DNA from: Mesorhizobium sp. M4B.F.Ca.ET.058.02.1.1 | GTDB taxonomy: Bacteria; Pseudomonadota; Alphaproteobacteria; Rhizobiales; Rhizobiaceae | Assembly: GCF_003952505.1 (NCBI RefSeq) | Contig: NZ_CP034450.1 | Span: 5,539,001 to 5,603,000 of the forward strand | Length of the DNA stretch: 64,000 nucleotides | Direction: 5' to 3' | Part shown: positions 1-64,000 of the stretch, piece by piece | Layout: every line of letters begins with the position of its first letter | How positions within the stretch are numbered: the first letter of the stretch is position 1 | The notes under the pieces: model-generated | Told to the model about the DNA's origin: nothing | Database searches by the model: none | What the model saw: only the letters and a program-made list of their open reading frames with translations | Position numbers and translations under genes: made by a program

Positions 1-2
1 AT

Positions 3-179
3 GCGTCTTTGGTGTTGCTGGTCACCGGCTTCTATACCGTCATCTCGACGGGTGCGATGGGCTGGTGGCCGGATTTTCCGCAGCGATACAAGGTTGCAAG
101 CGTCGGCGACTTCGCCGCCTTGTCGACTTTCGCTCTTGCCTGGGTCTGGGTCACGGTCCGCGTGCTGACGGGGTGGTAG
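3..179 (+). CDS. C-terminal end of an unidentified small membrane protein (5' end outside the window)
   Basis: An open frame enters from the left edge and stops at the TAG at 177-179, giving 58 residues. It contains two hydrophobic stretches (about residues 2-20 and 38-55) separated by a polar loop with a WWPDFPQRYK motif, so it looks like the end of an integral membrane protein. The nitrilase gene starts 3 bases after the stop, which suggests one transcript. I do not recognise the family. Confidence 0.5.
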   Translation, partial: ASLVLLVTGFYTVISTGAMGWWPDFPQRYKVASVGDFAALSTFALAWVWVTVRVLTGW

Positions 180-182
180 AAT

Positions 183-1127
183 ATGACGCGCATCTACATC
201 AGCCAGAGGCCCCCGCACCTTCTCGATCTCGACGCGGGCATCGCCACTGCGAAAGCGGAGATTGAGGCCGCAGCGGCACAAGGCGCCGATCTCGTAGTGT
301 TTCCCGAAACCTGGCTCGGGGGCTATCCGGCCTGGGTTTTCGGGTTAGCCGGCTGGAACGATCCGGAGGCGCGGCACTGGTTCCAGAAGCTGGTGGCCGC
401 AAGCGCCACCGTTCCCGGCCCTCACGTCCAGGCCCTTTGCGACGCCGCGCGTGACAATGGGGTGTGCGTGGTGATCGGCCTCAATGAGCGCGCTCGGCCG
501 AGCGCCGCGCTGCTTTACAACAGCGCGCTTACGATCGACGCAGATGGATCGATCGTATCCGTTCACCGCAAGCTCACTCCAACCCACACCGAACGCCTGG
601 TCTGGACGCCGGGCGATGCGGACGGCCTGCGCGTGAACGAAACGGCGGCCGGGCGGGTCGGCGCGATGGTATGCTGGGAGCATTTCCACCCCATCATCCG
701 CCAGGCCCTGCACGCCGAGGACGAGCAGATTCATGTTGCCCTTTGGCCGGACATGCCGTCGGCGCACCAGCTTGCTTCCCGGCACTACGCTTTCGAGGGG
801 CGCTGCTTCGTCGCAAGCGCCGCGACGTATCTTCCTGTGGAGGCCGTGCTGCCGGACCTGCGGGCGGCCTATGAAAAGGGGACGGGGGGAGACGCTTCGT
901 TTCCCGGAGGATCGGGGGTCATCGGGCCCGATGGCGAATACCTGGTCGGTCCGGTCTTCGGTGACGCGCCCGTCATCTGTGACCTTGACCTTGCGCAGAC
1001 CATAGCGTTCAAACACGATCTCGACGTAACGGGTCACTACAGCCGATCCGATATCCTGCATTGGGGCGTCGATCGGCCGGGAACGAGGTATGGCGAGCAA
1101 GGCAGATCAGACTATCGGAGCAAGTGA
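183..1127 (+). CDS. Nitrilase / carbon-nitrogen hydrolase family protein
   Basis: A 314-residue cytoplasmic enzyme of the nitrilase superfamily, which hydrolyses nitriles or related C-N bonds. The catalytic triad is visible: Glu42 in FPETWLGGYP, Lys130 in HRKLTPTHTER and Cys164 in MVCWEHFHP. The HRKLxPTHxER and CWEHF contexts are those of true nitrilases rather than amidases or ureidopropionases, and the length is typical. The gene sits 3 bases after a membrane protein gene and overlaps the following TetR gene by 38 bases, so the three are probably co-transcribed. TetR would be the likely regulator. The substrate (aliphatic or aromatic nitrile) cannot be read from the sequence. Confidence 0.9.
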   Translation: MTRIYISQRPPHLLDLDAGIATAKAEIEAAAAQGADLVVFPETWLGGYPAWVFGLAGWNDPEARHWFQKLVAASATVPGPHVQALCDAARDNGVCVVIGLNERARPSAALLYNSALTIDADGSIVSVHRKLTPTHTERLVWTPGDADGLRVNETAAGRVGAMVCWEHFHPIIRQALHAEDEQIHVALWPDMPSAHQLASRHYAFEGRCFVASAATYLPVEAVLPDLRAAYEKGTGGDASFPGGSGVIGPDGEYLVGPVFGDAPVICDLDLAQTIAFKHDLDVTGHYSRSDILHWGVDRPGTRYGEQGRSDYRSK

Positions 1128-1779
1128 TCAAAACTGGGATCAGTTCGCGCCAAACGACACCCGGCGACGAATCCTCATGGAAGCCAGCGCGCTCTTCCGC
1201 CGCCACGGATATCGGGCCACCTCGACACGACAGATCGCGGCTGCGGTAGGCATCAGGCAGCCATCGCTGTTTCACCATTTCGCAAACAAGCAGGCGATAC
1301 TCGAGGCGCTGTTTTCTCTCAGCCTCGACAATGCGGTGGTCGTCGCGGAAAGGACAGCGAACGCATCTGGATCGGCGGCAGCGAGACTTCATGACTATCT
1401 GGTCTGGGATCTCGAGACGCTACTGAGCCTGCCGCTCTCGCTATCCGAACTCTACAGCAGCGATATATTGCGTGCGCCGGAATTGGCGCACTGGGCCGCC
1501 AAGCTCGAATCCCTCTACCTCGCGTTGGAGAAACTTGTCCGCCAGGGCATAGAGGCGGGCGAGTTCGTTGCCACGGATCCGGTGCTCATACGCATCCTGA
1601 TCGCAAACGTGACGATCGCACACATCCAGTACGCGGACGAACGGCCTGATCGAGATCCCAAGAAGCTGGCGCGCGACGGTGCGCGGTTCGTACTCGCCGG
1701 GCTGAGCAACATGCAATCCGCTCATCTTGACGAGTTGATCTCTGGCACACGAAGCCGGACCGTCAGCGGGCAGACGTAG
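1090..1779 (+). CDS. TetR/AcrR family transcriptional regulator
   Basis: A 229-residue protein with an N-terminal TetR helix-turn-helix at about residues 24-70. The recognition region reads STRQIAAAVGIRQPSLFHHF and is followed by NKQAILEALF, the usual family pattern. The C-terminal part is an all-helical ligand and dimer domain without recognisable specificity. The start lies inside the end of the nitrilase gene; a later ATG would remove the first helix of the DNA-binding domain, so the early start is preferred. Repression of the upstream nitrilase unit is inferred from position only. Confidence 0.88.
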   Translation: MASKADQTIGASDQNWDQFAPNDTRRRILMEASALFRRHGYRATSTRQIAAAVGIRQPSLFHHFANKQAILEALFSLSLDNAVVVAERTANASGSAAARLHDYLVWDLETLLSLPLSLSELYSSDILRAPELAHWAAKLESLYLALEKLVRQGIEAGEFVATDPVLIRILIANVTIAHIQYADERPDRDPKKLARDGARFVLAGLSNMQSAHLDELISGTRSRTVSGQT

Positions 1780-2013
1780 ATGTTTCTGCTGGAGCGCTTC
1801 GCTGGCGAACGCTCTCCGCCACACATCGGCTACTCGTCGGCGGCAATCGCCAGTTTATGGCTTAGCACTGTCGTCGGTCCCGCAGCGGTAACGGATTTAG
1901 AAAATCGTAAGGAATTTCAAAAGCCTGCATAAACCCTGCTTTAACGCGCCCTTAAATCGCCGCATCTAGTCTGCACCCGAGCGCCATTAGCACCGGGATA
2001 TTAAGCGCAGCGC

Positions 2014-4263
2014 ATGGCGAACCGCAGAGACAGTCGCATCGAACCGAGCTTCGACGGGCCGCCCCAGGCGAAATCCCCGGCCGGGTTCTCGGTGAGCGAG
2101 GAGGATCGCGTCGTGCCGGGCAGTCGCAAATCCGCCGCCAGACGCAAACCGGCCAGGAAGTCGTCGCGGCGCGGGCGCGACCGCAGCCGGCGCGGCCTGT
2201 TCGGCATTCTCGCCCGGCTGGCCTACTGGTGCTTCGTGCTGGCCATCTGGGGCGGCATCGCGGTGGCCGGCATCGTCGTCTATTACGGCGCCAAGATGCC
2301 GGCAGCGACCACCTGGTCGATCCCCGACCGCGCCCCCAACATCAAGATCGTTTCGGTCGACGGACAGCTGATCGCCAATCGCGGCATGAGCGGCGGCGAG
2401 GCCGTCGGCCTGCACGAGATGTCGCCCTACATCCCCGAGGCCGTCGTCGCCATCGAGGATCGCCGCTTCTATTCGCATTTCGGCATCGATCCGATCGGGC
2501 TGACGCGCGCCATGGTCACCAATGTGCTTGGCGGGCATTTCTCGCAGGGCGGCTCGACGCTGACGCAGCAGCTGGCCAAGAACCTGTTCCTGACGCCCGA
2601 CCGCACGCTGGAGCGCAAGGTGCAGGAAATACTTTTGGCGCTGTGGCTGGAGCACAAGCACACCAAGGACCAGATTCTCGAAATGTACCTCAACCGGGTC
2701 TATTTCGGCTCGGGCGCCTATGGCGTCGAAGCGGCCTCGCGGCGCTATTTCGGCAAGAGCGCGCGTGACGTGACGCTCTCCGAGGCGGCGCTTCTGGCGG
2801 GCCTGCTCAAGGCGCCGTCGCGGCTGTCGCCGGCGCGCGACCCGAAGGCGGCCGAGGAGCGTGCGCAGCTGGTGCTCGCCGCCATGCGCGACGAGGGCAA
2901 GATCGGCGCCAAGGAACTGACGAGCGCGATGAGCGCGCCGGCGACGCGCGCGCCGTCCTACTGGACCGGATCGGAAAACTACGTCGCCGACACTATCATG
3001 GGCGAACTGCCCGACCTGATCGGCGACGTGCGCGGCGATATCGTCGTCGACACGACGGTCGATCTCACCTTGCAGAAGCTTGCCGAACAGTCGATCCGGC
3101 GGCTGATCGACGAGAGCGGCAAGAAGCTCAACGTCACGCAGGGCGCGCTGGTATCGATCGACGATTCCGGCGCGGTGCGCGCTATGGTCGGCGGCTATGA
3201 CTATTCGACCAGCCAGTTCGACCGCGCCTCGGAAGCGCGCCGCCAGCCGGGCTCGGCCTTCAAGCCCTTCGTCTACATGGCAGCGCTCGAGGCCGGTCGC
3301 ACGCCGGACAGCGTGCGCAACGACGCACCGATCAAGATCGGCAAGTGGACGCCGGACAATTACGGCGGTAAATACTTCGGCAAGGTGACGCTGGCGACGG
3401 CGCTGGCGAAATCGCTGAACTCGGTCGCCGCCCAGCTCACCATGGAGGTCGGGCCCGACGCGGTGGTCGAGGCCGCTCACCGCATGGGCATCCAGTCCGA
3501 TCTGCAGTCGAACACCTCGATCGCGCTCGGCACTTCGGAAGTGACGCCGCTGGAGCTGACCTCGGCCTATGTGCCGTTCGCCAATGGCGGCTACAAGCCG
3601 GACATCCATTTCATCCGCCGCGTCACCACGGCTGGCGGCAAGGTGCTCTACGACAACAATGGCGGCAACGCGCCACGCGTCGTCAAGCAAGAGATCGTCG
3701 GCATGATGAACTCGATGATGACCGGCACGGTCGAAATCGGCACCGCAAAGAAGGCGGCTTTCGCCTGGCCCTCGGCCGGCAAGACCGGCACCAGCCAGAA
3801 TTCGCGCGACGCCTGGTTCGTCGGCTACACCGCCAACCTGACCACCGGCGTCTGGTTCGGCAATGACGACGGCAGCGGGATGAAGAAGGTCACCGGCGGC
3901 GCGCTGCCGGCGCAGGCCTGGCATGAATTCATGGTCGCCGCGCACGAAGGCGTGCCGGTCCGGCCGCTGCCCGGAACCTGGAAGTCTACCCCTTCGGATA
4001 CGATCGTGCCGGACGACATCCCCTCGGCCGACGCCGGTCAGCCGGTGCCGGTGCCGCAGGCGGCGATCGGTCAGTCCGCCCAGGCGCCCGCACGCCCGGC
4101 GCGTCCGGCCCGGCCGGCCGAGACGGTCGATGCCGACGGGTTCGACATGCCGAGCGATGGCGGGACGACCGCCTCGGTCGGCCATCCGGTGCCGCCTGGC
4201 AATGTCGGCGGCCCGACGAAAAAGCGGCAGACCTCGATCCTCGACATCCTCACCGGCGGTTGA
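2014..4263 (+). CDS. Class A penicillin-binding protein (PBP1A-type, bifunctional)
   Basis: A 749-residue inner-membrane enzyme that polymerises glycan strands and cross-links peptidoglycan in the periplasm. It has a basic, disordered cytoplasmic N-terminus, one membrane segment at about residues 67-92, a GT51 transglycosylase domain with the catalytic Glu148 in EDRRFYSHFG and the GGSTLTQQLAKNL motif, then a transpeptidase domain with Ser414-x-x-Lys417 (GSAFKPF), SLN at 467-469 and KTG at 590-592. The C-terminal roughly 80 residues are Pro/Ala-rich and probably disordered. It stands alone after a 234-base AT-richer spacer that probably holds its promoter. All catalytic motifs are intact. Confidence 0.95.
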   Translation: MANRRDSRIEPSFDGPPQAKSPAGFSVSEEDRVVPGSRKSAARRKPARKSSRRGRDRSRRGLFGILARLAYWCFVLAIWGGIAVAGIVVYYGAKMPAATTWSIPDRAPNIKIVSVDGQLIANRGMSGGEAVGLHEMSPYIPEAVVAIEDRRFYSHFGIDPIGLTRAMVTNVLGGHFSQGGSTLTQQLAKNLFLTPDRTLERKVQEILLALWLEHKHTKDQILEMYLNRVYFGSGAYGVEAASRRYFGKSARDVTLSEAALLAGLLKAPSRLSPARDPKAAEERAQLVLAAMRDEGKIGAKELTSAMSAPATRAPSYWTGSENYVADTIMGELPDLIGDVRGDIVVDTTVDLTLQKLAEQSIRRLIDESGKKLNVTQGALVSIDDSGAVRAMVGGYDYSTSQFDRASEARRQPGSAFKPFVYMAALEAGRTPDSVRNDAPIKIGKWTPDNYGGKYFGKVTLATALAKSLNSVAAQLTMEVGPDAVVEAAHRMGIQSDLQSNTSIALGTSEVTPLELTSAYVPFANGGYKPDIHFIRRVTTAGGKVLYDNNGGNAPRVVKQEIVGMMNSMMTGTVEIGTAKKAAFAWPSAGKTGTSQNSRDAWFVGYTANLTTGVWFGNDDGSGMKKVTGGALPAQAWHEFMVAAHEGVPVRPLPGTWKSTPSDTIVPDDIPSADAGQPVPVPQAAIGQSAQAPARPARPARPAETVDADGFDMPSDGGTTASVGHPVPPGNVGGPTKKRQTSILDILTGG

Positions 4264-4327
4264 GCGGCAACATCGCCTCTCGCCATGGCTTGCGCCTTCG
4301 GCTACATGTCCGGCCGGAGACCGCGAC

Positions 4328-5077
4328 ATGGCCGAGACCGATACAAGAAAAACCATCGTGCTGACCGGTGCCAGCCGGGGCATCGGCCATGCGACGGTGA
4401 AGCGCTTCTCGCGTGAGGGCTGGCGCGTCATCACCTGCTCGCGCCAGGCTTTTGCCGAGGACTGTCCATGGCCAGCCGGGCCGGAGGACCACATCAAGGT
4501 CGATCTCGCCGACCAGGAGGATGTCGGCATCGCCGTCTCTGAGATCCGCCACCGGCTGGAGGCGCATGGCGGCCAGCTCAACGCGCTGGTCAACAATGCC
4601 GGCATTTCGCCGAAGCTGAAGGACGGCAGCCGGATGAACTCGATCGACACGCCGATGCATGTCTGGCGTGACGTGTTCCAGGTCAATTTCTTCGCGCCGA
4701 TCATGCTGGCCAGGGGCCTGTTCAAGGAGCTGGCGCAGGCGAAGGGCTCGATCGTCAACGTCACCTCGATCGCCGGCACCCGTGTGCATCCCTTCGCCGG
4801 CACGGCTTACGCGACATCGAAGGCGGCACTGGGTTCGCTGACGCGCGAGATGGCGCATGATTTCGGCCCGCACGGCATCCGCGTCAACGCCATCGCGCCG
4901 GGCGAGATCGACACCGCTATCCTGTCGCCGGGCACCGACAAGATCGTCGAGACGATCCCGCTCAGACGCCTCGGCGCCACGGCGGAGGTGGCCGACATCA
5001 TCTTCTTCCTGTGCTCCGGGCAGGCGTCCTATGTCACCGGCTCGGAGATCCACATCAATGGCGGTCAGCACGTCTGA
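4328..5077 (+). CDS. Short-chain dehydrogenase/reductase (SDR family oxidoreductase)
   Basis: A 249-residue classical SDR using NAD(P)H. It shows the cofactor motif TGASRGIG at 13-20, NNAG at 89-92, and the catalytic Ser147, Tyr161 and Lys165 (YATSK), followed by the PGEIDT loop and a C-terminal GSEIHINGGQ typical of FabG-like members. The ATG at 4328 places the Rossmann strand right after the N-terminus; the same frame is open upstream, but that part overlaps the PBP gene and is not SDR-like. The substrate is unknown. It follows the PBP gene by 64 bases and could be read through from it. Confidence 0.9.
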   Translation: MAETDTRKTIVLTGASRGIGHATVKRFSREGWRVITCSRQAFAEDCPWPAGPEDHIKVDLADQEDVGIAVSEIRHRLEAHGGQLNALVNNAGISPKLKDGSRMNSIDTPMHVWRDVFQVNFFAPIMLARGLFKELAQAKGSIVNVTSIAGTRVHPFAGTAYATSKAALGSLTREMAHDFGPHGIRVNAIAPGEIDTAILSPGTDKIVETIPLRRLGATAEVADIIFFLCSGQASYVTGSEIHINGGQHV

Positions 5078-5101
5078 CCCTCGATTTCGGGGCAAAATCG
5101 C

Positions 5102-6022
5102 TCATCCGGTCATGGTGAGGACGGCCTTGCCGCTGAAGCTGCGCTGCCGCAGGGCGTCCAGCGCCTGGCCGATGTCTGTCCACGGCACAGTCAAGGCGAC
5201 GCGGGTTTCCAACCGGCCAGCCGCGACCAGGGCGAGCAGTGAGGCGATATCGGCGCCGATGGCTGGACCGGACGTATAGTAGGCGAAGGTCTGAAGCCTC
5301 GCCCCTTCATGGCCCGGAACGAACTGGCGAAATCCGACGGGCGTCAGTTCGCCGCTGCTTGAACCGAACATGACGATGGTGCCGCCCGGCGCGACGCGTT
5401 CGATCGCGTGCGCGAGGCTTGCGCCGCCGACCGACTCGGTGATCAGCGAGAACGGCCCCTCGGCCCGCTCGATCGACTCGACGACACGTTCGGCGCCCAG
5501 CCCACGCAGGTCCTCTTCATGCCGGGCGGCGGCGATCGCCGTCACCGAAGCGCCTTGCTCGCGGGCGATCTGGATCTGGAAACGACCGACCGCGCCGCTA
5601 GCGCCGGTGATCAGGACCCGCTGGCCGGCGAGGTCACCGCCATGGCGCAACGTCCTCAGCGCCGTCGTGCCGGCGACCGGAAGCGTGGCGGCGGAGCCGA
5701 AGCCGACGCCGTCCGGCAGGACGGCGAGACGGTCGGTCGGAACCGCGACACGTTCGGCCCAGCCGTGCTCGTCGACCAAAGCTGCGACCCGGGTCCCCAC
5801 GCCAGGCCCGGAGCCATCGGTTGCTGCCCGTTCGACGACGCCGACGATGTCCTGGCCGGGTATCCAGCCGTCCGGGCGTATGCCGAGCAGGCGCAGCTCA
5901 CCCCGGTTCAGCGAGGTTACGTGGACCGCAATGAGCGCCTCGTTCGCCAAGGGCCGAGGGTCCTCGACCTCGGCCAGCCTAAGCCCGGTGGCGCTGTCGG
6001 AAGCGATGACGAGGGCGAGCAT
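5102..6022 (-). CDS. Zinc-independent medium-chain dehydrogenase (quinone oxidoreductase-like)
   Basis: A 306-residue NAD(P)H-dependent oxidoreductase of the MDR superfamily. The GroES-like N-terminal half contains NRGELRLLGIRPDGWIPGQD, and the Rossmann nucleotide site is VLITGASGAVG at about 136-146. The cysteines of zinc-containing alcohol dehydrogenases are absent, so a quinone-reductase-like role is more likely. The ATG at 6022 is preferred over an upstream in-frame ATG at 6088 because it is preceded by an AGGAAGG ribosome site at good spacing. The gene is divergent from an AraC regulator, which often controls such a neighbour. Confidence 0.85.
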   Translation of the reverse strand: MLALVIASDSATGLRLAEVEDPRPLANEALIAVHVTSLNRGELRLLGIRPDGWIPGQDIVGVVERAATDGSGPGVGTRVAALVDEHGWAERVAVPTDRLAVLPDGVGFGSAATLPVAGTTALRTLRHGGDLAGQRVLITGASGAVGRFQIQIAREQGASVTAIAAARHEEDLRGLGAERVVESIERAEGPFSLITESVGGASLAHAIERVAPGGTIVMFGSSSGELTPVGFRQFVPGHEGARLQTFAYYTSGPAIGADIASLLALVAAGRLETRVALTVPWTDIGQALDALRQRSFSGKAVLTMTG

Positions 6023-6104
6023 GGGGCTGTACCTTCCTGGACCAAGCCGGCGATGGGCGCGCAGCGTCAACGCGATCGCCATGCGCAAACCGGAGCCTAT
6101 CGAC

Positions 6105-6132
6105 TTCCATGGTCTAAGAATTTAGCTATAAT
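6105..6132 (+). promoter_or_regulatory. Candidate promoter for the AraC gene
   Basis: The AT-rich divergent spacer contains a perfect TATAAT at 6127-6132, 28 bases before the ATG of the AraC gene. The best -35 candidate, TTCCAT at 6105-6110, is weak and sits at 16-base spacing. The -10 call is seen in sequence; promoter function is inferred. Confidence 0.35.
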
Positions 6133-6160
6133 TGCACACGGTCGCTAAAAACAGTCAATC

Positions 6161-6967
6161 ATGAGACAGCCTCTTCGCTACCCATGGCTCGATTTCGATG
6201 TCGACGACGTCCACGCGCCGGCAATCGCCGTGCGCGTCGATGTACCGGAGACCAGGGCCGAGGTGCGCGACCACTGGCATCGCAAGGGGCAGCTCGTCTT
6301 CGCGCTGGGCGGCGGCGTCACCTGTCGGGTTCCGAGCGGCCTGTGGATGGTGCCGCCGCATTGCGCCGTGTGGATTCCGGGCGGCATGCAGCACAGCAAC
6401 ATCGCGACCGCCAATGCGCGGATTTTCTTCGTTTATCTCGAACCGGGGGCCGCCGAATTGCCGGACCGGTGCTGCACGCTTTCGATCTCGCCGCTGCTGC
6501 GCGAGCTGATCATCGAACTGTCGGATTGCGCGCCGGAGGAGGCACGATGCGGTTTCCTGGGAGGGATCCTGCTTGCCGAACTGCCGCGCATGCCTGTGCA
6601 GCAATTGCACCTGCCGATTTCGGCCGAGCCGCGCTTGCGGCGGATCGCCGAGGCGTTAGCGGACGATCCCGCCGACCGCAGCACGCTAGCGGAATGGGCG
6701 AACCGCGTGGCGCTCAGCGAGAGCAGTCTGGCACGCCTCGTCGTGAAGGAGACAGGGCTGACCTTCGGGCGCTGGCGCCAGCAGCTGCACCTGATCGTGG
6801 CGCTGCGCGAACTCGCCTCAGGCGCCAGCGTGCAGCAGGTCTCGGGCGATCTCGGCTATGAATCCGTCACGGCGTTTATCACCATGTTCAAGAAGGCGCT
6901 GGGCAAGCCGCCGGCAAAATATCTCAGCGATATCGCGCAAAACGGCGGCTCCGCATTTGTCGCTTGA
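6161..6967 (+). CDS. AraC family transcriptional regulator with cupin-like sensor domain
   Basis: A 268-residue regulator. The N-terminal half (about 20-120) is cupin-like, with HWHRKGQLVFALGG and the PPHCAVWIPGGMQHSN turn typical of AraC_binding folds. The C-terminal third holds two helix-turn-helix units: LAEWANRVALSESSLARLVV, then a second repeat ending in the family signature LGYESVTAFITMFKKALGKPP. It is divergently transcribed from the quinone-oxidoreductase gene at 5102-6022, which is its most likely target. The effector is unknown. Confidence 0.9.
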   Translation: MRQPLRYPWLDFDVDDVHAPAIAVRVDVPETRAEVRDHWHRKGQLVFALGGGVTCRVPSGLWMVPPHCAVWIPGGMQHSNIATANARIFFVYLEPGAAELPDRCCTLSISPLLRELIIELSDCAPEEARCGFLGGILLAELPRMPVQQLHLPISAEPRLRRIAEALADDPADRSTLAEWANRVALSESSLARLVVKETGLTFGRWRQQLHLIVALRELASGASVQQVSGDLGYESVTAFITMFKKALGKPPAKYLSDIAQNGGSAFVA

Positions 6968-6995
6968 TCAACCTGGCTGGTGCAGGACGCGCAAC

Positions 6996-8804
6996 TCAAA
7001 CGGCTTGCGGTTTGATCTCCGGGGCGCGGGCGACCTCTTTCAACCCAGCGGGTGACCTACCCGTCACCACCTCGACGATGCCGCGCGCGATCTCGCGCTC
7101 GCCCATGATGACGGTGTCGGCGCCGAGTCCCTTGAGATGCTCGACCTCGGCATCGGAGTGGGCGCGGGCGATGACATTGATGCCGGGGTTGGCGGCGCGG
7201 GCGCGCAGCACGATCTGACCCGCCTCGAAGGCATTCGGAATTGCAAGGATCAGCCGCTTGGCGCCTTCCGGATTGGCGGCCGAAAAGACGTCCGCATTGG
7301 CGCCATTGCCGGCGATGGTTTCGACGCCATCGGCCTTCAGCTTCGCCAGCGTCTTGTCGGCGTCCTCGATGACCAGGAAGGGCAGGGCGGCTTGCTTCAG
7401 CGCCGCGCCGACGAGGCTGCCGACACGGCCGTAGCCGATCAGGATGGAATGGCCGGTAAGCGCGGTTCTTGGCGGCGGGCCGTCTTGCTTTTGCGGCGAA
7501 GCCGTCACCGAAGCCACCTGGCCGGGCTCGGTCGCCGGGCCGATCGGCCTTGCCTCTTCCGGCGGCGATGCCTTGGCCGAGCGTGCCTCCAGCCACGGTG
7601 TCATCCAGTCGATGGCCAGGAACATCAGCGGGTTGAGCAGGATCGACAGGATGGCGCCGGCAAGGATCAGGTCGCGACCCTGCTCGGGCAGGAGCTTCAG
7701 GCCGACACCGAGTTCGGCCAGGATGAAGGAGAATTCGCCGATCTGCGCCAGGCTGGCCGAGATCATCAGCGCCGTCGCGATCGGGTAGCGGAAGGCGACG
7801 ACGATGACGAACGCGGCCAGCGACTTGCCGAGCAGGATGATGGCCAGCGTCGCCAGGATCGGCCAGCCATTGCTGACCAGGCTGAACGGGTCGAACAGCA
7901 TGCCGACCGAGACGAAGAACAGCACCGAGAAGGCATCGCGCAGCGGCAGCGATTCCTCGGCCGCCCGGTGGCTGAGCTCGGATTCGCTCATGATCATGCC
8001 GGCGAAGAAGGCGCCCAGCGCCAGCGAGACGCCGAACAGCTTTGCTGCCCCGAAGGCGACACCCAACGCAATCGCCAGCACCGCCAGCCGGAACAGCTCG
8101 CGCGACCCGGTATGGGCGACATAATGCAGGATCCAGGGAATCACGCGGCGGCCCACCACCAGCATAACGATGACGAAGGCCACCACCTTGGCCAGCGTGA
8201 CGCCGACGACGCCCCAGATGCCGTAGTTGGCCGGCAGCGCCAGCAGGCTGGCATGGTCGTCGGCCTGCGGCTGGCCGCCCAGCACACCGGCAAGCGCCGG
8301 CAAAAGCACCAGCGCCAGCACCATAGCAAGGTCCTCGACGATCAGCCAGCCGACGGCGATGCGGCCGCGCTCGGTCTCGATCAGCCGCCGTTCCTGCAAG
8401 GCGCGCAGCAGCACCACCGTCGAGGCGACGGACAATGCCAGGCCGAAGACCAGCCCGGCGCCCATCGACCAGCCGAGCAGCCAGGCAAGGCCGACGCCGA
8501 GCAGCGTGGCAAAGCCGATCTGGACGACGGCGCCGGGCACGGCGATGGCGCGGACGGAGAGAAGGTCCTTCAGGGAGAAATGCAGGCCGACGCCGAACAT
8601 CAAGAGGATGACGCCGATCTCGGCAAGCTCGGTGGCAAGGCTTGCGTCGGCGACGAAGCCCGGCGTGTTCGGCCCGACCAGCACGCCGGCCACGAGATAG
8701 CCGACCAGCGGCGGGATGCGGAAACGGTTGGCGAGCGCGCCGAAAACGAAAGCCAGCCCCAGACCGGCGACGATCGTGGCGATAAGGGGCGTGTCATGCG
8801 GCAT
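6996..8804 (-). CDS. YbaL/Kef-type cation:proton antiporter with TrkA-N domain
   Basis: A 602-residue inner-membrane protein of the CPA2 family. The first roughly 390 residues carry about a dozen hydrophobic segments, beginning with a glycine-rich helix and RIPPLVGYLVAGVLVGP. A cytoplasmic regulatory domain of TrkA-N (RCK) type follows, with the dinucleotide-binding loop GYGRVGSLVGAAL and an acidic residue at the end of strand 2 (VIEDADK). This is the domain order of YbaL/KefB proteins, which exchange potassium or sodium for protons under nucleotide control. No quinone-reductase ancillary subunit (KefF/G) lies nearby. The C-terminus is intact. Confidence 0.92.
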   Translation of the reverse strand: MPHDTPLIATIVAGLGLAFVFGALANRFRIPPLVGYLVAGVLVGPNTPGFVADASLATELAEIGVILLMFGVGLHFSLKDLLSVRAIAVPGAVVQIGFATLLGVGLAWLLGWSMGAGLVFGLALSVASTVVLLRALQERRLIETERGRIAVGWLIVEDLAMVLALVLLPALAGVLGGQPQADDHASLLALPANYGIWGVVGVTLAKVVAFVIVMLVVGRRVIPWILHYVAHTGSRELFRLAVLAIALGVAFGAAKLFGVSLALGAFFAGMIMSESELSHRAAEESLPLRDAFSVLFFVSVGMLFDPFSLVSNGWPILATLAIILLGKSLAAFVIVVAFRYPIATALMISASLAQIGEFSFILAELGVGLKLLPEQGRDLILAGAILSILLNPLMFLAIDWMTPWLEARSAKASPPEEARPIGPATEPGQVASVTASPQKQDGPPPRTALTGHSILIGYGRVGSLVGAALKQAALPFLVIEDADKTLAKLKADGVETIAGNGANADVFSAANPEGAKRLILAIPNAFEAGQIVLRARAANPGINVIARAHSDAEVEHLKGLGADTVIMGEREIARGIVEVVTGRSPAGLKEVARAPEIKPQAV

Positions 8805-8981
8805 TGTCTATGGAGCGCCTTTCGAAAAAATCACGATGTAGGATAGGGCCGCCCCGCGGCCGCCGCCCTTGCAATATGGGAGGAGGCAGGGCCGCGAGGC
8901 AACCCGTAAAGCCGTGAAATCGAAAGGCAAGGGGCACGAATGCCGGGCGAAGGGCGGATTGCGCTTGCGCGGCGGGCGCCG

Positions 8982-9431
8982 TCAGGCTGCCTGGAGCAGG
9001 CTTTCGATCTCAGGGATGGTGTGGTTGGTCAGCGTCTTTGGAATTTCCACCGTCACCTTGTCGCCGACAAGCTTGTGGAGCTTCCGGCGCATTTCGCCCA
9101 GCACCAGCGGCGGCGCGATCAGCACGATCTCCTTGAAGGCGCCGCGATTGGCGAGCCCATAAAGCCGTTCGGCGATGTCGTCGGCGAAGCGCTCCTTGCC
9201 GATACGATGCCAGTCGGTGTCCTCGACCGCGCTGCGATGGATGGACGGCCCGTCATTGTAGCGGCCGGGGCGGTCGCTGCCTTGCTCGCGCGTGGCGGGG
9301 TTCTCCTGCTCCATCTCCTGCACGACCTGCAGGTCCGGATTGCGGGTGTTGCCTTCATTGCGCAGGAACAGCGCCTTCTCGCCATCGGCGACCACGATCC
9401 AAAGGCCATGTTTCAGAGTGACGTTGCTCAT
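8982..9431 (-). CDS. Host attachment family protein
   Basis: A 149-residue soluble protein matching the rhizobial/agrobacterial host-attachment family (AtsE-like). It has the typical start LKHGLWIVVADGEKALFLRN, the central GRYNDGPSIHRSAVEDTDWH and the closing RKLHKLVGDKVTVEIPKTLT with a short acidic end. The family name comes from attachment mutants of Agrobacterium; the biochemical role is not established. The fold resembles release-factor-related domains, which is an inference. The gene stands alone, with a GGAG-type ribosome site just upstream. Nothing else near it suggests an attachment cluster. Confidence 0.8.
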   Translation of the reverse strand: MSNVTLKHGLWIVVADGEKALFLRNEGNTRNPDLQVVQEMEQENPATREQGSDRPGRYNDGPSIHRSAVEDTDWHRIGKERFADDIAERLYGLANRGAFKEIVLIAPPLVLGEMRRKLHKLVGDKVTVEIPKTLTNHTIPEIESLLQAA

Positions 9432-9837
9432 GCGGGCTCCTCCTGCTTTTGCAGTGTTGCGAACCGTTCGCGGCGGGTGGCCGGCGGGGTTCCGTATGGC
9501 AAACGCCCGCTCAAGCTGGAATGTTCCGATATTGGTCAGGCGCTCATTCAGCCACGCGCGCCGGCCGGCGACGGTATTGCGGCTTTAATCTACTAAATTG
9601 GTAGGATTTAGAAAAATCAGTTTTGTAGCGTGGAGCATTTGCAGCTAAAAACGCCTGAGATCAGGGCCCGCAATGGCGGCTTCAATCCGATCCTCTCCCG
9701 GATGTGGAATTTTTTTCTCCTGCTCTTCGCGCTTGCGAAAAAGCGATTGCCTGCCATCGCGGGATGCGCGAGTGCTTTGCTTCTGGTTTTTCACGCCCGC
9801 GCGTAAAACTGCCAAATTGCTCAGGAATCTGCTCGCC
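9432..9837. other. 406-base intergenic region upstream of cysG
   Basis: No convincing gene is seen here. It is the shared upstream region of the host-attachment gene (minus) and cysG (plus). An AT-rich island at about 9585-9630 contains a near-palindrome listed separately. The cysG frame is open upstream of its ATG as far as 9673, but that extension is not CysG-like, so I treat it as leader. Confidence 0.5.
9590..9604. promoter_or_regulatory. Candidate operator upstream of the sulfite-assimilation operon
   Basis: The 15-mer CTACTAAATTGGTAG is an inverted repeat with six of seven arm pairs matching around a central A. It lies in an AT-rich island about 235 bases before the cysG start, in otherwise GC-rich DNA. 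The symmetry is direct observation; that it binds the operon's regulator, and which family that is, are inference. Confidence 0.35.
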
Positions 9838-11286
9838 ATGTCGCAGGCCAATGCCAAGCTCAACGCTTTCCCCGTCTTCATGCGGGTCGAGGGCGAAGCC
9901 GTGGCCATTGTCGGCGGCGGCGAGGCGGCACTGGCCAAGGCGCGGCTCGTCGGCCAGTCGAGCGCGGCGCTGCGCATCATAGCGCAAACCGCCGAAGCCG
10001 AGCTGCTGTCTTTCATTGCCGCGACCGGTGCTGTCCATGTCGCCGCCGCATATGAGGCTGCGCATCTCGAAGGCGCGGCCATGGTGTTCGCCGCCAGCGG
10101 CGACGAGGCGCTCGACCGCCGCGTTGCCGAGGACGCGCGCCGCTTGAGCATTCCGGTCAACGCGGTCGACCGGCCAGAGCTTTGCGATTTCTTCACGCCG
10201 GCGCTGGTCAACCGCGCGCCGGTCGCCATCGCCATCGGCACCGAAGGCGCCGGCCCGGTGTTGGCGCAGATGCTGCGCGGCCGCATCGATCGCATGCTGT
10301 CGCCGTCGCTCGGCGCGCTGGCCACGCTTGCCGCGTCCTTTCGCGGCGCCGCCGAGCGCTTGCCCAAGGGCACCGGCCGCCGCCGCTTCTGGCGCGACTT
10401 CTTCGCCGGCGCTCCGGCGCGGGCCGTGGAGGCGGGCGAACTGTCACGGGCGCATGATGCCGCTGTCGAGCTGCTTGTCTCCGACGCGCCGGCCTCGGGC
10501 CACATCGCGCTGGTCGGCGCCGGTCCGGGCGCCGAGGATCTGCTCACGCTCAGGGCGCATCGCCTGCTGCTGGAGGCCGACGTCATCGTCCATGACGCGC
10601 TGGTGCCCGACGCGATCGTCGCCATGGGCCGCCGCGACGCCGAGCGCCTGCCGGTCGGCAAGCGCAAGGGCTGCCATTCCAAGAGCCAGCAAGAGATCAA
10701 CGCGCTGCTCGTCGAGCTCGGCCGCGAGGGCAAGCGCGTCGTGCGGCTGAAGTCTGGCGACCCGCTGGTGTTCGGCCGCGCCGGCGAGGAAATGGCGGCA
10801 CTTCGCGATGCCGGCATCGCCTATGAGGTGGTTCCCGGTGTCACCGCGGCCTTCGCCGCCGCCGCCGATTTCGAACTGCCGCTGACGCTGCGCGGCGTGT
10901 CGTCGTCGCTGGTGTTCACGACGGGCCATGACCTTAAGGGCAATTCGCTGCCCGACTGGGCCAAGCTCGCCATTTCCGGCGCCACCGTCGCCGTCTATAT
11001 GGGCCGTTCGGTCGCGGCCGAAGTCGCCGGCCGGCTGATCGAGGCGGGCCTGTCGCCCGACACCGCGGTCGCCGTGGTCGAGAACGCCAGCCTCGGCAAC
11101 CGTCGCCGCTTCCACGGCACGCTGGCCGACCTGCCGTCGCTGGAGGCCCGCGCCGATCTCACCGGCCCGGTCATGACCATCATCGGCGATGCGGTCGCCG
11201 GCGCCAATTTCGAACGTTCCGAGCCGCTCGCGGCACACAGGCATGAAGATACGGCCAGCGTAGCGGCCGAAGGAGTTGAACAATGA
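9838..11286 (+). CDS. cysG: Siroheme synthase
   Basis: A 482-residue multifunctional enzyme making siroheme from uroporphyrinogen III. The N-terminal part is the precorrin-2 dehydrogenase/ferrochelatase module, with VAIVGGGEAALAKARLV near residue 25. The C-terminal part, from about 220, is the uroporphyrinogen-III C-methyltransferase, with GAGPGAEDLLTLRAHRLL, VRLKSGDPLVFGRAGEE and the YEVVPGVTAAFAAAA signature. The ATG at 9838 gives the normal length. The stop overlaps the start of the DUF2849 gene (ATGA), indicating translational coupling. The product supplies the cofactor for CysI encoded two genes downstream. Confidence 0.95.
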   Translation: MSQANAKLNAFPVFMRVEGEAVAIVGGGEAALAKARLVGQSSAALRIIAQTAEAELLSFIAATGAVHVAAAYEAAHLEGAAMVFAASGDEALDRRVAEDARRLSIPVNAVDRPELCDFFTPALVNRAPVAIAIGTEGAGPVLAQMLRGRIDRMLSPSLGALATLAASFRGAAERLPKGTGRRRFWRDFFAGAPARAVEAGELSRAHDAAVELLVSDAPASGHIALVGAGPGAEDLLTLRAHRLLLEADVIVHDALVPDAIVAMGRRDAERLPVGKRKGCHSKSQQEINALLVELGREGKRVVRLKSGDPLVFGRAGEEMAALRDAGIAYEVVPGVTAAFAAAADFELPLTLRGVSSSLVFTTGHDLKGNSLPDWAKLAISGATVAVYMGRSVAAEVAGRLIEAGLSPDTAVAVVENASLGNRRRFHGTLADLPSLEARADLTGPVMTIIGDAVAGANFERSEPLAAHRHEDTASVAAEGVEQ

Positions 11287-11588
11287 AAGTTCTGACCGCG
11301 AACAGGCTCACCGACGGCATCGCCGTCTGGTACGCCGATGGCGGCTGGGCGGAGACGGTCGGCGGTGCCGACCTCGCCCATGACAAGGCGGCGGAAGACC
11401 GGCTGGAAGCGATCGGCGCTGCCGCCTACGCCAACAACGAGGTGGTCGACGTCAACCTGATCGACGTCACGGTGGTCGACGGATTGGTCGAGCCGGTGCG
11501 GTTGCGCGAAAAGATCCGCGCCGCCGGGCCGACCATCCGCGAAGATCTCGGCAAGCAGGCGAGCCCGCAACCCGTGCGGGCGGCATAG
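11283..11588 (+). CDS. DUF2849 protein of the sulfite-reduction operon
   Basis: A 101-residue protein of unknown function, recognisable as DUF2849 by MKVLTANRLTDGIAVWY, GGWAETVGGADLA and a C-terminal LREKIRAAGPTIREDLG. The family is small and is found next to cysI in many alphaproteobacteria. It overlaps the end of cysG by four bases and precedes cysI by 43 bases. The position implies a role with siroheme insertion or sulfite reductase function, but no motif supports a specific activity. Confidence 0.85.
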   Translation: MKVLTANRLTDGIAVWYADGGWAETVGGADLAHDKAAEDRLEAIGAAAYANNEVVDVNLIDVTVVDGLVEPVRLREKIRAAGPTIREDLGKQASPQPVRAA

Positions 11589-11631
11589 ACCAAACAGGCA
11601 ATGCGGGCGGACGCGCCCTGAAAGACGAAGC

Positions 11632-13302
11632 ATGTACCGTTACGATGAGTTCGACCACGATTTCGTTCAGGCCCGCGTCGCCGAGTTCAGCGACCAGGTG
11701 CAACGCCGGCTTGCCGGTGAGATCACCGAGGACCAGTTCCGGCCGCTCCGGCTGATGAACGGCGTCTATCTGCAGCTGCATGCCTATATGCTGCGCATCG
11801 CGGTGCCCTATGGCACGCTGAACAGCAAGCAGCTGCGCATGCTCGGCCACATCGCGCGCAAATACGACAAGGGCTACGGTCATTTCACGACCCGCCAGAA
11901 CATACAGTTCAACTGGCCGGCGCTCTCCGACATTCCCGCGATCCTGGCCGATCTCGCCAGCGTCGAGATGCACGCCATCCAGACCAGCGGCAATTGCATC
12001 CGCAACGTCACCGCCGATCATTTCGCCGGTGCCGCCGCCGACGAGGTTGCCGATCCGCGCCCCTATGCCGAGATCCTGCGGCAATGGTCGTCGGTGCATC
12101 CGGAATTCTCGTTCCTGCCGCGTAAGTTCAAGATAGCGGTGACGGGTGCGGAGCGCGACCGCGCCGCCATCCAGACGCATGACATCGGCCTGCACCTGAA
12201 GAAGAACGCGGCCGGCGAGCTCGGCTTCGCGGTCTATGTCGGCGGCGGCCAGGGCCGCACGCCGATGGTGGCGCGGAAGATCCGCGACTTCCTGCCGGAA
12301 GCCGATCTTCTCTCCTACTGCACGGCGATCCTGCGCGTTTACAACCTCTACGGCCGCCGCGACAACAAGTACAAGGCGCGGATCAAGATCCTTGTCCACG
12401 AGACCGGCGTCGAGGAGATCACGCGCCAGGTCGAGGCCGAATGGCAGGAGCTGAAGGACGCCGAGCTGAAGCTGCCGGAAGCCGACATCGGTGCCATCAA
12501 CGCCTATTTCGCGCCGCCGGCGGTGGTCGAGCGGCCGGAAGGCGACGCGGCTGTGAAGCTGGCGCGGCTCGATTCCAAGAATTTCTCGGAATGGCTCGAC
12601 CAGAATGTGGTGACGCATCGCCATCCCGACTACGCGGCGGTGACGATCTCGCTGAAGGGCATCGGCGAGGTGCCGGGCGACGCCACCGACAGCCAGATGG
12701 AGGCGGTCGCCGACATCGCCGAGAAATACGCCTTCGACGAATTGCGCGTCAGCCACGAGCAGAACCTGATCCTGCCGCATGTGGCGCGCGCCGATCTGAA
12801 GGCCGTCTATGACGCGTTGGTCGACATCGGCCTGGCGACGGCCAATTCCAACCTGATCAGCGACATCATCTCATGCCCCGGCCTCGACTATTGCGCGCTG
12901 GCCACGGCCCGTTCCATTCCGGTGGCGCAGGAGATCTCGCAGCGCTTCGCTTCGCTCGAACGGCAGCGCGAGATCGGCGAGCTGAAGCTGAAGATCTCCG
13001 GCTGCATCAATGCCTGCGGCCATCATCATGTCGGCCACATCGGCATTCTCGGCGTCGAGAAGAAGGGCTCCGAGCTTTACCAGGTCACCCTCGGCGGCTC
13101 GGCCGACGAGAACACCTCCGTCGGCGAGATCATCGGCCGCGGCTTCTCGTCGGAAGAGATCACCGACGCCATCGAGCAGATCGTCGATACCTATCTCGGC
13201 CTTCGGCTCAGTCCCTCAGAACGTTTTATCGACGCCTACCGCAGAGTCGGTCCCGCGCCGTTCAAGGAGGCGCTCTATGCTGGCGAAACCAAGGCCGCTT
13301 GA
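11632..13302 (+). CDS. cysI: Sulfite reductase hemoprotein (nitrite/sulfite reductase family)
   Basis: A 556-residue cytoplasmic enzyme that reduces sulfite to sulfide with six electrons, using a coupled siroheme and [4Fe-4S] centre. The cluster ligands are visible as Cys415-x5-Cys421 (CPGLDYC) and Cys458-x3-Cys462 (SGCINACGHHH). Both ferredoxin-like half domains are present, including KGYGHFTTRQNIQFNW. No flavoprotein subunit (CysJ) gene is present in the operon, so the donor is probably ferredoxin or another carrier; this is inference. It sits between DUF2849 and cysH, and the cysH start lies inside its last 26 bases. Confidence 0.93.
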   Translation: MYRYDEFDHDFVQARVAEFSDQVQRRLAGEITEDQFRPLRLMNGVYLQLHAYMLRIAVPYGTLNSKQLRMLGHIARKYDKGYGHFTTRQNIQFNWPALSDIPAILADLASVEMHAIQTSGNCIRNVTADHFAGAAADEVADPRPYAEILRQWSSVHPEFSFLPRKFKIAVTGAERDRAAIQTHDIGLHLKKNAAGELGFAVYVGGGQGRTPMVARKIRDFLPEADLLSYCTAILRVYNLYGRRDNKYKARIKILVHETGVEEITRQVEAEWQELKDAELKLPEADIGAINAYFAPPAVVERPEGDAAVKLARLDSKNFSEWLDQNVVTHRHPDYAAVTISLKGIGEVPGDATDSQMEAVADIAEKYAFDELRVSHEQNLILPHVARADLKAVYDALVDIGLATANSNLISDIISCPGLDYCALATARSIPVAQEISQRFASLERQREIGELKLKISGCINACGHHHVGHIGILGVEKKGSELYQVTLGGSADENTSVGEIIGRGFSSEEITDAIEQIVDTYLGLRLSPSERFIDAYRRVGPAPFKEALYAGETKAA

Positions 13303-14041
13303 CCGGGTCGTTGATGTCGAGGCCGGCGTCGCCGCCGAGGCGGCGGGGCTCGACGCGCTTTATGGGCACCTCAGCCCGATCGAGGTCATAGAGCGTTCGG
13401 CGAACGAGTTGTTTCGCGGCGGTATCGCCGCCGTTTCCTCCTTCGGCGCCGATTCCGCCGTGCTGCTGCACATGATCGCCAAGGTCGACCGCGCGCTGCC
13501 GGTGATCTTCCTCGACACCGGCAAGCATTTCGAGGAAACGCTCGGCTATCGCGATGCGCTGGTCGCCGATTTCGGCTTCACCGATGTCAGGGTGATCAAG
13601 CCGGAGGAGGCCGCGCTCGAACGCGTCGATCCGACAGGCAGGCTGCACGAAACCAACACCGACGCCTGCTGCAACGTGCGCAAGGTCGAGCCGATGGCGC
13701 GCGGCGTCGAGCCGTTCCGCGCCTGGTTCACCGGGCGCAAGCGATTCCAGGCCTCGACGCGCGCGGCGCTTCCGGTCTTCGAGGCGGTCGGCTCGCGCAT
13801 CCGCATTAATCCGCTGGCGCACTGGACGACTTCGGACCAGGCCGACTACATGCGCCAGCACGCGCTGCGCGAAAATCCGCTGGTCGCCTATGGCTATCTG
13901 TCGATCGGGTGCTTCCCGTGCACGCAGCCGGTACAGCCGGGCGAGGACGCGCGCAGCGGCCGCTGGGCCGGGCACGCCAAGACAGAGTGCGGCATCCACC
14001 TTTCCGGCCTGGAGAAGTCGCTGACCGACGCATCCCTTTAG
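13277..14041 (+). CDS. cysH: Adenylyl-sulfate (APS) reductase, thioredoxin-dependent
   Basis: A 254-residue enzyme reducing activated sulfate to sulfite. The nucleotide loop is SSFGADS at 54-60. The iron-sulfur ligands Cys131-Cys132 (DACCNVRK) and Cys212-x2-Cys215 (IGCFPC) are present, as is the catalytic Cys238 in KTECGIH. The two Cys pairs mark the APS-reducing, [4Fe-4S] type rather than the cluster-free PAPS reductases of enterobacteria. The ATG at 13277 is fixed by an AAGGAGG site six bases upstream and overlaps the cysI end in another frame. The product feeds CysI. Confidence 0.94.
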   Translation: MLAKPRPLDRVVDVEAGVAAEAAGLDALYGHLSPIEVIERSANELFRGGIAAVSSFGADSAVLLHMIAKVDRALPVIFLDTGKHFEETLGYRDALVADFGFTDVRVIKPEEAALERVDPTGRLHETNTDACCNVRKVEPMARGVEPFRAWFTGRKRFQASTRAALPVFEAVGSRIRINPLAHWTTSDQADYMRQHALRENPLVAYGYLSIGCFPCTQPVQPGEDARSGRWAGHAKTECGIHLSGLEKSLTDASL

Positions 14042-14185
14042 GCTATGTTGATATTCAGGTGAGGCCGGCCCGCAATCGTCGGTTTCCAGCGTTTCCGGTG
14101 CTCACGCACCATGGGACGCTCCGCTCGGGCTCGGCCTGACCTGAAACGCGACACATCCTTGGATTTTTGGACTTGGGAATTTTTG

Positions 14186-14719
14186 ATGACTGAACCGACC
14201 AAATCGGAAACCCGCCTCTGGACCCCGAACGGTTTCCGCGAGGACGAGTGGATCCAGGCCGAGAGCGCCGAGGCGCTGGCCGGCAATGGCCGCTTCATCC
14301 TGCCGCTGCAGGCGTTCCTGGGGCTCGACCCGGAGGTGCGCAAGTCGGCCAGGGAACGCATCGGGGTGCTGCTGCAGCCCGGCGACGAGCTCGACAAGAT
14401 CGTCGGCCTGCTCGACCAGCTGTCGCTGGTGGCGTTGGCCTTCCCGGCGTTCAATGACGGCCGTTCTTTCTCCAAGGGCGAATTGCTGCGCAGCCGCCAT
14501 CATTTCGAGGGCGCCGTCCGCGCCGCCGGCCAGGTGCTGGTCGACCAGCTGCCGCATATGCTGCGGGTCGGCTTCGACGAGTTCGAAATCTCGAACCCGG
14601 TGCTTTTGAAGCGGTTGGGGGAAGGCCGCACCGGCGGGCTGGGGCTCTACTACCAGCCGACCGCCGAGGCGGAGACCAAGGGGCCGAAATATTCCTGGCG
14701 GCGCAAACGCGCGGGCTGA
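14186..14719 (+). CDS. DUF934 protein of the sulfur-assimilation operon
   Basis: A 177-residue DUF934 family protein, seen from the N-terminal [13 protein letters not shown] and the conserved middle [20 protein letters not shown] followed by [20 protein letters not shown]. The family is encoded with cysI/cysH in proteobacteria and has been suggested as an oxidoreductase accessory; its reaction is not known. The ATG at 14186 is chosen because the open frame upstream to 14111 does not look family-like. A 144-base spacer separates it from cysH, so it may also have its own promoter. Confidence 0.85.
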
Positions 14720-14807
14720 CCCTGCGGTAACTCGTCGACGTCTTTACAACGCGCGCAAGCAGGCCTTCTCTGACCGTACGGACGGAAATATCCGCCGGGA
14801 GGAGACC

Positions 14808-16415
14808 ATGCGCTACGACTATGTCATCGCCGGCGGCGGTTCCGCCGGCTGCACGCTTGCCGCCAGGCTTTCTGAGGATGCATCGAAGACGGTCTGCCTG
14901 ATCGAAGCGGGCGGCGAAGGCAAGGATCTCCTGATCCGCGCGCCGGCCGGCATCATCGCGCTGCTGCCGGGCAGGCCCAGGATCAACAATTGGGGGTTTG
15001 AGACGGTGCCGCAGGAAGGGCTCGGCGGCCGCAAGGGCTACCAGCCGCGCGGCAAGGCCTTGGGCGGCTCCAGCGCCATCAACGCCATGCTTTACACGCG
15101 CGGTCACCGCCGCGACTATGACGAATGGGCCGATCTCGGCTGCGACGGCTGGTCGTGGAGCGAGGTGCTGCCCTATTTCCGGCGCGCCGAAGGCAACCAG
15201 CGCGGCACTGATGCGCTGCACGGCGGCGACGGACCGCTCAGGGTGGCCGAGCAGCAGGAGCCGCGTTCGATCTCGAAAGCCTTCGTCGAGGCCTGCGGCG
15301 AGAACCAGATCCGCCGTAACGACGATTTCAACGGGCCCGAGCAGGAAGGGGCGGGGCTCTACCAGGTCACGCAATTCTGGGGCGAGCGGCGCAATGGCGA
15401 GCGCTGCTCGGCCGCGGCAGCCTATCTGCATCCGGCGATGGGCCGGCCGAACCTCACCGTCATCACCGGCGCGCAGGCGACCGGCGTGGTGCTCGACGGC
15501 AAGCGCGCGACGGGCGTGCGCTATCGTGCCGGCAAGAGCGAAGCCGTGGCGGAAGCCAGGCGCGAGGTCATCCTGTGCGGTGGCGCGTTCGGCTCGCCGC
15601 AAATGCTGCTGCTTTCCGGCATCGGTCCGGCGGCGGAGCTGGCAGTGCACGGCATTCCGATCGTCCATGAACTGCCCGGTGTCGGCAAGAACCTGCAGGA
15701 CCATCTCGATTTCATCCTGGCCTGGAAGTCGCGCGAGACCGAGCTGATGGGCATCGGCCTCCGCGGCCTGCCCGGACTGCTCAGGCACATGCTGCGCTGG
15801 CGCAAGGACGGCACCGGCATGATCGCCACGCCCTATGCGGAGGCCGGCGCCTTCCTCAAATCCGACGCGGCGGCCGAGCGGCCCGACCTGCAACTGCATT
15901 TCTGCATCGCCATCGTCGACGATCACGGCCGCAAGCTGCATATGGGCTATGGCTTCTCCTGCCATGTCTGCGTGCTGAGGCCCTATTCGCGCGGCGAGGT
16001 TGGGCTGTCCAGTCCAGACTCGCTGGCGCCGCCGCGCATCGACCCGCGCTTCCTCGAGGACGAGCGCGACGCCGAGCTTCTGCTCCGGGGTGTGCGGATG
16101 ATGCGCGGCATTCTGGAGTCGCCGGCGCTGGCCAGGTATCGCCAGAAGGAAATCTATACCGCTGGCGCTGCCAGCGACGCCGAGCTGATGGCGCATATCA
16201 GGGCCCGCGCCGACACGATCTATCACCCGGCCGGCACCTGCAAGATGGGCATCGACGAGATGGCCGTCGTCGATCCGCAGTTAAAGGTGCGCGGGTTGCA
16301 AGGGCTGCGCGTCGTCGACGCCTCGGTGATGCCGACACTCGTCGGCGGCAACACCAATGCGCCGACGATCATGATCGCCGAGAAGGCGGCGGATATGATC
16401 CGGGCGGCTGCCTGA
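14808..16415 (+). CDS. GMC-family FAD oxidoreductase (choline dehydrogenase-like)
   Basis: A 535-residue flavoenzyme of the glucose-methanol-choline family. The FAD site GGGSAG is at 9-14, GMC signature 1 appears around [18 protein letters not shown], and signature 2 around [17 protein letters not shown]. The catalytic His473 lies in HPAGTCKMG and the conserved Asn-containing GGNTNAPT is near 513-520. It resembles choline/alcohol dehydrogenases, but no betaine genes (betB, betI) are adjacent, so the alcohol oxidised is uncertain. A GGGAGGAG ribosome site precedes the ATG. The family is heavily duplicated in rhizobia, so betA is not assigned. Confidence 0.9.
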
Positions 16416-16605
16416 CGCTGTCTTGGTCAGACCAGCCTCTCCGGTTTTGCTCCGGAAGCCTTGCCTTTGTTGCTCACCGGGCGCCACAGAATCAATCTGG
16501 TAGGACCAATCGTGCGATTTGCGCTTCCCCTCCGCCCTGCTTGCCCTTACGATAGGGCTATATTTCGCGCCTCGAAATAAATAGCCAGCTAAGGGAGGAA
16601 CCGGC

Positions 16606-17226
16606 ATGGCAGGCAAAAGGATTCTGATGCTCGTTGGCGAGTTCAGCGAGGAGTATGAGATTTTCGTCTTCGAACAGGCCATGCATGCGGTTGGCCATAC
16701 GGTGCATGTCGTGTGCCCCGACAAGAAGGCCGGCGACATCTTGAAGACCTCGCTGCACGATTTCGAAGGCCACCAGACCTACACCGAAAAGCTCGGCCAC
16801 GACTACATCCTCAACAAGACCTTCGCCGAGGTGAACCCGGCCGACTACGACGCCGTCTATGCGGCCGGCGGGCGCGGGCCGGAATACATCCGCATCGACA
16901 AGCGCGTGCAGGCGCTAGTCAGGCATTTCCACGAGACCGGCAAGCCGATTTTCACCATCTGCCACGGCGTGCAGATCCTGATCGCCGTCGACGGTGTGGT
17001 GCGCGGCCGCGAGGTCGCGGCGCTGCAATACTGCGAGCCGGAAGTGACGCTCGCCGGCGGCATCTACATCGATGTCGCGCCGACCGGCGCCCATGTCGAT
17101 GGCAATCTGGTATCGGCCAAGGGCTGGCCTGGCCTTGCAGCGTTCATGCGCGAATGCCTGAAGGTGCTCGGCACCGAGATCCGCGACGGCAAGGCGCTGA
17201 TGCGCGACGAACGCAAGGCGGCTTGA
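16606..17226 (+). CDS. DJ-1/PfpI family protein
   Basis: A 206-residue cytoplasmic protein of the class I glutamine amidotransferase-like fold. The nucleophile elbow is TICHGVQIL with Cys119-His120, and the preceding loop GGRGPEYIR is characteristic of PfpI-like members. A conserved acidic residue near the N-terminus (GEFSEEYE) could complete the site. Family members act as glyoxalase III/deglycase or chaperone-like stress proteins, and the exact activity is not readable. A GGGAGG ribosome site precedes the ATG. A perfect inverted repeat lies 24 bases past its stop. Confidence 0.85.
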   Translation: MAGKRILMLVGEFSEEYEIFVFEQAMHAVGHTVHVVCPDKKAGDILKTSLHDFEGHQTYTEKLGHDYILNKTFAEVNPADYDAVYAAGGRGPEYIRIDKRVQALVRHFHETGKPIFTICHGVQILIAVDGVVRGREVAALQYCEPEVTLAGGIYIDVAPTGAHVDGNLVSAKGWPGLAAFMRECLKVLGTEIRDGKALMRDERKAA

Positions 17227-17249
17227 AATATCGGGAAAAGCGCCGCTCG

Positions 17250-17277
17250 CAGCGGTTCCAGTCCCATGGAACCGCTG
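17250..17277. repeat. Perfect 11-bp inverted repeat after the PfpI gene
   Basis: Arms CAGCGGTTCCA (17250-17260) and TGGAACCGCTG (17267-17277) flank a six-base loop. There is no U-rich tract after it, so it is not a standard intrinsic terminator. It may stabilise the 3' end of the mRNA or be part of a dispersed intergenic palindrome. Confidence 0.6.
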
Positions 17278-17386
17278 ATCCTCTAAGCCTCTGATTTCTT
17301 GTGCAATTCCAGGCGGAAACCGGGCTGCGCAGCCTTGCTGGAATTGCTTCAGGCGCGGCGGCGCGTCCGGTCTTGCGGATGCGCAG

Positions 17387-17587
17387 CTACTGGCGGCGTT
17401 CGCCGTTGGCCGCCCTGGTTTCGATGTCATCGAGCTGGTCGAGCAGGTCGCGGAAATGCTCGGGCGTGTTCGTTTCCAGGCGGAATGACGGCAGCGTGCG
17501 CAGAAAGCGCTTCGTCGCTTCGCTGCCAAGCTGTCGTCTGATATCGGCGGCGAGTTCCGCGCGCCTTTCGCTTTTGTTGCCGCTCAT
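17387..17587 (-). CDS. Small hypothetical protein (66 residues)
   Basis: A short open frame on the minus strand between the PfpI gene and grpE. The 66-residue product is highly charged and helical (SERRAELAADIRRQLG, then HFRDLLDQLDDIETR), without a signal peptide or membrane segment. It looks more protein-like than the overlapping plus-strand frame: balanced charge, heptad-like hydrophobics and no low-complexity runs. A purine-rich GGGACG lies just before the ATG. I do not recognise a family. Confidence 0.55.
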   Translation of the reverse strand: MSGNKSERRAELAADIRRQLGSEATKRFLRTLPSFRLETNTPEHFRDLLDQLDDIETRAANGERRQ

Positions 17588-17815
17588 CGTCCCAAATCCT
17601 GTGTCGGCTTCGAAACTCCCTCAACCCGGCAATGGTTCCCTCGCCGCCGCTTTCTCGCAAGCGAAGCCGGCGATCAAGGTAAAATTTGATTTAATATCGA
17701 ACGGTCCCCTGGAGACGCAGCGAAACTGCGTTGGCTCGCTTGCCCCTTGATTTTTGGCCTTCAAACCTCGATATCGGGCGCAAATCCAAACCATTCGGAA
17801 TGACGGGAAACGGCG

Positions 17816-18451
17816 ATGAGCGACCAGGCAAAAGACGAACGCGCGCCCGAGGATATGGAGCCTACCGAGGCCACCGGCGAACGTGCGGAAGGCAGCGTCG
17901 ACGGCGACTACGAGGCGCTGGTGCGGCTGCTGAAGGAAAACGAGGAATTGAAGGACCGAGCGCTTCGCGTCGCGGCAGAGATGGAGAACCTGCGCCGTCG
18001 CACCGTGCGCGACGTGCACGACGCGCGCGCCTATGCGGTGGCCAATTTCGCGCGCGACATGCTGTCGGTGTCGGACAATCTGCGCCGCGCGCTGGACGCC
18101 ATTCCGGCCGAAGCCAAGGCGTCGGGCGATGCCGGCTTCAAGGCCCTGATCGAGGGCGTCGACCTTACCGAGCGCGCCATGCTTGCGGCGCTGGAGCGGC
18201 ATGGGGTGAAGAAGCTCGCGCCGGAAGGCGAGAAGTTCGACCCGAACTTCCACCAGGCGATGTTCGAGGTGCCCAATCCCGATGTTCCCTCAGGCACCGT
18301 CGTCCAGGTCGTCCAGCCCGGCTATTCGATCGGCGACCGCGTGCTGAGGCCAGCCATGGTCGGCGTCGCCAAGGGCGGCCCGAAGGCCGCTGTCGCCGAG
18401 GCGCCGGTCGAGCCGGGGCCGGTGAACGAGCAGGCCGAGAAGGATGCCTGA
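17816..18451 (+). CDS. grpE: Nucleotide exchange factor GrpE
   Basis: A 211-residue cochaperone that releases ADP from DnaK. It has an acidic disordered N-terminus, a long coiled coil (about 35-95, including [19 protein letters not shown]) and the C-terminal beta domain with [16 protein letters not shown] and [20 protein letters not shown], the GrpE signature. The C-terminal tail after about 190 is Ala/Pro/Glu-rich. dnaK and dnaJ are not in the window. A copy of a short repeat begins two bases after the stop. A heat-shock promoter is plausible upstream but was not clearly identified. Confidence 0.95.
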
Positions 18452-18452
18452 T

Positions 18453-18549
18453 AGTGAGTAGCGAATAGGGAGCAGTGAGTAGGGGGACAGATACTAATCT
18501 GCGGCTTCGTGCTATTGCCCTACTCCCTATTCGCTATTCACTACTCGCT
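18453..18549. repeat. Inverted-repeat element between grpE and the TRIC-family gene (copy 1)
   Basis: Two 32-base arms (18453-18484 and 18518-18549) are inverted repeats of each other with 26 of 32 positions matching. Each is built of short units such as GCGAATAGGGAG and GTGAGTAGGG. A 33-base spacer separates the arms. It directly abuts the stop of grpE and ends six bases before the ATG of the next gene. A related copy follows that gene at 19194-19267. Confidence 0.75.
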
Positions 18550-18555
18550 CAGCCC

Positions 18556-19188
18556 ATGAACCTCATCGAGCTTCTCGACTATGCCGGCGTCGCCGTCTTC
18601 GCGGCGACAGGCGCGCTTGCCGCTTCGCGCAAGCAACTCGACATCATCGGCTTTCTGTTCCTGGCCTGCGTCACCGGTATCGGCGGCGGCACGTTGCGCG
18701 ACGTCATCCTCAACCTGCCGGTGTTCTGGGTCGCCAACCGCGACTATGTGCTGATCTGCGTGGTGGTCGCGGTGCTAGTCTTCTTCAGCGCCCACCTGGT
18801 CGAATCCCGCTACAAATTGCTGCTCTGGCTCGACGCCATCGGCCTCGCCGCCTTCTCGGTGATGGGCGCCGCCAAGGGCCTCGCCATCACTGGCTCACCG
18901 GTCGTCGCCACCATCATGGGCGTGCTGACCGCCACCTTCGGCGGCATCCTGCGCGATCTTCTGGCGGGGGAGCCGTCGGTGCTTCTGCGGCCCGAGATCT
19001 ACGTCACGGCGGCTCTTGCGGGTGCGGCCCTTTTCACCGTCGGTGACCTTGCCGGCCTGCCGCCGTTGGCGGCGGGTCTGCTGGGTTTCGCCGCGGCATT
19101 CATTGTGCGCGGCGGCGCGCTCAAATTCGGCTGGGCCTTTGCGTCTTACAAAAGCAGGCCCGGACGGCGGCCGGAGGATATTCCATGA
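18556..19188 (+). CDS. Trimeric intracellular cation channel (TRIC/UPF0126) family membrane protein
   Basis: A 210-residue inner-membrane protein with seven hydrophobic segments arranged as two related three-helix repeats plus one. The repeats are marked by the glycine-rich motifs TGIGGGTLRDVILN and TATFGGILRDLLAGEP, which are diagnostic for the UPF0126/TRIC family. Prokaryotic TRIC proteins form trimers and conduct monovalent cations. The ATG at 18556 starts the usual MNLIELLDYAG; an upstream GTG at 18475 would add repeat-derived sequence. No clear ribosome site precedes the ATG because a repeat element occupies the leader. Confidence 0.88.
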   Translation: MNLIELLDYAGVAVFAATGALAASRKQLDIIGFLFLACVTGIGGGTLRDVILNLPVFWVANRDYVLICVVVAVLVFFSAHLVESRYKLLLWLDAIGLAAFSVMGAAKGLAITGSPVVATIMGVLTATFGGILRDLLAGEPSVLLRPEIYVTAALAGAALFTVGDLAGLPPLAAGLLGFAAAFIVRGGALKFGWAFASYKSRPGRRPEDIP

Positions 19189-19193
19189 GAGAG

Positions 19194-19267
19194 AGCGAAT
19201 AGCGAATAGGGAGTAGCGAATAGGGGCTGACGCAGCTCCCGCTGGTCAGTATTCGCTGTTCGCTGAG
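19194..19267. repeat. Inverted-repeat element after the TRIC-family gene (copy 2)
   Basis: A second copy of the GCGAATAGGGAGTAG-type element. AGCGAATAGCGAATA near 19194 is inverted as TATTCGCTGTTCGCT near 19250-19264. It begins six bases after the TRIC stop and ends at the stop codon of olsB, so it fills the whole convergent spacer. Sequence units are shared with copy 1 at 18453-18549. Confidence 0.7.
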
Positions 19268-20155
19268 TTATGCCGCGAAGCGCTGGGCTTCCCCGCCATA
19301 ATAGTTGACGTAGCGCGCACCGATCTCCTTGACCGGCATGACGACAAAGACGTCGACGGTCGAGAATTCATGATCGATGACGCAGCCGTCGCCGATGCGG
19401 GCGCCGACGCGCAGGTAACCCTTGACCAGCGGCGGCATCGCCGCGATCGCGGCCTTGGCGTTGACCGCCTCGATCGGCATCAGGTCCATGGGGCAGTAAC
19501 GGCCCGCGACCGCCTTGACGTCCCAAGCCGAATTGGTGCGGCAGTGATGGGCGAGATAGGTCAAGGCCTCGGCATGCGCTGCCGGCACGATGCCGTGGAA
19601 GGAGGCGCAGCCGGTCATCACGCCGATGCCGTAGTGGTTGATGTAGGCCCAGATGCCTTGCCACAGCGCCTCGATGGTGCGCTTGGAACGGTATTCCGGC
19701 AGGACACAGGAGCGGCCGAGCTCGAGGAAACGCTGACCGGGATGACGGGCGATCAGCTTGGTCAGCTCGAACTCGCCCTCGGAATAGAAACCGCCAGCCG
19801 TCGCCGCGATTTCCTGCCGCAGCAGCCGGTAGGTGCCGACGATGCGGCGGTGCTCAGGGCCGGGGAGCGAGGTGTCGAACACCAAAAGGTGATCGCAGAG
19901 CGGGTCGAAACGGTCGGCGTCGCGACGGTTCTGCGCCTGGAACAGGTCCTTCCTGGCACCGAGCTCGTCATAGAATACCCGGTAGCGCACTTCCTGGGCG
20001 GCCGCGATCTCGGCCTCGTTGCGGGCAAGCCGCACTTCGAGATTGCCGATGCGGCCGAGAGGGGTGCCTGTTGCAACGGCATCGCCGGTCCGCGCGGCGA
20101 GCAGGGCGCCGCCGGCATTCGGCCGAGTGTCACATTCCGGCATAACTGTATGCAC
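19268..20155 (-). CDS. olsB: L-ornithine N-alpha-acyltransferase (ornithine lipid synthesis)
   Basis: A 295-residue GNAT-type acyltransferase that transfers a 3-hydroxyacyl group from acyl carrier protein to ornithine, making lyso-ornithine lipid at the inner membrane. Recognised by RYRVFYDELGA, FDPLCDHLLVFD, GTYRLLRQE, FLELGRSCVLPEYR and the C-terminal KGYLRVGARIGDG. It begins with GTG at 20155, supported by an AAGGAG site eight bases upstream; the ATG four codons later has no such site. olsA, the second acyltransferase, is not adjacent, as is usual in rhizobia. Ornithine lipids are typically made under phosphate limitation, but no Pho box was identified. Confidence 0.88.
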   Translation of the reverse strand: MHTVMPECDTRPNAGGALLAARTGDAVATGTPLGRIGNLEVRLARNEAEIAAAQEVRYRVFYDELGARKDLFQAQNRRDADRFDPLCDHLLVFDTSLPGPEHRRIVGTYRLLRQEIAATAGGFYSEGEFELTKLIARHPGQRFLELGRSCVLPEYRSKRTIEALWQGIWAYINHYGIGVMTGCASFHGIVPAAHAEALTYLAHHCRTNSAWDVKAVAGRYCPMDLMPIEAVNAKAAIAAMPPLVKGYLRVGARIGDGCVIDHEFSTVDVFVVMPVKEIGARYVNYYGGEAQRFAA

Positions 20156-20337
20156 GAGTGATTCTCCTTCGAGCCATCCCTCTTGGCACGGGGATACGGT
20201 GTAGGTGCAACAGGATTGTGACAGTACCGTGATACGCAGCGGCGGGCAATACTTCGTCGGCTGGCGAATGCCTTCATCCGGCTACCTTTAGCTGGGCAAA
20301 GCCAGGCAATCCAAGGCGTGTGCCGGGGGCAAAAAAT

Positions 20338-22641
20338 TCAGGCCGCGACCTGCGCCTCGACAGCGCTGACCAGGGCGTCCGGGTCGAGCGGCTTGGTGAC
20401 GAAGCCGCTGGCGCCGTGCGCCAGTACCGTGTGGCGGGTCTTTTCCTGGCTGTCCGCCGACAGCACCATGATCGGGACGGGCGGCACCGCCAGCGCCTCC
20501 TCGTGGCGGCGAATGGCGGCGATGGCATCCAGCCCGTCCATGACCGGCATGTGCAGGTCCATCAGCACCACGTCGAAGCGGTGCTTCAGGCCGGCATCAG
20601 TGACAGCCTCGACGGCGGCCTTGCCGTTGCCGACCACCTTGACGCGATGCCCGGCCTTCAGGAGCGTGGCGCGGGCGAGCATGGCGTTGATGTCGTTGTC
20701 CTCGGCGATCAGCACCGACAGGCCCTGCTCGCCACGGCGGCCGCCGGCGCGCACGGGCTGCGCGCCGCGCTTGTCGGCTTGCGGCAGGGGCAGGGCTGGC
20801 GCGTGGCTGGTCAAGAGCACGCGCAGCAGCGTCTCGCCGCGCACCGGCCGCGCCAGGAAGGTGGCGTAGCCGTTGGCGCGGAATTCGCCGAGCATGCCGC
20901 GGTCGGTCGGCGCGATTAACGTGATCGCCTCACAGTCGGCAAAACCGTTCTGGCGCAAGCGCTTGAGCAAGCGCCCGTCGCTGTTTTCCATGGCGGCATC
21001 GACCAGTAGAACGTCGCAGCCGGTGGCGAAAGGCGTTGCCTGGGCAAGCGTCGTCGCCAGGTCGACGGCGCCGCCATGGGCGCGGATGGTGCGCGCGATG
21101 GCGTCGGCCTCGACCGCGTTCTTCGACACGATCACGGCGCGCCGGCCGGAGAGGATGTCCTGCCGGTTCTGCGGCGGCTCGGTTGCGGCCACGGCCGGAA
21201 GCTCGAAGACGAATTCGGATCCCTCGCCGAGCCGGCTCGACACTGAAATCGAACCGCCCATGGCGGTGACGAGGCGCCTGGATATGGCAAGGCCGAGGCC
21301 TGCACCGCCATGCACCCGGGTTGAGGTGCCGTCCGACTGTTCGAACTCCTCGAAGATGCGTTCCATGTCCTCTTCGCGCAGCCCCGGACCAGTGTCGGTA
21401 ATGGTGAAGCAGATGCGGTCGGTGGTCTCGGTGCGCGCCCGCGCGACACCGAGCAGCACGCCACCGGTGTCGGTGAATTTGATGGCGTTGCCGATGAGGT
21501 TGAGCAGCACCTGACGCACCCGGCCTGGATCGGCGGTGATCATCTGCGGGACGTCCGGCTCGACATGGCAGCCGAGGCCGATGTTCTTGGCGAAGGCCTT
21601 CGCTGCCATCAGTTCGATGATGTTGTTGGCGATTTCGCGCACCGACGTCGGCTGCGGCTCGGGGTCGAAGCGGCCGGCCTCGATCTTGGAGTAGTCGAGC
21701 AAATCCTCGATCAGCGCCAGCAGCGCGCTGGCCGAAGTCGAGACGGCTCCGACATAGGTGCGCTGCTCGGGCGACAGATCGGTGTCGACCAGCAGCTTGG
21801 CCATCCCCATGATGCCGTTCATCGGCGTGCGGATTTCGTGGCTGACGGTGGCGAGGAAGCGCGACTTGGCCTGGCTGGCATATTCGGCGCGCTCGCGGGC
21901 GGTGATCAGCGAGGATTCGGCGCGCTTACGGGCGGTGATGTCGCGCGCGATAGCCCGGTGCGAGACGGCGCCATTGTCCTTGTCGCGCACCGACAGCTCG
22001 ATCCAGGAAAACCAGCGCGGGCCGTTCGGCGTGCGGACGGCGACGTCGGTGGAGCTCAGGCATTCATGATCAGAGAAGGCGGCGTCGGGAACGATTCCGA
22101 CGTCGATGCCGAGCTCCGACAGCGTCTTGCTGGCAAGATCGCGCTGGTCGACCTCGACGAGGTCGGCGAAAACCTTGTTGGCATAGACGATATGGCCGTC
22201 GCGATCGCGATGGACGACGAGATCGCCGAGCGCGTCAATCAGCCCGCGAAACCGCTCCTCGCTTTCCTGCATCTCCCACATGCGGTCGGCGAGGGTCTCG
22301 ATCTCGGCGCGGCTGCGGGCGGCGGTCTCGTCGAGCAAGTCCGAGGCCAGGCGTTCGTTGCGTTTGTTGCGCAGATGCATGCCCAGGCCGGCGAGGCCGG
22401 TCACCAGCAGACCGAGAGTGACGAAGATCGGCGCGCCGGTGAGATGAGCCAGACCCGCCAGCACGGCGATGGCGACGACGGTGAGGAAAGGCAGGCCTTC
22501 GGGATTGGCAGGCGGCAGTACGGGCGCCAGCGGCGGCGCGGTGACAAGCTGACGCTTCGGCGTAGCAGGGTTCGGCCCGTCCACGCCATCGGCACTCTCC
22601 GCCGCCTTGATGCCGGATTCCGCGATCATGCGGAAAGCCAT
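20338..22641 (-). CDS. Hybrid sensor histidine kinase with PAS and two receiver domains
   Basis: A 767-residue membrane-anchored kinase. Two hydrophobic segments lie at about 52-88, followed by a short coiled coil, a PAS domain (about 128-240) and a HisKA dimerisation domain with the phospho-accepting His268 in [11 protein letters not shown] HATPase domain follows, with GDIF-type motifs such as [20 protein letters not shown] and [14 protein letters not shown] degenerate receiver-like domain (about 515-620) lacks the acidic phosphorylation pattern. The terminal receiver domain has Asp695 ([13 protein letters not shown]) and a conserved Lys (VTKPLD). No phosphotransfer domain or partner is encoded beside it, so the signal and output are unknown. 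Confidence 0.92.
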
Positions 22642-22716
22642 GCCACAGAGACATTATGGAAGATTGCGGCGGATCGCTCGAATTTTAACGGTCGCGCGGT
22701 TTTTGCCCGTCAGCGC

Positions 22717-23706
22717 TCACATATCGACAACGACGCGACCCCTGATCCTGCCATCGACGATATCACGCGCGGCGTCGATTATATCGTCAAAACCGATGGT
22801 CCTGGACAGCGTCGCGAGCTTGCCATGGTCGAGGTCGGCGCCGATGCGGCGCCACGCCTCCAGGCGGACCGCCTTCGGCGCCATCACCGAATCGATGCCG
22901 AGCAGTGAGACGCCGCGCAGAATGAAGGGAGCAACGCTCGCCGGCAGGTCCATGCCGCCGGCAAGCCCGCAGGCGGCAACCGCGCCGCCGTAGGCGGTCA
23001 TCGACAGAACATTGGCCAGTGTGTGGCTGCCGACCGCATCGACGCCGCCGGCCCAGCGCTCCTTGGCGAGCGGCTTTGCCGGCTGGGTGAGTTCATCGCG
23101 CGAGATCACCTCGGCGGCGCCGAGGTCGATCAGATAGGGGCTTTCGGCATTGCGGCCAGTCGAGGCGATGACATGGTAGCCGAGGCTGGAGAGGATCGAG
23201 ACCGCGACTGAGCCGACGCCGCCGGCCGCGCCCGTCACCACCACCGGGCCGCGATCCGGGACGATGCCGTGCCGCTCGAGCGCCATGACGCTGAGCATGG
23301 CCGTGTAGCCGGCAGTGCCGACCGCCATCGCATCATGCGGGCTCATGCCTTCGGGCAGCGGCACCAGCCAGTCGCCGTTGACGCGGGCGCGACCGGCAAA
23401 GGCGCCGAAATGCGTTTCGCCGACGCCCCAGCCATTGAGGATCACCCTGTCGCCCTTGCGCCAGTCGGCATGCGAGGAGGAGATCACCGTACCAGCGAAA
23501 TCGATGCCCGGCACCAGCGGCCAGCGGCGGATGACCGGCGCCTTGCCGGTGATGGCCAGCCCATCCTTGTAGTTGACCGTCGTCGCCTCGACGGCGACGG
23601 TGACGTCGCCCTCCATCAGTTCGGCTTCGGTGAGGTTGATGACCGCGACCGACTGCTTCTTGTCGGCGTCGCGCGAAACGAGGATGGCTTTGAAGGTTTC
23701 GGACAC
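22717..23706 (-). CDS. acuI: Acrylyl-CoA reductase-like MDR oxidoreductase (AcuI/YhdH family)
   Basis: A 329-residue NADPH-dependent medium-chain reductase without zinc ligands. AcuI/YhdH hallmarks are [20 protein letters not shown] near 45-64, [22 protein letters not shown], and the cofactor loop [12 protein letters not shown] near 158-169. AcuI reduces acryloyl-CoA to propionyl-CoA and protects against acrylate toxicity; acrylate-specific function here is inferred from family. The start codon is GTG at 23706, preceded by GGGGAG at suitable spacing. It is transcribed away from the histidine kinase's upstream region and towards it, with 75 bases between. Confidence 0.85.
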
Positions 23707-23760
23707 TTTTTTCTCCCCGGTTGTGCGGTGCCTGGACTGTGCGGCGGCGGCTGCGCGCGG

Positions 23761-24243
23761 TCAATCTTGCGAGGGCTTGGGCTCGCGCCGCCAGCCGACA
23801 AATTCGTCGAAGAGGACAAGCGCGGCACCGACCGAGATGAAGGCGTCCGCTAGGTTGAATACGGCGAAGGACCAAACCGGCGTGTGGAACAATATGTAGT
23901 CGATGACGTGGCCGTAGACGGCGCGGTCGATCAGGTTGCCGAGAGCGCCGCCGATGATCAGTGCAAAGCCAATCCTGGCAAGCACATGGCCCGCCGGCGT
24001 GCGCGTTGCGAGGTAGAGCACGAAGGCGACGACGAGGACGGCGATCACCACCAGGCCGGTATCGCCGAAAGACTGGAACATCGAGAAGGCGATGCCCGTG
24101 TTGTAGGTGCGGAACAGCGCCAGGAAAGGCAAAAGATCGACCTTCTCCTGAAAGGCGAGGCCGCCCTCCACCAACTGCTTGATCCACTGGTCGAGCGCAA
24201 TGGCGACGACGACCAGCAGGCAATAGGGGGACCAGAACCTCAC
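23761..24243 (-). CDS. lspA: Lipoprotein signal peptidase
   Basis: A 160-residue inner-membrane aspartic protease that removes the signal peptide from diacylglyceryl-modified prolipoproteins. There are four membrane segments. The conserved boxes are NTGIAFSMF, GGALGNLIDRAVYGHVIDYI and FNLADAFISVG; by family alignment the catalytic pair is Asp115 and Asp133. Length is normal. A rhizobial-type palindromic repeat lies in its leader, between it and the upstream trmH gene, which is transcribed in the same direction. Confidence 0.94.
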   Translation of the reverse strand: MRFWSPYCLLVVVAIALDQWIKQLVEGGLAFQEKVDLLPFLALFRTYNTGIAFSMFQSFGDTGLVVIAVLVVAFVLYLATRTPAGHVLARIGFALIIGGALGNLIDRAVYGHVIDYILFHTPVWSFAVFNLADAFISVGAALVLFDEFVGWRREPKPSQD

Positions 24244-24263
24244 GATTTGATGCCCTCTTGTTT

Positions 24264-24312
24264 GACCATGATCTTGTCCGAAAACCGGACGCCGCCATTT
24301 GGGATCATGGTC
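24264..24312. repeat. Rhizobial-type intergenic palindrome (RIME-like)
   Basis: Perfect 10-base arms GACCATGATC (24264-24273) and GATCATGGTC (24303-24312) enclose an inner hairpin GTCCG-AAAAC-CGGAC (24276-24290). The ATGATC...CCGAAAACCGG...GGGATCAT layout is that of palindromic elements dispersed between genes in Rhizobiales. Its last base is also the last base of the trmH stop codon, so it abuts that gene exactly. Confidence 0.75.
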
Positions 24313-25160
24313 TAGTCCGGCCCCAGCTTCAGCGCGCCGCGGCGGATCTCGAACAGCATGATGCCGGTGGCGACCGCCAGGTTGAGCGAATCGGCGCGGC
24401 CGGCCTGCGGAATCCTGAGCAGCCGGTCGCAGCTTTCGGCAAGGCTGTCGGGCAGGCCCTGCTGCTCGTTGCCCATCAAAAGCAGCACCGGTCCCCTGGT
24501 GAAATCGACTGAGCGATAGTCAACCGCGCCCTTCAGATGCGTGCCGGCGACGAGGCCCGGAAACCCCTTGCGCCAGGCAAGGAAAGCCTCCGGCGTCGCC
24601 CTGGCGACCGGCACGGCGAAGATCGAGCCCATGGTGGCGCGCACGGTCTCGACGGCAAAGGGGTCGGTGGTGTCGCCGACCAGGATGACGCCCTTGGCGC
24701 CGACCGCATCGACGGTGCGGATGACGGTGCCGAGATTGCCGGGGTCGCGCACCCGGTCGAGCGCCACCCAGACGTCGCCGTCCGAAGCGCGGATATCCTT
24801 CAGCGGCAGGACCCTCTGGGCAAAGACCCCAACCACCATTTGCGGGTTGTCGCGGCGGGTGATCGCCGCCAGCACCTTCTCCGAGACTTCGAGCACGGTG
24901 CCGCCAGCGGCGACGGTGCGCGCCGCGACCTTCTCCACCGCCGCGTTGCCGCGTCCGGCCTTGGCAAAGACCAGCGTCTTGATCGACCAGCCGAGGTCGA
25001 GCGCGTCGATGACCAGCTTCAGGCCTTCGGCCATGAAGGCGTTCTGCTGTTCGCGGAATTTTTTCAGCGCCAGCGCCTTGATGTCCTTGACCAGCGGGTT
25101 GGCGAGGCTGGTGACTTCCTTCACCTGGCCGACGGCGCGCGAGCTCTCATAAGCGTTCAT
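24312..25160 (-). CDS. TrmH/SpoU family RNA 2'-O-methyltransferase
   Basis: A 282-residue SPOUT-class methyltransferase that methylates ribose 2'-OH in rRNA or tRNA. A substrate-binding N-terminal domain (about 15-110) precedes the knotted catalytic domain with the three SPOUT motifs: DRVRDPGNLGTVIRTVDA, LLLMGNEQQGLPDS and IPQAGRADSLNLAVATGIML. The target nucleotide cannot be assigned. The ATG at 25160 directly follows the stop of the upstream methyltransferase gene, so the two are translationally coupled. The two gene products may both modify rRNA. Confidence 0.9.
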   Translation of the reverse strand: MNAYESSRAVGQVKEVTSLANPLVKDIKALALKKFREQQNAFMAEGLKLVIDALDLGWSIKTLVFAKAGRGNAAVEKVAARTVAAGGTVLEVSEKVLAAITRRDNPQMVVGVFAQRVLPLKDIRASDGDVWVALDRVRDPGNLGTVIRTVDAVGAKGVILVGDTTDPFAVETVRATMGSIFAVPVARATPEAFLAWRKGFPGLVAGTHLKGAVDYRSVDFTRGPVLLLMGNEQQGLPDSLAESCDRLLRIPQAGRADSLNLAVATGIMLFEIRRGALKLGPD

Positions 25161-26321
25161 TCAAGCCACCCAGCGCGAGAACAGCGAGGTCGACAGCGCG
25201 CGGCCGGCGGATTTTTCGCGGATGATCAACTCGCCCGATTCGACCGTGCCACCCATGCCGGCGAAAGTATCGCGCATCAGGGCATGGATGGCGAAGAAGG
25301 AGGCGCGGATCGAATAGGCGGTCAGCACGACGGCAAGCGGCTTCGGCGTCAGGATCGAGCGGCAGAGGTCGGTCAGGCCGGGCAGGTCGTCGAACAATTG
25401 CCAGACCTCGCCCTTCGGTCCGCGCCCATAGGCCGGCGGATCGAACAGCACGATGTCGTAGCGGCTGCCGCGGCGCTCCTCGCGCTCGGCGAATTTCACG
25501 GCGTCCTCGACGATCCAGCGGATCGGCTTGCTGCCGAGCCCCGCCATCTCCTGGTTTTCCCGGGCCCAGCCTATGGCCTTCTTGGACGCATCGACATGGG
25601 TGACCTCGGCGCCGGCGCGCGCCGCGACCAGCGAGGCGAGGCCGGTATAACCGAACAAGTTCAGTACCTTGACCGGCCGTTTGGCCGCCATGATCAGCCC
25701 AGCCATGTGATCCCAGTGGGAGGCCTGTTCGGGAAACACGCCGACATGGCGAAACGAGGTGAAGCGGCCAAGATAGTCGATGCCGTCATGCTTCATCGGC
25801 CAGGTTTCGCCGAGCGGCGTTTTTGGGAAGCGCCAGCGGCCGATGCCTTCCTCGTCGGTGTCGCCAGTGAAGATGGCATCGGCGCGCTCCCAGTCCCTGG
25901 CCGGCAGCGCCCTTTGCCAGATCGCCTGACCCTCCGGCCGCACGATGCGGTAGGGGCCATACTGCTCGAGTTTTTGGCCCGAGCCGCTATCCAGCAGGGC
26001 GTAGTCGGCATTGGGCGCCACTTCGAGGATCAGCGGCAGCCGCTCTGCAGGCAGCAAGCCATCGCGGCGCGAAAGGATGCGCGGCGCAGATTTGGGCTCG
26101 GATCGCTCCTGCGTCTTTGCCTCATGCCGTTCGCCCGACCTTATCTGTGGTCGCGATGCCGTGTGCTCCTGGCGCGGCCGCGCGTGTTCGGCCCCGCCCT
26201 TTGCGGGCGGACGGTTGTCGCGGCGTTTGTCGCGAAAAGACTTCAAGCAGGAGGGTCTCCGGGCTGAGTGGCCGCTTTTTGGCATGAGGGGCGCGGCGGT
26301 GCAACAAGCGATGACGGTCAT
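25161..26321 (-). CDS. Class I SAM-dependent methyltransferase (RlmI/RlmK-like)
   Basis: A protein of up to 386 residues. The first roughly 80 residues are basic and disordered and are probably an extension. The core has LNLFGYTGLASLVAARAG as SAM motif I, THVDASKKAIGWARENQ as motif II and DIVLFDPPAYGRG as the DPPxY catalytic motif typical of RNA cytosine-5 or guanine-N2 methyltransferases of the RlmI/RlmK group. There is no PUA domain. The start is uncertain: ATGs at 26321 and 26285 both lack a clear ribosome site. It is coupled to the following SpoU methyltransferase gene with no gap. Confidence 0.82.
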   Translation of the reverse strand: MTVIACCTAAPLMPKSGHSARRPSCLKSFRDKRRDNRPPAKGGAEHARPRQEHTASRPQIRSGERHEAKTQERSEPKSAPRILSRRDGLLPAERLPLILEVAPNADYALLDSGSGQKLEQYGPYRIVRPEGQAIWQRALPARDWERADAIFTGDTDEEGIGRWRFPKTPLGETWPMKHDGIDYLGRFTSFRHVGVFPEQASHWDHMAGLIMAAKRPVKVLNLFGYTGLASLVAARAGAEVTHVDASKKAIGWARENQEMAGLGSKPIRWIVEDAVKFAEREERRGSRYDIVLFDPPAYGRGPKGEVWQLFDDLPGLTDLCRSILTPKPLAVVLTAYSIRASFFAIHALMRDTFAGMGGTVESGELIIREKSAGRALSTSLFSRWVA

Positions 26322-26528
26322 GCTGTGGCTGCCACGGACTTGTGTTTTTGCGCGTTTCGTCTATGAGGGCCGCCTTGTTGTTTCTGGAATGGGAGCGAAA
26401 GATGACGAACATCTTCACAGCGCACCCCGCAGGGGTTCCGGCGTAAGCCAGCGTCTTGGTGGCTGCCGCCGGTCGAACGGATGCCTGAAGGCGTCCGACT
26501 CCGGACCTGTATCCAGAAGTGTTCCATC

Positions 26529-27752
26529 ATGGGCAATCTTATCGGGGGCCTTAGCCCCTCTACGTCGCGCGCCGTGCCGGCTGCGCATATCCAGCATTGT
26601 TTTTCGCCGCAGACATGGATCGAGGGCGCGGCGCTCGAGCAACTCAGGAACGTCGCGGCCTTGCCCGGCGTCACCTCGGTTGCGGCCTTTCCAGACCTGC
26701 ACCCCGGCAAATACGGCCCGACCGGTATCGCCGTGTTGTCGCAGCGCTTGCACCCGCAACTGATCGGCAACGACATCGGCTGCGGCATGTCGCTGTTTGA
26801 ACTCGACCTGCCGCTGCGCAAGCTCAGGATCGACAAGGCTGCCGAGCGTCTGCGCCGGATCGAAGCCGAGGATGTCTTCGATCCGGCCGAGGCACTTGGC
26901 CGTTCGGATCTGCCGCCGGATCTCTATCCCGGGGCTCTGGGCACGATCGGCGGCGGCAACCATTTTTGCGAGCTGCAGGCGGTCGATGAGACAATCGACG
27001 CCGCTGGCGAAAGCCTGTTCGACCGCCAGAAACTCTATCTGCTGGTGCATTCCGGCTCGCGCGGCCTCGGCGCGGTTGTCTTCGGGCAGATGCTCGATCG
27101 CCAATCCGCGATCACCGCCGGGCTCGATCCCGACAGCGCGGACGGCATTCACTGGCGCCGCCAGCATGATGTCTGCGTCGCCTGGGCCTCGCTCAACCGC
27201 AGCCTGATCGCGGAGCGCGCGGCAAGCGTGCTGAAAAGCGATGTTCGGCTGGTCGCTGACATCCCGCACAACCTTGTGCGCGAACGGGTTGGCGGCTTTG
27301 TGCACCACAAGGGTTCGGCTGCGGTTGCTGCCGGAGACATCGCGCCGATCGCCGGGTCGCGGGCAAGCCTAAGCTATGTCGTGCAGGTCCTCGACGCCAC
27401 CGGTTCGTCGCTGGGCGGAATTTCGCACGGCGCCGGCCGCAAATACGACCGCGCCACGATGCATGGCCGCGCCGGCCGCAACAGGTCGGAGCGCGACGCG
27501 CTGTTGCGAAACGGCTGGGGCGGGCAACTGATCTGCGATGACCGCAATTTGGTTATCGAGGAAGCAGCGTCCGCCTACAAGGATGCCGGCCAGGTGGTGC
27601 GGGACCTCGCCGAGGCAGGCCTGGTGCTGGCGCTGGCAGCGATGAAGCCGCTGGTCACCTACAAGAAGGCCTTCGAAGGCCCCTCCGACCGCACGCGCAG
27701 CAAACCGATCCGCAACCGCCAGGGAAGGAGGGACCGCCATGCCCGCGATTGA
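26529..27752 (+). CDS. rtcB2: RtcB-family RNA ligase of the RtcB2 (PrfH-linked) type
   Basis: A 407-residue GTP- and manganese-dependent RNA ligase that joins 2',3'-cyclic phosphate and 5'-OH ends. Metal and catalytic motifs are intact: [12 protein letters not shown] near 55-66, NDIGCGMS with Cys85, GGGNHF with His145, HSGSRGLG with His174, VHHKGSA near 258-264, and the guanylylated histidine His300 in [10 protein letters not shown]. The gene overlaps prfH by 14 bases. This pairing is the RtcB2-PrfH module, described as repairing ribosomes cleaved in the 16S decoding centre. The ATG at 26529 is chosen to start MGNLIGG; ribosome-site support is weak. Confidence 0.9.
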
Positions 27753-28356
27753 TCTTCTGGTCACCTCGGGCAGCGGTCCGGCGGAATGCCGCGTCGCGCT
27801 GATGGCGCTGATTGGCATCATCGAAGCCGAGGCCGACAGGCGCGGCTGCACGACCGATGTCACCTTCGGCCACAGGCCGGATCGGCACGGCGCCAAATCC
27901 GCGCTGCTCGGTCTCGAAGGCGCGAACGCCGCCGCGCTGGCGGCGGAATATTGCGGCACCGTCAAATTCGTCTTCAAGAGCCCGGTGCGCTCGGGACACA
28001 AACGCCAGAACTGGTTTGTCGGCGTGAAGGCGGTGGATCTGGCGGCGGCAGTGCCAGCCGAGGCTTCGATCGCACCCTGCGACGTGCGCATCGAAACGCT
28101 GCGCGCCGGCGGTCCTGGCGGCCAACATCAGAACACCACCGACAGTGCGGTGCGCGCCGTCCATCTGCCAACAGGCATCGTGGTGACGGCACGCAACGAG
28201 CGCTCGCAACACCGCAACAAGGCAATCGCGCTGCGACGGCTGGAAGCGATGCTGCGGGTTCTCGCCGATCGCGATGCCGAACAGTCGAAGGCTGAAATCT
28301 TCATCGCCAACAAGGCGCTGGAGCGCGGCAACGAGGTCAAGGTGTTTCGCCTCTGA
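27739..28356 (+). CDS. prfH: Peptide chain release factor homolog PrfH
   Basis: A 205-residue class I release-factor-like protein. The catalytic GGQ motif is at 127-129 ([18 protein letters not shown]), followed by the usual [18 protein letters not shown]. The N-terminal half is short and lacks the stop-codon-reading domain of RF1/RF2, as expected for PrfH. In the described module PrfH recognises ribosomes with damaged 16S rRNA and frees the nascent chain, so that RtcB2 can reseal the RNA. An overlapping start within rtcB2 and a GGAGGGA site support coupling. Function here is inferred from family and pairing. Confidence 0.92.
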
Positions 28357-28469
28357 CCGAACATCTCCGAGCGAAGTGGGCGCGGCCGAGTCGCCGGATG
28401 TGGATCGTCCCGGCTTCCTGCCGCGCCCATGCGGTTCTATCGTGGATTTGGCCCCAAGTCCCGAGAATC

Positions 28470-29168
28470 ATGTCCCGTTCCGAACGCCTGCTCGACCTGG
28501 TCCAGATCCTGCGCCGTCATCGTCGGCCGGTCAGTGGCCGCACGCTTGCCGGTGAAATGGGTGTCTCCATCCGAACGCTGTATCGCGACATCGCGACGCT
28601 GCAGGGGCAGGGCGCGCCGATCGAGGGCGAGGCGGGGCTGGGCTATGTGCTGAAACCTGGATTCATGCTGCCGCCGCTGATGTTCACCGATGAGGAGATC
28701 GAGGCGATCGTGCTCGGGTCGCGCTGGGTCGCCAAGCAGCCGGATGCGAGGCTTTCGGCGGCGGCGACCGATGCGCTTGCCAAGATCGCGGCCGTGCTGC
28801 CGGCCGATCTGCGCGAGGATCTCGATGCCACCACGCTGCTCGTCGGTCCGAGCGCCGAGGCCACCGAGGGCATCGACCTCAGCCTGGTGCGCCAAGCCAT
28901 CCGCGACGAACGCAAGCTCGGTTTCCTCTATCGCGATGCGGCAGGGGTCCAGTCCCGGCGCATGGTCTGGCCCTTCGCGCTCGGCTTCTTCGACAAGGTG
29001 AGGATTGTGGTCGCCTGGTGCGAGACGCGGCAGGATTTCCGCCATTTCCGCGCCGATCGCATCTCCGCCCTCAGCGCCACCGAAATTCGCTACCCGCGCC
29101 GTCGCCAGGCTCTCCTCAAGGCGTGGCGAGCGTCGCTGGACGCACCAAAGCGTGGGCCAGAGGCCTGA
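28470..29168 (+). CDS. YafY-type HTH/WYL-domain transcriptional regulator
   Basis: A 232-residue regulator with an N-terminal HTH_11 winged helix ([36 protein letters not shown]) and a C-terminal WYL domain (about 135-215; [25 protein letters not shown]). The ATG at 28470 gives the standard YafY start; the open frame continues 24 codons further upstream without family resemblance. WYL domains bind nucleic-acid-derived or other ligands. The next genes (VOC, EVE) are on the same strand, and YafY regulators commonly sit beside VOC genes, so that is the likely target. Confidence 0.88.
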
Positions 29169-29260
29169 CGTTTCGTTACGCGCTCTTGCAAAATGCCTGC
29201 TGCCAGAATCTGACAGTGGGGCGGCCTATGCTCCTCCAATCGAAACCCTGGAGAGCAGAC

Positions 29261-29641
29261 ATGAACACCTCAAATTTCGTTATCCTCTACGTCGACAGTC
29301 CGGAGCGGAGCGGCGCCTTCTACGGCGCGCTGCTCGGGCGGCAACCGGTCGAGGCGTCGCCGACCTTCGTGCTGTTTGTGCTCGACAACGGCTTCAAGCT
29401 TGGGCTGTGGTCGCGCCACACGGTGGAGCCGGCGGCGGCCGCCGCGGGCGGCGGAGCCGAGCTCGTCTTTGCGCAGGACACGCCGGCGGCGGTCGACGCT
29501 GCCCATGGGGACTGGGCCGGGCGCGGCCTGAAGATCCTGCAGGCGCCGACGGACATGGATTTCGGCCGCACCTTCGTTGCGCTCGATCCCGACAACCACC
29601 GGCTGCGCGTCTATTGGCTGAACGAGGGAGACCAGGGATGA
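29261..29641 (+). CDS. VOC (glyoxalase/bleomycin resistance) family protein
   Basis: A 126-residue vicinal-oxygen-chelate fold protein with two beta-alpha-beta-beta-beta modules: [22 protein letters not shown] at the start and [18 protein letters not shown] at the end. The family binds metal-bound substrates or simply sequesters ligands; no enzyme activity can be assigned. The ATG at 29261 has a GGAG site eight bases upstream. Its stop overlaps the ATG of the EVE gene (ATGA), so the two are coupled. It follows a WYL regulator in the same direction. Confidence 0.82.
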
Positions 29642-30078
29642 GTGCGCACTGGATCGCGGTCGCCTCGGCGGCGCATGTCAGGATCGGCCGCGAAGGCGGC
29701 TTCATGCAGGTCAATCATGGCAAGGCGGCGCCGCTGCGCCGCGTCAAGCCAGGCGACCGCATCGTCTACTATTCGCCGAGCACGGTCCTAGGCGAAAAGG
29801 ACGGCCTGCAATCTTTCACCGCCATCGGCACGGTGCGCGACGGCGAGCCCTACCGGGGCTACATGGGCGCAGGCTTCACGCCGTTCCGGCGTGATGTCGA
29901 CTGGGCGAAGGCTGGGGAAGCGCCGATCAAGCCGTTGCTCGACCGGCTCGACTTGACGGCTGGCCGGCCGAACTGGGGCTACCAGTTCCGTTTTGGGCTG
30001 CTTGCCATCGGCGCGCATGATTTTGCGCTGATCGCGCAAGCGATGGGCATGGTGCCGGCAAGCGAAGCTATCGCTTGA
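29638..30078 (+). CDS. EVE domain-containing protein
   Basis: A 146-residue EVE (PUA-like) domain protein. Features are [26 protein letters not shown], where the family tryptophan starts the first strand, and [29 protein letters not shown] domains bind modified bases or RNA and are found in restriction and RNA-modification contexts, but none of those neighbours occurs here. It is coupled to the upstream VOC gene. Its end overlaps the convergent ornithine cyclodeaminase-like gene by 11 bases. Confidence 0.85.
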
Positions 30079-31033
30079 GCGCCTTGTAGACGGCGATGCC
30101 GGCGGCGAGGTCCTCAAGCGCGGCGCCGACCGACTTGAACAATGTGATCTCGCCGTCGCCTTGCCGGCCCGCCTTCTCGCCGCGCGCCAGTTCATGCAAG
30201 TCAGCGATGATGGCGTCCGGTTTCAGGACGCCGGAGGCCAGCGGCTGGACGATGTCGCCCGCTTCCTTGGTGGCACCGGAGCGAGTGTCGACATAGACGC
30301 GGGCGCGCCGGATCGCGTCGTCGTCGCTTTCGCGCATCGTCGGCGTGAAGCCGCCGACAAGGTCGACATGCGCGCCCGGCTTCAACAGCGCACCCCTGAT
30401 CAGCGGCTCGGTGGAAATGGTCGCCGAGGAGACGATGTCGGCCTCGGCGAGCTCGGCGCCGAGATCGCCGGCTGCGCTGGCCGGGAGCCCTTCGGCGCGC
30501 AAGCCGGCGGCGACCTTTTCGGCATTAACCGGCGTTCGGTTCCAGATGCGGATGCTCTTGATCGGCCTCACCGCCGAATGCGCCTTGGCGAGGAAGGTCG
30601 ACAGCGCGCCGGCGCCGACGACCAACAGGCGCGAGGCATCCTTGCGGGCGAGGTAGGAGGCGGCAAGCGCCGAGGCGCACGCGGTGCGCCATTGCGTCAG
30701 TCGCTGGCCGTCGATCAGCGCTTCCGGTTCGCCGGTCGTGCCGTCGAGCAGCAGGTAAAGGCCCATCACGGCGGGTTTGCCGATGGCGTTGTTGTCGGGC
30801 GAGACGGTGACGATTTTGACACCGATATGGCCGCCCGCCGAGGCGCCGGGGGCGTTGAAATCGGTCCAGGCAGGCATCAACAGCAGCGTCGAGGCGGCGC
30901 CATCAGGACGGTCGACCGTGTGATGGTGACGGACCGGCTGCACGGCGCCGTCGCGGAAGGCGGTGCGCAGCGTCTCGACCAGCCCGGGAAAGGTCAGCGC
31001 CTGGTCGACCTCGGCGGCCGAAATGGTCAGCAT
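30068..31033 (-). CDS. Ornithine cyclodeaminase/mu-crystallin family protein
   Basis: A 321-residue NAD(P)-binding protein of the OCD/mu-crystallin family, which covers ornithine cyclodeaminase, ketimine reductase and alanine dehydrogenase activities. The N-terminal substrate domain has [12 protein letters not shown], and the Rossmann loop is [14 protein letters not shown]. The conserved [10 protein letters not shown] and [16 protein letters not shown] motifs follow. The ATG at 31033, with GGAG eight bases upstream, is preferred to an earlier ATG at 31072. The enzyme's substrate cannot be settled from sequence. The downstream end overlaps the EVE gene on the other strand. Confidence 0.88.
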
Positions 31034-31102
31034 GGAAGACTCCGTGGAGTGAAGGCGCCCGCGAAGCCGCAATTCTTACGGCATCTGCTGCGCCCAAAGG
31101 CT

Positions 31103-31444
31103 TCAGGCGGTCGGCTTCGGCAGGGCCGGGCCCTGCGGCGCCTGAGCCGCCTGAGGCGCGCGGCTGACCGCCTGGCGCAGGTTCTCGGCCTCGACGCCGC
31201 GCTGGCGCGCCAGCTTGCGGTAGCGGCCCTGCTTCACCCAGGTCGCCATGCTGCCGACGATCATGCCGATGGCGAGAGCCAGGAACAGGAAGACGAAAAG
31301 CGGGAGCTTCAGCGTCAGCGCGGGATTGCCGGGATTGAACGGGTCGAGCGTGAAGGCGATCGGCTCGCGGTTGGCGACGGCGAGCGCGATCAGGACGACG
31401 GCCAGCGGCACGAAGACAACGACGAGCATGAAGCGGTTGAACAT
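31103..31444 (-). CDS. LapA-domain (DUF1049) inner-membrane protein
   Basis: A 113-residue protein with two membrane segments (about 5-22 and 47-70), linked by NREPIAFTLDPFNPGNPALTL, and a basic cytoplasmic tail ending in Ala/Pro/Gln-rich sequence. This is the LapA (DUF1049) pattern; in enterobacteria LapA acts with LapB in lipopolysaccharide assembly control. No lapB is adjacent. It lies directly downstream of ihfB and sppA on the minus strand, a gene order common in alphaproteobacteria. The start is placed at MFNRFML since the upstream open frame is not family-like. Confidence 0.8.
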   Translation of the reverse strand: MFNRFMLVVVFVPLAVVLIALAVANREPIAFTLDPFNPGNPALTLKLPLFVFLFLALAIGMIVGSMATWVKQGRYRKLARQRGVEAENLRQAVSRAPQAAQAPQGPALPKPTA

Positions 31445-31497
31445 TTGTTTTCCTGTCGAAAGCAGGGCTGGCGGAGGGCCGGCGCGTGAACTCGCGT

Positions 31498-31782
31498 CTA
31501 TTTGCCTCCGTTCAGCCTTTCGCGCAATTCCTTGCCGGTCTTGAAGAACGGCACCCACTTCTCCTCGACCTCGACGGATTCGCCGGTGCGCGGGTTGCGG
31601 CCGGTGCGAGCGGGACGGTTTTTCACCGAGAAGGCGCCGAAACCGCGGAGTTCGACCCGGTTACCCTCGGCAAGCGCGTCGGTGATCTCGTCGAAGATCG
31701 CGCCGACGATGTTTTCGACGTCGCGCAGGAAAAGATGCGGATTGCGCGTGGCAATGATTTGCACAAGCTCGGATTTGATCAT
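31498..31782 (-). CDS. ihfB: Integration host factor subunit beta
   Basis: A 94-residue DNA-bending protein of the HU/IHF family that pairs with IHF-alpha. Seen in sequence: [17 protein letters not shown] at the dimer helices, [17 protein letters not shown], and the intercalating Pro in GRNPRTGE with the [14 protein letters not shown] end. These fit IhfB rather than HU. IHF often assists sigma-54 promoters, and rpoN is encoded 3.6 kb away, though that is not evidence of a direct link. It is transcribed with sppA and the LapA-domain gene. Confidence 0.94.
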
Positions 31783-31862
31783 GAGAACGGCTCCCCGGAA
31801 AGCACTTCGGTCAAATTATGCAGATGATTTTATTTGCTTTTTCGCTCGCCTCGAGCGGCGCG

Positions 31863-32819
31863 TCAAGGGTGCCAGACCGAAACGAGACCGTCAAGAAACA
31901 AGCGGTCGGCTCCAATTTCGTGAATGACGTCGCCGCCGGCGTCGGGCAGGCCGAGCGCGCTGGCGACGGTTTTCGCCATCGTCTTGGAGAACAGGAAGCC
32001 GCCGCGCCTCTCGGTGTCCTTCCATTCCACCACCTTGAGCTTGGCGTCGACGCCCTTTGTCGACAGCCAGTCGATCGCCTCGGTCTCGCCGCCGACAGCG
32101 TCGATCAGATGGTTGGCGAGGGCCTGGCGGCCGGTGAAAATCGAGCCGTCGGCAAGCGCCAGCGCTTGCTCGCGGGTCATCTTGCGGCGTTCGGCGACGA
32201 TGCCGACGAACCAGTCATAGCTGTCGAGGATGAGCTTGCGGACCATGGCGCGCTCGTCCTCATTGGTCGGCTTGAAGGGCGAGGGCGAGGCCTTCAGCGG
32301 CGAGGATTTCACCTCCTCGAGCTTGATGCCGAGCTTGTCCATCAGCCCGCTGACGTCCGGATACTGGATCAGCACGCCGATCGAGCCGACGATCGAGGAT
32401 TTGCGCGCGACGATATGATCGGCGGCGCTGGCGATCATATAGCCGGCGGACGCGGCGAGCGTGCCGACTTCCGCCACGACCGGCTTATCGGCGGCGAGCT
32501 TGCGCACCTCCTCGAAGATCGATTCACCGCCGACCGTCGTGCCGCCGGGCGAATCGATCGACAGGATGACGCCCTTCACCTTCGAGGACTCACGGATGGT
32601 TTCCAGCCGCTTGATCAACTCCTCGTCTTCGGTGATGGTGCCTTCGATCCTGACCTTGGCAATGTGGTCGACAGCCTGGCCGGTGAAGTCGTCGCGATAG
32701 ACCCAGCTCGACAGGGCGATCAACGCGACGGCCGCGACGGCGAGCGCAGCAACACGCCAGAACGTCAATTTGCGGCGCAAGCGGCGGCGGTCGATCAGGT
32801 CGTCGGCTCTCATTGCCAT
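31863..32819 (-). CDS. sppA: Signal peptide peptidase SppA (short, 36K type)
   Basis: A 318-residue membrane-anchored serine protease of the S49 family that degrades cleaved signal peptides in the membrane. One membrane segment (about 20-40) precedes the protease domain. It carries GVILSIDSPGGT, the nucleophile Ser124 in AASAGYMIAS, and KSSIVGSIGVLIQ; the catalytic Lys is probably Lys171 or Lys176. The single-domain length matches the short form. A GAGAGG site supports the ATG at 32819 over the MRADD start two codons later. It is the first gene of the sppA-ihfB-lapA group. Confidence 0.93.
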   Translation of the reverse strand: MAMRADDLIDRRRLRRKLTFWRVAALAVAAVALIALSSWVYRDDFTGQAVDHIAKVRIEGTITEDEELIKRLETIRESSKVKGVILSIDSPGGTTVGGESIFEEVRKLAADKPVVAEVGTLAASAGYMIASAADHIVARKSSIVGSIGVLIQYPDVSGLMDKLGIKLEEVKSSPLKASPSPFKPTNEDERAMVRKLILDSYDWFVGIVAERRKMTREQALALADGSIFTGRQALANHLIDAVGGETEAIDWLSTKGVDAKLKVVEWKDTERRGGFLFSKTMAKTVASALGLPDAGGDVIHEIGADRLFLDGLVSVWHP

Positions 32820-33119
32820 GGTCAGCCTCTCGGTCGGTGGGAAGAGATGTTTTTAAAGCAAGCATCGGCGCCCCGCTACCGTTTCCTGGTGGGGTTGCGT
32901 CAAAGCGCCTGCGCGATGCGGGCCGGCGTTTCATGAAATTTTAACGCTGCCCGTCCGTATCTGCTATGAAGTGCGTAGATTGTGTCGACTTCACTTCCGT
33001 TTGTACAACGGCAGCTGTCACATTTTTGCGGTTTTCCTCCGCTTGTGCTTGCTTACGGGGGCCGGCATCCCACCTATAGGCGGTGATTTGGCGGGGCAAG
33101 GGTTTATTAGAATTTAGTC
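32820..33119. other. Divergent promoter region between sppA and lptC
   Basis: The 300 bases hold no open frame that looks coding. They separate two operons read in opposite directions, so promoters for both must lie here. AT-rich patches occur at about 32935-32945 and 33103-33118, but I could not identify convincing -35/-10 pairs. Confidence 0.5.
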
Positions 33120-33833
33120 ATGCTAGCGCGATCGAACGAAACGACCAATGCCGAGACGGCTTTGGCGCCAGCAGCGCCAGCCGGTACGCGGGGTGATGCG
33201 TTCGACCTCGCGCAGCGGCATTCGCGCCGCGTGCGCGTGCTCAAATTCGCGGTGCCGCTGCTTGCGGCCGTCATCGCCATTGCCTTTCCCGTCTACTCCT
33301 ATCTTGCGGCCCCGGTGTCGATTTCGGTGCAGGCCGAAGGCAGCGCCTTTGCCGACGGCAAGCTGGTGATGGCCAACCCCAAGCTCAACGGTTTCACCAA
33401 GCAGAAGCTGCCCTATTCGCTGACGGCGCTGCGCGCCATTCAGGACGTCGGCAAGCAAGGCATCATCGATCTGGAAGGGATCAATGCCAAATTGCCGTTG
33501 ACGTCCGACAATGTGGCGACCGTCAACGCCACGCGCGGCGTCTACGACCGCGACGGCAACACAATGAGCCTGACCAGCGACATAATGGTGACGACGACCG
33601 ACGGCATCGAAGCCAAGCTCAAATCAGTCTTCCTCGACATGGGCAAAGGCACTATGAAGACGGATGATCCGGTCGATGTCAGCCGTGGCGGCTCGCGGAT
33701 CACGGCGGATTCGATGGCGGTCCAGGACAACGGCAAGGTTCTGGTTTTCGAGAACAAGGTGCGCGTCAACATCGATCCCGCCAGCTTGAGGGCGGCAGAG
33801 CAACAGAGCGGAGAATCGAATGCGTCGCAGTAG
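33120..33833 (+). CDS. lptC: LPS export ABC transporter periplasmic protein LptC
   Basis: A 237-residue bitopic protein that receives lipopolysaccharide from the inner-membrane transporter and hands it to LptA. One membrane anchor (about 42-65, after RRVRVLKFAVPLL) precedes a periplasmic beta-jellyroll domain rich in strand motifs such as MANPKLNGFTKQ, GVYDRDGNTMSLTSDI and DDPVDVSRGGSRITADSM. Identity rests on fold pattern, length and being directly followed by lptA and lptB, with overlapping ends. It is the first gene of the Lpt-rpoN region. Confidence 0.88.
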   Translation: MLARSNETTNAETALAPAAPAGTRGDAFDLAQRHSRRVRVLKFAVPLLAAVIAIAFPVYSYLAAPVSISVQAEGSAFADGKLVMANPKLNGFTKQKLPYSLTALRAIQDVGKQGIIDLEGINAKLPLTSDNVATVNATRGVYDRDGNTMSLTSDIMVTTTDGIEAKLKSVFLDMGKGTMKTDDPVDVSRGGSRITADSMAVQDNGKVLVFENKVRVNIDPASLRAAEQQSGESNASQ

Positions 33834-34404
33834 TTTGGCAGGGCTTTTGGGCGCGGCCTCGGTGCTGTTGTTGCTTGGCGTGGCGCCGTCGCTCGCCCAG
33901 TCCGGCGCGAGCAGCCAGGTCTCAGGCCTCAAACTTTCCGGCGACCAGCCGATCCAGATCGAGAGCGACAAGCTGGAGGTCCGCCAGGCGGACAGCGTCG
34001 CCGTGTTCAGCGGCAACGTCACCGTGACGCAAGGCCCGACCACGCTCAAGGCCGGCAAGATGACGGTCTACTATGTCAAGGATCCCAATGCCGCCAAGGG
34101 CGCGGCCGCCGGCGCATCGGCGATGACCGGCTCGGCCAACATCGATCACCTGGTTGTCGACAACAAGGTCTACATCAAATCGAACGACCAGATCGCCACC
34201 GGCGACAACGGCACTTTCGACATGAAGACGCAGGTGCTCGTGCTTTCCGGCAAGGAAGTGGTGCTGTCGCAGGGCCCCAATGTGCTCAAGGGCTGCAAGC
34301 TCACCGTTCAGATGAAGAGCGGCCTCGCCCAGGTCGACGGCTGTGGCGGGCGCGTCATCATGTCGATGACGCCGCCGCCTAAGTCTGGAGCGCCGAAGCA
34401 ATAA
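33820..34404 (+). CDS. lptA: LPS transport periplasmic protein LptA (OstA-like)
   Basis: A 194-residue periplasmic protein with an N-terminal signal peptide (cleavage near Ala-Gln at about 27). The OstA/LptA jellyroll domain shows the strand pattern PIQIESDKLEVRQADSVAVF, then GNVTVTQGPTTLKAGKMTVYY and a second half ending in LKGCKLTVQM. LptA forms the bridge carrying LPS across the periplasm. The gene overlaps the lptC end by 14 bases and its stop overlaps the lptB start, so the three are coupled. Confidence 0.9.
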   Translation: MRRSSLAGLLGAASVLLLLGVAPSLAQSGASSQVSGLKLSGDQPIQIESDKLEVRQADSVAVFSGNVTVTQGPTTLKAGKMTVYYVKDPNAAKGAAAGASAMTGSANIDHLVVDNKVYIKSNDQIATGDNGTFDMKTQVLVLSGKEVVLSQGPNVLKGCKLTVQMKSGLAQVDGCGGRVIMSMTPPPKSGAPKQ

Positions 34405-35222
34405 TGGCCGGCGTATCGTCGCTGCTGGCTCGCCTTCCGGGGCGGGCCGCCGGCAAACCAGCGGCGCCGGCGACGGTTTCCGTCGATTCCGCGAAGTTCA
34501 AGGGCACCTTGATCGCCAAGGGCCTGACCAAGAGCTACAAGGGCCGCAAGGTCGTCAGCGGCGTGACGCTTGGCGTGCGCGCCGGCGAGGCGGTCGGACT
34601 GCTCGGCCCCAACGGCGCCGGCAAGACGACCTGTTTCTATATGGTCACCGGACTGGTGCCGGTGGACGAAGGCACGATCGAGATCGATGGCTTCGATGTC
34701 ACCTCGATGCCGATGTACCGCCGCGCCCGGCTCGGCATCGGCTACCTGCCGCAGGAGGCCTCGATCTTTCGCGGTCTCAGCGTCGAGCAGAACATCCGCG
34801 CCGTGCTCGAAATGGTCGAAAAGAGCCGCAAGGCGCGCGAGCGCAGCCTCGATGAACTGCTCGAGGAATTCCACATCAGCCATCTGCGCAAGGCGCCCTC
34901 GCTGTCGCTGTCCGGCGGCGAAAGGCGGCGCCTGGAGATCGCGCGCGCGCTCGCCACGCGCCCGGCCTACATGCTGCTCGACGAGCCTTTCGCCGGCATC
35001 GATCCGATCGCGGTGGCCGACATCCAGCAATTGGTGCGGCATCTCACGGCGCGCGGCATCGGCGTGCTGATCACCGATCACAATGTGCGCGAGACGCTAG
35101 GCCTCATCGACCGCGCCTATATTATCCACGCCGGCCAGGTGCTCACGCATGGCCGCGCCGACGAGATTGTCGCCAATGCTGATGTGCGGCGCCTCTATCT
35201 CGGCGAGGGTTTTACCCTCTAA
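34404..35222 (+). CDS. lptB: LPS export ABC transporter ATPase LptB
   Basis: A 272-residue ATPase that powers LPS extraction by LptFG. Motifs are Walker A GPNGAGKT at 68-75, the Q-loop PQEASIFRGLS, the signature LSGGERRR and Walker B with catalytic Glu in YMLLDEPFAGIDP, followed by the H-loop ITDHNVRETL. The family-specific PQEASIFR and NVRETLGLIDRAY fit LptB. About 30 extra residues precede the ATPase core, as in other rhizobial LptB. It overlaps lptA by one base. Confidence 0.95.
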   Translation: MAGVSSLLARLPGRAAGKPAAPATVSVDSAKFKGTLIAKGLTKSYKGRKVVSGVTLGVRAGEAVGLLGPNGAGKTTCFYMVTGLVPVDEGTIEIDGFDVTSMPMYRRARLGIGYLPQEASIFRGLSVEQNIRAVLEMVEKSRKARERSLDELLEEFHISHLRKAPSLSLSGGERRRLEIARALATRPAYMLLDEPFAGIDPIAVADIQQLVRHLTARGIGVLITDHNVRETLGLIDRAYIIHAGQVLTHGRADEIVANADVRRLYLGEGFTL

Positions 35223-35419
35223 ACAAGAAATCCAGGGTTCGGCGCAATTTTTCGGTGATTTTCGGGATTCCTGTCCGATTTTTGCCTGAGATAACGCTCC
35301 GGTAAGCGAGTTTTGCTACCGTTTCGCTTGACAAGCAAAAGCTGGGCCACTTTGTTGGTTTGGTCGGAAAATCTGTTCCGGCAGGTCCTGTGCGTAGACG
35401 AGGCGTTTGATAACCAACC

Positions 35420-36949
35420 ATGGCGCTGGCGGCGAAACTACAGCTACGGCAGTCCCAGTCGCTGGTGATGACGCCGCAACTGATGCAGTCGATCCGGCTG
35501 CTGCAACTCACCCATGTCGAGCTTGAACGCTTCATCGAAGACGAGATCGAGCGCAACCCGCTGCTGGAGCGCGCCGAGCCGCAGGACGACGCGGCTAGCG
35601 ACCAGGCGCAGAAGAGCGATGCCGCGCCGGAGTCCGCCGCCGACGGCGATTGGTTCGAAGCCGAGACGGAATGGAGCGCCGAAGCGATCTCGGACAAGCT
35701 CGACTCCTCGCTGGAAAACCTGTTTCCCGACGATCCCGGCACCAGCGAACGGCTCGGGCCGGATCTCACCGCGCAATGGAAGTCGGCTTCCGGCAGCGGC
35801 ATGGGAGCGTCCTCGTCCGAAGGTTTCGATGTCGGTGACATGGCTGCCACGGCGATTACGTTGCGTGAGCATGTCGGCGAACAGATCGCGCTCGCCTTTG
35901 CCGATCCGGCGGCGCGGCTGATCGCCGGCGAGCTTGGCGACGGTCTCGATGAGGCCGGCTATCTAAGCGCCGACATGGCCGAGATCGCGGCCCGCCTCGG
36001 CACCAGCGAAGCGGCGGTGGCCAAGGTGCTCGGCATCTGCCAGACGTTCGAGCCGGCCGGCCTGTTTGCCCGCGACCTTGCCGAATGCCTGTCGCTGCAG
36101 CTTGCGGTGCGCGACCGGCTCGATCCGGCGATGCAGGCGCTGGTCGCCAATCTCGAACTGCTGGCGCGGCGCGATTTCCAGGCGCTGAAGCGCATTTGCG
36201 GGGTCGACGAGGAGGATCTCCTGGATATGCTGGCCGAGATCCGCGCGCTCGATCCGCGGCCCGGAATGGCGTTTTCGGGCGGCGCCAGCGACGCCATCGT
36301 TGCCGATGTCGAGGTGCGCGCTGCCAATGACGGAAGCTGGACGGTCGAGCTCAATGCCGAGACGCTGCCGCGCGTCCTGGTCGACAATGTCTATTTCGCC
36401 AGAGTTTCGGGCCACGCGAAGAACCAGGTTGAGAAGGATTTCCTGGCCGAATGCCTGCAGAACGCCAACTGGCTGACGCGCAGCCTCGACCAGCGGGCAA
36501 AGACCATCCTCAAAGTCGCGTCGGAGATCGTGCGCCAGCAGGACGCGTTCCTCGTCCATGGCGTGCGCCACCTCAAGCCGCTCAATCTGCGCACGGTGGC
36601 CGATGCCATCGGCATGCACGAATCGACTGTGAGCCGGGTCACGGCGAACAAATACATGCTGACGCCGCGGGGCGTCTTCGAACTGCGGTATTTCTTCACT
36701 GCCTCGATCGCTTCGGCGGGCGGTGGCGACGCGCATTCCTCTGAAGCGGTGCGCGACCGCATCAAGCAGCTGATCGACGAGGAAAAGCCCGTCGACGTGC
36801 TCTCCGACGACGCCATCGTCGATATGCTCAAGGAAAGTGGCGTGGACATCGCCCGGCGCACCGTCGCCAAGTACCGGGAGGGCATGAACATTCCCTCCTC
36901 CGTGCAGCGGCGGCGTGAAAAACGCGCGCTCGCCAGCGCCGGGCGCTGA
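35420..36949 (+). CDS. rpoN: RNA polymerase sigma-54 factor
   Basis: A 509-residue alternative sigma factor for activator-dependent promoters of nitrogen, C4-dicarboxylate and other genes. Region I is the Gln/Leu-rich LQLRQSQSLVMTPQLMQSI with NPLLE. An acidic region II follows, then the core-binding region, a helix-turn-helix around TVADAIGMHESTVSRVTANK, and the RpoN box ARRTVAKYRE at 478-487. It lies between lptB and hpf-ptsN, the classic order that links sigma-54 with the PTS-Ntr system. A 197-base spacer after lptB suggests a separate promoter. Confidence 0.97.
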   Translation: MALAAKLQLRQSQSLVMTPQLMQSIRLLQLTHVELERFIEDEIERNPLLERAEPQDDAASDQAQKSDAAPESAADGDWFEAETEWSAEAISDKLDSSLENLFPDDPGTSERLGPDLTAQWKSASGSGMGASSSEGFDVGDMAATAITLREHVGEQIALAFADPAARLIAGELGDGLDEAGYLSADMAEIAARLGTSEAAVAKVLGICQTFEPAGLFARDLAECLSLQLAVRDRLDPAMQALVANLELLARRDFQALKRICGVDEEDLLDMLAEIRALDPRPGMAFSGGASDAIVADVEVRAANDGSWTVELNAETLPRVLVDNVYFARVSGHAKNQVEKDFLAECLQNANWLTRSLDQRAKTILKVASEIVRQQDAFLVHGVRHLKPLNLRTVADAIGMHESTVSRVTANKYMLTPRGVFELRYFFTASIASAGGGDAHSSEAVRDRIKQLIDEEKPVDVLSDDAIVDMLKESGVDIARRTVAKYREGMNIPSSVQRRREKRALASAGR

Positions 36950-36964
36950 CCGCAGCTCTGAAAA

Positions 36965-36981
36965 CGGCCGCGGCGCGGCCG
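36965..36981 (+). terminator. Possible terminator hairpin after rpoN
   Basis: A 7-bp GC-only stem, CGGCCGC at 36965-36971 and GCGGCCG at 36975-36981 with a 3-base loop, stands 15 bases past the rpoN stop. Only three Us follow closely, so it is a weak or attenuating terminator at best. Confidence 0.4.
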
Positions 36982-37034
36982 GATTTCCACAGTTTTCAAG
37001 CTTCATTGACAAGCTGCAATGAAGTGTCTAGAAG

Positions 37035-37053
37035 CCCGCCCGCATGAGGCGGG
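37035..37053. other. Small hairpin in the rpoN-hpf spacer
   Basis: CCCGCC (37035-37040) and GGCGGG (37048-37053) are inverted around seven bases, within the 290-base spacer between rpoN and hpf. No U-tract follows. The rest of the spacer is gene-free and probably carries the hpf promoter, which I could not pin down. Confidence 0.35.
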
Positions 37054-37239
37054 TCTGATGCCCGCAGCGGATGGGACCGTCACGGCGAAGGCTTCGCGAC
37101 GGCCAAGAAGGCAACTTGTGATCAACCGGAAAGTTCGGATTTAAAATCGGCGCGAGCGCCGCCGCAAAGCTTGTGCGCGCGGACCACGAGTATAAACTCG
37201 GGACAGTTTGAAGCCTGAGCAAGGAAGGTCAGTTTTCAG

Positions 37240-37824
37240 ATGAAACTGCGCATTTCGGGAAAACACATGGATATCGGCGATGCGTTCCGTACGCGCATCA
37301 ACGACCGTGTCGGCGAAGCGATCGGAAAATATTTCGATCGCGGTTTTTCAGGGCATGTCACGGTCATCAAATCGGGGTCGCGCTTTTCGGCCGACTGCAT
37401 GATCCGGCTCGATTCCGGGGCCTCATTGCAGGCGACGGGCGACGCACAGGATCCCACGCTTGCCTTCGAGGCGGCGGCTGATCGCCTCGAAACCCGCCTT
37501 CGGCGCTACAAGCGCCGTCTGAAATCGCACAATTCCGGCAACGGCAATGGCGAGCCGACCGACATCGCCTATACGGTGATGGCCCCGCTTGCCGACGACG
37601 ACGAGGAGATGCCGGAGAATTTCGCTCCGGCGGTCGTTGCCGAATCGACGATGACGCTGCGCACCATGTCGGTGGCGTCCGCGGTCATCGAGCTCGACAC
37701 CAAGGATAGCCCGGTCTTCGTGTTCCGCAACGCCGGGAACGAGCATCTCAACATCGTCTACCGCCGGCCGGATGGGAACATCGGCTGGATCGACCCGTCC
37801 ACGACCAAAGTCGCACAGGGATAG
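37240..37824 (+). CDS. hpf: Ribosome hibernation-promoting factor, long form
   Basis: A 194-residue ribosome-associated protein. The N-terminal HPF/RaiA domain (about 1-105) has MKLRISGKHMDIGDAFRTRI and AFEAAADRLETRLRRYKRRL. A variable linker leads to the C-terminal dimerisation domain (about 135-190) with DSPVFVFRNAGNEHLNIVYRR. The long form drives 70S dimers into the inactive 100S state during slow growth. It is placed between rpoN and ptsN, as in many proteobacteria. Confidence 0.94.
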   Translation: MKLRISGKHMDIGDAFRTRINDRVGEAIGKYFDRGFSGHVTVIKSGSRFSADCMIRLDSGASLQATGDAQDPTLAFEAAADRLETRLRRYKRRLKSHNSGNGNGEPTDIAYTVMAPLADDDEEMPENFAPAVVAESTMTLRTMSVASAVIELDTKDSPVFVFRNAGNEHLNIVYRRPDGNIGWIDPSTTKVAQG

Positions 37825-37885
37825 CAGCCAGCCGCGCGAGGGGGCGAGGACTGGCTGCGGCGGGCGAACAAGGGATTTTTCAAGC

Positions 37886-38350
37886 ATGGATCTTAGCGAT
37901 CTGATCAACGTTCCGGCGATCATGCCGGCGTTGAAGGCGAACTCCAAGAAACAACTGCTGCAATTGCTGTCCGAGAGGGCGGCAGCGATTTCGGGCATTC
38001 CGGAGCGGGAAGTGTTCGACACCATCCTGCAGCGCGAGCGGCTTGGCTCCACCGGCGTCGGCAACGGCATTGCCATACCGCATGGCAAGCTCGCCGGGGT
38101 GAAGCGCATTGCCGGCGTCTTCGCCCGGCTGGAGACGCCGGTCGATTTCGAGGCGCTGGATGACCAGCCGGTTGATCTGGTGTTTCTGCTGCTGGCGCCC
38201 GAGGGGGCGGGTGCAGACCACCTCAAGGCGCTGTCGCGCATCGCGCGCGTGCTGCGCGACGCCGACACCGTGGCCAAGATCAGGGGCACGCGCGACGCGG
38301 TGGCGATCCACGCACTGCTGTCGGACACGCAGGCCTCGCACGCGGCCTGA
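37886..38350 (+). CDS. ptsN: PTS IIA-like nitrogen regulatory protein PtsN (EIIA-Ntr)
   Basis: A 154-residue EIIA-Ntr protein, phosphorylated at His66 (GIAIPHGKLAG) by the PTS-Ntr chain of EI-Ntr and NPr. It regulates potassium uptake systems, sigma-54-linked functions and polymer storage in proteobacteria. The remainder shows the standard pattern QRERLGSTGVGNG and DLVFLLLAPEGAGADHLKALSRIAR. The ATG at 37886 fits the family start; the frame is open further upstream without resemblance. It is notable that kdpDE, a known target of EIIA-Ntr in enterobacteria, lies in the same window, but a link here is only inference. A strong hairpin follows its stop. Confidence 0.95.
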   Translation: MDLSDLINVPAIMPALKANSKKQLLQLLSERAAAISGIPEREVFDTILQRERLGSTGVGNGIAIPHGKLAGVKRIAGVFARLETPVDFEALDDQPVDLVFLLLAPEGAGADHLKALSRIARVLRDADTVAKIRGTRDAVAIHALLSDTQASHAA

Positions 38351-38373
38351 AGTTTTCGGATTGAAGGTTTCAG

Positions 38374-38400
38374 AGGGCCGCCTTGGGCGGCCCTTGCCAT
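38374..38400 (+). terminator. Terminator hairpin between ptsN and the DUF1150 gene
   Basis: An 8-bp perfect stem GGGCCGCC / GGCGGCCC (38375-38382 and 38386-38393), extended by one A-T pair, with a 3-base loop, stands in the convergent spacer after ptsN. The following run TTGCCATTT is moderately U-rich. It could act on both strands. Confidence 0.6.
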
Positions 38401-38420
38401 TTCGGACGGCCAGCGGTCGC

Positions 38421-38678
38421 TCAGTGAATGGCGACAGTGGTCAGGTCGTTCTCCAGCGCGCCCGCCAGCGCCCGGTCGCGGGCGTCCGAAAGCAGGATCG
38501 GCTGGCCATTGGCGGCAAACAGCGCCCACAGTTCCAGGCCGGGCGCGATTTCCCCGAGGCCGGGGAAGCGGCCGCGCAGATCGTCGCTCGAGACTTTCCT
38601 GAGATAGGCGACTGAGCCTTCGCCGAGATGGGCGAATTCGCCACTGGTCATGGTCAAGGTTTCGTCGGTTCTGGTCAT
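38421..38678 (-). CDS. DUF1150 family protein
   Basis: An 85-residue protein of the DUF1150 family, found downstream of small heat-shock genes in Rhizobiales. Family features are EFAHLGEGSVAYLRKVSSDD and PGLELWALFAANGQPILLSD. The ATG at 38678 is set by an AAGGAGG site eight bases upstream. It lies 64 bases after hsp20 on the same strand and is probably co-transcribed, so it may be heat-induced. The function is unknown. Confidence 0.85.
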   Translation of the reverse strand: MTRTDETLTMTSGEFAHLGEGSVAYLRKVSSDDLRGRFPGLGEIAPGLELWALFAANGQPILLSDARDRALAGALENDLTTVAIH

Positions 38679-38742
38679 TTCAAGCCTCCTTGGCGCGAGG
38701 ACGCCGTCCAAGGCCGCCCCGCATGAGAGCCATCGGTAAAGA

Positions 38743-39168
38743 TCAGTCTTTCACCGATATGTTTATTTTCCGTACCAGCCGCTCGACCTCCGGCCGGTCG
38801 AGATCAATCGATAGCAGGCCGTTCTTCAGCTCCGCCGCGATCACCCGCATGCCATCGGCCAGCACGAAGCAGCGCTGGAACTGGCGCGCGGCGATGCCGC
38901 GGTGAAGGAATTCGCGCTCGGTGTCGTCGGTCTGACGGCCGCGCACGATCAACTGGTTCTCCTCCGTCGTGACATCGAGGTCGCTTTCGGCGAAGCCGGC
39001 GACGGCGAGCGTGATGCGCAGCCTTTCGGCCATGCCGTCGGCACCGCTGAGGCGCTCGATGTTGTAAGGAGGATAGCTGTCACCGGACTTCGCCAGGCGC
39101 TCGAGCGTCTTTTCCATGGTGTCGAAGCCCAGGAGAAGCGGGCTCGAAAAGGGCGTCATTCGGCTCAT
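38743..39168 (-). CDS. Small heat-shock protein (Hsp20/alpha-crystallin family)
   Basis: A 141-residue ATP-independent holdase that keeps unfolding proteins soluble. The alpha-crystallin domain (about 35-125) has YPPYNIERL, RITLAVAGFAESDLDVTTEENQ without interruption, HRGIAARQFQRCFVLADG and the GLLSIDL strand. The C-terminal IxI-like element (KINISVKD) supports oligomer contacts. It starts MSRMTPFSSPLLLGFD, like IbpA. The leader contains a ROSE-type RNA thermometer whose AGGA ribosome site is nine bases from the ATG. DUF1150 follows in the same direction. Confidence 0.93.
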   Translation of the reverse strand: MSRMTPFSSPLLLGFDTMEKTLERLAKSGDSYPPYNIERLSGADGMAERLRITLAVAGFAESDLDVTTEENQLIVRGRQTDDTEREFLHRGIAARQFQRCFVLADGMRVIAAELKNGLLSIDLDRPEVERLVRKINISVKD

Positions 39169-39260
39169 GTTACAGTGTCCTCTAGAGAGCGACATAAACT
39201 GGAAAAACCCGGATGGCATTTTTCCCGATTGTCTTGATATGGTCCGCCGCGCGGACAAGT
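39169..39260 (-). promoter_or_regulatory. ROSE-like RNA thermometer in the hsp20 leader
   Basis: On the minus strand the leader shows three successive hairpins. The first is GTCCGC-GCG-GCGGAC (39256-39242). The second has arms GGAAAAA and TTTTTCC (39225-39201). The last, next to the ATG, has UCGCU (39192-39188) facing the ribosome site AGGA (39181-39178). UCGCU fits the ROSE consensus UYGCU, and the AGGA partner, the short loop and the 9-base distance to the start match rhizobial ROSE elements, which open on heating. The elements are seen; temperature control is inferred. Confidence 0.75.
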
Positions 39261-39267
39261 TCAAGCC

Positions 39268-39298
39268 ATCATAAACCCCGCCCAAAAACCCCGCCCAA
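39268..39298 (-). promoter_or_regulatory. Candidate hsp20 promoter overlapping a 13-bp tandem repeat
   Basis: On the minus strand TATGAT (39273-39268) is a good -10 box. A 13-base unit (plus-strand AAACCCCGCCCAA) is repeated exactly twice at 39273-39285 and 39286-39298 and supplies a TTGGGC -35 candidate (39298-39293) at 19-base spacing. Transcription from here would give a leader of about 90 bases, matching the ROSE element. Confidence 0.4.
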
Positions 39299-39321
39299 AA
39301 AGACTCCCAGAAGGAATTGAA

Positions 39322-40263
39322 ATGCCGCAGTCACGCAAGATCATCATCGATACGGATCCCGGCCAGGACGATGCCGTTGCCATATTGCTGGCGCTCGGCA
39401 GCGCCGAGTTGGAGGTCGTCGGCATCACCGCCGTTGCCGGCAACGTGCCGCTGAAGCTGACCGAAAGGAATGCACGCAAGATCTGCGAGTTGGCCGGTCG
39501 GCCCGATATCAAGGTCTATGCCGGCGCCATCCGGCCGCTGGCGCGCGAACTCGTCACCGCCGAGGAAGTGCATGGCAAGACCGGCCTCAACGGGCCGCAA
39601 TTGCCCGAGCCGACGATGCCACTGCAGGATCAGTACGCTGTCGACTTCATCGTCGAGACGCTGATGCGCGAAGAGAGCGGCACGATCACGCTCTGCCCGC
39701 TCGGACCGCTCACCAACATCGCGCTGGCGCTGATTCGCGAGCCGCGGATCGCGCCGCGCATCAAGGAAATCGTGTTGATGGGCGGCGGCTTCTTCGAGGG
39801 TGGCAACGTCACCCCGTCCGCCGAATTCAATATCTATGTCGACCCGCAGGCCGCCGATGTGGTGTTCAAGTCCGGGATTCCGATCGTGATGATGCCACTC
39901 GACGTCACACATAAGGCGCTGACCACCGCCAAGCGCACGCAGGCTTTCCGCGATCTCGGCACCAAGGTGGGCATCGCCACGTCGGAGATGCTGGAGTTCT
40001 TCGAGCGTTTCGACGAGGAGAAATACGGCACCGACGGCGGGCCGCTGCACGATCCGTGCGTGATCGCCTATCTCATCAAGCCCGAGCTGTTCAAGGGCCG
40101 CAACTGCAACGTCAGCGTCGAGACCTCTTCCGAGCTCACCATGGGCATGACGGTGATCGACTGGTGGGGCGTGACCAAGCGGGAAAAGAACGCCATGGTG
40201 ATGCGCGACATCGACCACGACGCGTTTTTCGCGCTGCTGGTCGAGCGGCTAGGGCGGCTCTGA
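39322..40263 (+). CDS. Inosine-uridine-preferring type nucleoside hydrolase
   Basis: A 313-residue enzyme hydrolysing ribonucleosides to base and ribose. The calcium-binding N-terminal motif is DTDPGQDDAVA, with Asp10, Asp12, Asp16 and Asp17. Further family motifs are ITAVAGNVPL, LCPLGPLTNIALAL, EIVLMGGGFFEGGN and the C-terminal GGPLHDPCVIAYL, containing the catalytic His/Asp pair. Length is normal. It is divergent from hsp20, with a good AGAAGGA site. A ribokinase encoded about 2.3 kb away could use the released ribose. Confidence 0.93.
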   Translation: MPQSRKIIIDTDPGQDDAVAILLALGSAELEVVGITAVAGNVPLKLTERNARKICELAGRPDIKVYAGAIRPLARELVTAEEVHGKTGLNGPQLPEPTMPLQDQYAVDFIVETLMREESGTITLCPLGPLTNIALALIREPRIAPRIKEIVLMGGGFFEGGNVTPSAEFNIYVDPQAADVVFKSGIPIVMMPLDVTHKALTTAKRTQAFRDLGTKVGIATSEMLEFFERFDEEKYGTDGGPLHDPCVIAYLIKPELFKGRNCNVSVETSSELTMGMTVIDWWGVTKREKNAMVMRDIDHDAFFALLVERLGRL

Positions 40264-40267
40264 AGCT

Positions 40268-40411
40268 CCCTTCTCCCCGTTTACGGGGAGAAGGTGCCGG
40301 CAGGCGGATGAGGGGCGGCGCGAATGTCGGTGTTTTGCCTGCAATCCTGGCGCTGCCCCTCACCCGGTCGCTTCGCGACCACCCTCTCCCCGTAAACGGG
40401 GCGAGGGAAGG
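40268..40411. repeat. Long palindromic intergenic element (about 144 bp)
   Basis: Two arms of about 54-58 bases are imperfect inverted copies. Each contains the self-complementary core CTCCCCGTTTACGGGGAG or its variant, and they share GATGAGGGGC / GCCCCTCACC-type blocks. The spacer of about 30 bases holds a short central segment, and arm 2 contains an extra hairpin GGTCGC-TTC-GCGACC. It fills the gap between the nucleoside hydrolase stop and the convergent LysE pseudogene. This is a rhizobial-type mobile or REP-like palindrome without coding capacity. Confidence 0.8.
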
Positions 40412-40417
40412 TAGGCG

Positions 40418-41033
40418 CTACTTCGCCTTCGAGAAGGCCAGCCAGAGGCCGCCACCGACCAGGAAGCTGCCGCTGATGCGGGACATCAGCTTGACGCGGC
40501 TGGCCGACAGCAGCCGACCGGCGCGGCTTGCGGCAAGCGCGTAGGTCGAATCCGACATGGCGGCAAAGATCATCGCGGTCAGGCCCATGACCACGATCTG
40601 CAGCGTGTAGTTGCCCTGCGGCGCGATGAACTGCGGAAAGAAGGCGCCGAAGAACACCAATGTCTTCGGATTGCTGATCGCCACCAGGAAACCCTGCAGG
40701 AAGAAGCCGCCGCGCGGCTTTCCTGGCCGATCCGTCGGGGTTCAGCGTGCCTTTCGAACGGAACATCTGCACGCCCATCCAGATCAGATAGGCGGCGCCG
40801 ATCAGCCTGACCCATTCGAACCAGTGGCCCATGCCTGATATCAGCGTGTTGAGGCCGATGCCGACGATGGCGATCATGATGGCGAGGCCGGCCTGGGTGC
40901 CGGCGACGTTGGCAAGGCCGGCGCGCGCGCCGTGGCGGATGCTGTTGGCGATGATCAGCGTGACGGTCGGACCGGGCACCAGGATGATGACGATGCAGGC
41001 GACGACATAGGTGGCGTAAAGTTCCAGCGACAT
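40418..41033 (-). pseudogene. LysE/RhtB family amino-acid exporter, interrupted by a one-base frameshift
   Basis: The N-terminal half (MSLELYATYVVACIVIILVPGP, then GLANVAGTQAGLA) reads in one frame to LNPDGSARK, and the C-terminal half (AISNPKTLVFFGAFFPQF through SFLVGGGLWLAFSKAK) reads in another. Removing one base in the run at 40716-40721 restores a single frame of 204 residues, the normal size for LysE-family exporters with six membrane segments. All membrane helices are otherwise intact. It is either a recent inactivating insertion or a sequencing error. If intact, the product would export an amino acid such as lysine, homoserine or threonine. Confidence 0.8.
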
Positions 41034-41137
41034 GGTCTTTCCTCAAGCAAGATGGCACCGATCCGGTGGCGGCCGGGCCCGATCAATGCACGGCGCCGGT
41101 GTGGGCGCAAGCGCCAGCCTGCCGCCGATAGCCGGCC

Positions 41138-42589
41138 TCAGCTTGCGCCTGCCTGCCAGGGCAGTGTCGCCTCGTAGGCCGCGCCGGCCCGCAGCACGGC
41201 GAGATCGCCGCGTGGCGGCCCGATCAGCTGCATGCCCATCGGCCGGCTCTTGCCGTCGAAACCGACGGGTACGTTGAGCGCCGGACAGCCGCCCAGCGTG
41301 GCGAAGGCGGAGACCTGCATCCAGCGATGGTAGCTGTCCATGGCTCGACCGGCCACCTCACGCAGCCAGTCGGTGGCGACTTCGAAAGGGAAGACCTGCG
41401 CGGTGGGCAACGCGACCAGGTCGAACCGGTCGAAGATCGACAGCAGCTTTCGGTGCCAGGCCGAGCGCCTCACCGTTGCGGCATGGACTTGCGGCGCGGT
41501 GAGGCGCATCGCCTGCTCCACCTCCCACACGGCTTCGGGTTTCAGCAGCCTGCGCTTGGCCGGATCGTCGTAGTGGACCTTGAGCGCGCAGCCGCTGCTC
41601 GCCTGGCGCAGCGTGACGAAGGCCTGCCACAGCGCCTCGAAATCGACATCCGGCACCTGCGCCTCGCTGTGGAAGGAGGCATCGGCGAAACGGGCGAGCG
41701 CGGCGTGGCAAAGATCGACTATGCCCGGCTCGACAGGCAGGTGGCCGCCGAGATCGCCGAGCCAGGCGATGCGGCCACCAGTTGCCTTCGTCGACAATCC
41801 GTCGAGGAAGGAACCCTGCTTGTCGTGCGACAACGGGGCGCGCGGATGATAGCCGGCCTGCTCGTCGAGCAGCAGCGCGATGTCGCGCACGCTGCGGCCC
41901 ATCGGCCCTTCCACGCCCATCTGCGCGTGGAAGACATCGATGTCCGGCCCGGCGGGAACCAGCCCCTGCGAGGGGCGGAAGCCATAGACGTTGTTGTAGG
42001 CTGCGGGATTGCGCAGCGAGCCGCCGAAGTCGCTGCCGTCGGCGATCGGCACCATGTCGAGCGCAAGCGCCACCGCCGCGCCGCCGCTCGATCCGCCGGC
42101 GGTCAAGGCCGGATCGAAGGCGTTGAGCGTCGGGCCGAACACATTGTTGTAGGTGTTGGAGCCAAGCCCGAATTCGGGGACATTGGTCTTGCCGATAATG
42201 ATGGCGCCGGCCTTGCGGACGCGCTCGACAAAGAAGTCGTCCTCCCCGGGGACGAAGTCGGCGAAGATCGGCGAGCCGAAGGTGGTTTTCAGGCCCTTGG
42301 TCAGGGCCAGGTCCTTGATCGCAATCGGCAGGCCGAACAATGCTCCCGTCTCACCGCCGCGCGCCAGATGGGCATCCGCGCTGTCGGCCTCAGCGAGGAT
42401 GCCGGCGCGATCGCGCAGCGACACGATGGCGTTGACCTGCGGGTTCACCGCCTCGATGCGGTCGAGAAAAGCTGCGACCACCTCGCGCACCGACAGGCGG
42501 CGCTGCCCGATCGCGCCGGCTAGCTCCACGGCGGACAGACGGCAGATGTCGCCGGCCGGCGGAACGGCATGCTTTGTCTTGGGACGCAT
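41138..42589 (-). CDS. Amidase signature family protein
   Basis: A 483-residue amidase with the Ser-cisSer-Lys triad: Lys92 (PIAIKDL), cis-Ser167 within GGSSGG, and nucleophile Ser191 (DFGGSLRNPA). The core is otherwise standard (KTNVPEFGLGSNTYNNVFGPTLN). Substrate specificity is not predictable; GatA is unlikely without gatB or gatC nearby. The start is ATG 42589, or a GTG at 42601 that overlaps the ribokinase stop as GTGA. Either way it is coupled to the ribokinase gene upstream. Confidence 0.9.
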   Translation of the reverse strand: MRPKTKHAVPPAGDICRLSAVELAGAIGQRRLSVREVVAAFLDRIEAVNPQVNAIVSLRDRAGILAEADSADAHLARGGETGALFGLPIAIKDLALTKGLKTTFGSPIFADFVPGEDDFFVERVRKAGAIIIGKTNVPEFGLGSNTYNNVFGPTLNAFDPALTAGGSSGGAAVALALDMVPIADGSDFGGSLRNPAAYNNVYGFRPSQGLVPAGPDIDVFHAQMGVEGPMGRSVRDIALLLDEQAGYHPRAPLSHDKQGSFLDGLSTKATGGRIAWLGDLGGHLPVEPGIVDLCHAALARFADASFHSEAQVPDVDFEALWQAFVTLRQASSGCALKVHYDDPAKRRLLKPEAVWEVEQAMRLTAPQVHAATVRRSAWHRKLLSIFDRFDLVALPTAQVFPFEVATDWLREVAGRAMDSYHRWMQVSAFATLGGCPALNVPVGFDGKSRPMGMQLIGPPRGDLAVLRAGAAYEATLPWQAGAS

Positions 42590-42597
42590 GGCCGTCG

Positions 42598-43497
42598 TCA
42601 CGCGCCTGGGAGGGCTGCGTCGACATCTTTTGCCAACGGAATGGCCGGCTGCGCGCCCGGCTTCAGGCAAGCGAGCGAGCCGGCGGTGGCGGCGCGTGCG
42701 AGCGCCTGTTCGAGCGGCAGGCCCGACGACAGGCCGGCACCGAAATAACCGCAAAACGTGTCGCCGGCGCCGACCGTGTCGACCGGGGTTATCTCCAGCG
42801 CCGGCACGGTCAGGAACGTGTCGGGCGTCGCGGCCAACACGCCATCGCCGCCGAGGGTGACGACGATAGTACGCCCGGTCTTGCCGGCATAGTCGCGCAT
42901 CCGCGCGGGGCGATCACGGCCGCTGAGCGACAGCGCCTCGCCATAGAGATCGAATTCAGTCTCGTTGGCGACGGCATAGTCGGCCTTGCTTAGCAGGTTG
43001 GATGCCTCGGCGCGAAACGGCGCGGTGTTGAGCACGCTGATGGCGCCGGCCGCCCGCGCCGCCTCCAGCGTGGCGTCAACGGTCTGCAAGGGGATCTCGT
43101 GCTGCAGCAGCACGACGTCGCCCTTCTTGAGCTGTGCCTTGGCGATATCGCCGGGCAGCACCGAATCATTGGCGCCCGGGACCACGGCGATGACGTTTTC
43201 ACCGTCGGCGCCGACCAGGATCAGCGCCGTGCCGGTCGAAGCGAAGCTCTCGCCTATGCCGGAGAGATCGACCTTGCCAGTGAGCAAAGCCAGCGCCTCG
43301 GCGGCGAAGCTATCCTTGCCGACGGCGCCGACCATGCGCACCTTGGCGCCGGCGCGCGCGGCGGCCAGCGCCTGGTTGGCACCCTTGCCGCCGGGCGCGG
43401 TGGCGAAAGTGGAGCCACGCACCGTCTCGCCGGGCGCCGGCAAGCGGTCGACATTGGCGATGAGGTCGAGGTTGATGGAGCCGACAACGATAATCAA
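42598..43497 (-). CDS. rbsK: Ribokinase (PfkB family)
   Basis: A 299-residue carbohydrate kinase phosphorylating ribose to ribose-5-phosphate. PfkB motifs are VVGSINLDLIANVDRLP, GGKGANQALAAARAG and the catalytic DTVGAGDTFCGYF, with Asp as base. The start is a TTG at 43497: an AGGAGG site lies exactly six bases upstream, and no ATG or GTG fits the family N-terminus. It could use ribose released by the nucleoside hydrolase at 39322-40263. No ribose ABC transporter is nearby. Confidence 0.92.
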   Translation of the reverse strand: MIIVVGSINLDLIANVDRLPAPGETVRGSTFATAPGGKGANQALAAARAGAKVRMVGAVGKDSFAAEALALLTGKVDLSGIGESFASTGTALILVGADGENVIAVVPGANDSVLPGDIAKAQLKKGDVVLLQHEIPLQTVDATLEAARAAGAISVLNTAPFRAEASNLLSKADYAVANETEFDLYGEALSLSGRDRPARMRDYAGKTGRTIVVTLGGDGVLAATPDTFLTVPALEITPVDTVGAGDTFCGYFGAGLSSGLPLEQALARAATAGSLACLKPGAQPAIPLAKDVDAALPGA

Positions 43498-43587
43498 GAA
43501 GAGCCTCCTGCTGACTGCGCGGGAAGCTAGCCTGTAAGAGCGCCGCTTGCCAGCCCACAATAGGGTTCCGCGCCGGCTGCCACTTGC

Positions 43588-44070
43588 TCATTCGCAGCGC
43601 ACGGTGACCGTGCCCTGATAGGTGCCGGCCGGAAAGATGCCCGGCGACTTGGTGGCGGTGAGGTCGACCAGCATGGTGTGTGTGCCGTTGATCACCCGCT
43701 GCGGCGAACTGCCCGGAATGTCCGTGCCCGAGCCGTCGAGCCGGAAGACGGTGGCGAAGGTGACGTTGGTGTCGCCGCCGCTTGGAGCCGAAGTGAAGGC
43801 GATCGGCGCCGGCGCGGAAACCGAAAAGCAGTCGAGCAGGTTGAGGATCGAGCACAGCAGCGAGCTTGCGGTGATCGTGGCGCCGGCGCTCGACCCGCCC
43901 GCCTGCTTGGAGCCGAGGATGTTGATGGCGGGGTTCGACGTCATCGTTCCCGAGGCGCCGATCACGATCGTGCAGGTGCCGACGATCGCCGCCTGCGCGG
44001 GAAAGCAGAGGCCGGCAAGTGCTGCCACCGCAAGCAGGGCGCGGCTATTTCTTCTTCTTTTTCCTGCCAT
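43588..44070 (-). CDS. Small secreted beta-rich protein, pilin-like (paralog B)
   Basis: A 160-residue protein with a basic N-terminus and signal peptide (cleavage near AQA at about 27). The mature part is Gly/Ser/Thr-rich and beta-predicted. It shares with the protein encoded at 44967-45437 an N-terminal TCTIxI...GTMT block (Cys33) and the C-terminal GTYQGTVTVRCE (Cys159). The final strand resembles those of DUF4402, spore-coat-U and chaperone-usher pilin domains. Two further cysteines lie in SLLCSILNLLDC. It overlaps the gene at 44045-44584 by 26 bases. Subunit function is inferred. Confidence 0.7.
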   Translation of the reverse strand: MAGKRRRNSRALLAVAALAGLCFPAQAAIVGTCTIVIGASGTMTSNPAINILGSKQAGGSSAGATITASSLLCSILNLLDCFSVSAPAPIAFTSAPSGGDTNVTFATVFRLDGSGTDIPGSSPQRVINGTHTMLVDLTATKSPGIFPAGTYQGTVTVRCE

Positions 44071-44584
44071 CGCCGTTCGTACCTCTGATGCTCCAGCCTT
44101 CGTTGGCCCATCCGGCCGAAGCGGTTGCGGGAGCGGGAGCGGCCGTGGGACCGGCGGCAGCCACGCTGCCCGTCGTCTGGCCGTCGGCGCCGAGGCCCAT
44201 CTTGAGCAGCTTCAGTTCCATCTGCAGGCGCTCGACCTCAAGCTCGTAGAGGCGGCTGCAATCGACACGCTTCGGCGTCCGACCGATCGGGACCACCACG
44301 CGGCCATAGGTGGCGATGTCGCTGTTCGACTGGCTGCTGTTGTTGCCTCTGATGACGCCGACGTCGAGATAGGCGCCACTGCCTGAAACCGAGGAGCGGC
44401 AGGTGGTGCCGTCGGAAGCATGCACCTCGTCCTGGCCCTGGGGAAGGGTGACACCGGGCAGGGTGAAACCCGTCTGGTTCTGGTTCAGGTTCAGTATGTC
44501 CTCGGCAAACCCCGAACTCACGACCGCCAAAGCGGACAGCAAGGAGAGGGTCAGGACCTGCGATGTCCGAAGAACTTTCCGCAT
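44045..44584 (-). CDS. Secreted hypothetical protein of the pilin-like cassette
   Basis: A 179-residue protein with a signal peptide (MRKVLRTSQVLTLSLLSALA, cleavage near FAE at about 27). The mature region has a Asn/Gln-rich start, a beta-like domain with two cysteines (GTTCRSSVSGSGAYLDVGVI; RVDCSRLYE) and a helix ELEVERLQMELKLLKMG. A Pro/Ala linker follows, and the protein ends in six basic residues. The helix could mediate oligomerisation. I do not recognise a named family. It overlaps both neighbours by 26-34 bases, so it belongs to the same translationally coupled operon. Confidence 0.65.
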   Translation of the reverse strand: MRKVLRTSQVLTLSLLSALAVVSSGFAEDILNLNQNQTGFTLPGVTLPQGQDEVHASDGTTCRSSVSGSGAYLDVGVIRGNNSSQSNSDIATYGRVVVPIGRTPKRVDCSRLYELEVERLQMELKLLKMGLGADGQTTGSVAAAGPTAAPAPATASAGWANEGWSIRGTNGDGRKKKKK

Positions 44585-44943
44585 ATCTGTGCCCTTATCT
44601 GCGTCTGCTCGCTTGGAAAGGGGATACTCTCGGTACAGATACGCACTTTACGCTCGGTCGCGCCGTCGAACGGCACGACCACCAGAACCGGACGCGATGC
44701 CTGGCCGGCCAGAAGAAAGGCGCTGGGCGTGATCCTGGCGGCTATCGGCTGGAAATCCTGGTCGTAGACATGAACCTCGACGCGAATTCGCTGGTCGTAC
44801 GGGTTGCCCGGAAAGACGCGGACGGCGAAAGCATCGGTGAACGACCTCACCTCGCCGCGCATCGGCGTCATCGACTGGCCCGTCGCGGCAAGGGGAGACA
44901 ACACGACGGCCAGCGCCGCCGTCAGAATTCCAACCTTTTTCAA
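44551..44943 (-). CDS. Single-domain PapD-like periplasmic chaperone
   Basis: A 130-residue secreted protein. The start is a TTG at 44943, chosen because AAAGGAG lies seven bases upstream and it begins a proper signal peptide (KKVGILTAALAVVLSPLAA). The mature part resembles only the N-terminal immunoglobulin domain of pilus chaperones: FAVRVFPGNPYDQRIRVEVH, YDQDFQPI and the FLLAGQASRPVLVVVPF strand. The second domain of classical chaperones is missing. Cys pairs lie in RICTES and AQICGK. It is encoded between two secreted proteins and a pilin-like one, with no usher. Confidence 0.65.
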   Translation of the reverse strand: MKKVGILTAALAVVLSPLAATGQSMTPMRGEVRSFTDAFAVRVFPGNPYDQRIRVEVHVYDQDFQPIAARITPSAFLLAGQASRPVLVVVPFDGATERKVRICTESIPFPSEQTQIRAQICGKFFGHRRS

Positions 44944-44966
44944 AGACCGCTCCTTTCGCGAGAAGG

Positions 44967-45437
44967 CTATTCGCAGCGCAGTGTGACGGTTGCCTGGTAG
45001 TTGCCGGCGGAGAAGCGGTTCGAGCCGCTCTTGGTGCCGGCAAGATTGACCGCGACCGTCGATGTGCCCGGTACCGTCAGCGCGGTCGCGGTGCCGGTCT
45101 CGGCAATGGTCTGCGCGCCGGAGGTGGCGAAGGTCGGGGTCCATGTGGTGGCCGTGACATCTGAGGCCGGCACGGTGGTGGTCGTGACCGGGTCGACGCT
45201 GAGCGTGACGCCGCCGGTGGTATCCACCTGGGCGCTGCCGGCCGAACCGCCTGCATTGTGGGAGCTCAGCGACTGAAGATTGGTGCTGACGGTCATCGTG
45301 CCGTTGGAGTTGATCGTGATCGTGCAGGTCGCGGTGATCGTGCCGTCGAACAGCACGTTTCCGGTGGCTGCGGATGCGGTCTGGTCGATGCAGGCGACCA
45401 GCAGTGCCGCACCGATGACGGCGCGAAAGAACTTCAT
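44967..45437 (-). CDS. Small secreted beta-rich protein, pilin-like (paralog A)
   Basis: A 156-residue protein with a signal peptide (cleavage near ASA at about 23). The mature part is almost entirely Thr/Ser/Val/Gly beta sequence. Cys38 (TATCTITINSNGTMTV) and Cys155 (GNYQATVTLRCE) are at matching positions to paralog B and could form one disulfide. It is the first gene of the cassette, preceded by AGGAGGG and an AT-rich region that probably holds the promoter. An abundant pilin- or coat-like subunit is the best guess. Confidence 0.7.
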   Translation of the reverse strand: MKFFRAVIGAALLVACIDQTASAATGNVLFDGTITATCTITINSNGTMTVSTNLQSLSSHNAGGSAGSAQVDTTGGVTLSVDPVTTTTVPASDVTATTWTPTFATSGAQTIAETGTATALTVPGTSTVAVNLAGTKSGSNRFSAGNYQATVTLRCE

Positions 45438-45529
45438 CGAAACCCTCCTATCAAGCCGGATGGTCCGACTTAATACAAAGGCATCTTCGCTTTATCGTAG
45501 TTAATTTAGGGTAAAATGAAATGTCTTCA

Positions 45530-45577
45530 CTTGCCTAAAAAGAGTAAAACCGGCGAAACCACAGGTTGTCGCCGGTT
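45530..45577 (-). terminator. Intrinsic terminator after the Ada-like gene
   Basis: Read on the minus strand, a long hairpin (45577-45548) with a 9-bp AACCGGCGA/TCGCCGGTT outer stem, one bulged base and an inner AACC/GGTT stem is followed by a T-rich run (TTTTACTCTTTTT, 45547-45535). It lies about 100 bases past the stop of the Ada-like gene at 45679 and just upstream of the pilin-like cassette, isolating the two units. Confidence 0.75.
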
Positions 45578-45678
45578 GTAATGCCTATAAATTTGGGGGC
45601 AAAGGCGATAAATGTAGGAATACTTGTTTATACTTTGATCCACGGTTTTGTGCAACAAAACTCGAAAATATCGACGTT

Positions 45679-46584
45679 TCAGGACGAGACCTGTCCCGCC
45701 TCCCAGCCGAGGATGGCACGCTTGCGGGTCAGGCCCCAGTGGTATCCGGTGAGGGCGCCGGACTTGCCGAGCGCGCGGTGACAAGGCACGACGAACGACA
45801 TCGGATTGGCGCCGACCGCGGCACCCACCGCGCGGCTGGCGCTCGGCGCGCCGATGCTGGCGGCGATCGAGGAGTAGGTGCAGGCCTTGCCCATCGGGAT
45901 GCGCAAGAGGGTTTCCCAGACGCGCAACTGGAAGTCGGTGCCGATCATCACCACGCGCAGCGGCTGGTCGGCGCGCCACAGTCTTGGATCGAAGATGCGC
46001 GCGGCGTAGGGCGCTGTAGAGCTCATGTCCTCGACATAGGCCGCGTTCGGCCAGCGGCCGGACATGTCGGCGAAGGCCGCGCGCTCGCCGCCGGGATCGT
46101 TGAAGGCGAGGCCGGCAAGCCCGCGGTCGGTGACCATGATCAGGGCGATGCCGAAAGGCGAGATGTGATAGCCGTAGCGGATGGTGAGGCCGGCGCCGCG
46201 CGTCTTGTAGTCGCCCGGCGACATCGCTTCATGGGTGACGAAGAGGTCATGCAGCCGTCCCGGGCCCGACATGCCGAGCTCGAACGAGGTTTCGAGCAGC
46301 GGCATGCCGGAATCGAGCAGCCGGCGCGCATGGTCGAGCGTGACCGCCTGCAGAAAGGCCTTGGGCGACAGGCCGGCCCAGCGGGTGAACAGCTTCTGCA
46401 GACCCGTCGGCGTCTCGCCGACCTCCTCGGCCAGATCCTCGAGCGAAGGTTGGTCGCGATAGTCGAGACTGATCTTCTCGATGGCGCGGCGCACGACCTC
46501 GTAGTCGCTGCCCTTGGGAGTAATTTCGTTCTCAAGGATCGCGGTCGGTTTCATCTGCGTATTCATGGTCATCTGGGCGTTCAT
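45679..46584 (-). CDS. Ada-like regulator: AraC HTH fused to methylated-DNA-cysteine methyltransferase
   Basis: A 301-residue protein combining an AraC-type helix-turn-helix (about 25-115; LEDLAEEVGETPTGLQKLF, then SFELGMSGPGRLHDLF) with an O6-alkylguanine methyltransferase domain containing the acceptor Cys268 in VVPCHRALG. The N-terminal zinc/phosphotriester-sensing domain of E. coli Ada is absent: no cysteine cluster precedes the HTH. It should repair alkylated guanine; transcriptional activation is inferred. The ATG at 46584 has AAGGAGAT eight bases upstream. A terminator follows. Confidence 0.88.
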   Translation of the reverse strand: MNAQMTMNTQMKPTAILENEITPKGSDYEVVRRAIEKISLDYRDQPSLEDLAEEVGETPTGLQKLFTRWAGLSPKAFLQAVTLDHARRLLDSGMPLLETSFELGMSGPGRLHDLFVTHEAMSPGDYKTRGAGLTIRYGYHISPFGIALIMVTDRGLAGLAFNDPGGERAAFADMSGRWPNAAYVEDMSSTAPYAARIFDPRLWRADQPLRVVMIGTDFQLRVWETLLRIPMGKACTYSSIAASIGAPSASRAVGAAVGANPMSFVVPCHRALGKSGALTGYHWGLTRKRAILGWEAGQVSS

Positions 46585-46729
46585 GGCAATATCTCCTTGA
46601 CCGCGAATATCGGTCTTCCCGCCCTTTGCCACCACCCGAAACTTGCCCTGCTGCCGCCCGCCCGCGACGTGCTTGAATTCCTACGGCAAGGCGTGGAAAG
46701 CCGGCCGCCGGATAACGCAAATTCGACAG

Positions 46730-47224
46730 TCAGCGCGCCCTGGCGGTCGCGAGCGCGCGCGAAAAAGCGGTGGCAAAGCTCTCGCGGGAGACGGGGTCGA
46801 GGAAGGACCCGATCGACACGATCTGTCCCTGTGCCTCTACCGCCATCCTGGTGATGCCGATCTCGGCATGGCGGGCGATTGAGAAGCGCGCCCAGAACGG
46901 ATTGAAGCGGTGCGCCTCCGACCTGCCCGATGGCGCGGTCTTGCGAATGTCGAGGCTGGTGCGCGACACCGAGACTTCCTCGCGAGCGCGGGCGGCACGG
47001 TAATTGACGCGGAAGGCGATGTAGACGGCGATCACGTCGAGCCCGAAGAAGCCGAACACCGGCCAGGCGCCGCGCGACAGGAAGAAGGCGCCGGTGGCCA
47101 GCCAGCCGAAGGACAGCGCGCCCATAAGGACGATGAAGCCGGTGCGGCCGAGCGAGCGGTGCGGTGTCAGCAAGGCATGGAAGAAGGGCTCGTCAGCCTG
47201 GAAAGAGGCGTTTGTGTCGCTCAT
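46730..47224 (-). CDS. DUF2244 family membrane protein
   Basis: A 164-residue inner-membrane protein with two adjacent membrane segments (about 28-72) after the family start PFFHALLTPHRSLGRTGF. A cytoplasmic domain follows, with RFNPFWARFSI and QGQIVSIGSFLDPVSRESFA. DUF2244 proteins are common in alphaproteobacteria and often adjacent to nth, as here; no function is known. The gene is divergent from nth with 22 bases between starts, so promoters overlap. Confidence 0.85.
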   Translation of the reverse strand: MSDTNASFQADEPFFHALLTPHRSLGRTGFIVLMGALSFGWLATGAFFLSRGAWPVFGFFGLDVIAVYIAFRVNYRAARAREEVSVSRTSLDIRKTAPSGRSEAHRFNPFWARFSIARHAEIGITRMAVEAQGQIVSIGSFLDPVSRESFATAFSRALATARAR

Positions 47225-47246
47225 GCCTGGATATTATAGGAAGGGA

Positions 47247-48053
47247 ATGGCAAGCCCCAAGACGAAAAAATCCCCGATGGCCAAAAATGCATTGCCGCCC
47301 GGCCGGCGCGACGGCTCGAACGCCAAACCGCGGCCGAGGCCGACGCGATCACGGCCCCTCTACAGCTCGGCCGAGGTGCGCGAGATTTTCCGGCGGTTTT
47401 CGGTGCAGCGACCGGAGCCGAAGGGCGAGCTCGAGCATGTCAACGCCTTCACGCTGCTGGTGGCGGTGGTGTTGTCGGCGCAGGCCACCGATGCCGGCGT
47501 CAACAAGGCGACGCGGGCGCTGTTTGCGGTCGCCGACACGCCGCAGAAGATGCTGGCGCTCGGCGAAGCGAAAGTCGGCGACTACATCCGCACCATCGGC
47601 CTCTGGCGCAACAAGGCCAAGAGCGTGATCGCGCTGTCCAAGGCGCTGATCGACGAGCATGGCGGCGAGGTGCCCGCCGACCGCGACCAGCTGATCAAGC
47701 TGCCGGGCGTCGGGCGCAAGACCGCTAATGTCGTGCTCAACATGGCCTTCGGCCAGCACACGATGGCGGTCGACACGCATATATTCCGCATCGGCAACCG
47801 CCTCGGGTTGGCGCCCGGCAAGACGCCGGAACAGGTCGAGCAGGGGCTGCTGAAGATCATCCCGGCCGAGTATATGCGCCATGCGCATCACTGGCTGATC
47901 CTGCATGGCCGCTATGTCTGCAAGGCGCGCAAGCTGGATTGTCCGGCCTGCGTCATCGCCGACATCTGCAAGGCGGCGGAGAAGACGGCCGAGATGCCGG
48001 CGCCGCTGGTGCCGATCGCGCCGCTTTCGGAGACGGTTGCCGCCGAGGCTTGA
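47247..48053 (+). CDS. nth: Endonuclease III
   Basis: A 268-residue base-excision-repair glycosylase/AP lyase for oxidised pyrimidines. The helix-hairpin-helix is LPGVGRKTANVVL with catalytic Lys158, the catalytic Asp176 is in AVDTHIFR, and the [4Fe-4S] ligands follow as C-x6-C-x2-C-x5-C (CKARKLDCPACVIADIC). About 45 basic N-terminal residues extend beyond the E. coli enzyme. The ATG at 47247 follows AGGAAGGGA; a second ATG at 47280 is possible. Confidence 0.95.
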   Translation: MASPKTKKSPMAKNALPPGRRDGSNAKPRPRPTRSRPLYSSAEVREIFRRFSVQRPEPKGELEHVNAFTLLVAVVLSAQATDAGVNKATRALFAVADTPQKMLALGEAKVGDYIRTIGLWRNKAKSVIALSKALIDEHGGEVPADRDQLIKLPGVGRKTANVVLNMAFGQHTMAVDTHIFRIGNRLGLAPGKTPEQVEQGLLKIIPAEYMRHAHHWLILHGRYVCKARKLDCPACVIADICKAAEKTAEMPAPLVPIAPLSETVAAEA

Positions 48054-48104
48054 AGCGGTGCGCAACCCGGACGGAGACCGCGCCGCGCAGTTTCCCGGAA
48101 TTGC

Positions 48105-48560
48105 TCAGGAGCCGTAGCCGCGCGCCATAGCCGCCGCGAAGACCGGGATCAGCAGGAAGATGAAGGCTTCGGCGCGGACATAGGTCTTGACCGAGGCGAG
48201 CTCCGCCGCCGGCACCTGGAAGCCGGGAGTGGCGCCGGTCTGCCGGTTCCAGGAGATGAAGCGGACGGTCGGGATGATCGACAAAAGGCCGACGATGACG
48301 AAGGCCGTCATCTTTGCCCAGAACATCCAGTTGTAGATGTAGAACTCCCAGCCCTTCAGGCCGTAGAAGACACGGCCGGCGCCGACGATGACGATCAGCG
48401 CGGCGATGATGCCGTAATGGCGGTCGATGCCGACAAGGCGCTTCAGCGTCGCGGCGGGCAGATCGCCGCGGAGCAGCACGAATTCGGCGCCGATGATGCC
48501 GGCCAGCGAAAACACCAGCAGATGATGGATGATGGCCAGCACGAGGTCGGTGGTATCCAT
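48105..48560 (-). CDS. DUF2214 family membrane protein
   Basis: A 151-residue protein with four membrane segments, starting TTDLVLAIIHHLLVFSLAGI and including HYGIIAALIVIVGAGRVFYG. The His-rich first helix and the GLKGWEFYIYNWMFWAKM loop match DUF2214, a family of unknown function. AGAGGA precedes the ATG at good spacing. It is convergent with nth and not obviously part of an operon. Confidence 0.85.
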   Translation of the reverse strand: MDTTDLVLAIIHHLLVFSLAGIIGAEFVLLRGDLPAATLKRLVGIDRHYGIIAALIVIVGAGRVFYGLKGWEFYIYNWMFWAKMTAFVIVGLLSIIPTVRFISWNRQTGATPGFQVPAAELASVKTYVRAEAFIFLLIPVFAAAMARGYGS

Positions 48561-48770
48561 GCATTTTCCTCTGGTTGGATGATATGCGGGCTGAATCAGA
48601 TTTCCGCTAAGACTAGCATCGCCGGACAGAATTCCCAGACACGGCGGGCAGCTAGCTGCCCTGGCGTGATGGGACGTTCTGGTCTGGAGGATGATCCGGA
48701 CCGCCGTGGCCCTTGTTCGGTGCGGGAGGTTTGCTAGGCGCCTTCTTGACGTTCAAGCGAGGCAAGTTCC

Positions 48771-49307
48771 ATGGGCAGTCCAAAGGCAACCGGCGTGCCG
48801 GTCATCGAAACGGCGCGGACCATCCTGCGGGCGCACCGGCTGGACGATTTCGACGCCTACGTCGCCATGTGGGCCGATCCCGCCGTCACCCGCTTCATCG
48901 GCGGCAAGCCGCGCACGCGCGAGGAGAGCTGGATGCGCTTCCTGCGCCATGCCGGGCTGTGGTCGCTGATTGGCTATGGGTTCTGGGCGATCGAGGAGAA
49001 GGCGAGCGGCCGCTTCATCGGCGAGGCTGGCTTCCACGATTTGAAGCGCGATATCGAGCCATCGATCGATGGCGTGCCGGAGGCCGGCTGGGCGCTGGCC
49101 TCGGAAGCGCATGGCCGGGGACTGGCGAGCGAAGTGGTCCAGCGCGCTCTCGCCTGGGGAGACGTGACGTTCTCACCGGCCAGAACCGTCTGCATCGTCG
49201 ATCCGGAAAACACAGCGTCGCTCAATGTTGCGGCCAAGTGCGGCTACAGGGAAATCCTGCGCACCACCTATCACGACAATCCGACGATCCTGCTGGAGCG
49301 GCGGTAG
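48771..49307 (+). CDS. GNAT family N-acetyltransferase (RimJ/RimL-like)
   Basis: A 178-residue acetyl-CoA-dependent acyltransferase. The start ETARTILRAHRLDDFDAYVAM and the middle YGFWAIEEKASGRFIGEAGF, EAGWALASEAHGRGLASEVV and NTASLNVAAKCGYRE follow the Acetyltransf_3 pattern used by ribosomal-protein or small-molecule acetylases. The acetyl-CoA loop is HGRGLA. The substrate is unknown. It is convergent with the GGDEF-EAL gene, seven bases away. Confidence 0.87.
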   Translation: MGSPKATGVPVIETARTILRAHRLDDFDAYVAMWADPAVTRFIGGKPRTREESWMRFLRHAGLWSLIGYGFWAIEEKASGRFIGEAGFHDLKRDIEPSIDGVPEAGWALASEAHGRGLASEVVQRALAWGDVTFSPARTVCIVDPENTASLNVAAKCGYREILRTTYHDNPTILLERR

Positions 49308-49314
49308 AGCCCCG

Positions 49315-51792
49315 TCATCCAGCCTTGAGCAGCTTTCGCGCCACGGCGTTCTGCGTATCAGCGTGCGGCGCGGCGCCGGGGTCTAGCAATTTCGTGCGTA
49401 GATCGAACGGTTGCGGCCTGGCGATCGCATAGCCCTGGGCATAGTCGACGCCGATCGATTTCAAGGCCGTGACGATGCTCTCGCTTTCAACGAACTCGGC
49501 AATGGTGCGCTTGCCCATCACCTTGCCGATATGATGGATCATCTCGACCATGGCACGGTCGATGCGATCCTCCAGCATGTCCTTGACGAAGCTGCCATCG
49601 ATTTTCAGATAGTCGACGGGCAAGTGCTTCAGATAGGCGAAGGACGACATGCCGGAGCCGAAATCGTCGAGAGCGAAGCGGCAGCCCAGCTCGCGCAACT
49701 GGGCGATGAAGCGCATGGCGTTGGCGAGGTCGGCGATGGCGCTGGTCTCGGTGATCTCGAGGCAGATGAGCTTCGGCGGGATGCCGCTGATCTCGAACTG
49801 CTCGCGCAGGAAGTCGAGAAACGTCTCGTCGCCGAAGCTCGCCCCGGACAGATTGATGGCGCAGGTGGCGATCGGAGCGGCCGCTGGATCGCCAAGGCGC
49901 GCGGCCAGAACGGCGAAGGTGCCGCGCACGACCCAGCGGTCGATCGACGGCATCAGCCCGTAGCGCTCGGCTGCCGGAATGAAGCTGGCCGGCGAGACAA
50001 TGGAACCATCCTCGTCCGTCAGCCGCAGCAGGATTTCGAGATGCGCCCCGCCTTCCGCCGCGGCGGCGCTGAGCGGCCATATCTCCTGGCAATAGAGCCT
50101 GAAGCGGTTTTCCTCCAGCGCGGCGTGCAGACGCTGCACCCAGGCCATTTCCGTGAACCGTTCCCGCAGGGCCGTGTCGCTGTCGCTATGCAGCTGAACC
50201 CGATTGCGGCCCTTTTCCTTGGCCATGTAGCAGGCGACATCGGCGGCCTGCAGGGTTTCTTCAAGCGTGACTTTGGCATCCACAATCTGGACCATGCCGA
50301 TGCTGACGCTGATGGCGAACGGTCTTCCGGTCCATGAGAAATGCAGGTCTTGAACGGTCGCGCGCATCCGTTCGGCAATGTCGGCGGCGAGATCCAGGCT
50401 GCAATCGAGGAGGAGGACGCCGAATTCGTCGCCGCCCAGTCGCGCCAGAATGTCGCCCGGCCGAAGATCATTGCCGAGCAATATGGAGACCTGACGCAGC
50501 AGCTGGTCGCCGGCGGCGTGGCCGCATGTGTCGTTGACCAGCTTGAACTGGTCGAGATCCAGATACATCAGGGCGTGCTGCCCGGGTCGATGGTGCAAAT
50601 CCTGGATGGCCTTCTGCAGGCGGCTCTCGAAGTCGCGGCGATTTGCAAGCCCCGTCAGTTCGTCGTGCGATGCTTGCCATGAAAGGCGCTCGATGTAGTC
50701 CTGTTCGCGCGTCATGTCGTGGAAGGCGAGCACGGCGCCGACGACTTCGCCGGACACCAAAAGCGGTGCGCCAGTCAGGGCAATGGGAACGACCGAACCG
50801 TCGGCGCGCTGCAGCAGTCGCGGGCGGGCATTGGAACGCCTCGGCTCGCCGGCCAGCAAGCGCTGGATCCATTGCGTCTCCTCGACGCCGCTGTCCTTGT
50901 CGACGAGCTTGAACAGTGATGCGATCGGTTTGCCTCTCGCCAGCTCGAACGTGTGCGCCAGCAGGCGTTCGGCGACAGCGTTCATGTAATCCAGCCGCCC
51001 ATCGGAATTTGTGCTGATGACGGCCTGGCCGATCGAAGCAAGCGTGATCTGGGCCCGTTCGCGCTCGGCATTGAGCGCGTTCTGGAAAGCCTGGCGTTGC
51101 GCCAGGAGTTTGCGCGTGCGCCACACTGCTAGCAGGATGAGCAGAGCGGCTGTGGCGAGATTGGCCAGCGTCAATGCAATGTTGATGAAACGCGAACCCT
51201 CTCCCAGGCTGTCAGAGAACGCCTTGGACAGAGGGCCGATCTCATCGTTGAGCCGGTGGATCTCTGCCTTCCAGGCGCCGACCTGGTCCGACGATACCCG
51301 TCCTTCCGCGACCTTCCGGTGGATTGTCTCGCCCAACTCGTCGAGCGCCAGGATCATGTCGTCTGCAGCCGCCCAGCGCTGAATGGCGACGTCGAGGTAG
51401 CTGAACCAGCGAAAATTTCGGAACAACCAGATCATTCCCGCGACGTCGTCGGCGTGATTTCCACCCTGCACGAAACCGGCGCGCGCCGCCTCGGTGTCGG
51501 GCTCGGCCTGCTCAAGTGCCAGCCGCGCCGCATGATCGGCCAGCGGAACGGCAATTGCGGTGCGATACTCGTTGAAGAAATCCGTCTTGCCGGTATCGGC
51601 ATAGAGGCTGAGGAAATAGATGGCCTCTTTCTGTCCTTTCGACCAATGGCTTTCGCCGCCGACGTAGGCGCGAACCGCCGAAAGCGTATAGAGGCTGCCG
51701 CCGGCGACCAGAGCCTGGACAAGGACCACGAGGATGAATGGCCAGACCAACCCGACAAGACGTGGGCTAGAAAGCGCCGGTGACAGCCTCAT
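49315..51792 (-). CDS. Membrane GGDEF-EAL protein with PAS domain (cyclic di-GMP turnover)
   Basis: An 825-residue inner-membrane signalling protein. One membrane segment near residue 15 and another near 200 bracket a periplasmic helical sensor region. A PAS domain follows (about 235-360), then GGDEF with an intact GGDEF motif at 453-457 and an EAL domain. The EAL glutamate motif reads EILLR at 586-590, and DDFGSG at 709-714 is intact. Both synthesis and hydrolysis of cyclic di-GMP are therefore possible. The ATG at 51792 starts the membrane helix cleanly; the frame is open upstream to 51936. Confidence 0.92.
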
Positions 51793-52121
51793 CAAGCTTC
51801 CATGGAAATTGCCATGGCCCCCGTGAACCCGCTGGGCCTGACCGAGGCAATTGCAGGCCAGGCGAAACCTCTCTCCCTCATGTCGCTGCTCGTCATGCGA
51901 CAACAGCCCGAGTAGCATGTCGGCCTTAACAGCCAATAAACTTGCCGAGTATTTTTACTCGAGACAGCCTGTCTTCTTCCACAGGTTGCTTTCGCAAGGG
52001 TATAGGATAGGATTTTAGGCAAATACTATTGCAGTTCGACTGCTTCCAATTTGCCGGCGCTCGAAAGCCCGACAAATCGGGACCAAGTCATGGAAACAAA
52101 GTTCAAAGAGTTTCCAGTGCC
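51793..52121. other. Intergenic region between the GGDEF-EAL and IclR genes
   Basis: No gene is seen in these 329 bases; an in-frame extension of the GGDEF-EAL gene to 51936 is possible but not protein-like. Two small hairpins occur, CGAGTA-TTTT-TACTCG (51946-51961) and CCTGT/ACAGG (51968-51985). The AT-rich stretch 52000-52030 probably holds the promoter of the GGDEF-EAL gene. Confidence 0.45.
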
Positions 52122-52874
52122 TTATCGGCGATGAACGGCTTTCAAACTTGCTCGTTCGAGCATCGAGGCGTCTTCGCCGAAGGCGCGGGTGGCGCGAGCC
52201 GCCGCCTCGAGCAAGGGCGCGGTCATGCGGCGCAGAAAGGCTGCGTCCACGCGCGTTCTTGGGCCGGCAAGGGTGAGTGCGCCGAGAAGAGTCCGGCCGG
52301 GTCCAAAAACAGGCGCCGAGACGCCAGCCGTCTCGGGATCGCGGTCGCCCACCGACAAATGGTGATAGTCCGCGCGGATGGTATCGTAGGGCTCGCCCTG
52401 CTCGCCGGAGAACGCGGCGAGTACACGGCCGCCGGAACCCGCCAGCAAGGGCAGCACGTCGCCCTCGTGGATGGTGTAGCGGATCGGATGCTTGGATTCG
52501 ACGCGGTAAAGGCAGGTGCGGACATCGCCGGAGCGGACATAGAAGGCGACGCTTTCCCAACTCCGCTCCGACAGATCTCGCATGATCGGCAGCAGGACAT
52601 CCATCGCCACCACCGAGCGCTGGTAGAGCGCGCCAAGCCTGAAGGTGGCCGGTCCGATGCGATAACGCCCGTCGTCAAGCCGTTCCAGCAATTGGCCGCG
52701 CATCAGCGAGTTGGCCAGCCTCAGTATCGTGCTCTTGTAAAGGCCGGTGCGGGTCGCGATCTCGGCCAGGCCGAGCGAGCGATCGGCGGGCGTGAATGCG
52801 TCGAGAATGGCGATGGCGCGGTCGAGAGCGGCAACGCCTTCGGTGGAAGTCGGGCTGGCAGGTGTATTTTTCAT
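52122..52874 (-). CDS. IclR family transcriptional regulator
   Basis: A 250-residue regulator with an N-terminal winged helix (about 15-75; AIAILDAFTPADRSLGLAEI, RTGLYKSTILRLANSLM) and a C-terminal IclR effector domain (WESVAFYVRSGD, HEGDVLPLLAGSGGRVLAAF). It is divergent from the tct gene cluster and therefore its probable local regulator; a perfect inverted repeat lies between them. The ATG at 52874 gives the usual short N-terminal arm; an upstream start at 52943 is less likely. Confidence 0.9.
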   Translation of the reverse strand: MKNTPASPTSTEGVAALDRAIAILDAFTPADRSLGLAEIATRTGLYKSTILRLANSLMRGQLLERLDDGRYRIGPATFRLGALYQRSVVAMDVLLPIMRDLSERSWESVAFYVRSGDVRTCLYRVESKHPIRYTIHEGDVLPLLAGSGGRVLAAFSGEQGEPYDTIRADYHHLSVGDRDPETAGVSAPVFGPGRTLLGALTLAGPRTRVDAAFLRRMTAPLLEAAARATRAFGEDASMLERASLKAVHRR

Positions 52875-52946
52875 CCCGATGATGATTTCATGTTGGTCGC
52901 CCCGTCCAGGCCAAGCCTGGATGATGCGATTTTGTCGTGGCAAAAT

Positions 52947-52985
52947 CGTTCTGTCTAGTAGAATGCCATTCCCGTTGACAGAACG
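52947..52985. promoter_or_regulatory. Inverted repeat and -35 box between iclR-type gene and tctC: candidate operator
   Basis: Perfect 9-base arms CGTTCTGTC (52947-52955) and GACAGAACG (52977-52985) are separated by 21 bases. A consensus TTGACA (52975-52980) overlaps the right arm, about 100 bases before tctC. No clear -10 box was found at 16-18 bases. Regulator binding is inferred from position and symmetry. Confidence 0.5.
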
Positions 52986-53077
52986 CAGTCACAAATGCTT
53001 GAACTCGAAGGCGGGTCTGAATTCAGGCCACGTCTTTGGCAGGCACCGGAGGAGGTGTCGTGATTTGGAGGAGTCCC

Positions 53078-54043
53078 ATGCTGAACAGACGCAGATTCTT
53101 GACGAGCACCGCGGCCGGCATCGCGGCATTGCACTTCACACCCGCCTTCGCACAGGACGCGCCGCAACTCCAGATCTTCGTTCCCGCCGCGCCTGGAGGC
53201 GGCTGGGACCAGACGGCCCGCACGATCGACCAGGTGCTGCGTTCTGAAAAGCTGATCTCCGGCTCGCAGATCACCAATGTCGGCGGTGCCGGCGGCACGG
53301 TCGGCCTGCCGCAATTCGTCAATCAGTGGAAGGGCAAGGGCAATTCACTGATGGTGGCCGGCATGGTCATGGTCGGCGCCATCATCGCCAACAAGTCCGC
53401 GAACAACCTGACCGAAGTGACGCCGATCGCCCGCCTGACCGGCGAGTTCGAGGCGCTGGTGGTGCCTGCGGCATCGCCGTTCAAGACCGCCGCCGATTTC
53501 GTCGCCGCGCTCAAGGCCGATCCGACCCAGGTTCCGGTGGCGGGCGGCTCCGCCGGCGGTTCGGACCATATTCTGTTCGGGCTGATCGCCAAATCCGCCG
53601 GTGTGCCCGCGACCAACCTCTCCTATGTGCCATTCGCCGGTGGCGGCGAGGCGCTGTCGGCGCTGCTTGGCAACCAGGTGGCAGCCGGCATTTCCGGCTA
53701 TGGCGAATTCTCCGAGCAGGTCAAGGCAGGTGCGCTCAGGCTGCTCGCCATCTCCGCCGATAAGCGCCAGGAAGGTATCGACGCGCCGACGCTGAAGGAG
53801 GCCGGCATCGATGTCGAATTGTTCAACTGGCGCGGCGTTTTCGCTCCACCAGGCGTCTCCGACGACGACAAGGCGGCGATGATCAAGCTGGTCGAGACCA
53901 TGGCCAAGAGCGAGGCCTGGGCGACCGAGTGCAAGAATCGCAACTGGACACCAATCCTGCTCACCGGCGACGATTATGCCAAGTTCGTCACCGAGGACAC
54001 CGCCCGCATCGGCGCCATCCTCAAGGATCTCGGCCTCGCCTGA
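53078..54043 (+). CDS. tctC: Tripartite tricarboxylate transporter substrate-binding protein (TctC family)
   Basis: A 321-residue periplasmic solute receptor. The signal peptide has a twin-arginine-like NRRRFLTS followed by AAGIAALHFTPAFAQ with cleavage near residue 26. The mature protein has the Bug/TctC pattern: IFVPAAPGGGWDQTARTID, TNVGGAGGTVGL, VAGGSAGGSDHIL and YVPFAGGGEALSALLG. The ATG at 53078 is fixed by GGAGGAG. It delivers ligand to TctA/TctB encoded downstream. The ligand is probably a tricarboxylate or other carboxylate. Confidence 0.92.
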   Translation: MLNRRRFLTSTAAGIAALHFTPAFAQDAPQLQIFVPAAPGGGWDQTARTIDQVLRSEKLISGSQITNVGGAGGTVGLPQFVNQWKGKGNSLMVAGMVMVGAIIANKSANNLTEVTPIARLTGEFEALVVPAASPFKTAADFVAALKADPTQVPVAGGSAGGSDHILFGLIAKSAGVPATNLSYVPFAGGGEALSALLGNQVAAGISGYGEFSEQVKAGALRLLAISADKRQEGIDAPTLKEAGIDVELFNWRGVFAPPGVSDDDKAAMIKLVETMAKSEAWATECKNRNWTPILLTGDDYAKFVTEDTARIGAILKDLGLA

Positions 54044-54175
54044 TGCCTTCCCCAGGCGGGTCGGCCGGCGCCGCTCCGCCTGGACCTTCGCCAGGCGCAT
54101 GGACATGACATCCATCGCGGGCGAGACTGCGGTCAGGGCCGGCCGTGGGATGCCGGCCATCGAGGGAGGACATTC

Positions 54176-54709
54176 ATGAGCACCAGCGACCAGCAGGCGC
54201 CGCCGCGCTTTGCCATACCCGAATTGTTGATCGGCGTCGGGCTTCTGGCCTGCGCCGCCGCCGTGGCCTGGCAGACGCTGGCGATCCCGGTGTCGCCGCT
54301 CTATTCCAAGGTCGGCCCGAGGGTCTTCCCCTACATCACGATGGCCGGCATGGTGATCCTGTCGCTGCTGCTCATCGTCGCGGCGCTTCGGGGCGGCTGG
54401 CAGCCCGACGAGGAAAAGGAGACGCCGACCGACTGGAAGTCGATGGGCTTCGTGGTTGCCGGCCTCGTCGCCAACCTTTCGCTCATCCATCCGCTCGGCT
54501 TCACCGCCGCCTCGGTGATCATGTTCGTTCTGGTCTGCTACGGTTTCGGCAGCCGGAGCCCGCTGCGCGACGCGCTGCTGGGCCTGATCCTGGCGCTCGC
54601 GGCCTATTTCGGTTTCGCCAGGGCGCTCGGCGTCAACATCGGCGCCGGTTTCGTCGAGAACCAGCTGAACACGGCGATCAACGCCGTCGTCGCCATGGTG
54701 AGGCGCTGA
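54176..54709 (+). CDS. tctB: Tripartite tricarboxylate transporter small membrane subunit (TctB family)
   Basis: A 177-residue inner-membrane protein with four membrane segments, starting [18 protein letters not shown] and [19 protein letters not shown], which is the TctB family signature around the first loop. It is the small subunit of a sodium- or proton-driven secondary transporter. It lies 132 bases after tctC and 4 bases before tctA. GGGAGGA precedes the ATG. Confidence 0.88.
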
Positions 54710-54713
54710 CGCC

Positions 54714-56237
54714 ATGGACACGCTCAACCAACTCGCGCACGGCTTCTCGGTCGCCTTCACGCCGGCCAACCTTTTGTGGTGCCTGGTCGGCACTACATTG
54801 GGAACGGCGATCGGTGTGCTGCCCGGCCTCGGGCCGGCGCTGACCATCGCGCTGCTTCTGCCGATCACCTACCAGGTGGCGCCGGAAGCCTCCTTCATCC
54901 TGTTCGCCGGCATCTATTACGGCGCTATGTATGGCGGCTCGACGACGTCGATCCTGCTCAACACCCCCGGCGAGAGCGCCACCATCGTCACCGCGCTCGA
55001 GGGCAACCGCATGGCCCGGTCCGGCCGCGGCGGCGCGGCGCTCGCCACCTCGGCGATCGGCTCCTTCGTCGCCGGCACCATCGGGACGCTGGGCGTCGCC
55101 TTCCTGGCGCCGATCGTGGTCAAGTTCGCATTGGCCTTCGGCCCGGCCGAGTATTTCTCGCTGATGGTGCTGGCCTTCATAACCGTCTCGGCGGTGCTCG
55201 GCTCGTCGTCGGTGCGGGGTCTCACCAGCCTGTTCGTCGGCTTCGTCATCGGCATGATCGGCGTCGACCTGCAGACCGGACAGCCGCGTTTCACCTTCGG
55301 CACGGGCGAGCTGCTCGACGGCGTCGATGTGATCATCGTCGCCGTCGGCCTGTTCGCCGTCGGCGAGACGCTCTACATGGCCTCGCGCCGCTATGCCGGC
55401 AAGGACGAGATCGTGCCGCTCAGGGGCTCGCTCTACATGACCGCCGCCGAATGGGCGCGCTCGTGGAAGGCGTGGCTGCGCGGTGCCCTGATCGGCTTCC
55501 CGATCGGTGCGATGCCGGCCGGCGGCGCCGAGATCCCGACCTTCCTGTCCTATGCGATCGAGAAGAAGCTGTCGAAGCACAAGGAGGAGTTCGGCACGGT
55601 CGGCGCCATCGAGGGCGTCGCCGGCCCGGAAGCCGCCAACAATGCGTCCGCCGCCGGCGTGCTGGTGCCGATGCTCACGCTTGGCCTGCCGACCTCGGCG
55701 ACCGCCGCGATCATGCTGTCGGCCTTCCAGAGCTACGGCATCAATCCCGGACCGCTGCTTCTGACGACGCAGGCCAACCTCGTCTGGGGCCTGATCGCCA
55801 GCCTGTTCATCGCCAACGTCATCCTCGTCATCCTCAACCTGCCGCTGATCGGCCTGTGGGTGCGGCTGTTGAAGATCCCGGCGCCGCAGCTCTATGCCGG
55901 CATCCTGGTGTTCGCCACCGTCGGCACCTACGGCATCTCGCAGTCGCCGATCGATCTCGTCATCCTTTATCTCCTGGGAGCGGCCGGTTTCCTGATGCGG
56001 CGCTTCGATTTCCCGACCGCGCCCGTCATCATCGGCATGATCCTCGGGCCGCTCGCCGAAACGCAGTTCCGCCGCGCGATGACCATCGCCAATGGCGACT
56101 GGACGGTGTTCTACCGGCATCCGCTGTCGCTGACGCTGCTGACGCTGGCCTTCATCGGTCTCGTCGGGCCGCATATCTGGGCCTGGATCGAGCACCGGCG
56201 CCGGCGCGGACCGGAGCATGTGCCTGGCGATGCCTGA
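54714..56237 (+). CDS. tctA: Tripartite tricarboxylate transporter large membrane subunit (TctA family)
   Basis: A 507-residue protein with about twelve membrane segments, the transport channel of the Tct system. Diagnostic glycine-rich motifs are [40 protein letters not shown] and, in the second half, [21 protein letters not shown] with [12 protein letters not shown]. Full length is present. It follows tctB closely and is followed by two enzymes of CoA chemistry, suggesting the imported acid is activated directly. Confidence 0.94.
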
Positions 56238-56252
56238 TCGAACTGGAGCATC

Positions 56253-57437
56253 ATGACAGACCTGCTTTCGGGCATCCGCGTCCTCGACCTGACCAATGTT
56301 CTGGCCGGCCCTTACTGCGCCTACCAGCTGGCGCTGCTCGGCGCCGACGTGATCAAGGTCGAGGCGCCGAATGGCGGGGATCTGGCGCGCCAGCTCGGCG
56401 CTTCGGCAAAACTCAACCAGGCTGGCATGGGCGCCTCGTTCCTGGCGCAGAACGCCGGCAAACGATCGGTCGTGCTCGATCTCAAGAAGGAGGCCGATCG
56501 CGACCGCTTCCTCGACCTGGTCGCCTCGTCCGATGCGCTGGTGGAGAACTTCCGGCCGGGCGTGATGGATCGGCTCGGTCTCGGCCATGCCAGCCTGAAG
56601 GCGGTCCGTCCCGGCCTCGTCTACTGCGCCATATCGGGGTTCGGCCAGAGCGGGCCGATGCGCGACAATCCGGCCTACGACCAAATCATCCAGGGGCTGT
56701 CGGGCATCATGAGCATCACCGGCACCCCGGAGACGGCGCCGCTGCGTGTCGGCTATCCGGTCGCCGACACGCTGGGCGGGCTGGTCGGCGCCTTCGCCAT
56801 CGCCGCCGCGCTGGTCAAGCAGAAGACGACCGGCGAGGGGGCGTTCCTCGACGTGTCGATGCTCGAATGCACACTCTCTGCACTTGGCTGGCCGGTGTCC
56901 AACTATCTGACTGCCGGCGTCGAGCCGCGGCCGATGGGCAATGAGAACATGACGGCAGCACCGTCCGGCGCGTTCCGCACCGGCGAGGGGCTGCTCAACA
57001 TCGCCGCCAACAAGCAGGAGCAGTTCGTCACGCTCTGCCAATTGATCGGCCGGCCGGAGCTGGCGTCCGATCCGCGCTTTGCCGAACGCGAGACGCGCAA
57101 GCAGAACCGCGCGGCGCTGAAGGTGCTGATCGAGGATGCGTTGGCGGATGCCTCGGCGGCCGCCTGGGAGGAAAAGCTCAACCGCGCCGGCGTGCCGGCC
57201 GGACGGGTGCTGACCATCCCGCAAGTGCTCGGCGAGCGCCAAGTGACAGAGCGCGGCATGACGACCCGCTTCGAAGGCATGCCCGGCATGGATCAGGCAC
57301 TGACCGTGGTGCGCGGCGGCTTCATGGTCGACGGCGCAGCGCCATTGCCGGCCGGGCCGCCGCCGGCGCTGGGCGAACATATGGATGATGTCTTTGCGAC
57401 GCTGCCGGCGCGCGGCAAGACAAGAGCGCAGGCATGA
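56253..57437 (+). CDS. CaiB/BaiF (family III) CoA-transferase
   Basis: A 394-residue enzyme moving CoA between carboxylic acids. Family features are GIRVLDLTNVLAGPYCAYQLA, LGADVIKVEAPNGGD, NAGKRSVVLDLK, the catalytic Asp143 in NPAYDQIIQG, and GAFRTGEGLLNIAANKQEQF. It is encoded 15 bases after tctA and overlaps the lyase gene by four bases. In this setting it probably converts the imported tricarboxylate to its CoA thioester, with succinyl-CoA or acetyl-CoA as donor; the donor is not readable. Confidence 0.9.
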   Translation: MTDLLSGIRVLDLTNVLAGPYCAYQLALLGADVIKVEAPNGGDLARQLGASAKLNQAGMGASFLAQNAGKRSVVLDLKKEADRDRFLDLVASSDALVENFRPGVMDRLGLGHASLKAVRPGLVYCAISGFGQSGPMRDNPAYDQIIQGLSGIMSITGTPETAPLRVGYPVADTLGGLVGAFAIAAALVKQKTTGEGAFLDVSMLECTLSALGWPVSNYLTAGVEPRPMGNENMTAAPSGAFRTGEGLLNIAANKQEQFVTLCQLIGRPELASDPRFAERETRKQNRAALKVLIEDALADASAAAWEEKLNRAGVPAGRVLTIPQVLGERQVTERGMTTRFEGMPGMDQALTVVRGGFMVDGAAPLPAGPPPALGEHMDDVFATLPARGKTRAQA

Positions 57438-58282
57438 GCCAGGAGAAAAAGGCCGGCCGCCTGCGCGGCGAGGACTGGTGGCGGACCGGCATCATCGAGA
57501 TGAGCCCAGGCGTGATCCGGCTGCGCGGCTACGAGATCCAGGACCTTATCGGCCGCGTCAGTTTTCCGGCCATGATCTGGCTGATGCTGCGCGGCGAATT
57601 GCCCAGCGAGGACCAGGCGGCGCTGCTTGGCATCGCGCTGGGTGCGGCCGTCGACCACGGGCCGCAGGCGCCGTCGATCGCCATCGCCCGCATGGCGGCG
57701 ACCTGCGGCGTCGGTATCAACAATGCGATGGCTTCGGCCATTAACGTGCTGGGCGACGTGCATGGCGGCGCCGGCGAGCAGGCGCTTTCCTTCTACGGCG
57801 ACATCGCCGCGGCGATGGACCAGGGCACGACGCTGGCCGATGCGGTGGCGGCGCGGCTCGATCGTTTCTTCGCCGAAGACAGGGGCTATGTGCCGGGTCT
57901 CGGCCATCGCTTCCATCCGGTTGATCCGCGCGCGCCGCGGCTCATCGAACTGACCCGCGATTTCGCGGCGCGCGGCGTGGTCGGTGGCCGCTTCGCCGAC
58001 ATCGCAGAGGCCATCGAGGCCGAGGTGGCGCGGCGCAAGGGCAAGCGCATCCCGCTCAACATCGACGGCGCGACGGCGGTGATCTATGGCGAACTCGGCT
58101 TCCCGCCGCCGCTGACGCGCGGCCTGTTCGTGCTGTCGCGCTCGGTCGGCATCCTGGCGCATGCCTGGGAGCAGTCGCAGGAAACCGAGCGCAACAAGGG
58201 ACCGCTGCCGCGGGAATGGCTGTGGGCCTATACGGGTACTCCGGTACGACCGTTTCCCGGGCGCGAGGATGAGAGCCGCTGA
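57434..58282 (+). CDS. Citryl-CoA lyase-like protein (short citrate synthase family)
   Basis: A 282-residue member of the citrate synthase superfamily, about two thirds the length of citrate synthase. Active-site histidines are visible as His110 (LGDVHGGAGEQAL) and His158 (GLGHRFHPVDPRAPRL). GYEIQDLIGRVSFPAMIWLMLRG without interruption matches the family N-terminus. Short forms act as citryl-CoA lyases, cleaving citryl-CoA-type thioesters to acetyl-CoA and a keto acid. It is coupled by ATGA to the CoA-transferase gene. Cleavage of the imported acid's CoA ester is the most economical role; citrate synthesis is a less likely alternative. Confidence 0.85.
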   Translation: MSQEKKAGRLRGEDWWRTGIIEMSPGVIRLRGYEIQDLIGRVSFPAMIWLMLRGELPSEDQAALLGIALGAAVDHGPQAPSIAIARMAATCGVGINNAMASAINVLGDVHGGAGEQALSFYGDIAAAMDQGTTLADAVAARLDRFFAEDRGYVPGLGHRFHPVDPRAPRLIELTRDFAARGVVGGRFADIAEAIEAEVARRKGKRIPLNIDGATAVIYGELGFPPPLTRGLFVLSRSVGILAHAWEQSQETERNKGPLPREWLWAYTGTPVRPFPGREDESR

Positions 58283-58284
58283 TC

Positions 58285-58761
58285 TCAAATCGCGTCGGGA
58301 GGCTCGGTCTGGGGGACAGTCAAATCCCTCAGCAACGTCGACAGATCCGGCTCGTCGATAAGCAGCGCCGCATCGGCCGGGGCAAGCCATGCCCGCTGCC
58401 GCGTGCCCGCTTCCATCCAGCGGGGCAGCTCCTCCGTCACGTTCAGCAGGTAGACGATGACGTCGACGCGGACGAAGCGGCTTGCCAGGCGTTTCCAGTA
58501 GGAATAGGTGCCGGCCGGCTGTTTCAGGATGTCGCCGAGGACGCCGGCTTCTTCCCGCGCCTCGATCATGGCCGCCTTGCGCCCGCTCTTGCCCTTCATC
58601 GGCCAGCCCTTGGGCACGATGAAGCGTCTGGTCGTGCGCGACGTCACCAGCATCACCTCGATGCCACCATCAGGGCCCAGCCGAAAGGGTATCGCCGCCA
58701 CCTGGCGAATCCGTTCGCCCCTCTTTGCCTTGCGCACGGCTGTCTTCTTGGTCGCTGCCAT
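58285..58761 (-). CDS. Nudix hydrolase (diphosphoinositol-polyphosphate-hydrolase-like)
   Basis: A 158-residue Nudix protein. The Nudix box is GWPMKGKSGRKAAMIEAREEAGV: the first Glu and the Arg of the consensus are replaced by Lys and Ile, while the metal-binding Glu residues of the core helix (EAREEAG) remain. The PKGWPMKG lead-in is typical of the DIPP-like subgroup widespread in rhizobia, so the changes may be normal there. The substrate is unknown. It is convergent with the citryl-CoA lyase gene, two bases away. Confidence 0.85.
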   Translation of the reverse strand: MAATKKTAVRKAKRGERIRQVAAIPFRLGPDGGIEVMLVTSRTTRRFIVPKGWPMKGKSGRKAAMIEAREEAGVLGDILKQPAGTYSYWKRLASRFVRVDVIVYLLNVTEELPRWMEAGTRQRAWLAPADAALLIDEPDLSTLLRDLTVPQTEPPDAI

Positions 58762-58895
58762 TCCCAGAAACCCAGTCGGATCGCTCCTTCCCGAGCAAGG
58801 AGGGCGCCATCCCGCAAAACCCCAAACCGCCGCCGATGCAACAGTGCATTTTTCCGGCAGGTAAGTCGGCTAAATAAATCGAAAATGCCGGCTTG

Positions 58896-59195
58896 TCAGC
58901 GGCACGACGTCAAAATCGCATTGCCCAGCACCTGGCAGCTCGGCTTGACCACCGGTACCTGCAGTCGAGGCTGCGGCACGATCTGGCGATCCTGCTCGCG
59001 ATTCAGCTGCTGCTGTTGCTGGAATTGCTGCCGCAGCATCCTGTTCTGCAGCTGCAGCAGTTCGTTCTGCTGGACCAGAACATTGCGATTTGTTGGGATA
59101 ATCACCTGCGCCAAGGCATGCGGAGCCACGGCCACCACCATCGCCGTCGCCAGCATTGCCGATATGAGAACCGTCGTTGGACGAAGCTGCCGCAT
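58896..59195 (-). CDS. Secreted Gln-rich coiled-coil hypothetical protein
   Basis: A 99-residue protein with a signal peptide (TTVLISAMLATAMVVAVAPHALA, cleavage near 29) and a Gln-rich amphipathic helix (about 40-68; NELLQLQNRMLRQQFQQQQQ). A Pro/Val-rich stretch follows, then a C-terminal Cys pair (SCQVLGNAILTSCR). It looks periplasmic and self-associating. GGAG precedes the ATG. No family is recognised. It is divergent from the ialB pseudogene. Confidence 0.65.
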   Translation of the reverse strand: MRQLRPTTVLISAMLATAMVVAVAPHALAQVIIPTNRNVLVQQNELLQLQNRMLRQQFQQQQQLNREQDRQIVPQPRLQVPVVKPSCQVLGNAILTSCR

Positions 59196-59410
59196 CGATC
59201 CGCTCCCGCGTTAAACCTACCACCCATATAGGGCATTTGACCGGCGGTGCCATGGTCGATGGGCAGCCACGCCAAATTGATTGGTTCATCGGCCAGGAAT
59301 GTGCCCTCCAACCTGGCATTGCACTTGACGGGGGCGGTTGTTTCGCCGCTCTGTCGGCCGGTGCCAGGCCGAGCCAGTGGCTGGAGCCGAGCCTTCCAAG
59401 AAGGATCCCC

Positions 59411-59981
59411 ATGAGAAGCAGGTATCTCGCGGCGATGGTTGGCGCTGTCTGCATCCTCGGCGTGCCGGTTTGGGCAATCGCTGCGCAGACCAAGGGCGAC
59501 AAGGTGGCGCCGGCCGCCGACGCGGCCAAGCCGCAACTGCCAGGCGGGGCCTCGGCGCTCTCGGAGACCCATGGCGACTGGGTGGTCAATTGCCAGGTCA
59601 ACGGCGCGGCCAAGGCCTGCAGCCTCTCGCACCAGCAGTTCAGCAAGCAGACCAACCAGCGTCTGCTGGCGATCGAATTGTCGACCAAGACCGGCGAGGA
59701 TGCCGCTGGCACCCTGGCGCTGCCGTTCGGCCTGGCGCTGGCCAAGGGCATCACGCTGGAGATCGACGACAAGAACTGGAAGGCATCTTGCAGTTCAACA
59801 CCTGCCAGGCTGTCGTGTGCCGGTTGCCTTTGACGCCGACACCACGCCGCTGCTCCAGAACGGCACCAGCCTGAAGGTCAATGCGGTCGCCGCCGACACG
59901 GCGCAGCCGATCAGCTTCTCCATTTCGCTCAACGGCTTGGGCGGCGCGCTGGCAAGGACGGCGGAGCTGTCGGCGGACTGA
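59411..59981 (+). pseudogene. Invasion-associated locus B (IalB) family gene with two frameshifts
   Basis: The N-terminal part (signal peptide MRSRYLAAMVGAVCILGVPV, then ETHGDWVVNCQV, KACSLSHQQF and ALPFGLALAKGITLEID) is in frame 1 to about 59775. EGILQFNTCQAV reads in a second frame at about 59783-59815. VPVAFDADTTPLLQNGTSLK to ARTAELSAD reads in a third. Two missing bases, one near 59775-59780 and one near 59812-59820, would restore a protein of about 190 residues. Both are -1 shifts within roughly 45 bases. It could be a decayed gene or local sequence error. Intact IalB-like proteins are periplasmic or secreted. Confidence 0.75.
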
Positions 59982-60017
59982 ACTCGATTGCTGTTCCGAC
60001 AGACCGGGACGATCGAC

Positions 60018-60070
60018 GAAGCCGATCGCCCTTGGGGATCGAGACGGATCGGGGAAGCCGATCGCCCTTG
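60018..60070. repeat. Two direct copies of a 17-mer between ialB and kdpE
   Basis: GAAGCCGATCGCCCTTG occurs exactly at 60018-60034 and 60054-60070, 36 bases apart, in the convergent spacer. GATCG appears several further times between them. It ends one base before the kdpE stop codon. Confidence 0.55.
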
Positions 60071-60759
<689 letters not shown>

Positions 60760-60763
<4 letters not shown>

Positions 60764-63492
60764 GCCGCATCACCGTTGGTCTGATCGTCCGCCCTGGCTC
60801 GGTGCATGCCGGGCAATTCAGGCGGCACCGGCATGCGGATGGTGAAGATCGCGCCGCTTCGGTCGGTGCGGTTTGCCGCGGTGATCGTGCCGCCCATCGC
60901 CTCGATGAAGCCGCGGCTGATCGACAGGCCGAGCCCCGTGCCGGCGCGCACCTGGTCGCGCTTGCGCACCCGGTAGAAGGTGTCGAAGATCCGCTCCAGA
61001 TCATCGGGCGGGATGCCCGGCCCCTCATCCATGATCTGCAGGATGATGGAGCCGCTGTCGACCCAGCCCTGCAGCCGGATCGTCGAGCCGGGTGGGGCGT
61101 ATTTCGCGGCATTGTCGAGGAGGTTGAACAGCGCCTGTTCGAACAGCACCGGGTCAAGCCTGAGCATCGGCAGGTCGGCGGGGATGTCGATCTCGGTCTT
61201 GTGCTCCTCGACGATCCTGCGCGCCCTGAGCAGGGCCGAGCCGACAATGTCGCCAACATAGTGGAGGGCGCAGTTCGGCTCCATCGCGCCGGATTCGATC
61301 TTGGTCATGTCGAGCAGGTTGGCGATGAAGCGGTTCAACCGCTCCGACTCGTCGAGCACGGTCGACAAGAGCTCGGCGCGGTCGGTTTCGGGCAGTGCAG
61401 CCGAGAATTCCCTCAGCGTGCCGGCCGCACCCATGATGGCGGCGAGCGGGGTCTTGAGGTCGTGCGAGATCGAAGTGAGCAGCGCCGAGCGCAAGCGGTC
61501 GGCCTCTGCTGCGAGCTTGGCGCGGTCGACGTCGGCGACGAGCTGGATGCGCTCGATGGCGACCGCCGCCTGGTCGGCGAGCGCGTCGAGCAGGCGCTTC
61601 TGCTCGGGCGTCAGCAGCGGCCCCTGCCTGTCGTCGTCGAGGCCGACGACGCCGATCGGCGTGCGGCCGGTCCTGAGCGGAAGATAGAGGCGTTTCGCGC
61701 CGGGCAGCGTGTCGGCGCCGCGGCCGGCGGCGCGGTTATGCTCCCAGGCCCAGCGGGCAGCGGCGATGTCGGCCTCGGCCAGCGTGTCGTCGGGAGGATA
61801 GCCTGCCTTGACGGTGATGGTGCCGTTCTCCGGCAGGAGCAGCACGACGCGCAGCTTCAGCATCAGGGCGATCTGGAAGGCGGTGGCCCACAGCACGTCG
61901 TCCAGCGTGCCGGCGCCGGCGAGCTTCCTCGAGAACTGATAGAGGTCTTCAGTGGCGCGCGCCCGCGAGCGGGCGGCGATCGCCTGGCGCTGCACGCGCG
62001 CCGTCAGATTGCTGGCGATGACGGCGACGACGAGAAAAATGGCGAGCGCGACAATGCTCTCCGGATCCCGGATCGTCAGCGTGTAGCGCGGTTCGAGGAA
62101 AAAGAAGTTGAACGCCAGGGCGCTGACCATGCAGGCGTACAAGGCCGGCCAGAAGCCGCCGGTCACCGCCGATGCCAGCACTGCCACGAGAAATACGATA
62201 GCGAGGTTGCGGACGTCGAGAAACTGGTCGAGGACCGCGCTGAAGGCGAGAGAGCCCGCGACATAGGCCGTGGCAAGCAGATAGGCCCAGATTTCGAAGG
62301 GCCTCTGCTCGGCTGCCGTCCCGACAGTCTTCGCCTCGGTGCCCTGTTCGGTCCCCGAGATGACATGGACGCTGATGTCGCCGGCATCGCGGATGAGATC
62401 ATAGGTGAGCGAGCCTTCGATCAATTCCCGCCAGCGCGACCGGGTCGGTCTGCCGATAACGATATGGGTGAAGTTGTTCGCCTTGGCATGGCGGACGATG
62501 TCCTGCGCCACATACTGGCCAGGAATGGTGGTCACCTCGGCGCCGAGCTGTTCGGCCAGCCGCAGATTCGCCGCCAGCCGATCCTTGTCTTTCTCGGGCA
62601 TGGCGGCCGAGCGCGGCGTGTCAACATGCAGCGCTGTCCATGGCGCGCGCAGCCGTTCGGCCAGTCGGCGCGCATAGCGGATGCGGGCAGCCCCGCCCGG
62701 ACGGGCGTCGACGCAGACAAGCACCCTTTCCCCCGCCGCCCATGGCCCCGGTATGGCGTGCGACTGCATGTGGTTCAGCAATTGCTCGTCGACGCGCTGG
62801 GCGGTGCGTCTCAGCGCCAGCTCCCTCAGCGCCGTCAGATTGCCGGGCGAGAAGTAGTTCTCGATGGCGCGCTGCGCAGTGTTGGGGAAATAGACCTTGC
62901 CTTCCTCAAGCCGCTTTATCAGGTCGTCTGGCGTGAGGTCGATGATCTCGATGTCGTCGGCCTGGTCGATTATGGAATCGGGAACCGTCTCGCGCACCCT
63001 CACACGGGTGATTTGCGCCACGACATCGTTCAGGCTTTCGACATGCTGGATGTTGAGCGTGGTGTAGACATCGATGCCGTGCGTCAGGATCTCGTGGACG
63101 TCGAGATAGCGCTTGGGATGACGACTGCCGGGAGCGTTGGTGTGGGCGAGTTCGTCGACGAGCACCAGCGCCGGGCGGCGGGAAAGGATGGCGTCGATGT
63201 CCATCTCGTCGAGGACGCGGCCCTTGTAGTCGACCTGGCGGCGCGGGATCACCTCATAGCCTTCGACCAGCGCCTGGGTTTCCTTGCGGCCATGCGTCTC
63301 GACGACGCCGATCACCGCGTCCATGCCGTCGGCCAGCCGGGCGCGGCCGGCCATCAGCATTTCGTAGGTCTTGCCGACGCCGGGCGCTGCACCGAGGAAA
63401 ATCCGCAGGCGGCCGCGCCCTTCCCGCTCGGCATGCTCGAGCAGCGCGTCCGGCGAGGGCCTTTTTTCGGCGTTGCTTCTGTCGTCCGGCAT
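60760..63492 (-). CDS. kdpD: Sensor histidine kinase KdpD
   Basis: A 910-residue sensor. The N-terminal KdpD domain has Walker A GAAPGVGKTYEM at 34-45 and the Walker B-like LVLVDELAHTNAPGSRHPKR. A universal-stress-protein-like domain (about 250-375), four clustered membrane segments (about 400-500), a GAF domain and the kinase core follow. The phospho-accepting His677 lies in SISHDLKTPLAAIM, and the ATPase boxes include GPGIPPDDLERIFDTFY and GTGLGLSISRGF. Length is usual. It senses potassium/turgor and phosphorylates KdpE. kdpC lies just upstream in the same direction, so the operon order is kdp(FAB)C-D-E. Confidence 0.96.
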
Positions 63493-63563
63493 CTGATCCT
63501 GCGTCTGGCACCAATCCTAAACATGGATGGCGCCGGGTAGGCTGTCGATCCCCGGCGCTACCA

Positions 63564-64000
63564 TTACTGTTTCGTGGAGTCGTCCAGCGCAAGGTTGAGC
63601 GCCAGCACGTTTACCACCGGCTCACCCAGAACACCGAGTTCGCGAGCCTCGACATGGCTGTCGACAAGCGTCTTGACCTTGGCCTCGTCGAGACCCCTGG
63701 CCTTGGCCACGCGGGGAACCTGGAAATAGGCGGCCTCGGGGCTGATATGCGGGTCAAGCCCGCTGCCGGAGGTCGTGACCAGATCCATCGGCACCGGGTG
63801 ACCCGGGTTTTCCGCCTTCAGCTTCTCGGCGTCGCCCTTGATGCGGTCGATCAGCTTGGGATTGGTTGGACCGAGGTTGGAGCCGCTCGGGGCGGCGGCG
63901 TTGTAACCGTCGCCGGCGGCCGAGGGGCGGCCGTGAAAGTAGCGGTCGCTGGCAAAGGCCTGGCCGATCAGCTCGGAGCCGATTACCTTGCCGTCCTTCT
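63564..64000 (-). CDS. kdpC: Potassium-transporting ATPase subunit KdpC (5' end outside the window)
   Basis: The C-terminal 144 residues of KdpC, the small subunit that stabilises the KdpFABC P-type pump in the inner membrane. Conserved motifs are [55 protein letters not shown] and the C-terminal [11 protein letters not shown]. The N-terminal membrane helix lies beyond the right edge. Its stop is 71 bases before the kdpD start on the same strand. Confidence 0.95.

Follow-up and report, generated by a model that had tools for sequence, protein, structure and literature searches.

Chaperone–usher systems and the Mesorhizobium cassette

The closest described systems to the locus reported here are chaperone–usher (CU) pili of the FimC/PapD kind. 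Textbook donor-strand-exchange pilus biogenesis requires both a two-domain chaperone and an usher. The N-terminal domain of the usher binds chaperone domain 1, and the G1 strand of this same domain fills the groove of the subunit. FGL chaperones, such as Caf1M and DraB, carry a cysteine pair on strands F1 and G1 that forms a disulphide, and their F1-G1 loops average 24 residues (PMC4133393).

The window, meaning the whole 64,000-nucleotide stretch of DNA that was analysed, comes from the 6.46-Mb, single-contig chromosome of a Mesorhizobium that carries a cassette of four small genes, here called A to D. The cassette and its two flanking genes, the latter identified by eye, are as follows:

Ada-like gene, 45679-46635, flanking the cassette on the A side
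Gene A, 44967-45437, minus strand, pilin-like secreted subunit, 156 aa
Gene B, 44551-44943, minus strand, PapD-like chaperone with one predicted domain, 130 aa
Gene C, 44045-44584, minus strand, secreted protein with a phrog_37374 core, 179 aa
Gene D, 43588-44070, minus strand, second pilin-like subunit and paralogue of A, 160 aa
Ribokinase-like gene, 42598-43560, flanking the cassette on the D side

The initial annotation described four minus-strand genes, most of them overlapping, and this layout holds: B and C overlap by 34 nt and C and D by 26 nt, with a gap of 23 nt between A and B. The start codon of B is TTG, preceded by GAAAGGAG. All four proteins have signal peptides, judged by eye. 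Searches of A, B, C, and D against Pfam, NCBIfam, and PHROGs returned nothing over the cut-off except phrog_37374 for C.

The fold of B and a strand motif in A tie the cassette to donor-strand chaperone systems. Two defining features of CU systems were looked for and not found, the outer-membrane usher and the two-domain, boomerang-shaped chaperone, and the cassette contains an extra core protein, C. A literature search found no description of such a cassette among the papers listed, and the cassette suggests an undescribed way of protein assembly in the bacterial envelope.

A single-domain chaperone

B is 130 residues long, its predicted structure spans PapD domain 1 only, and the genome itself contains no PapD_N match. 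The model assigns B the PapD domain-1 fold, which bears out the annotation of a PapD-type, Ig-fold chaperone reduced to its first domain, and B is single-domain in every group read. Residues R28 and K122 (numbered as in P0001, with the start residue omitted) are the equivalents of the subunit-anchoring chaperone residues Arg8 and Lys112, R28 being residue 7 of mature B by eye. Both positions, taken from range ends in the relatives, are basic in all 27 close relatives. Across a broader set of 20 sequences, position 28 is arginine in nine and has no basic residue in the rest, while position 122 is basic in 15.

The closest fold and sequence neighbours of B are the FGL chaperones Caf1M and DraB. 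Its cysteines, Cys102 and Cys120, are kept in 27/27 close relatives and 20/20 of the broad set and lie on strands F1 and G1 as in the FGL class; the F1 cysteine aligns with that of DraB. B differs from FGL chaperones in having one domain, no N-terminal extension (by eye), and 17 residues between the cysteines (in 26 of 27 close relatives), against the loop average of 24 in the FGL class.

Sequence searches place B less clearly. A phmmer search of the PDB with B returned only eIF4E rows (E 0.3-0.4), and an alpha-only B profile found no chaperone there by sequence, with alpha-actinin rows from E 0.25. Compared with canonical chaperones, this profile scored weakly (P 0.004-0.022; subgroups 0.013-0.5), and VAP/MSP domains score nearly level with DraB against B. 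The lack of a chaperone among the PDB matches of the profile, the weak scores, the presence of R28 in only 9 of 20 broad-set sequences, and the proximity of VAP/MSP domains to DraB all count against the mechanism proposed below.

Two pilin-like subunits that differ in their N-terminal strand

A and D are 35% identical over A residues 34-156 (tblastn) and share a TCTI/GTMT start and a YQxTVTxRCE end, in agreement with their annotation as paralogues. An A profile matches only these two proteins in the whole genome. A contains the donor-strand-like segment GNVLFDGTI ahead of its first conserved cysteine, Cys38, and we take this segment to be the kind of strand that CU pilins donate, by comparison with FimA-type subunits. 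The final strand of A, GNYQATVTLRC, contains Cys155, and both cysteines are kept in 24/24 of the broad set; a pair at these positions distinguishes A from the subunits of CU pili. D lacks the N-terminal segment, with AIVGTC directly following the signal peptide, and in this respect it resembles a tip subunit. The same split recurs among relatives, where a regular expression matched 73 of the 82 first subunits (in the other nine it wrongly picked a signal-peptide cysteine). Of the 80 later subunits it matched 6, and three of these matches are real.

A has no match to the Pfam pilin and SCPU (PF05229) models; the genome-wide SCPU search had no control that gave a signal. Some A homologues are named 'Spore coat protein U domain-containing' in UniRef, a point of likeness to archaic (sigma) CU systems, and among the matches listed 6 of 116 have a name starting 'Spore coat protein U'. 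The cassette differs from archaic systems in the absence of a Pfam SCPU match for A, of an usher, and of a two-domain chaperone.

An A profile matched one PDB chain end to end, 10ss_a (E 1e-4), and the alpha-only A profile matched a nanobody (E 0.0096) and 10ss (E 0.049). The 10ss entry contains 14 copies of a 179-residue chain with a pilin-like start, deposited as 'Ferrous iron transporter B', a name that looks wrong for this chain. The iron-transporter name of 10ss_a and the lack of a Pfam pilin or SCPU match for A are further points against the mechanism proposed below.

Protein C

C is a conserved core component of the cassette. Its core, residues 42-124, corresponds to phrog_37374 (E 4.3e-13; P0003), which all 12 members tested match, and Cys62 and Cys109 are present in 12/12. 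The initial annotation of a secreted protein with a coil and a polybasic tail stands in part: the KKKKK tail is present in the window and is absent from most more distant relatives, and the coil corresponds to a helix (109-131) predicted with low confidence. Besides this helix, the AlphaFold model shows just a hairpin and, at a pLDDT of 50.9, is unusable. A C profile found nothing in the PDB below E 1.4. One phage C matched OEP (TolC) at E 0.065, which was not accepted as evidence. We know of no counterpart of C in CU operons. Since C adjoins B, often overlapping it, C is the natural candidate for a replacement of the usher.

Conservation and distribution

B homologues occur in 84 of 146 congeneric genomes. 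A scan of named genomes with B, limited to the best 80 of 107 matching loci, covers Mesorhizobium, Aminobacter, Nitratireductor, Aureimonas, Fulvimarina, and other Rhizobiaceae/Hyphomicrobiales. Within these best 80 of 107, C is present in 80/80 loci and the order A-B-C in 79/80, the remaining locus (L083) being cut by a contig end; B is present in all by construction, as the loci were found with it, and the profiles were partly built from the same loci. The genes are thus conserved together, contrary to what the initial annotation had named as grounds for its refutation. The cassette is confirmed as real, conserved, and more than a chance arrangement.

Beyond the nearest genera, the cassette is rare. 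It was found in 8 of 397 genomes across the order and 9 of 398 across the phylum, five of them in each case from the same genus, and in 2 of 385 across the class; each count includes the genome studied here. Distant loci have the order A-B-C (L097, L098, L099, L114, and L129) or B-C-A (L130-L132). B is present in 131 of 132 C-bearing loci, repeats of the same region included, the exception being an Erwinia phage locus.

Among neighbours in 25 loci, A, B, and C form the largest clusters, several others resemble opposite-strand ORFs, and no further recurrent partner appears beyond shared chromosomal synteny. An usher profile (PF00577) has no match in the genome itself, with a positive E. coli control, and none in 109 cassette loci (80 named and 29 further), whose flanks reached at most 6 kb and in many cases less; canonical loci were found as a positive control. 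These searches agree with the annotated lack of an usher and found none linked just outside the cassette. The interpretation offered in the initial annotation is partly supported, its surface fibre or coat exported without an usher being a putative one.

A possible usher-less donor-strand mechanism

We propose, at about even chances, that the cassette works by donor-strand complementation in a minimal form that dispenses with an usher. A and D, each an incomplete Ig fold, would be exported to the periplasm. B, which retains only the subunit-binding domain of a PapD-type chaperone, would lend its G1 strand to the open groove of A or D, with R28 and K122 holding the C-terminal carboxylate of the subunits. 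The N-terminal strand of one A could then insert into the groove of the next, forming a chain, and D, having the groove and no N-terminal strand, would sit at the tip. C, putatively disulphide-bonded and secreted, with a short coil, would take the place of the usher as a base in the periplasm or outer membrane or as an assembly platform.

This proposal is supported by gene linkage, the predicted fold of B, the cysteine pairs, the presence or absence of the donor-strand motif, and the lack of a detected usher. We infer that the cysteines are bonded, that strands are exchanged and chains form, and that these lie at the surface; the role of C in place of the usher is a guess from linkage. As the usher binds chaperone domain 1, whose G1 strand fills the groove, domain 2 would be largely dispensable where there is no usher, and a single domain might suffice. 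Against this, the loss of the second domain would also remove from B the cleft of known chaperones.

It is unlikely, on present evidence, that no polymer forms at all, with B acting as a folding helper and A and D working as monomers or small complexes with C in the periplasm or outer membrane. Such an arrangement would fit the absence of a detected usher from the genome and the 109 loci, the absence of a channel among recurrent neighbours in 25 loci, and the single A in each of the phage copies described below. It does not account for the retention of an exchange-type N-terminal strand motif in A and its loss in D, a split that makes sense only if the subunits join in an order. A Vibrio nigripulchritudo plasmid (L122) also argues against it: besides A, B, and C it encodes a second subunit of 262 aa (2760-3554), placed between A and B, which the A profile did not pick up and which has by eye an extra N-terminal domain and a pilin-like domain in a tip-adhesin-like layout.

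Phage and plasmid copies

Occurrence in phages further separates the cassette from CU pili. A tblastn search with C returned 189 phage records at E 0.1, comprising 183 Vibrio records and six others (Klebsiella, Raoultella, and Stenotrophomonas phages) that were left out of closer reading. With the pVp-1 proteins as queries, 183 records were found to contain C, of which 180 are Vibrio and 3 Erwinia, while 179 records, all Vibrio, contain B. A, B, and C are consecutive in phages pVp-1, K437a, and vB_VhaS-tm, downstream of one large gene, and in pVp-1 the holin and endolysin genes come next after the trio:

Large phrog_10818 gene, directly upstream of the trio in all three Vibrio phages read, L120 15-2600; L119 830-3142; L121 129-2585

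This position, behind a large virion-type gene and before the lysis genes, suggests that the trio acts late, on the envelope of the host. A scan of IMG/VR gave 12 loci. Eleven of them read A-B-C, and L143, which begins 345 bases ahead of C, has B-C. Four loci equal known Vibrio phages in length, and there are near-copies among the remaining eight.

An independent comparison of profiles supports homology for A (4.5e-12 for alpha against Vibrio phage, 2e-10 against marine contigs) and for C (1.5e-16 and 1.3e-13, respectively). For B, the marine contigs provide the link, with 2e-5 for alpha-marine and 1e-5 for marine-Vibrio phage. The direct comparisons, alpha-Vibrio phage (0.38) and alpha-gamma (0.07), lack significance by themselves, cross-type control comparisons ranging from 0.08 to 0.93. 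Vibrio phage B and A belong to phrog_25455 and phrog_25895, and marine contig L138 matches both families. The window proteins A and B have no direct match to phrog_25895 or phrog_25455 and are linked to them by profile comparison and gene order.

In the marine viral contig L138, two further secreted proteins (2406-3858) lie just upstream of the trio, as also in L137, L142, and L144; one of the two has a weak phrog_20531 match. On the V. nigripulchritudo plasmid, an EAL-domain gene follows C. In Erwinia phage pEp_SNUABM_01, a C-like gene (L123 3989-4366) lies among tRNA genes with neither A nor B, which speaks against strict A-B-C linkage.

These copies raise the possibility that the trio is phage cargo that modifies the envelope, for example as a late block to superinfection, and that bacteria domesticated it or share it through plasmids. 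The match of C to phrog_37374 in 12/12, the large number of Vibrio phage records with C and B, the place of the trio after the phrog_10818 gene and, in pVp-1, before the lysis genes, and the plasmid copy all favour such an origin. In Mesorhizobium and the nearest genera, however, the chromosomal neighbourhood of the cassette is conserved and no phage genes were seen in it, and we consider the explanation quite improbable. It also leaves the function of the proteins unsaid and is compatible with the donor-strand mechanism.

Building on the donor-strand mechanism, a broader reading is possible, if somewhat doubtful: A-B-C may be an envelope assembly system in its own right, found alike in the chromosomes of proteobacteria, on a plasmid, and in tailed phages, in which a chaperone of half the usual size, with C as a platform in place of an usher, suffices to build and place donor-strand-linked chains, and which phages apply to the host envelope. 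If true, the cassette, which has half the chaperone and a third protein of another kind but no usher, would show the minimum for donor-strand assembly and would assign a function to three families of phage proteins (phrog_37374, phrog_25455, and phrog_25895). Usher-free assembly of donor-strand polymers would become a testable question with three or four small genes.

Ushers elsewhere in cassette genomes

PF00577 matches occur in 31 of 146 genomes of the genus, 21 of the 84 with B and 10 of the 62 without (Fisher P 0.22), leaving 63 of the 84 cassette genomes without an usher. In the three genomes whose positions were compared on one contig (G054, G038, and G094), the usher is approximately 100-110 kb from the cassette. 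At E 0.001, three of the eight distant cassette genomes show an usher match, which in two of them is over the cut-off, and none of these matches falls inside the stretches read around the cassette. Another Mesorhizobium genome carries a canonical archaic-type operon (SCPU-like pilin, two-domain chaperone, and usher; L145 3661-7285), separate from the cassette.

Median dN/dS values are 0.246 for A (55 pairs), 0.153 for B (55), 0.220 for C (53), and 0.218 for D (55). Tandem A-B-C units are found in Nitratireductor soli (three) and N. pacificus (two).

A remnant of a CU operon, or a cassette served by a remote usher, is very improbable: the resemblance of A to CU pilins, the true usher system of some Mesorhizobium, and the two distant genomes with an usher over the cut-off speak for it, but the 63 usher-less cassette genomes, the unmatched protein C, the tandem units, and the single-domain B of all groups read speak against it, and the dN/dS values (0.15-0.25) together with gene linkage lead us to reject a decayed operon.

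Elsewhere in the window, a LysE-family-like exporter is apparently split, by eye, between two overlapping ORFs in different frames (40281-41033 and 40418-40684, minus strand), its first part lying in one ORF and its C-terminal part in the other.
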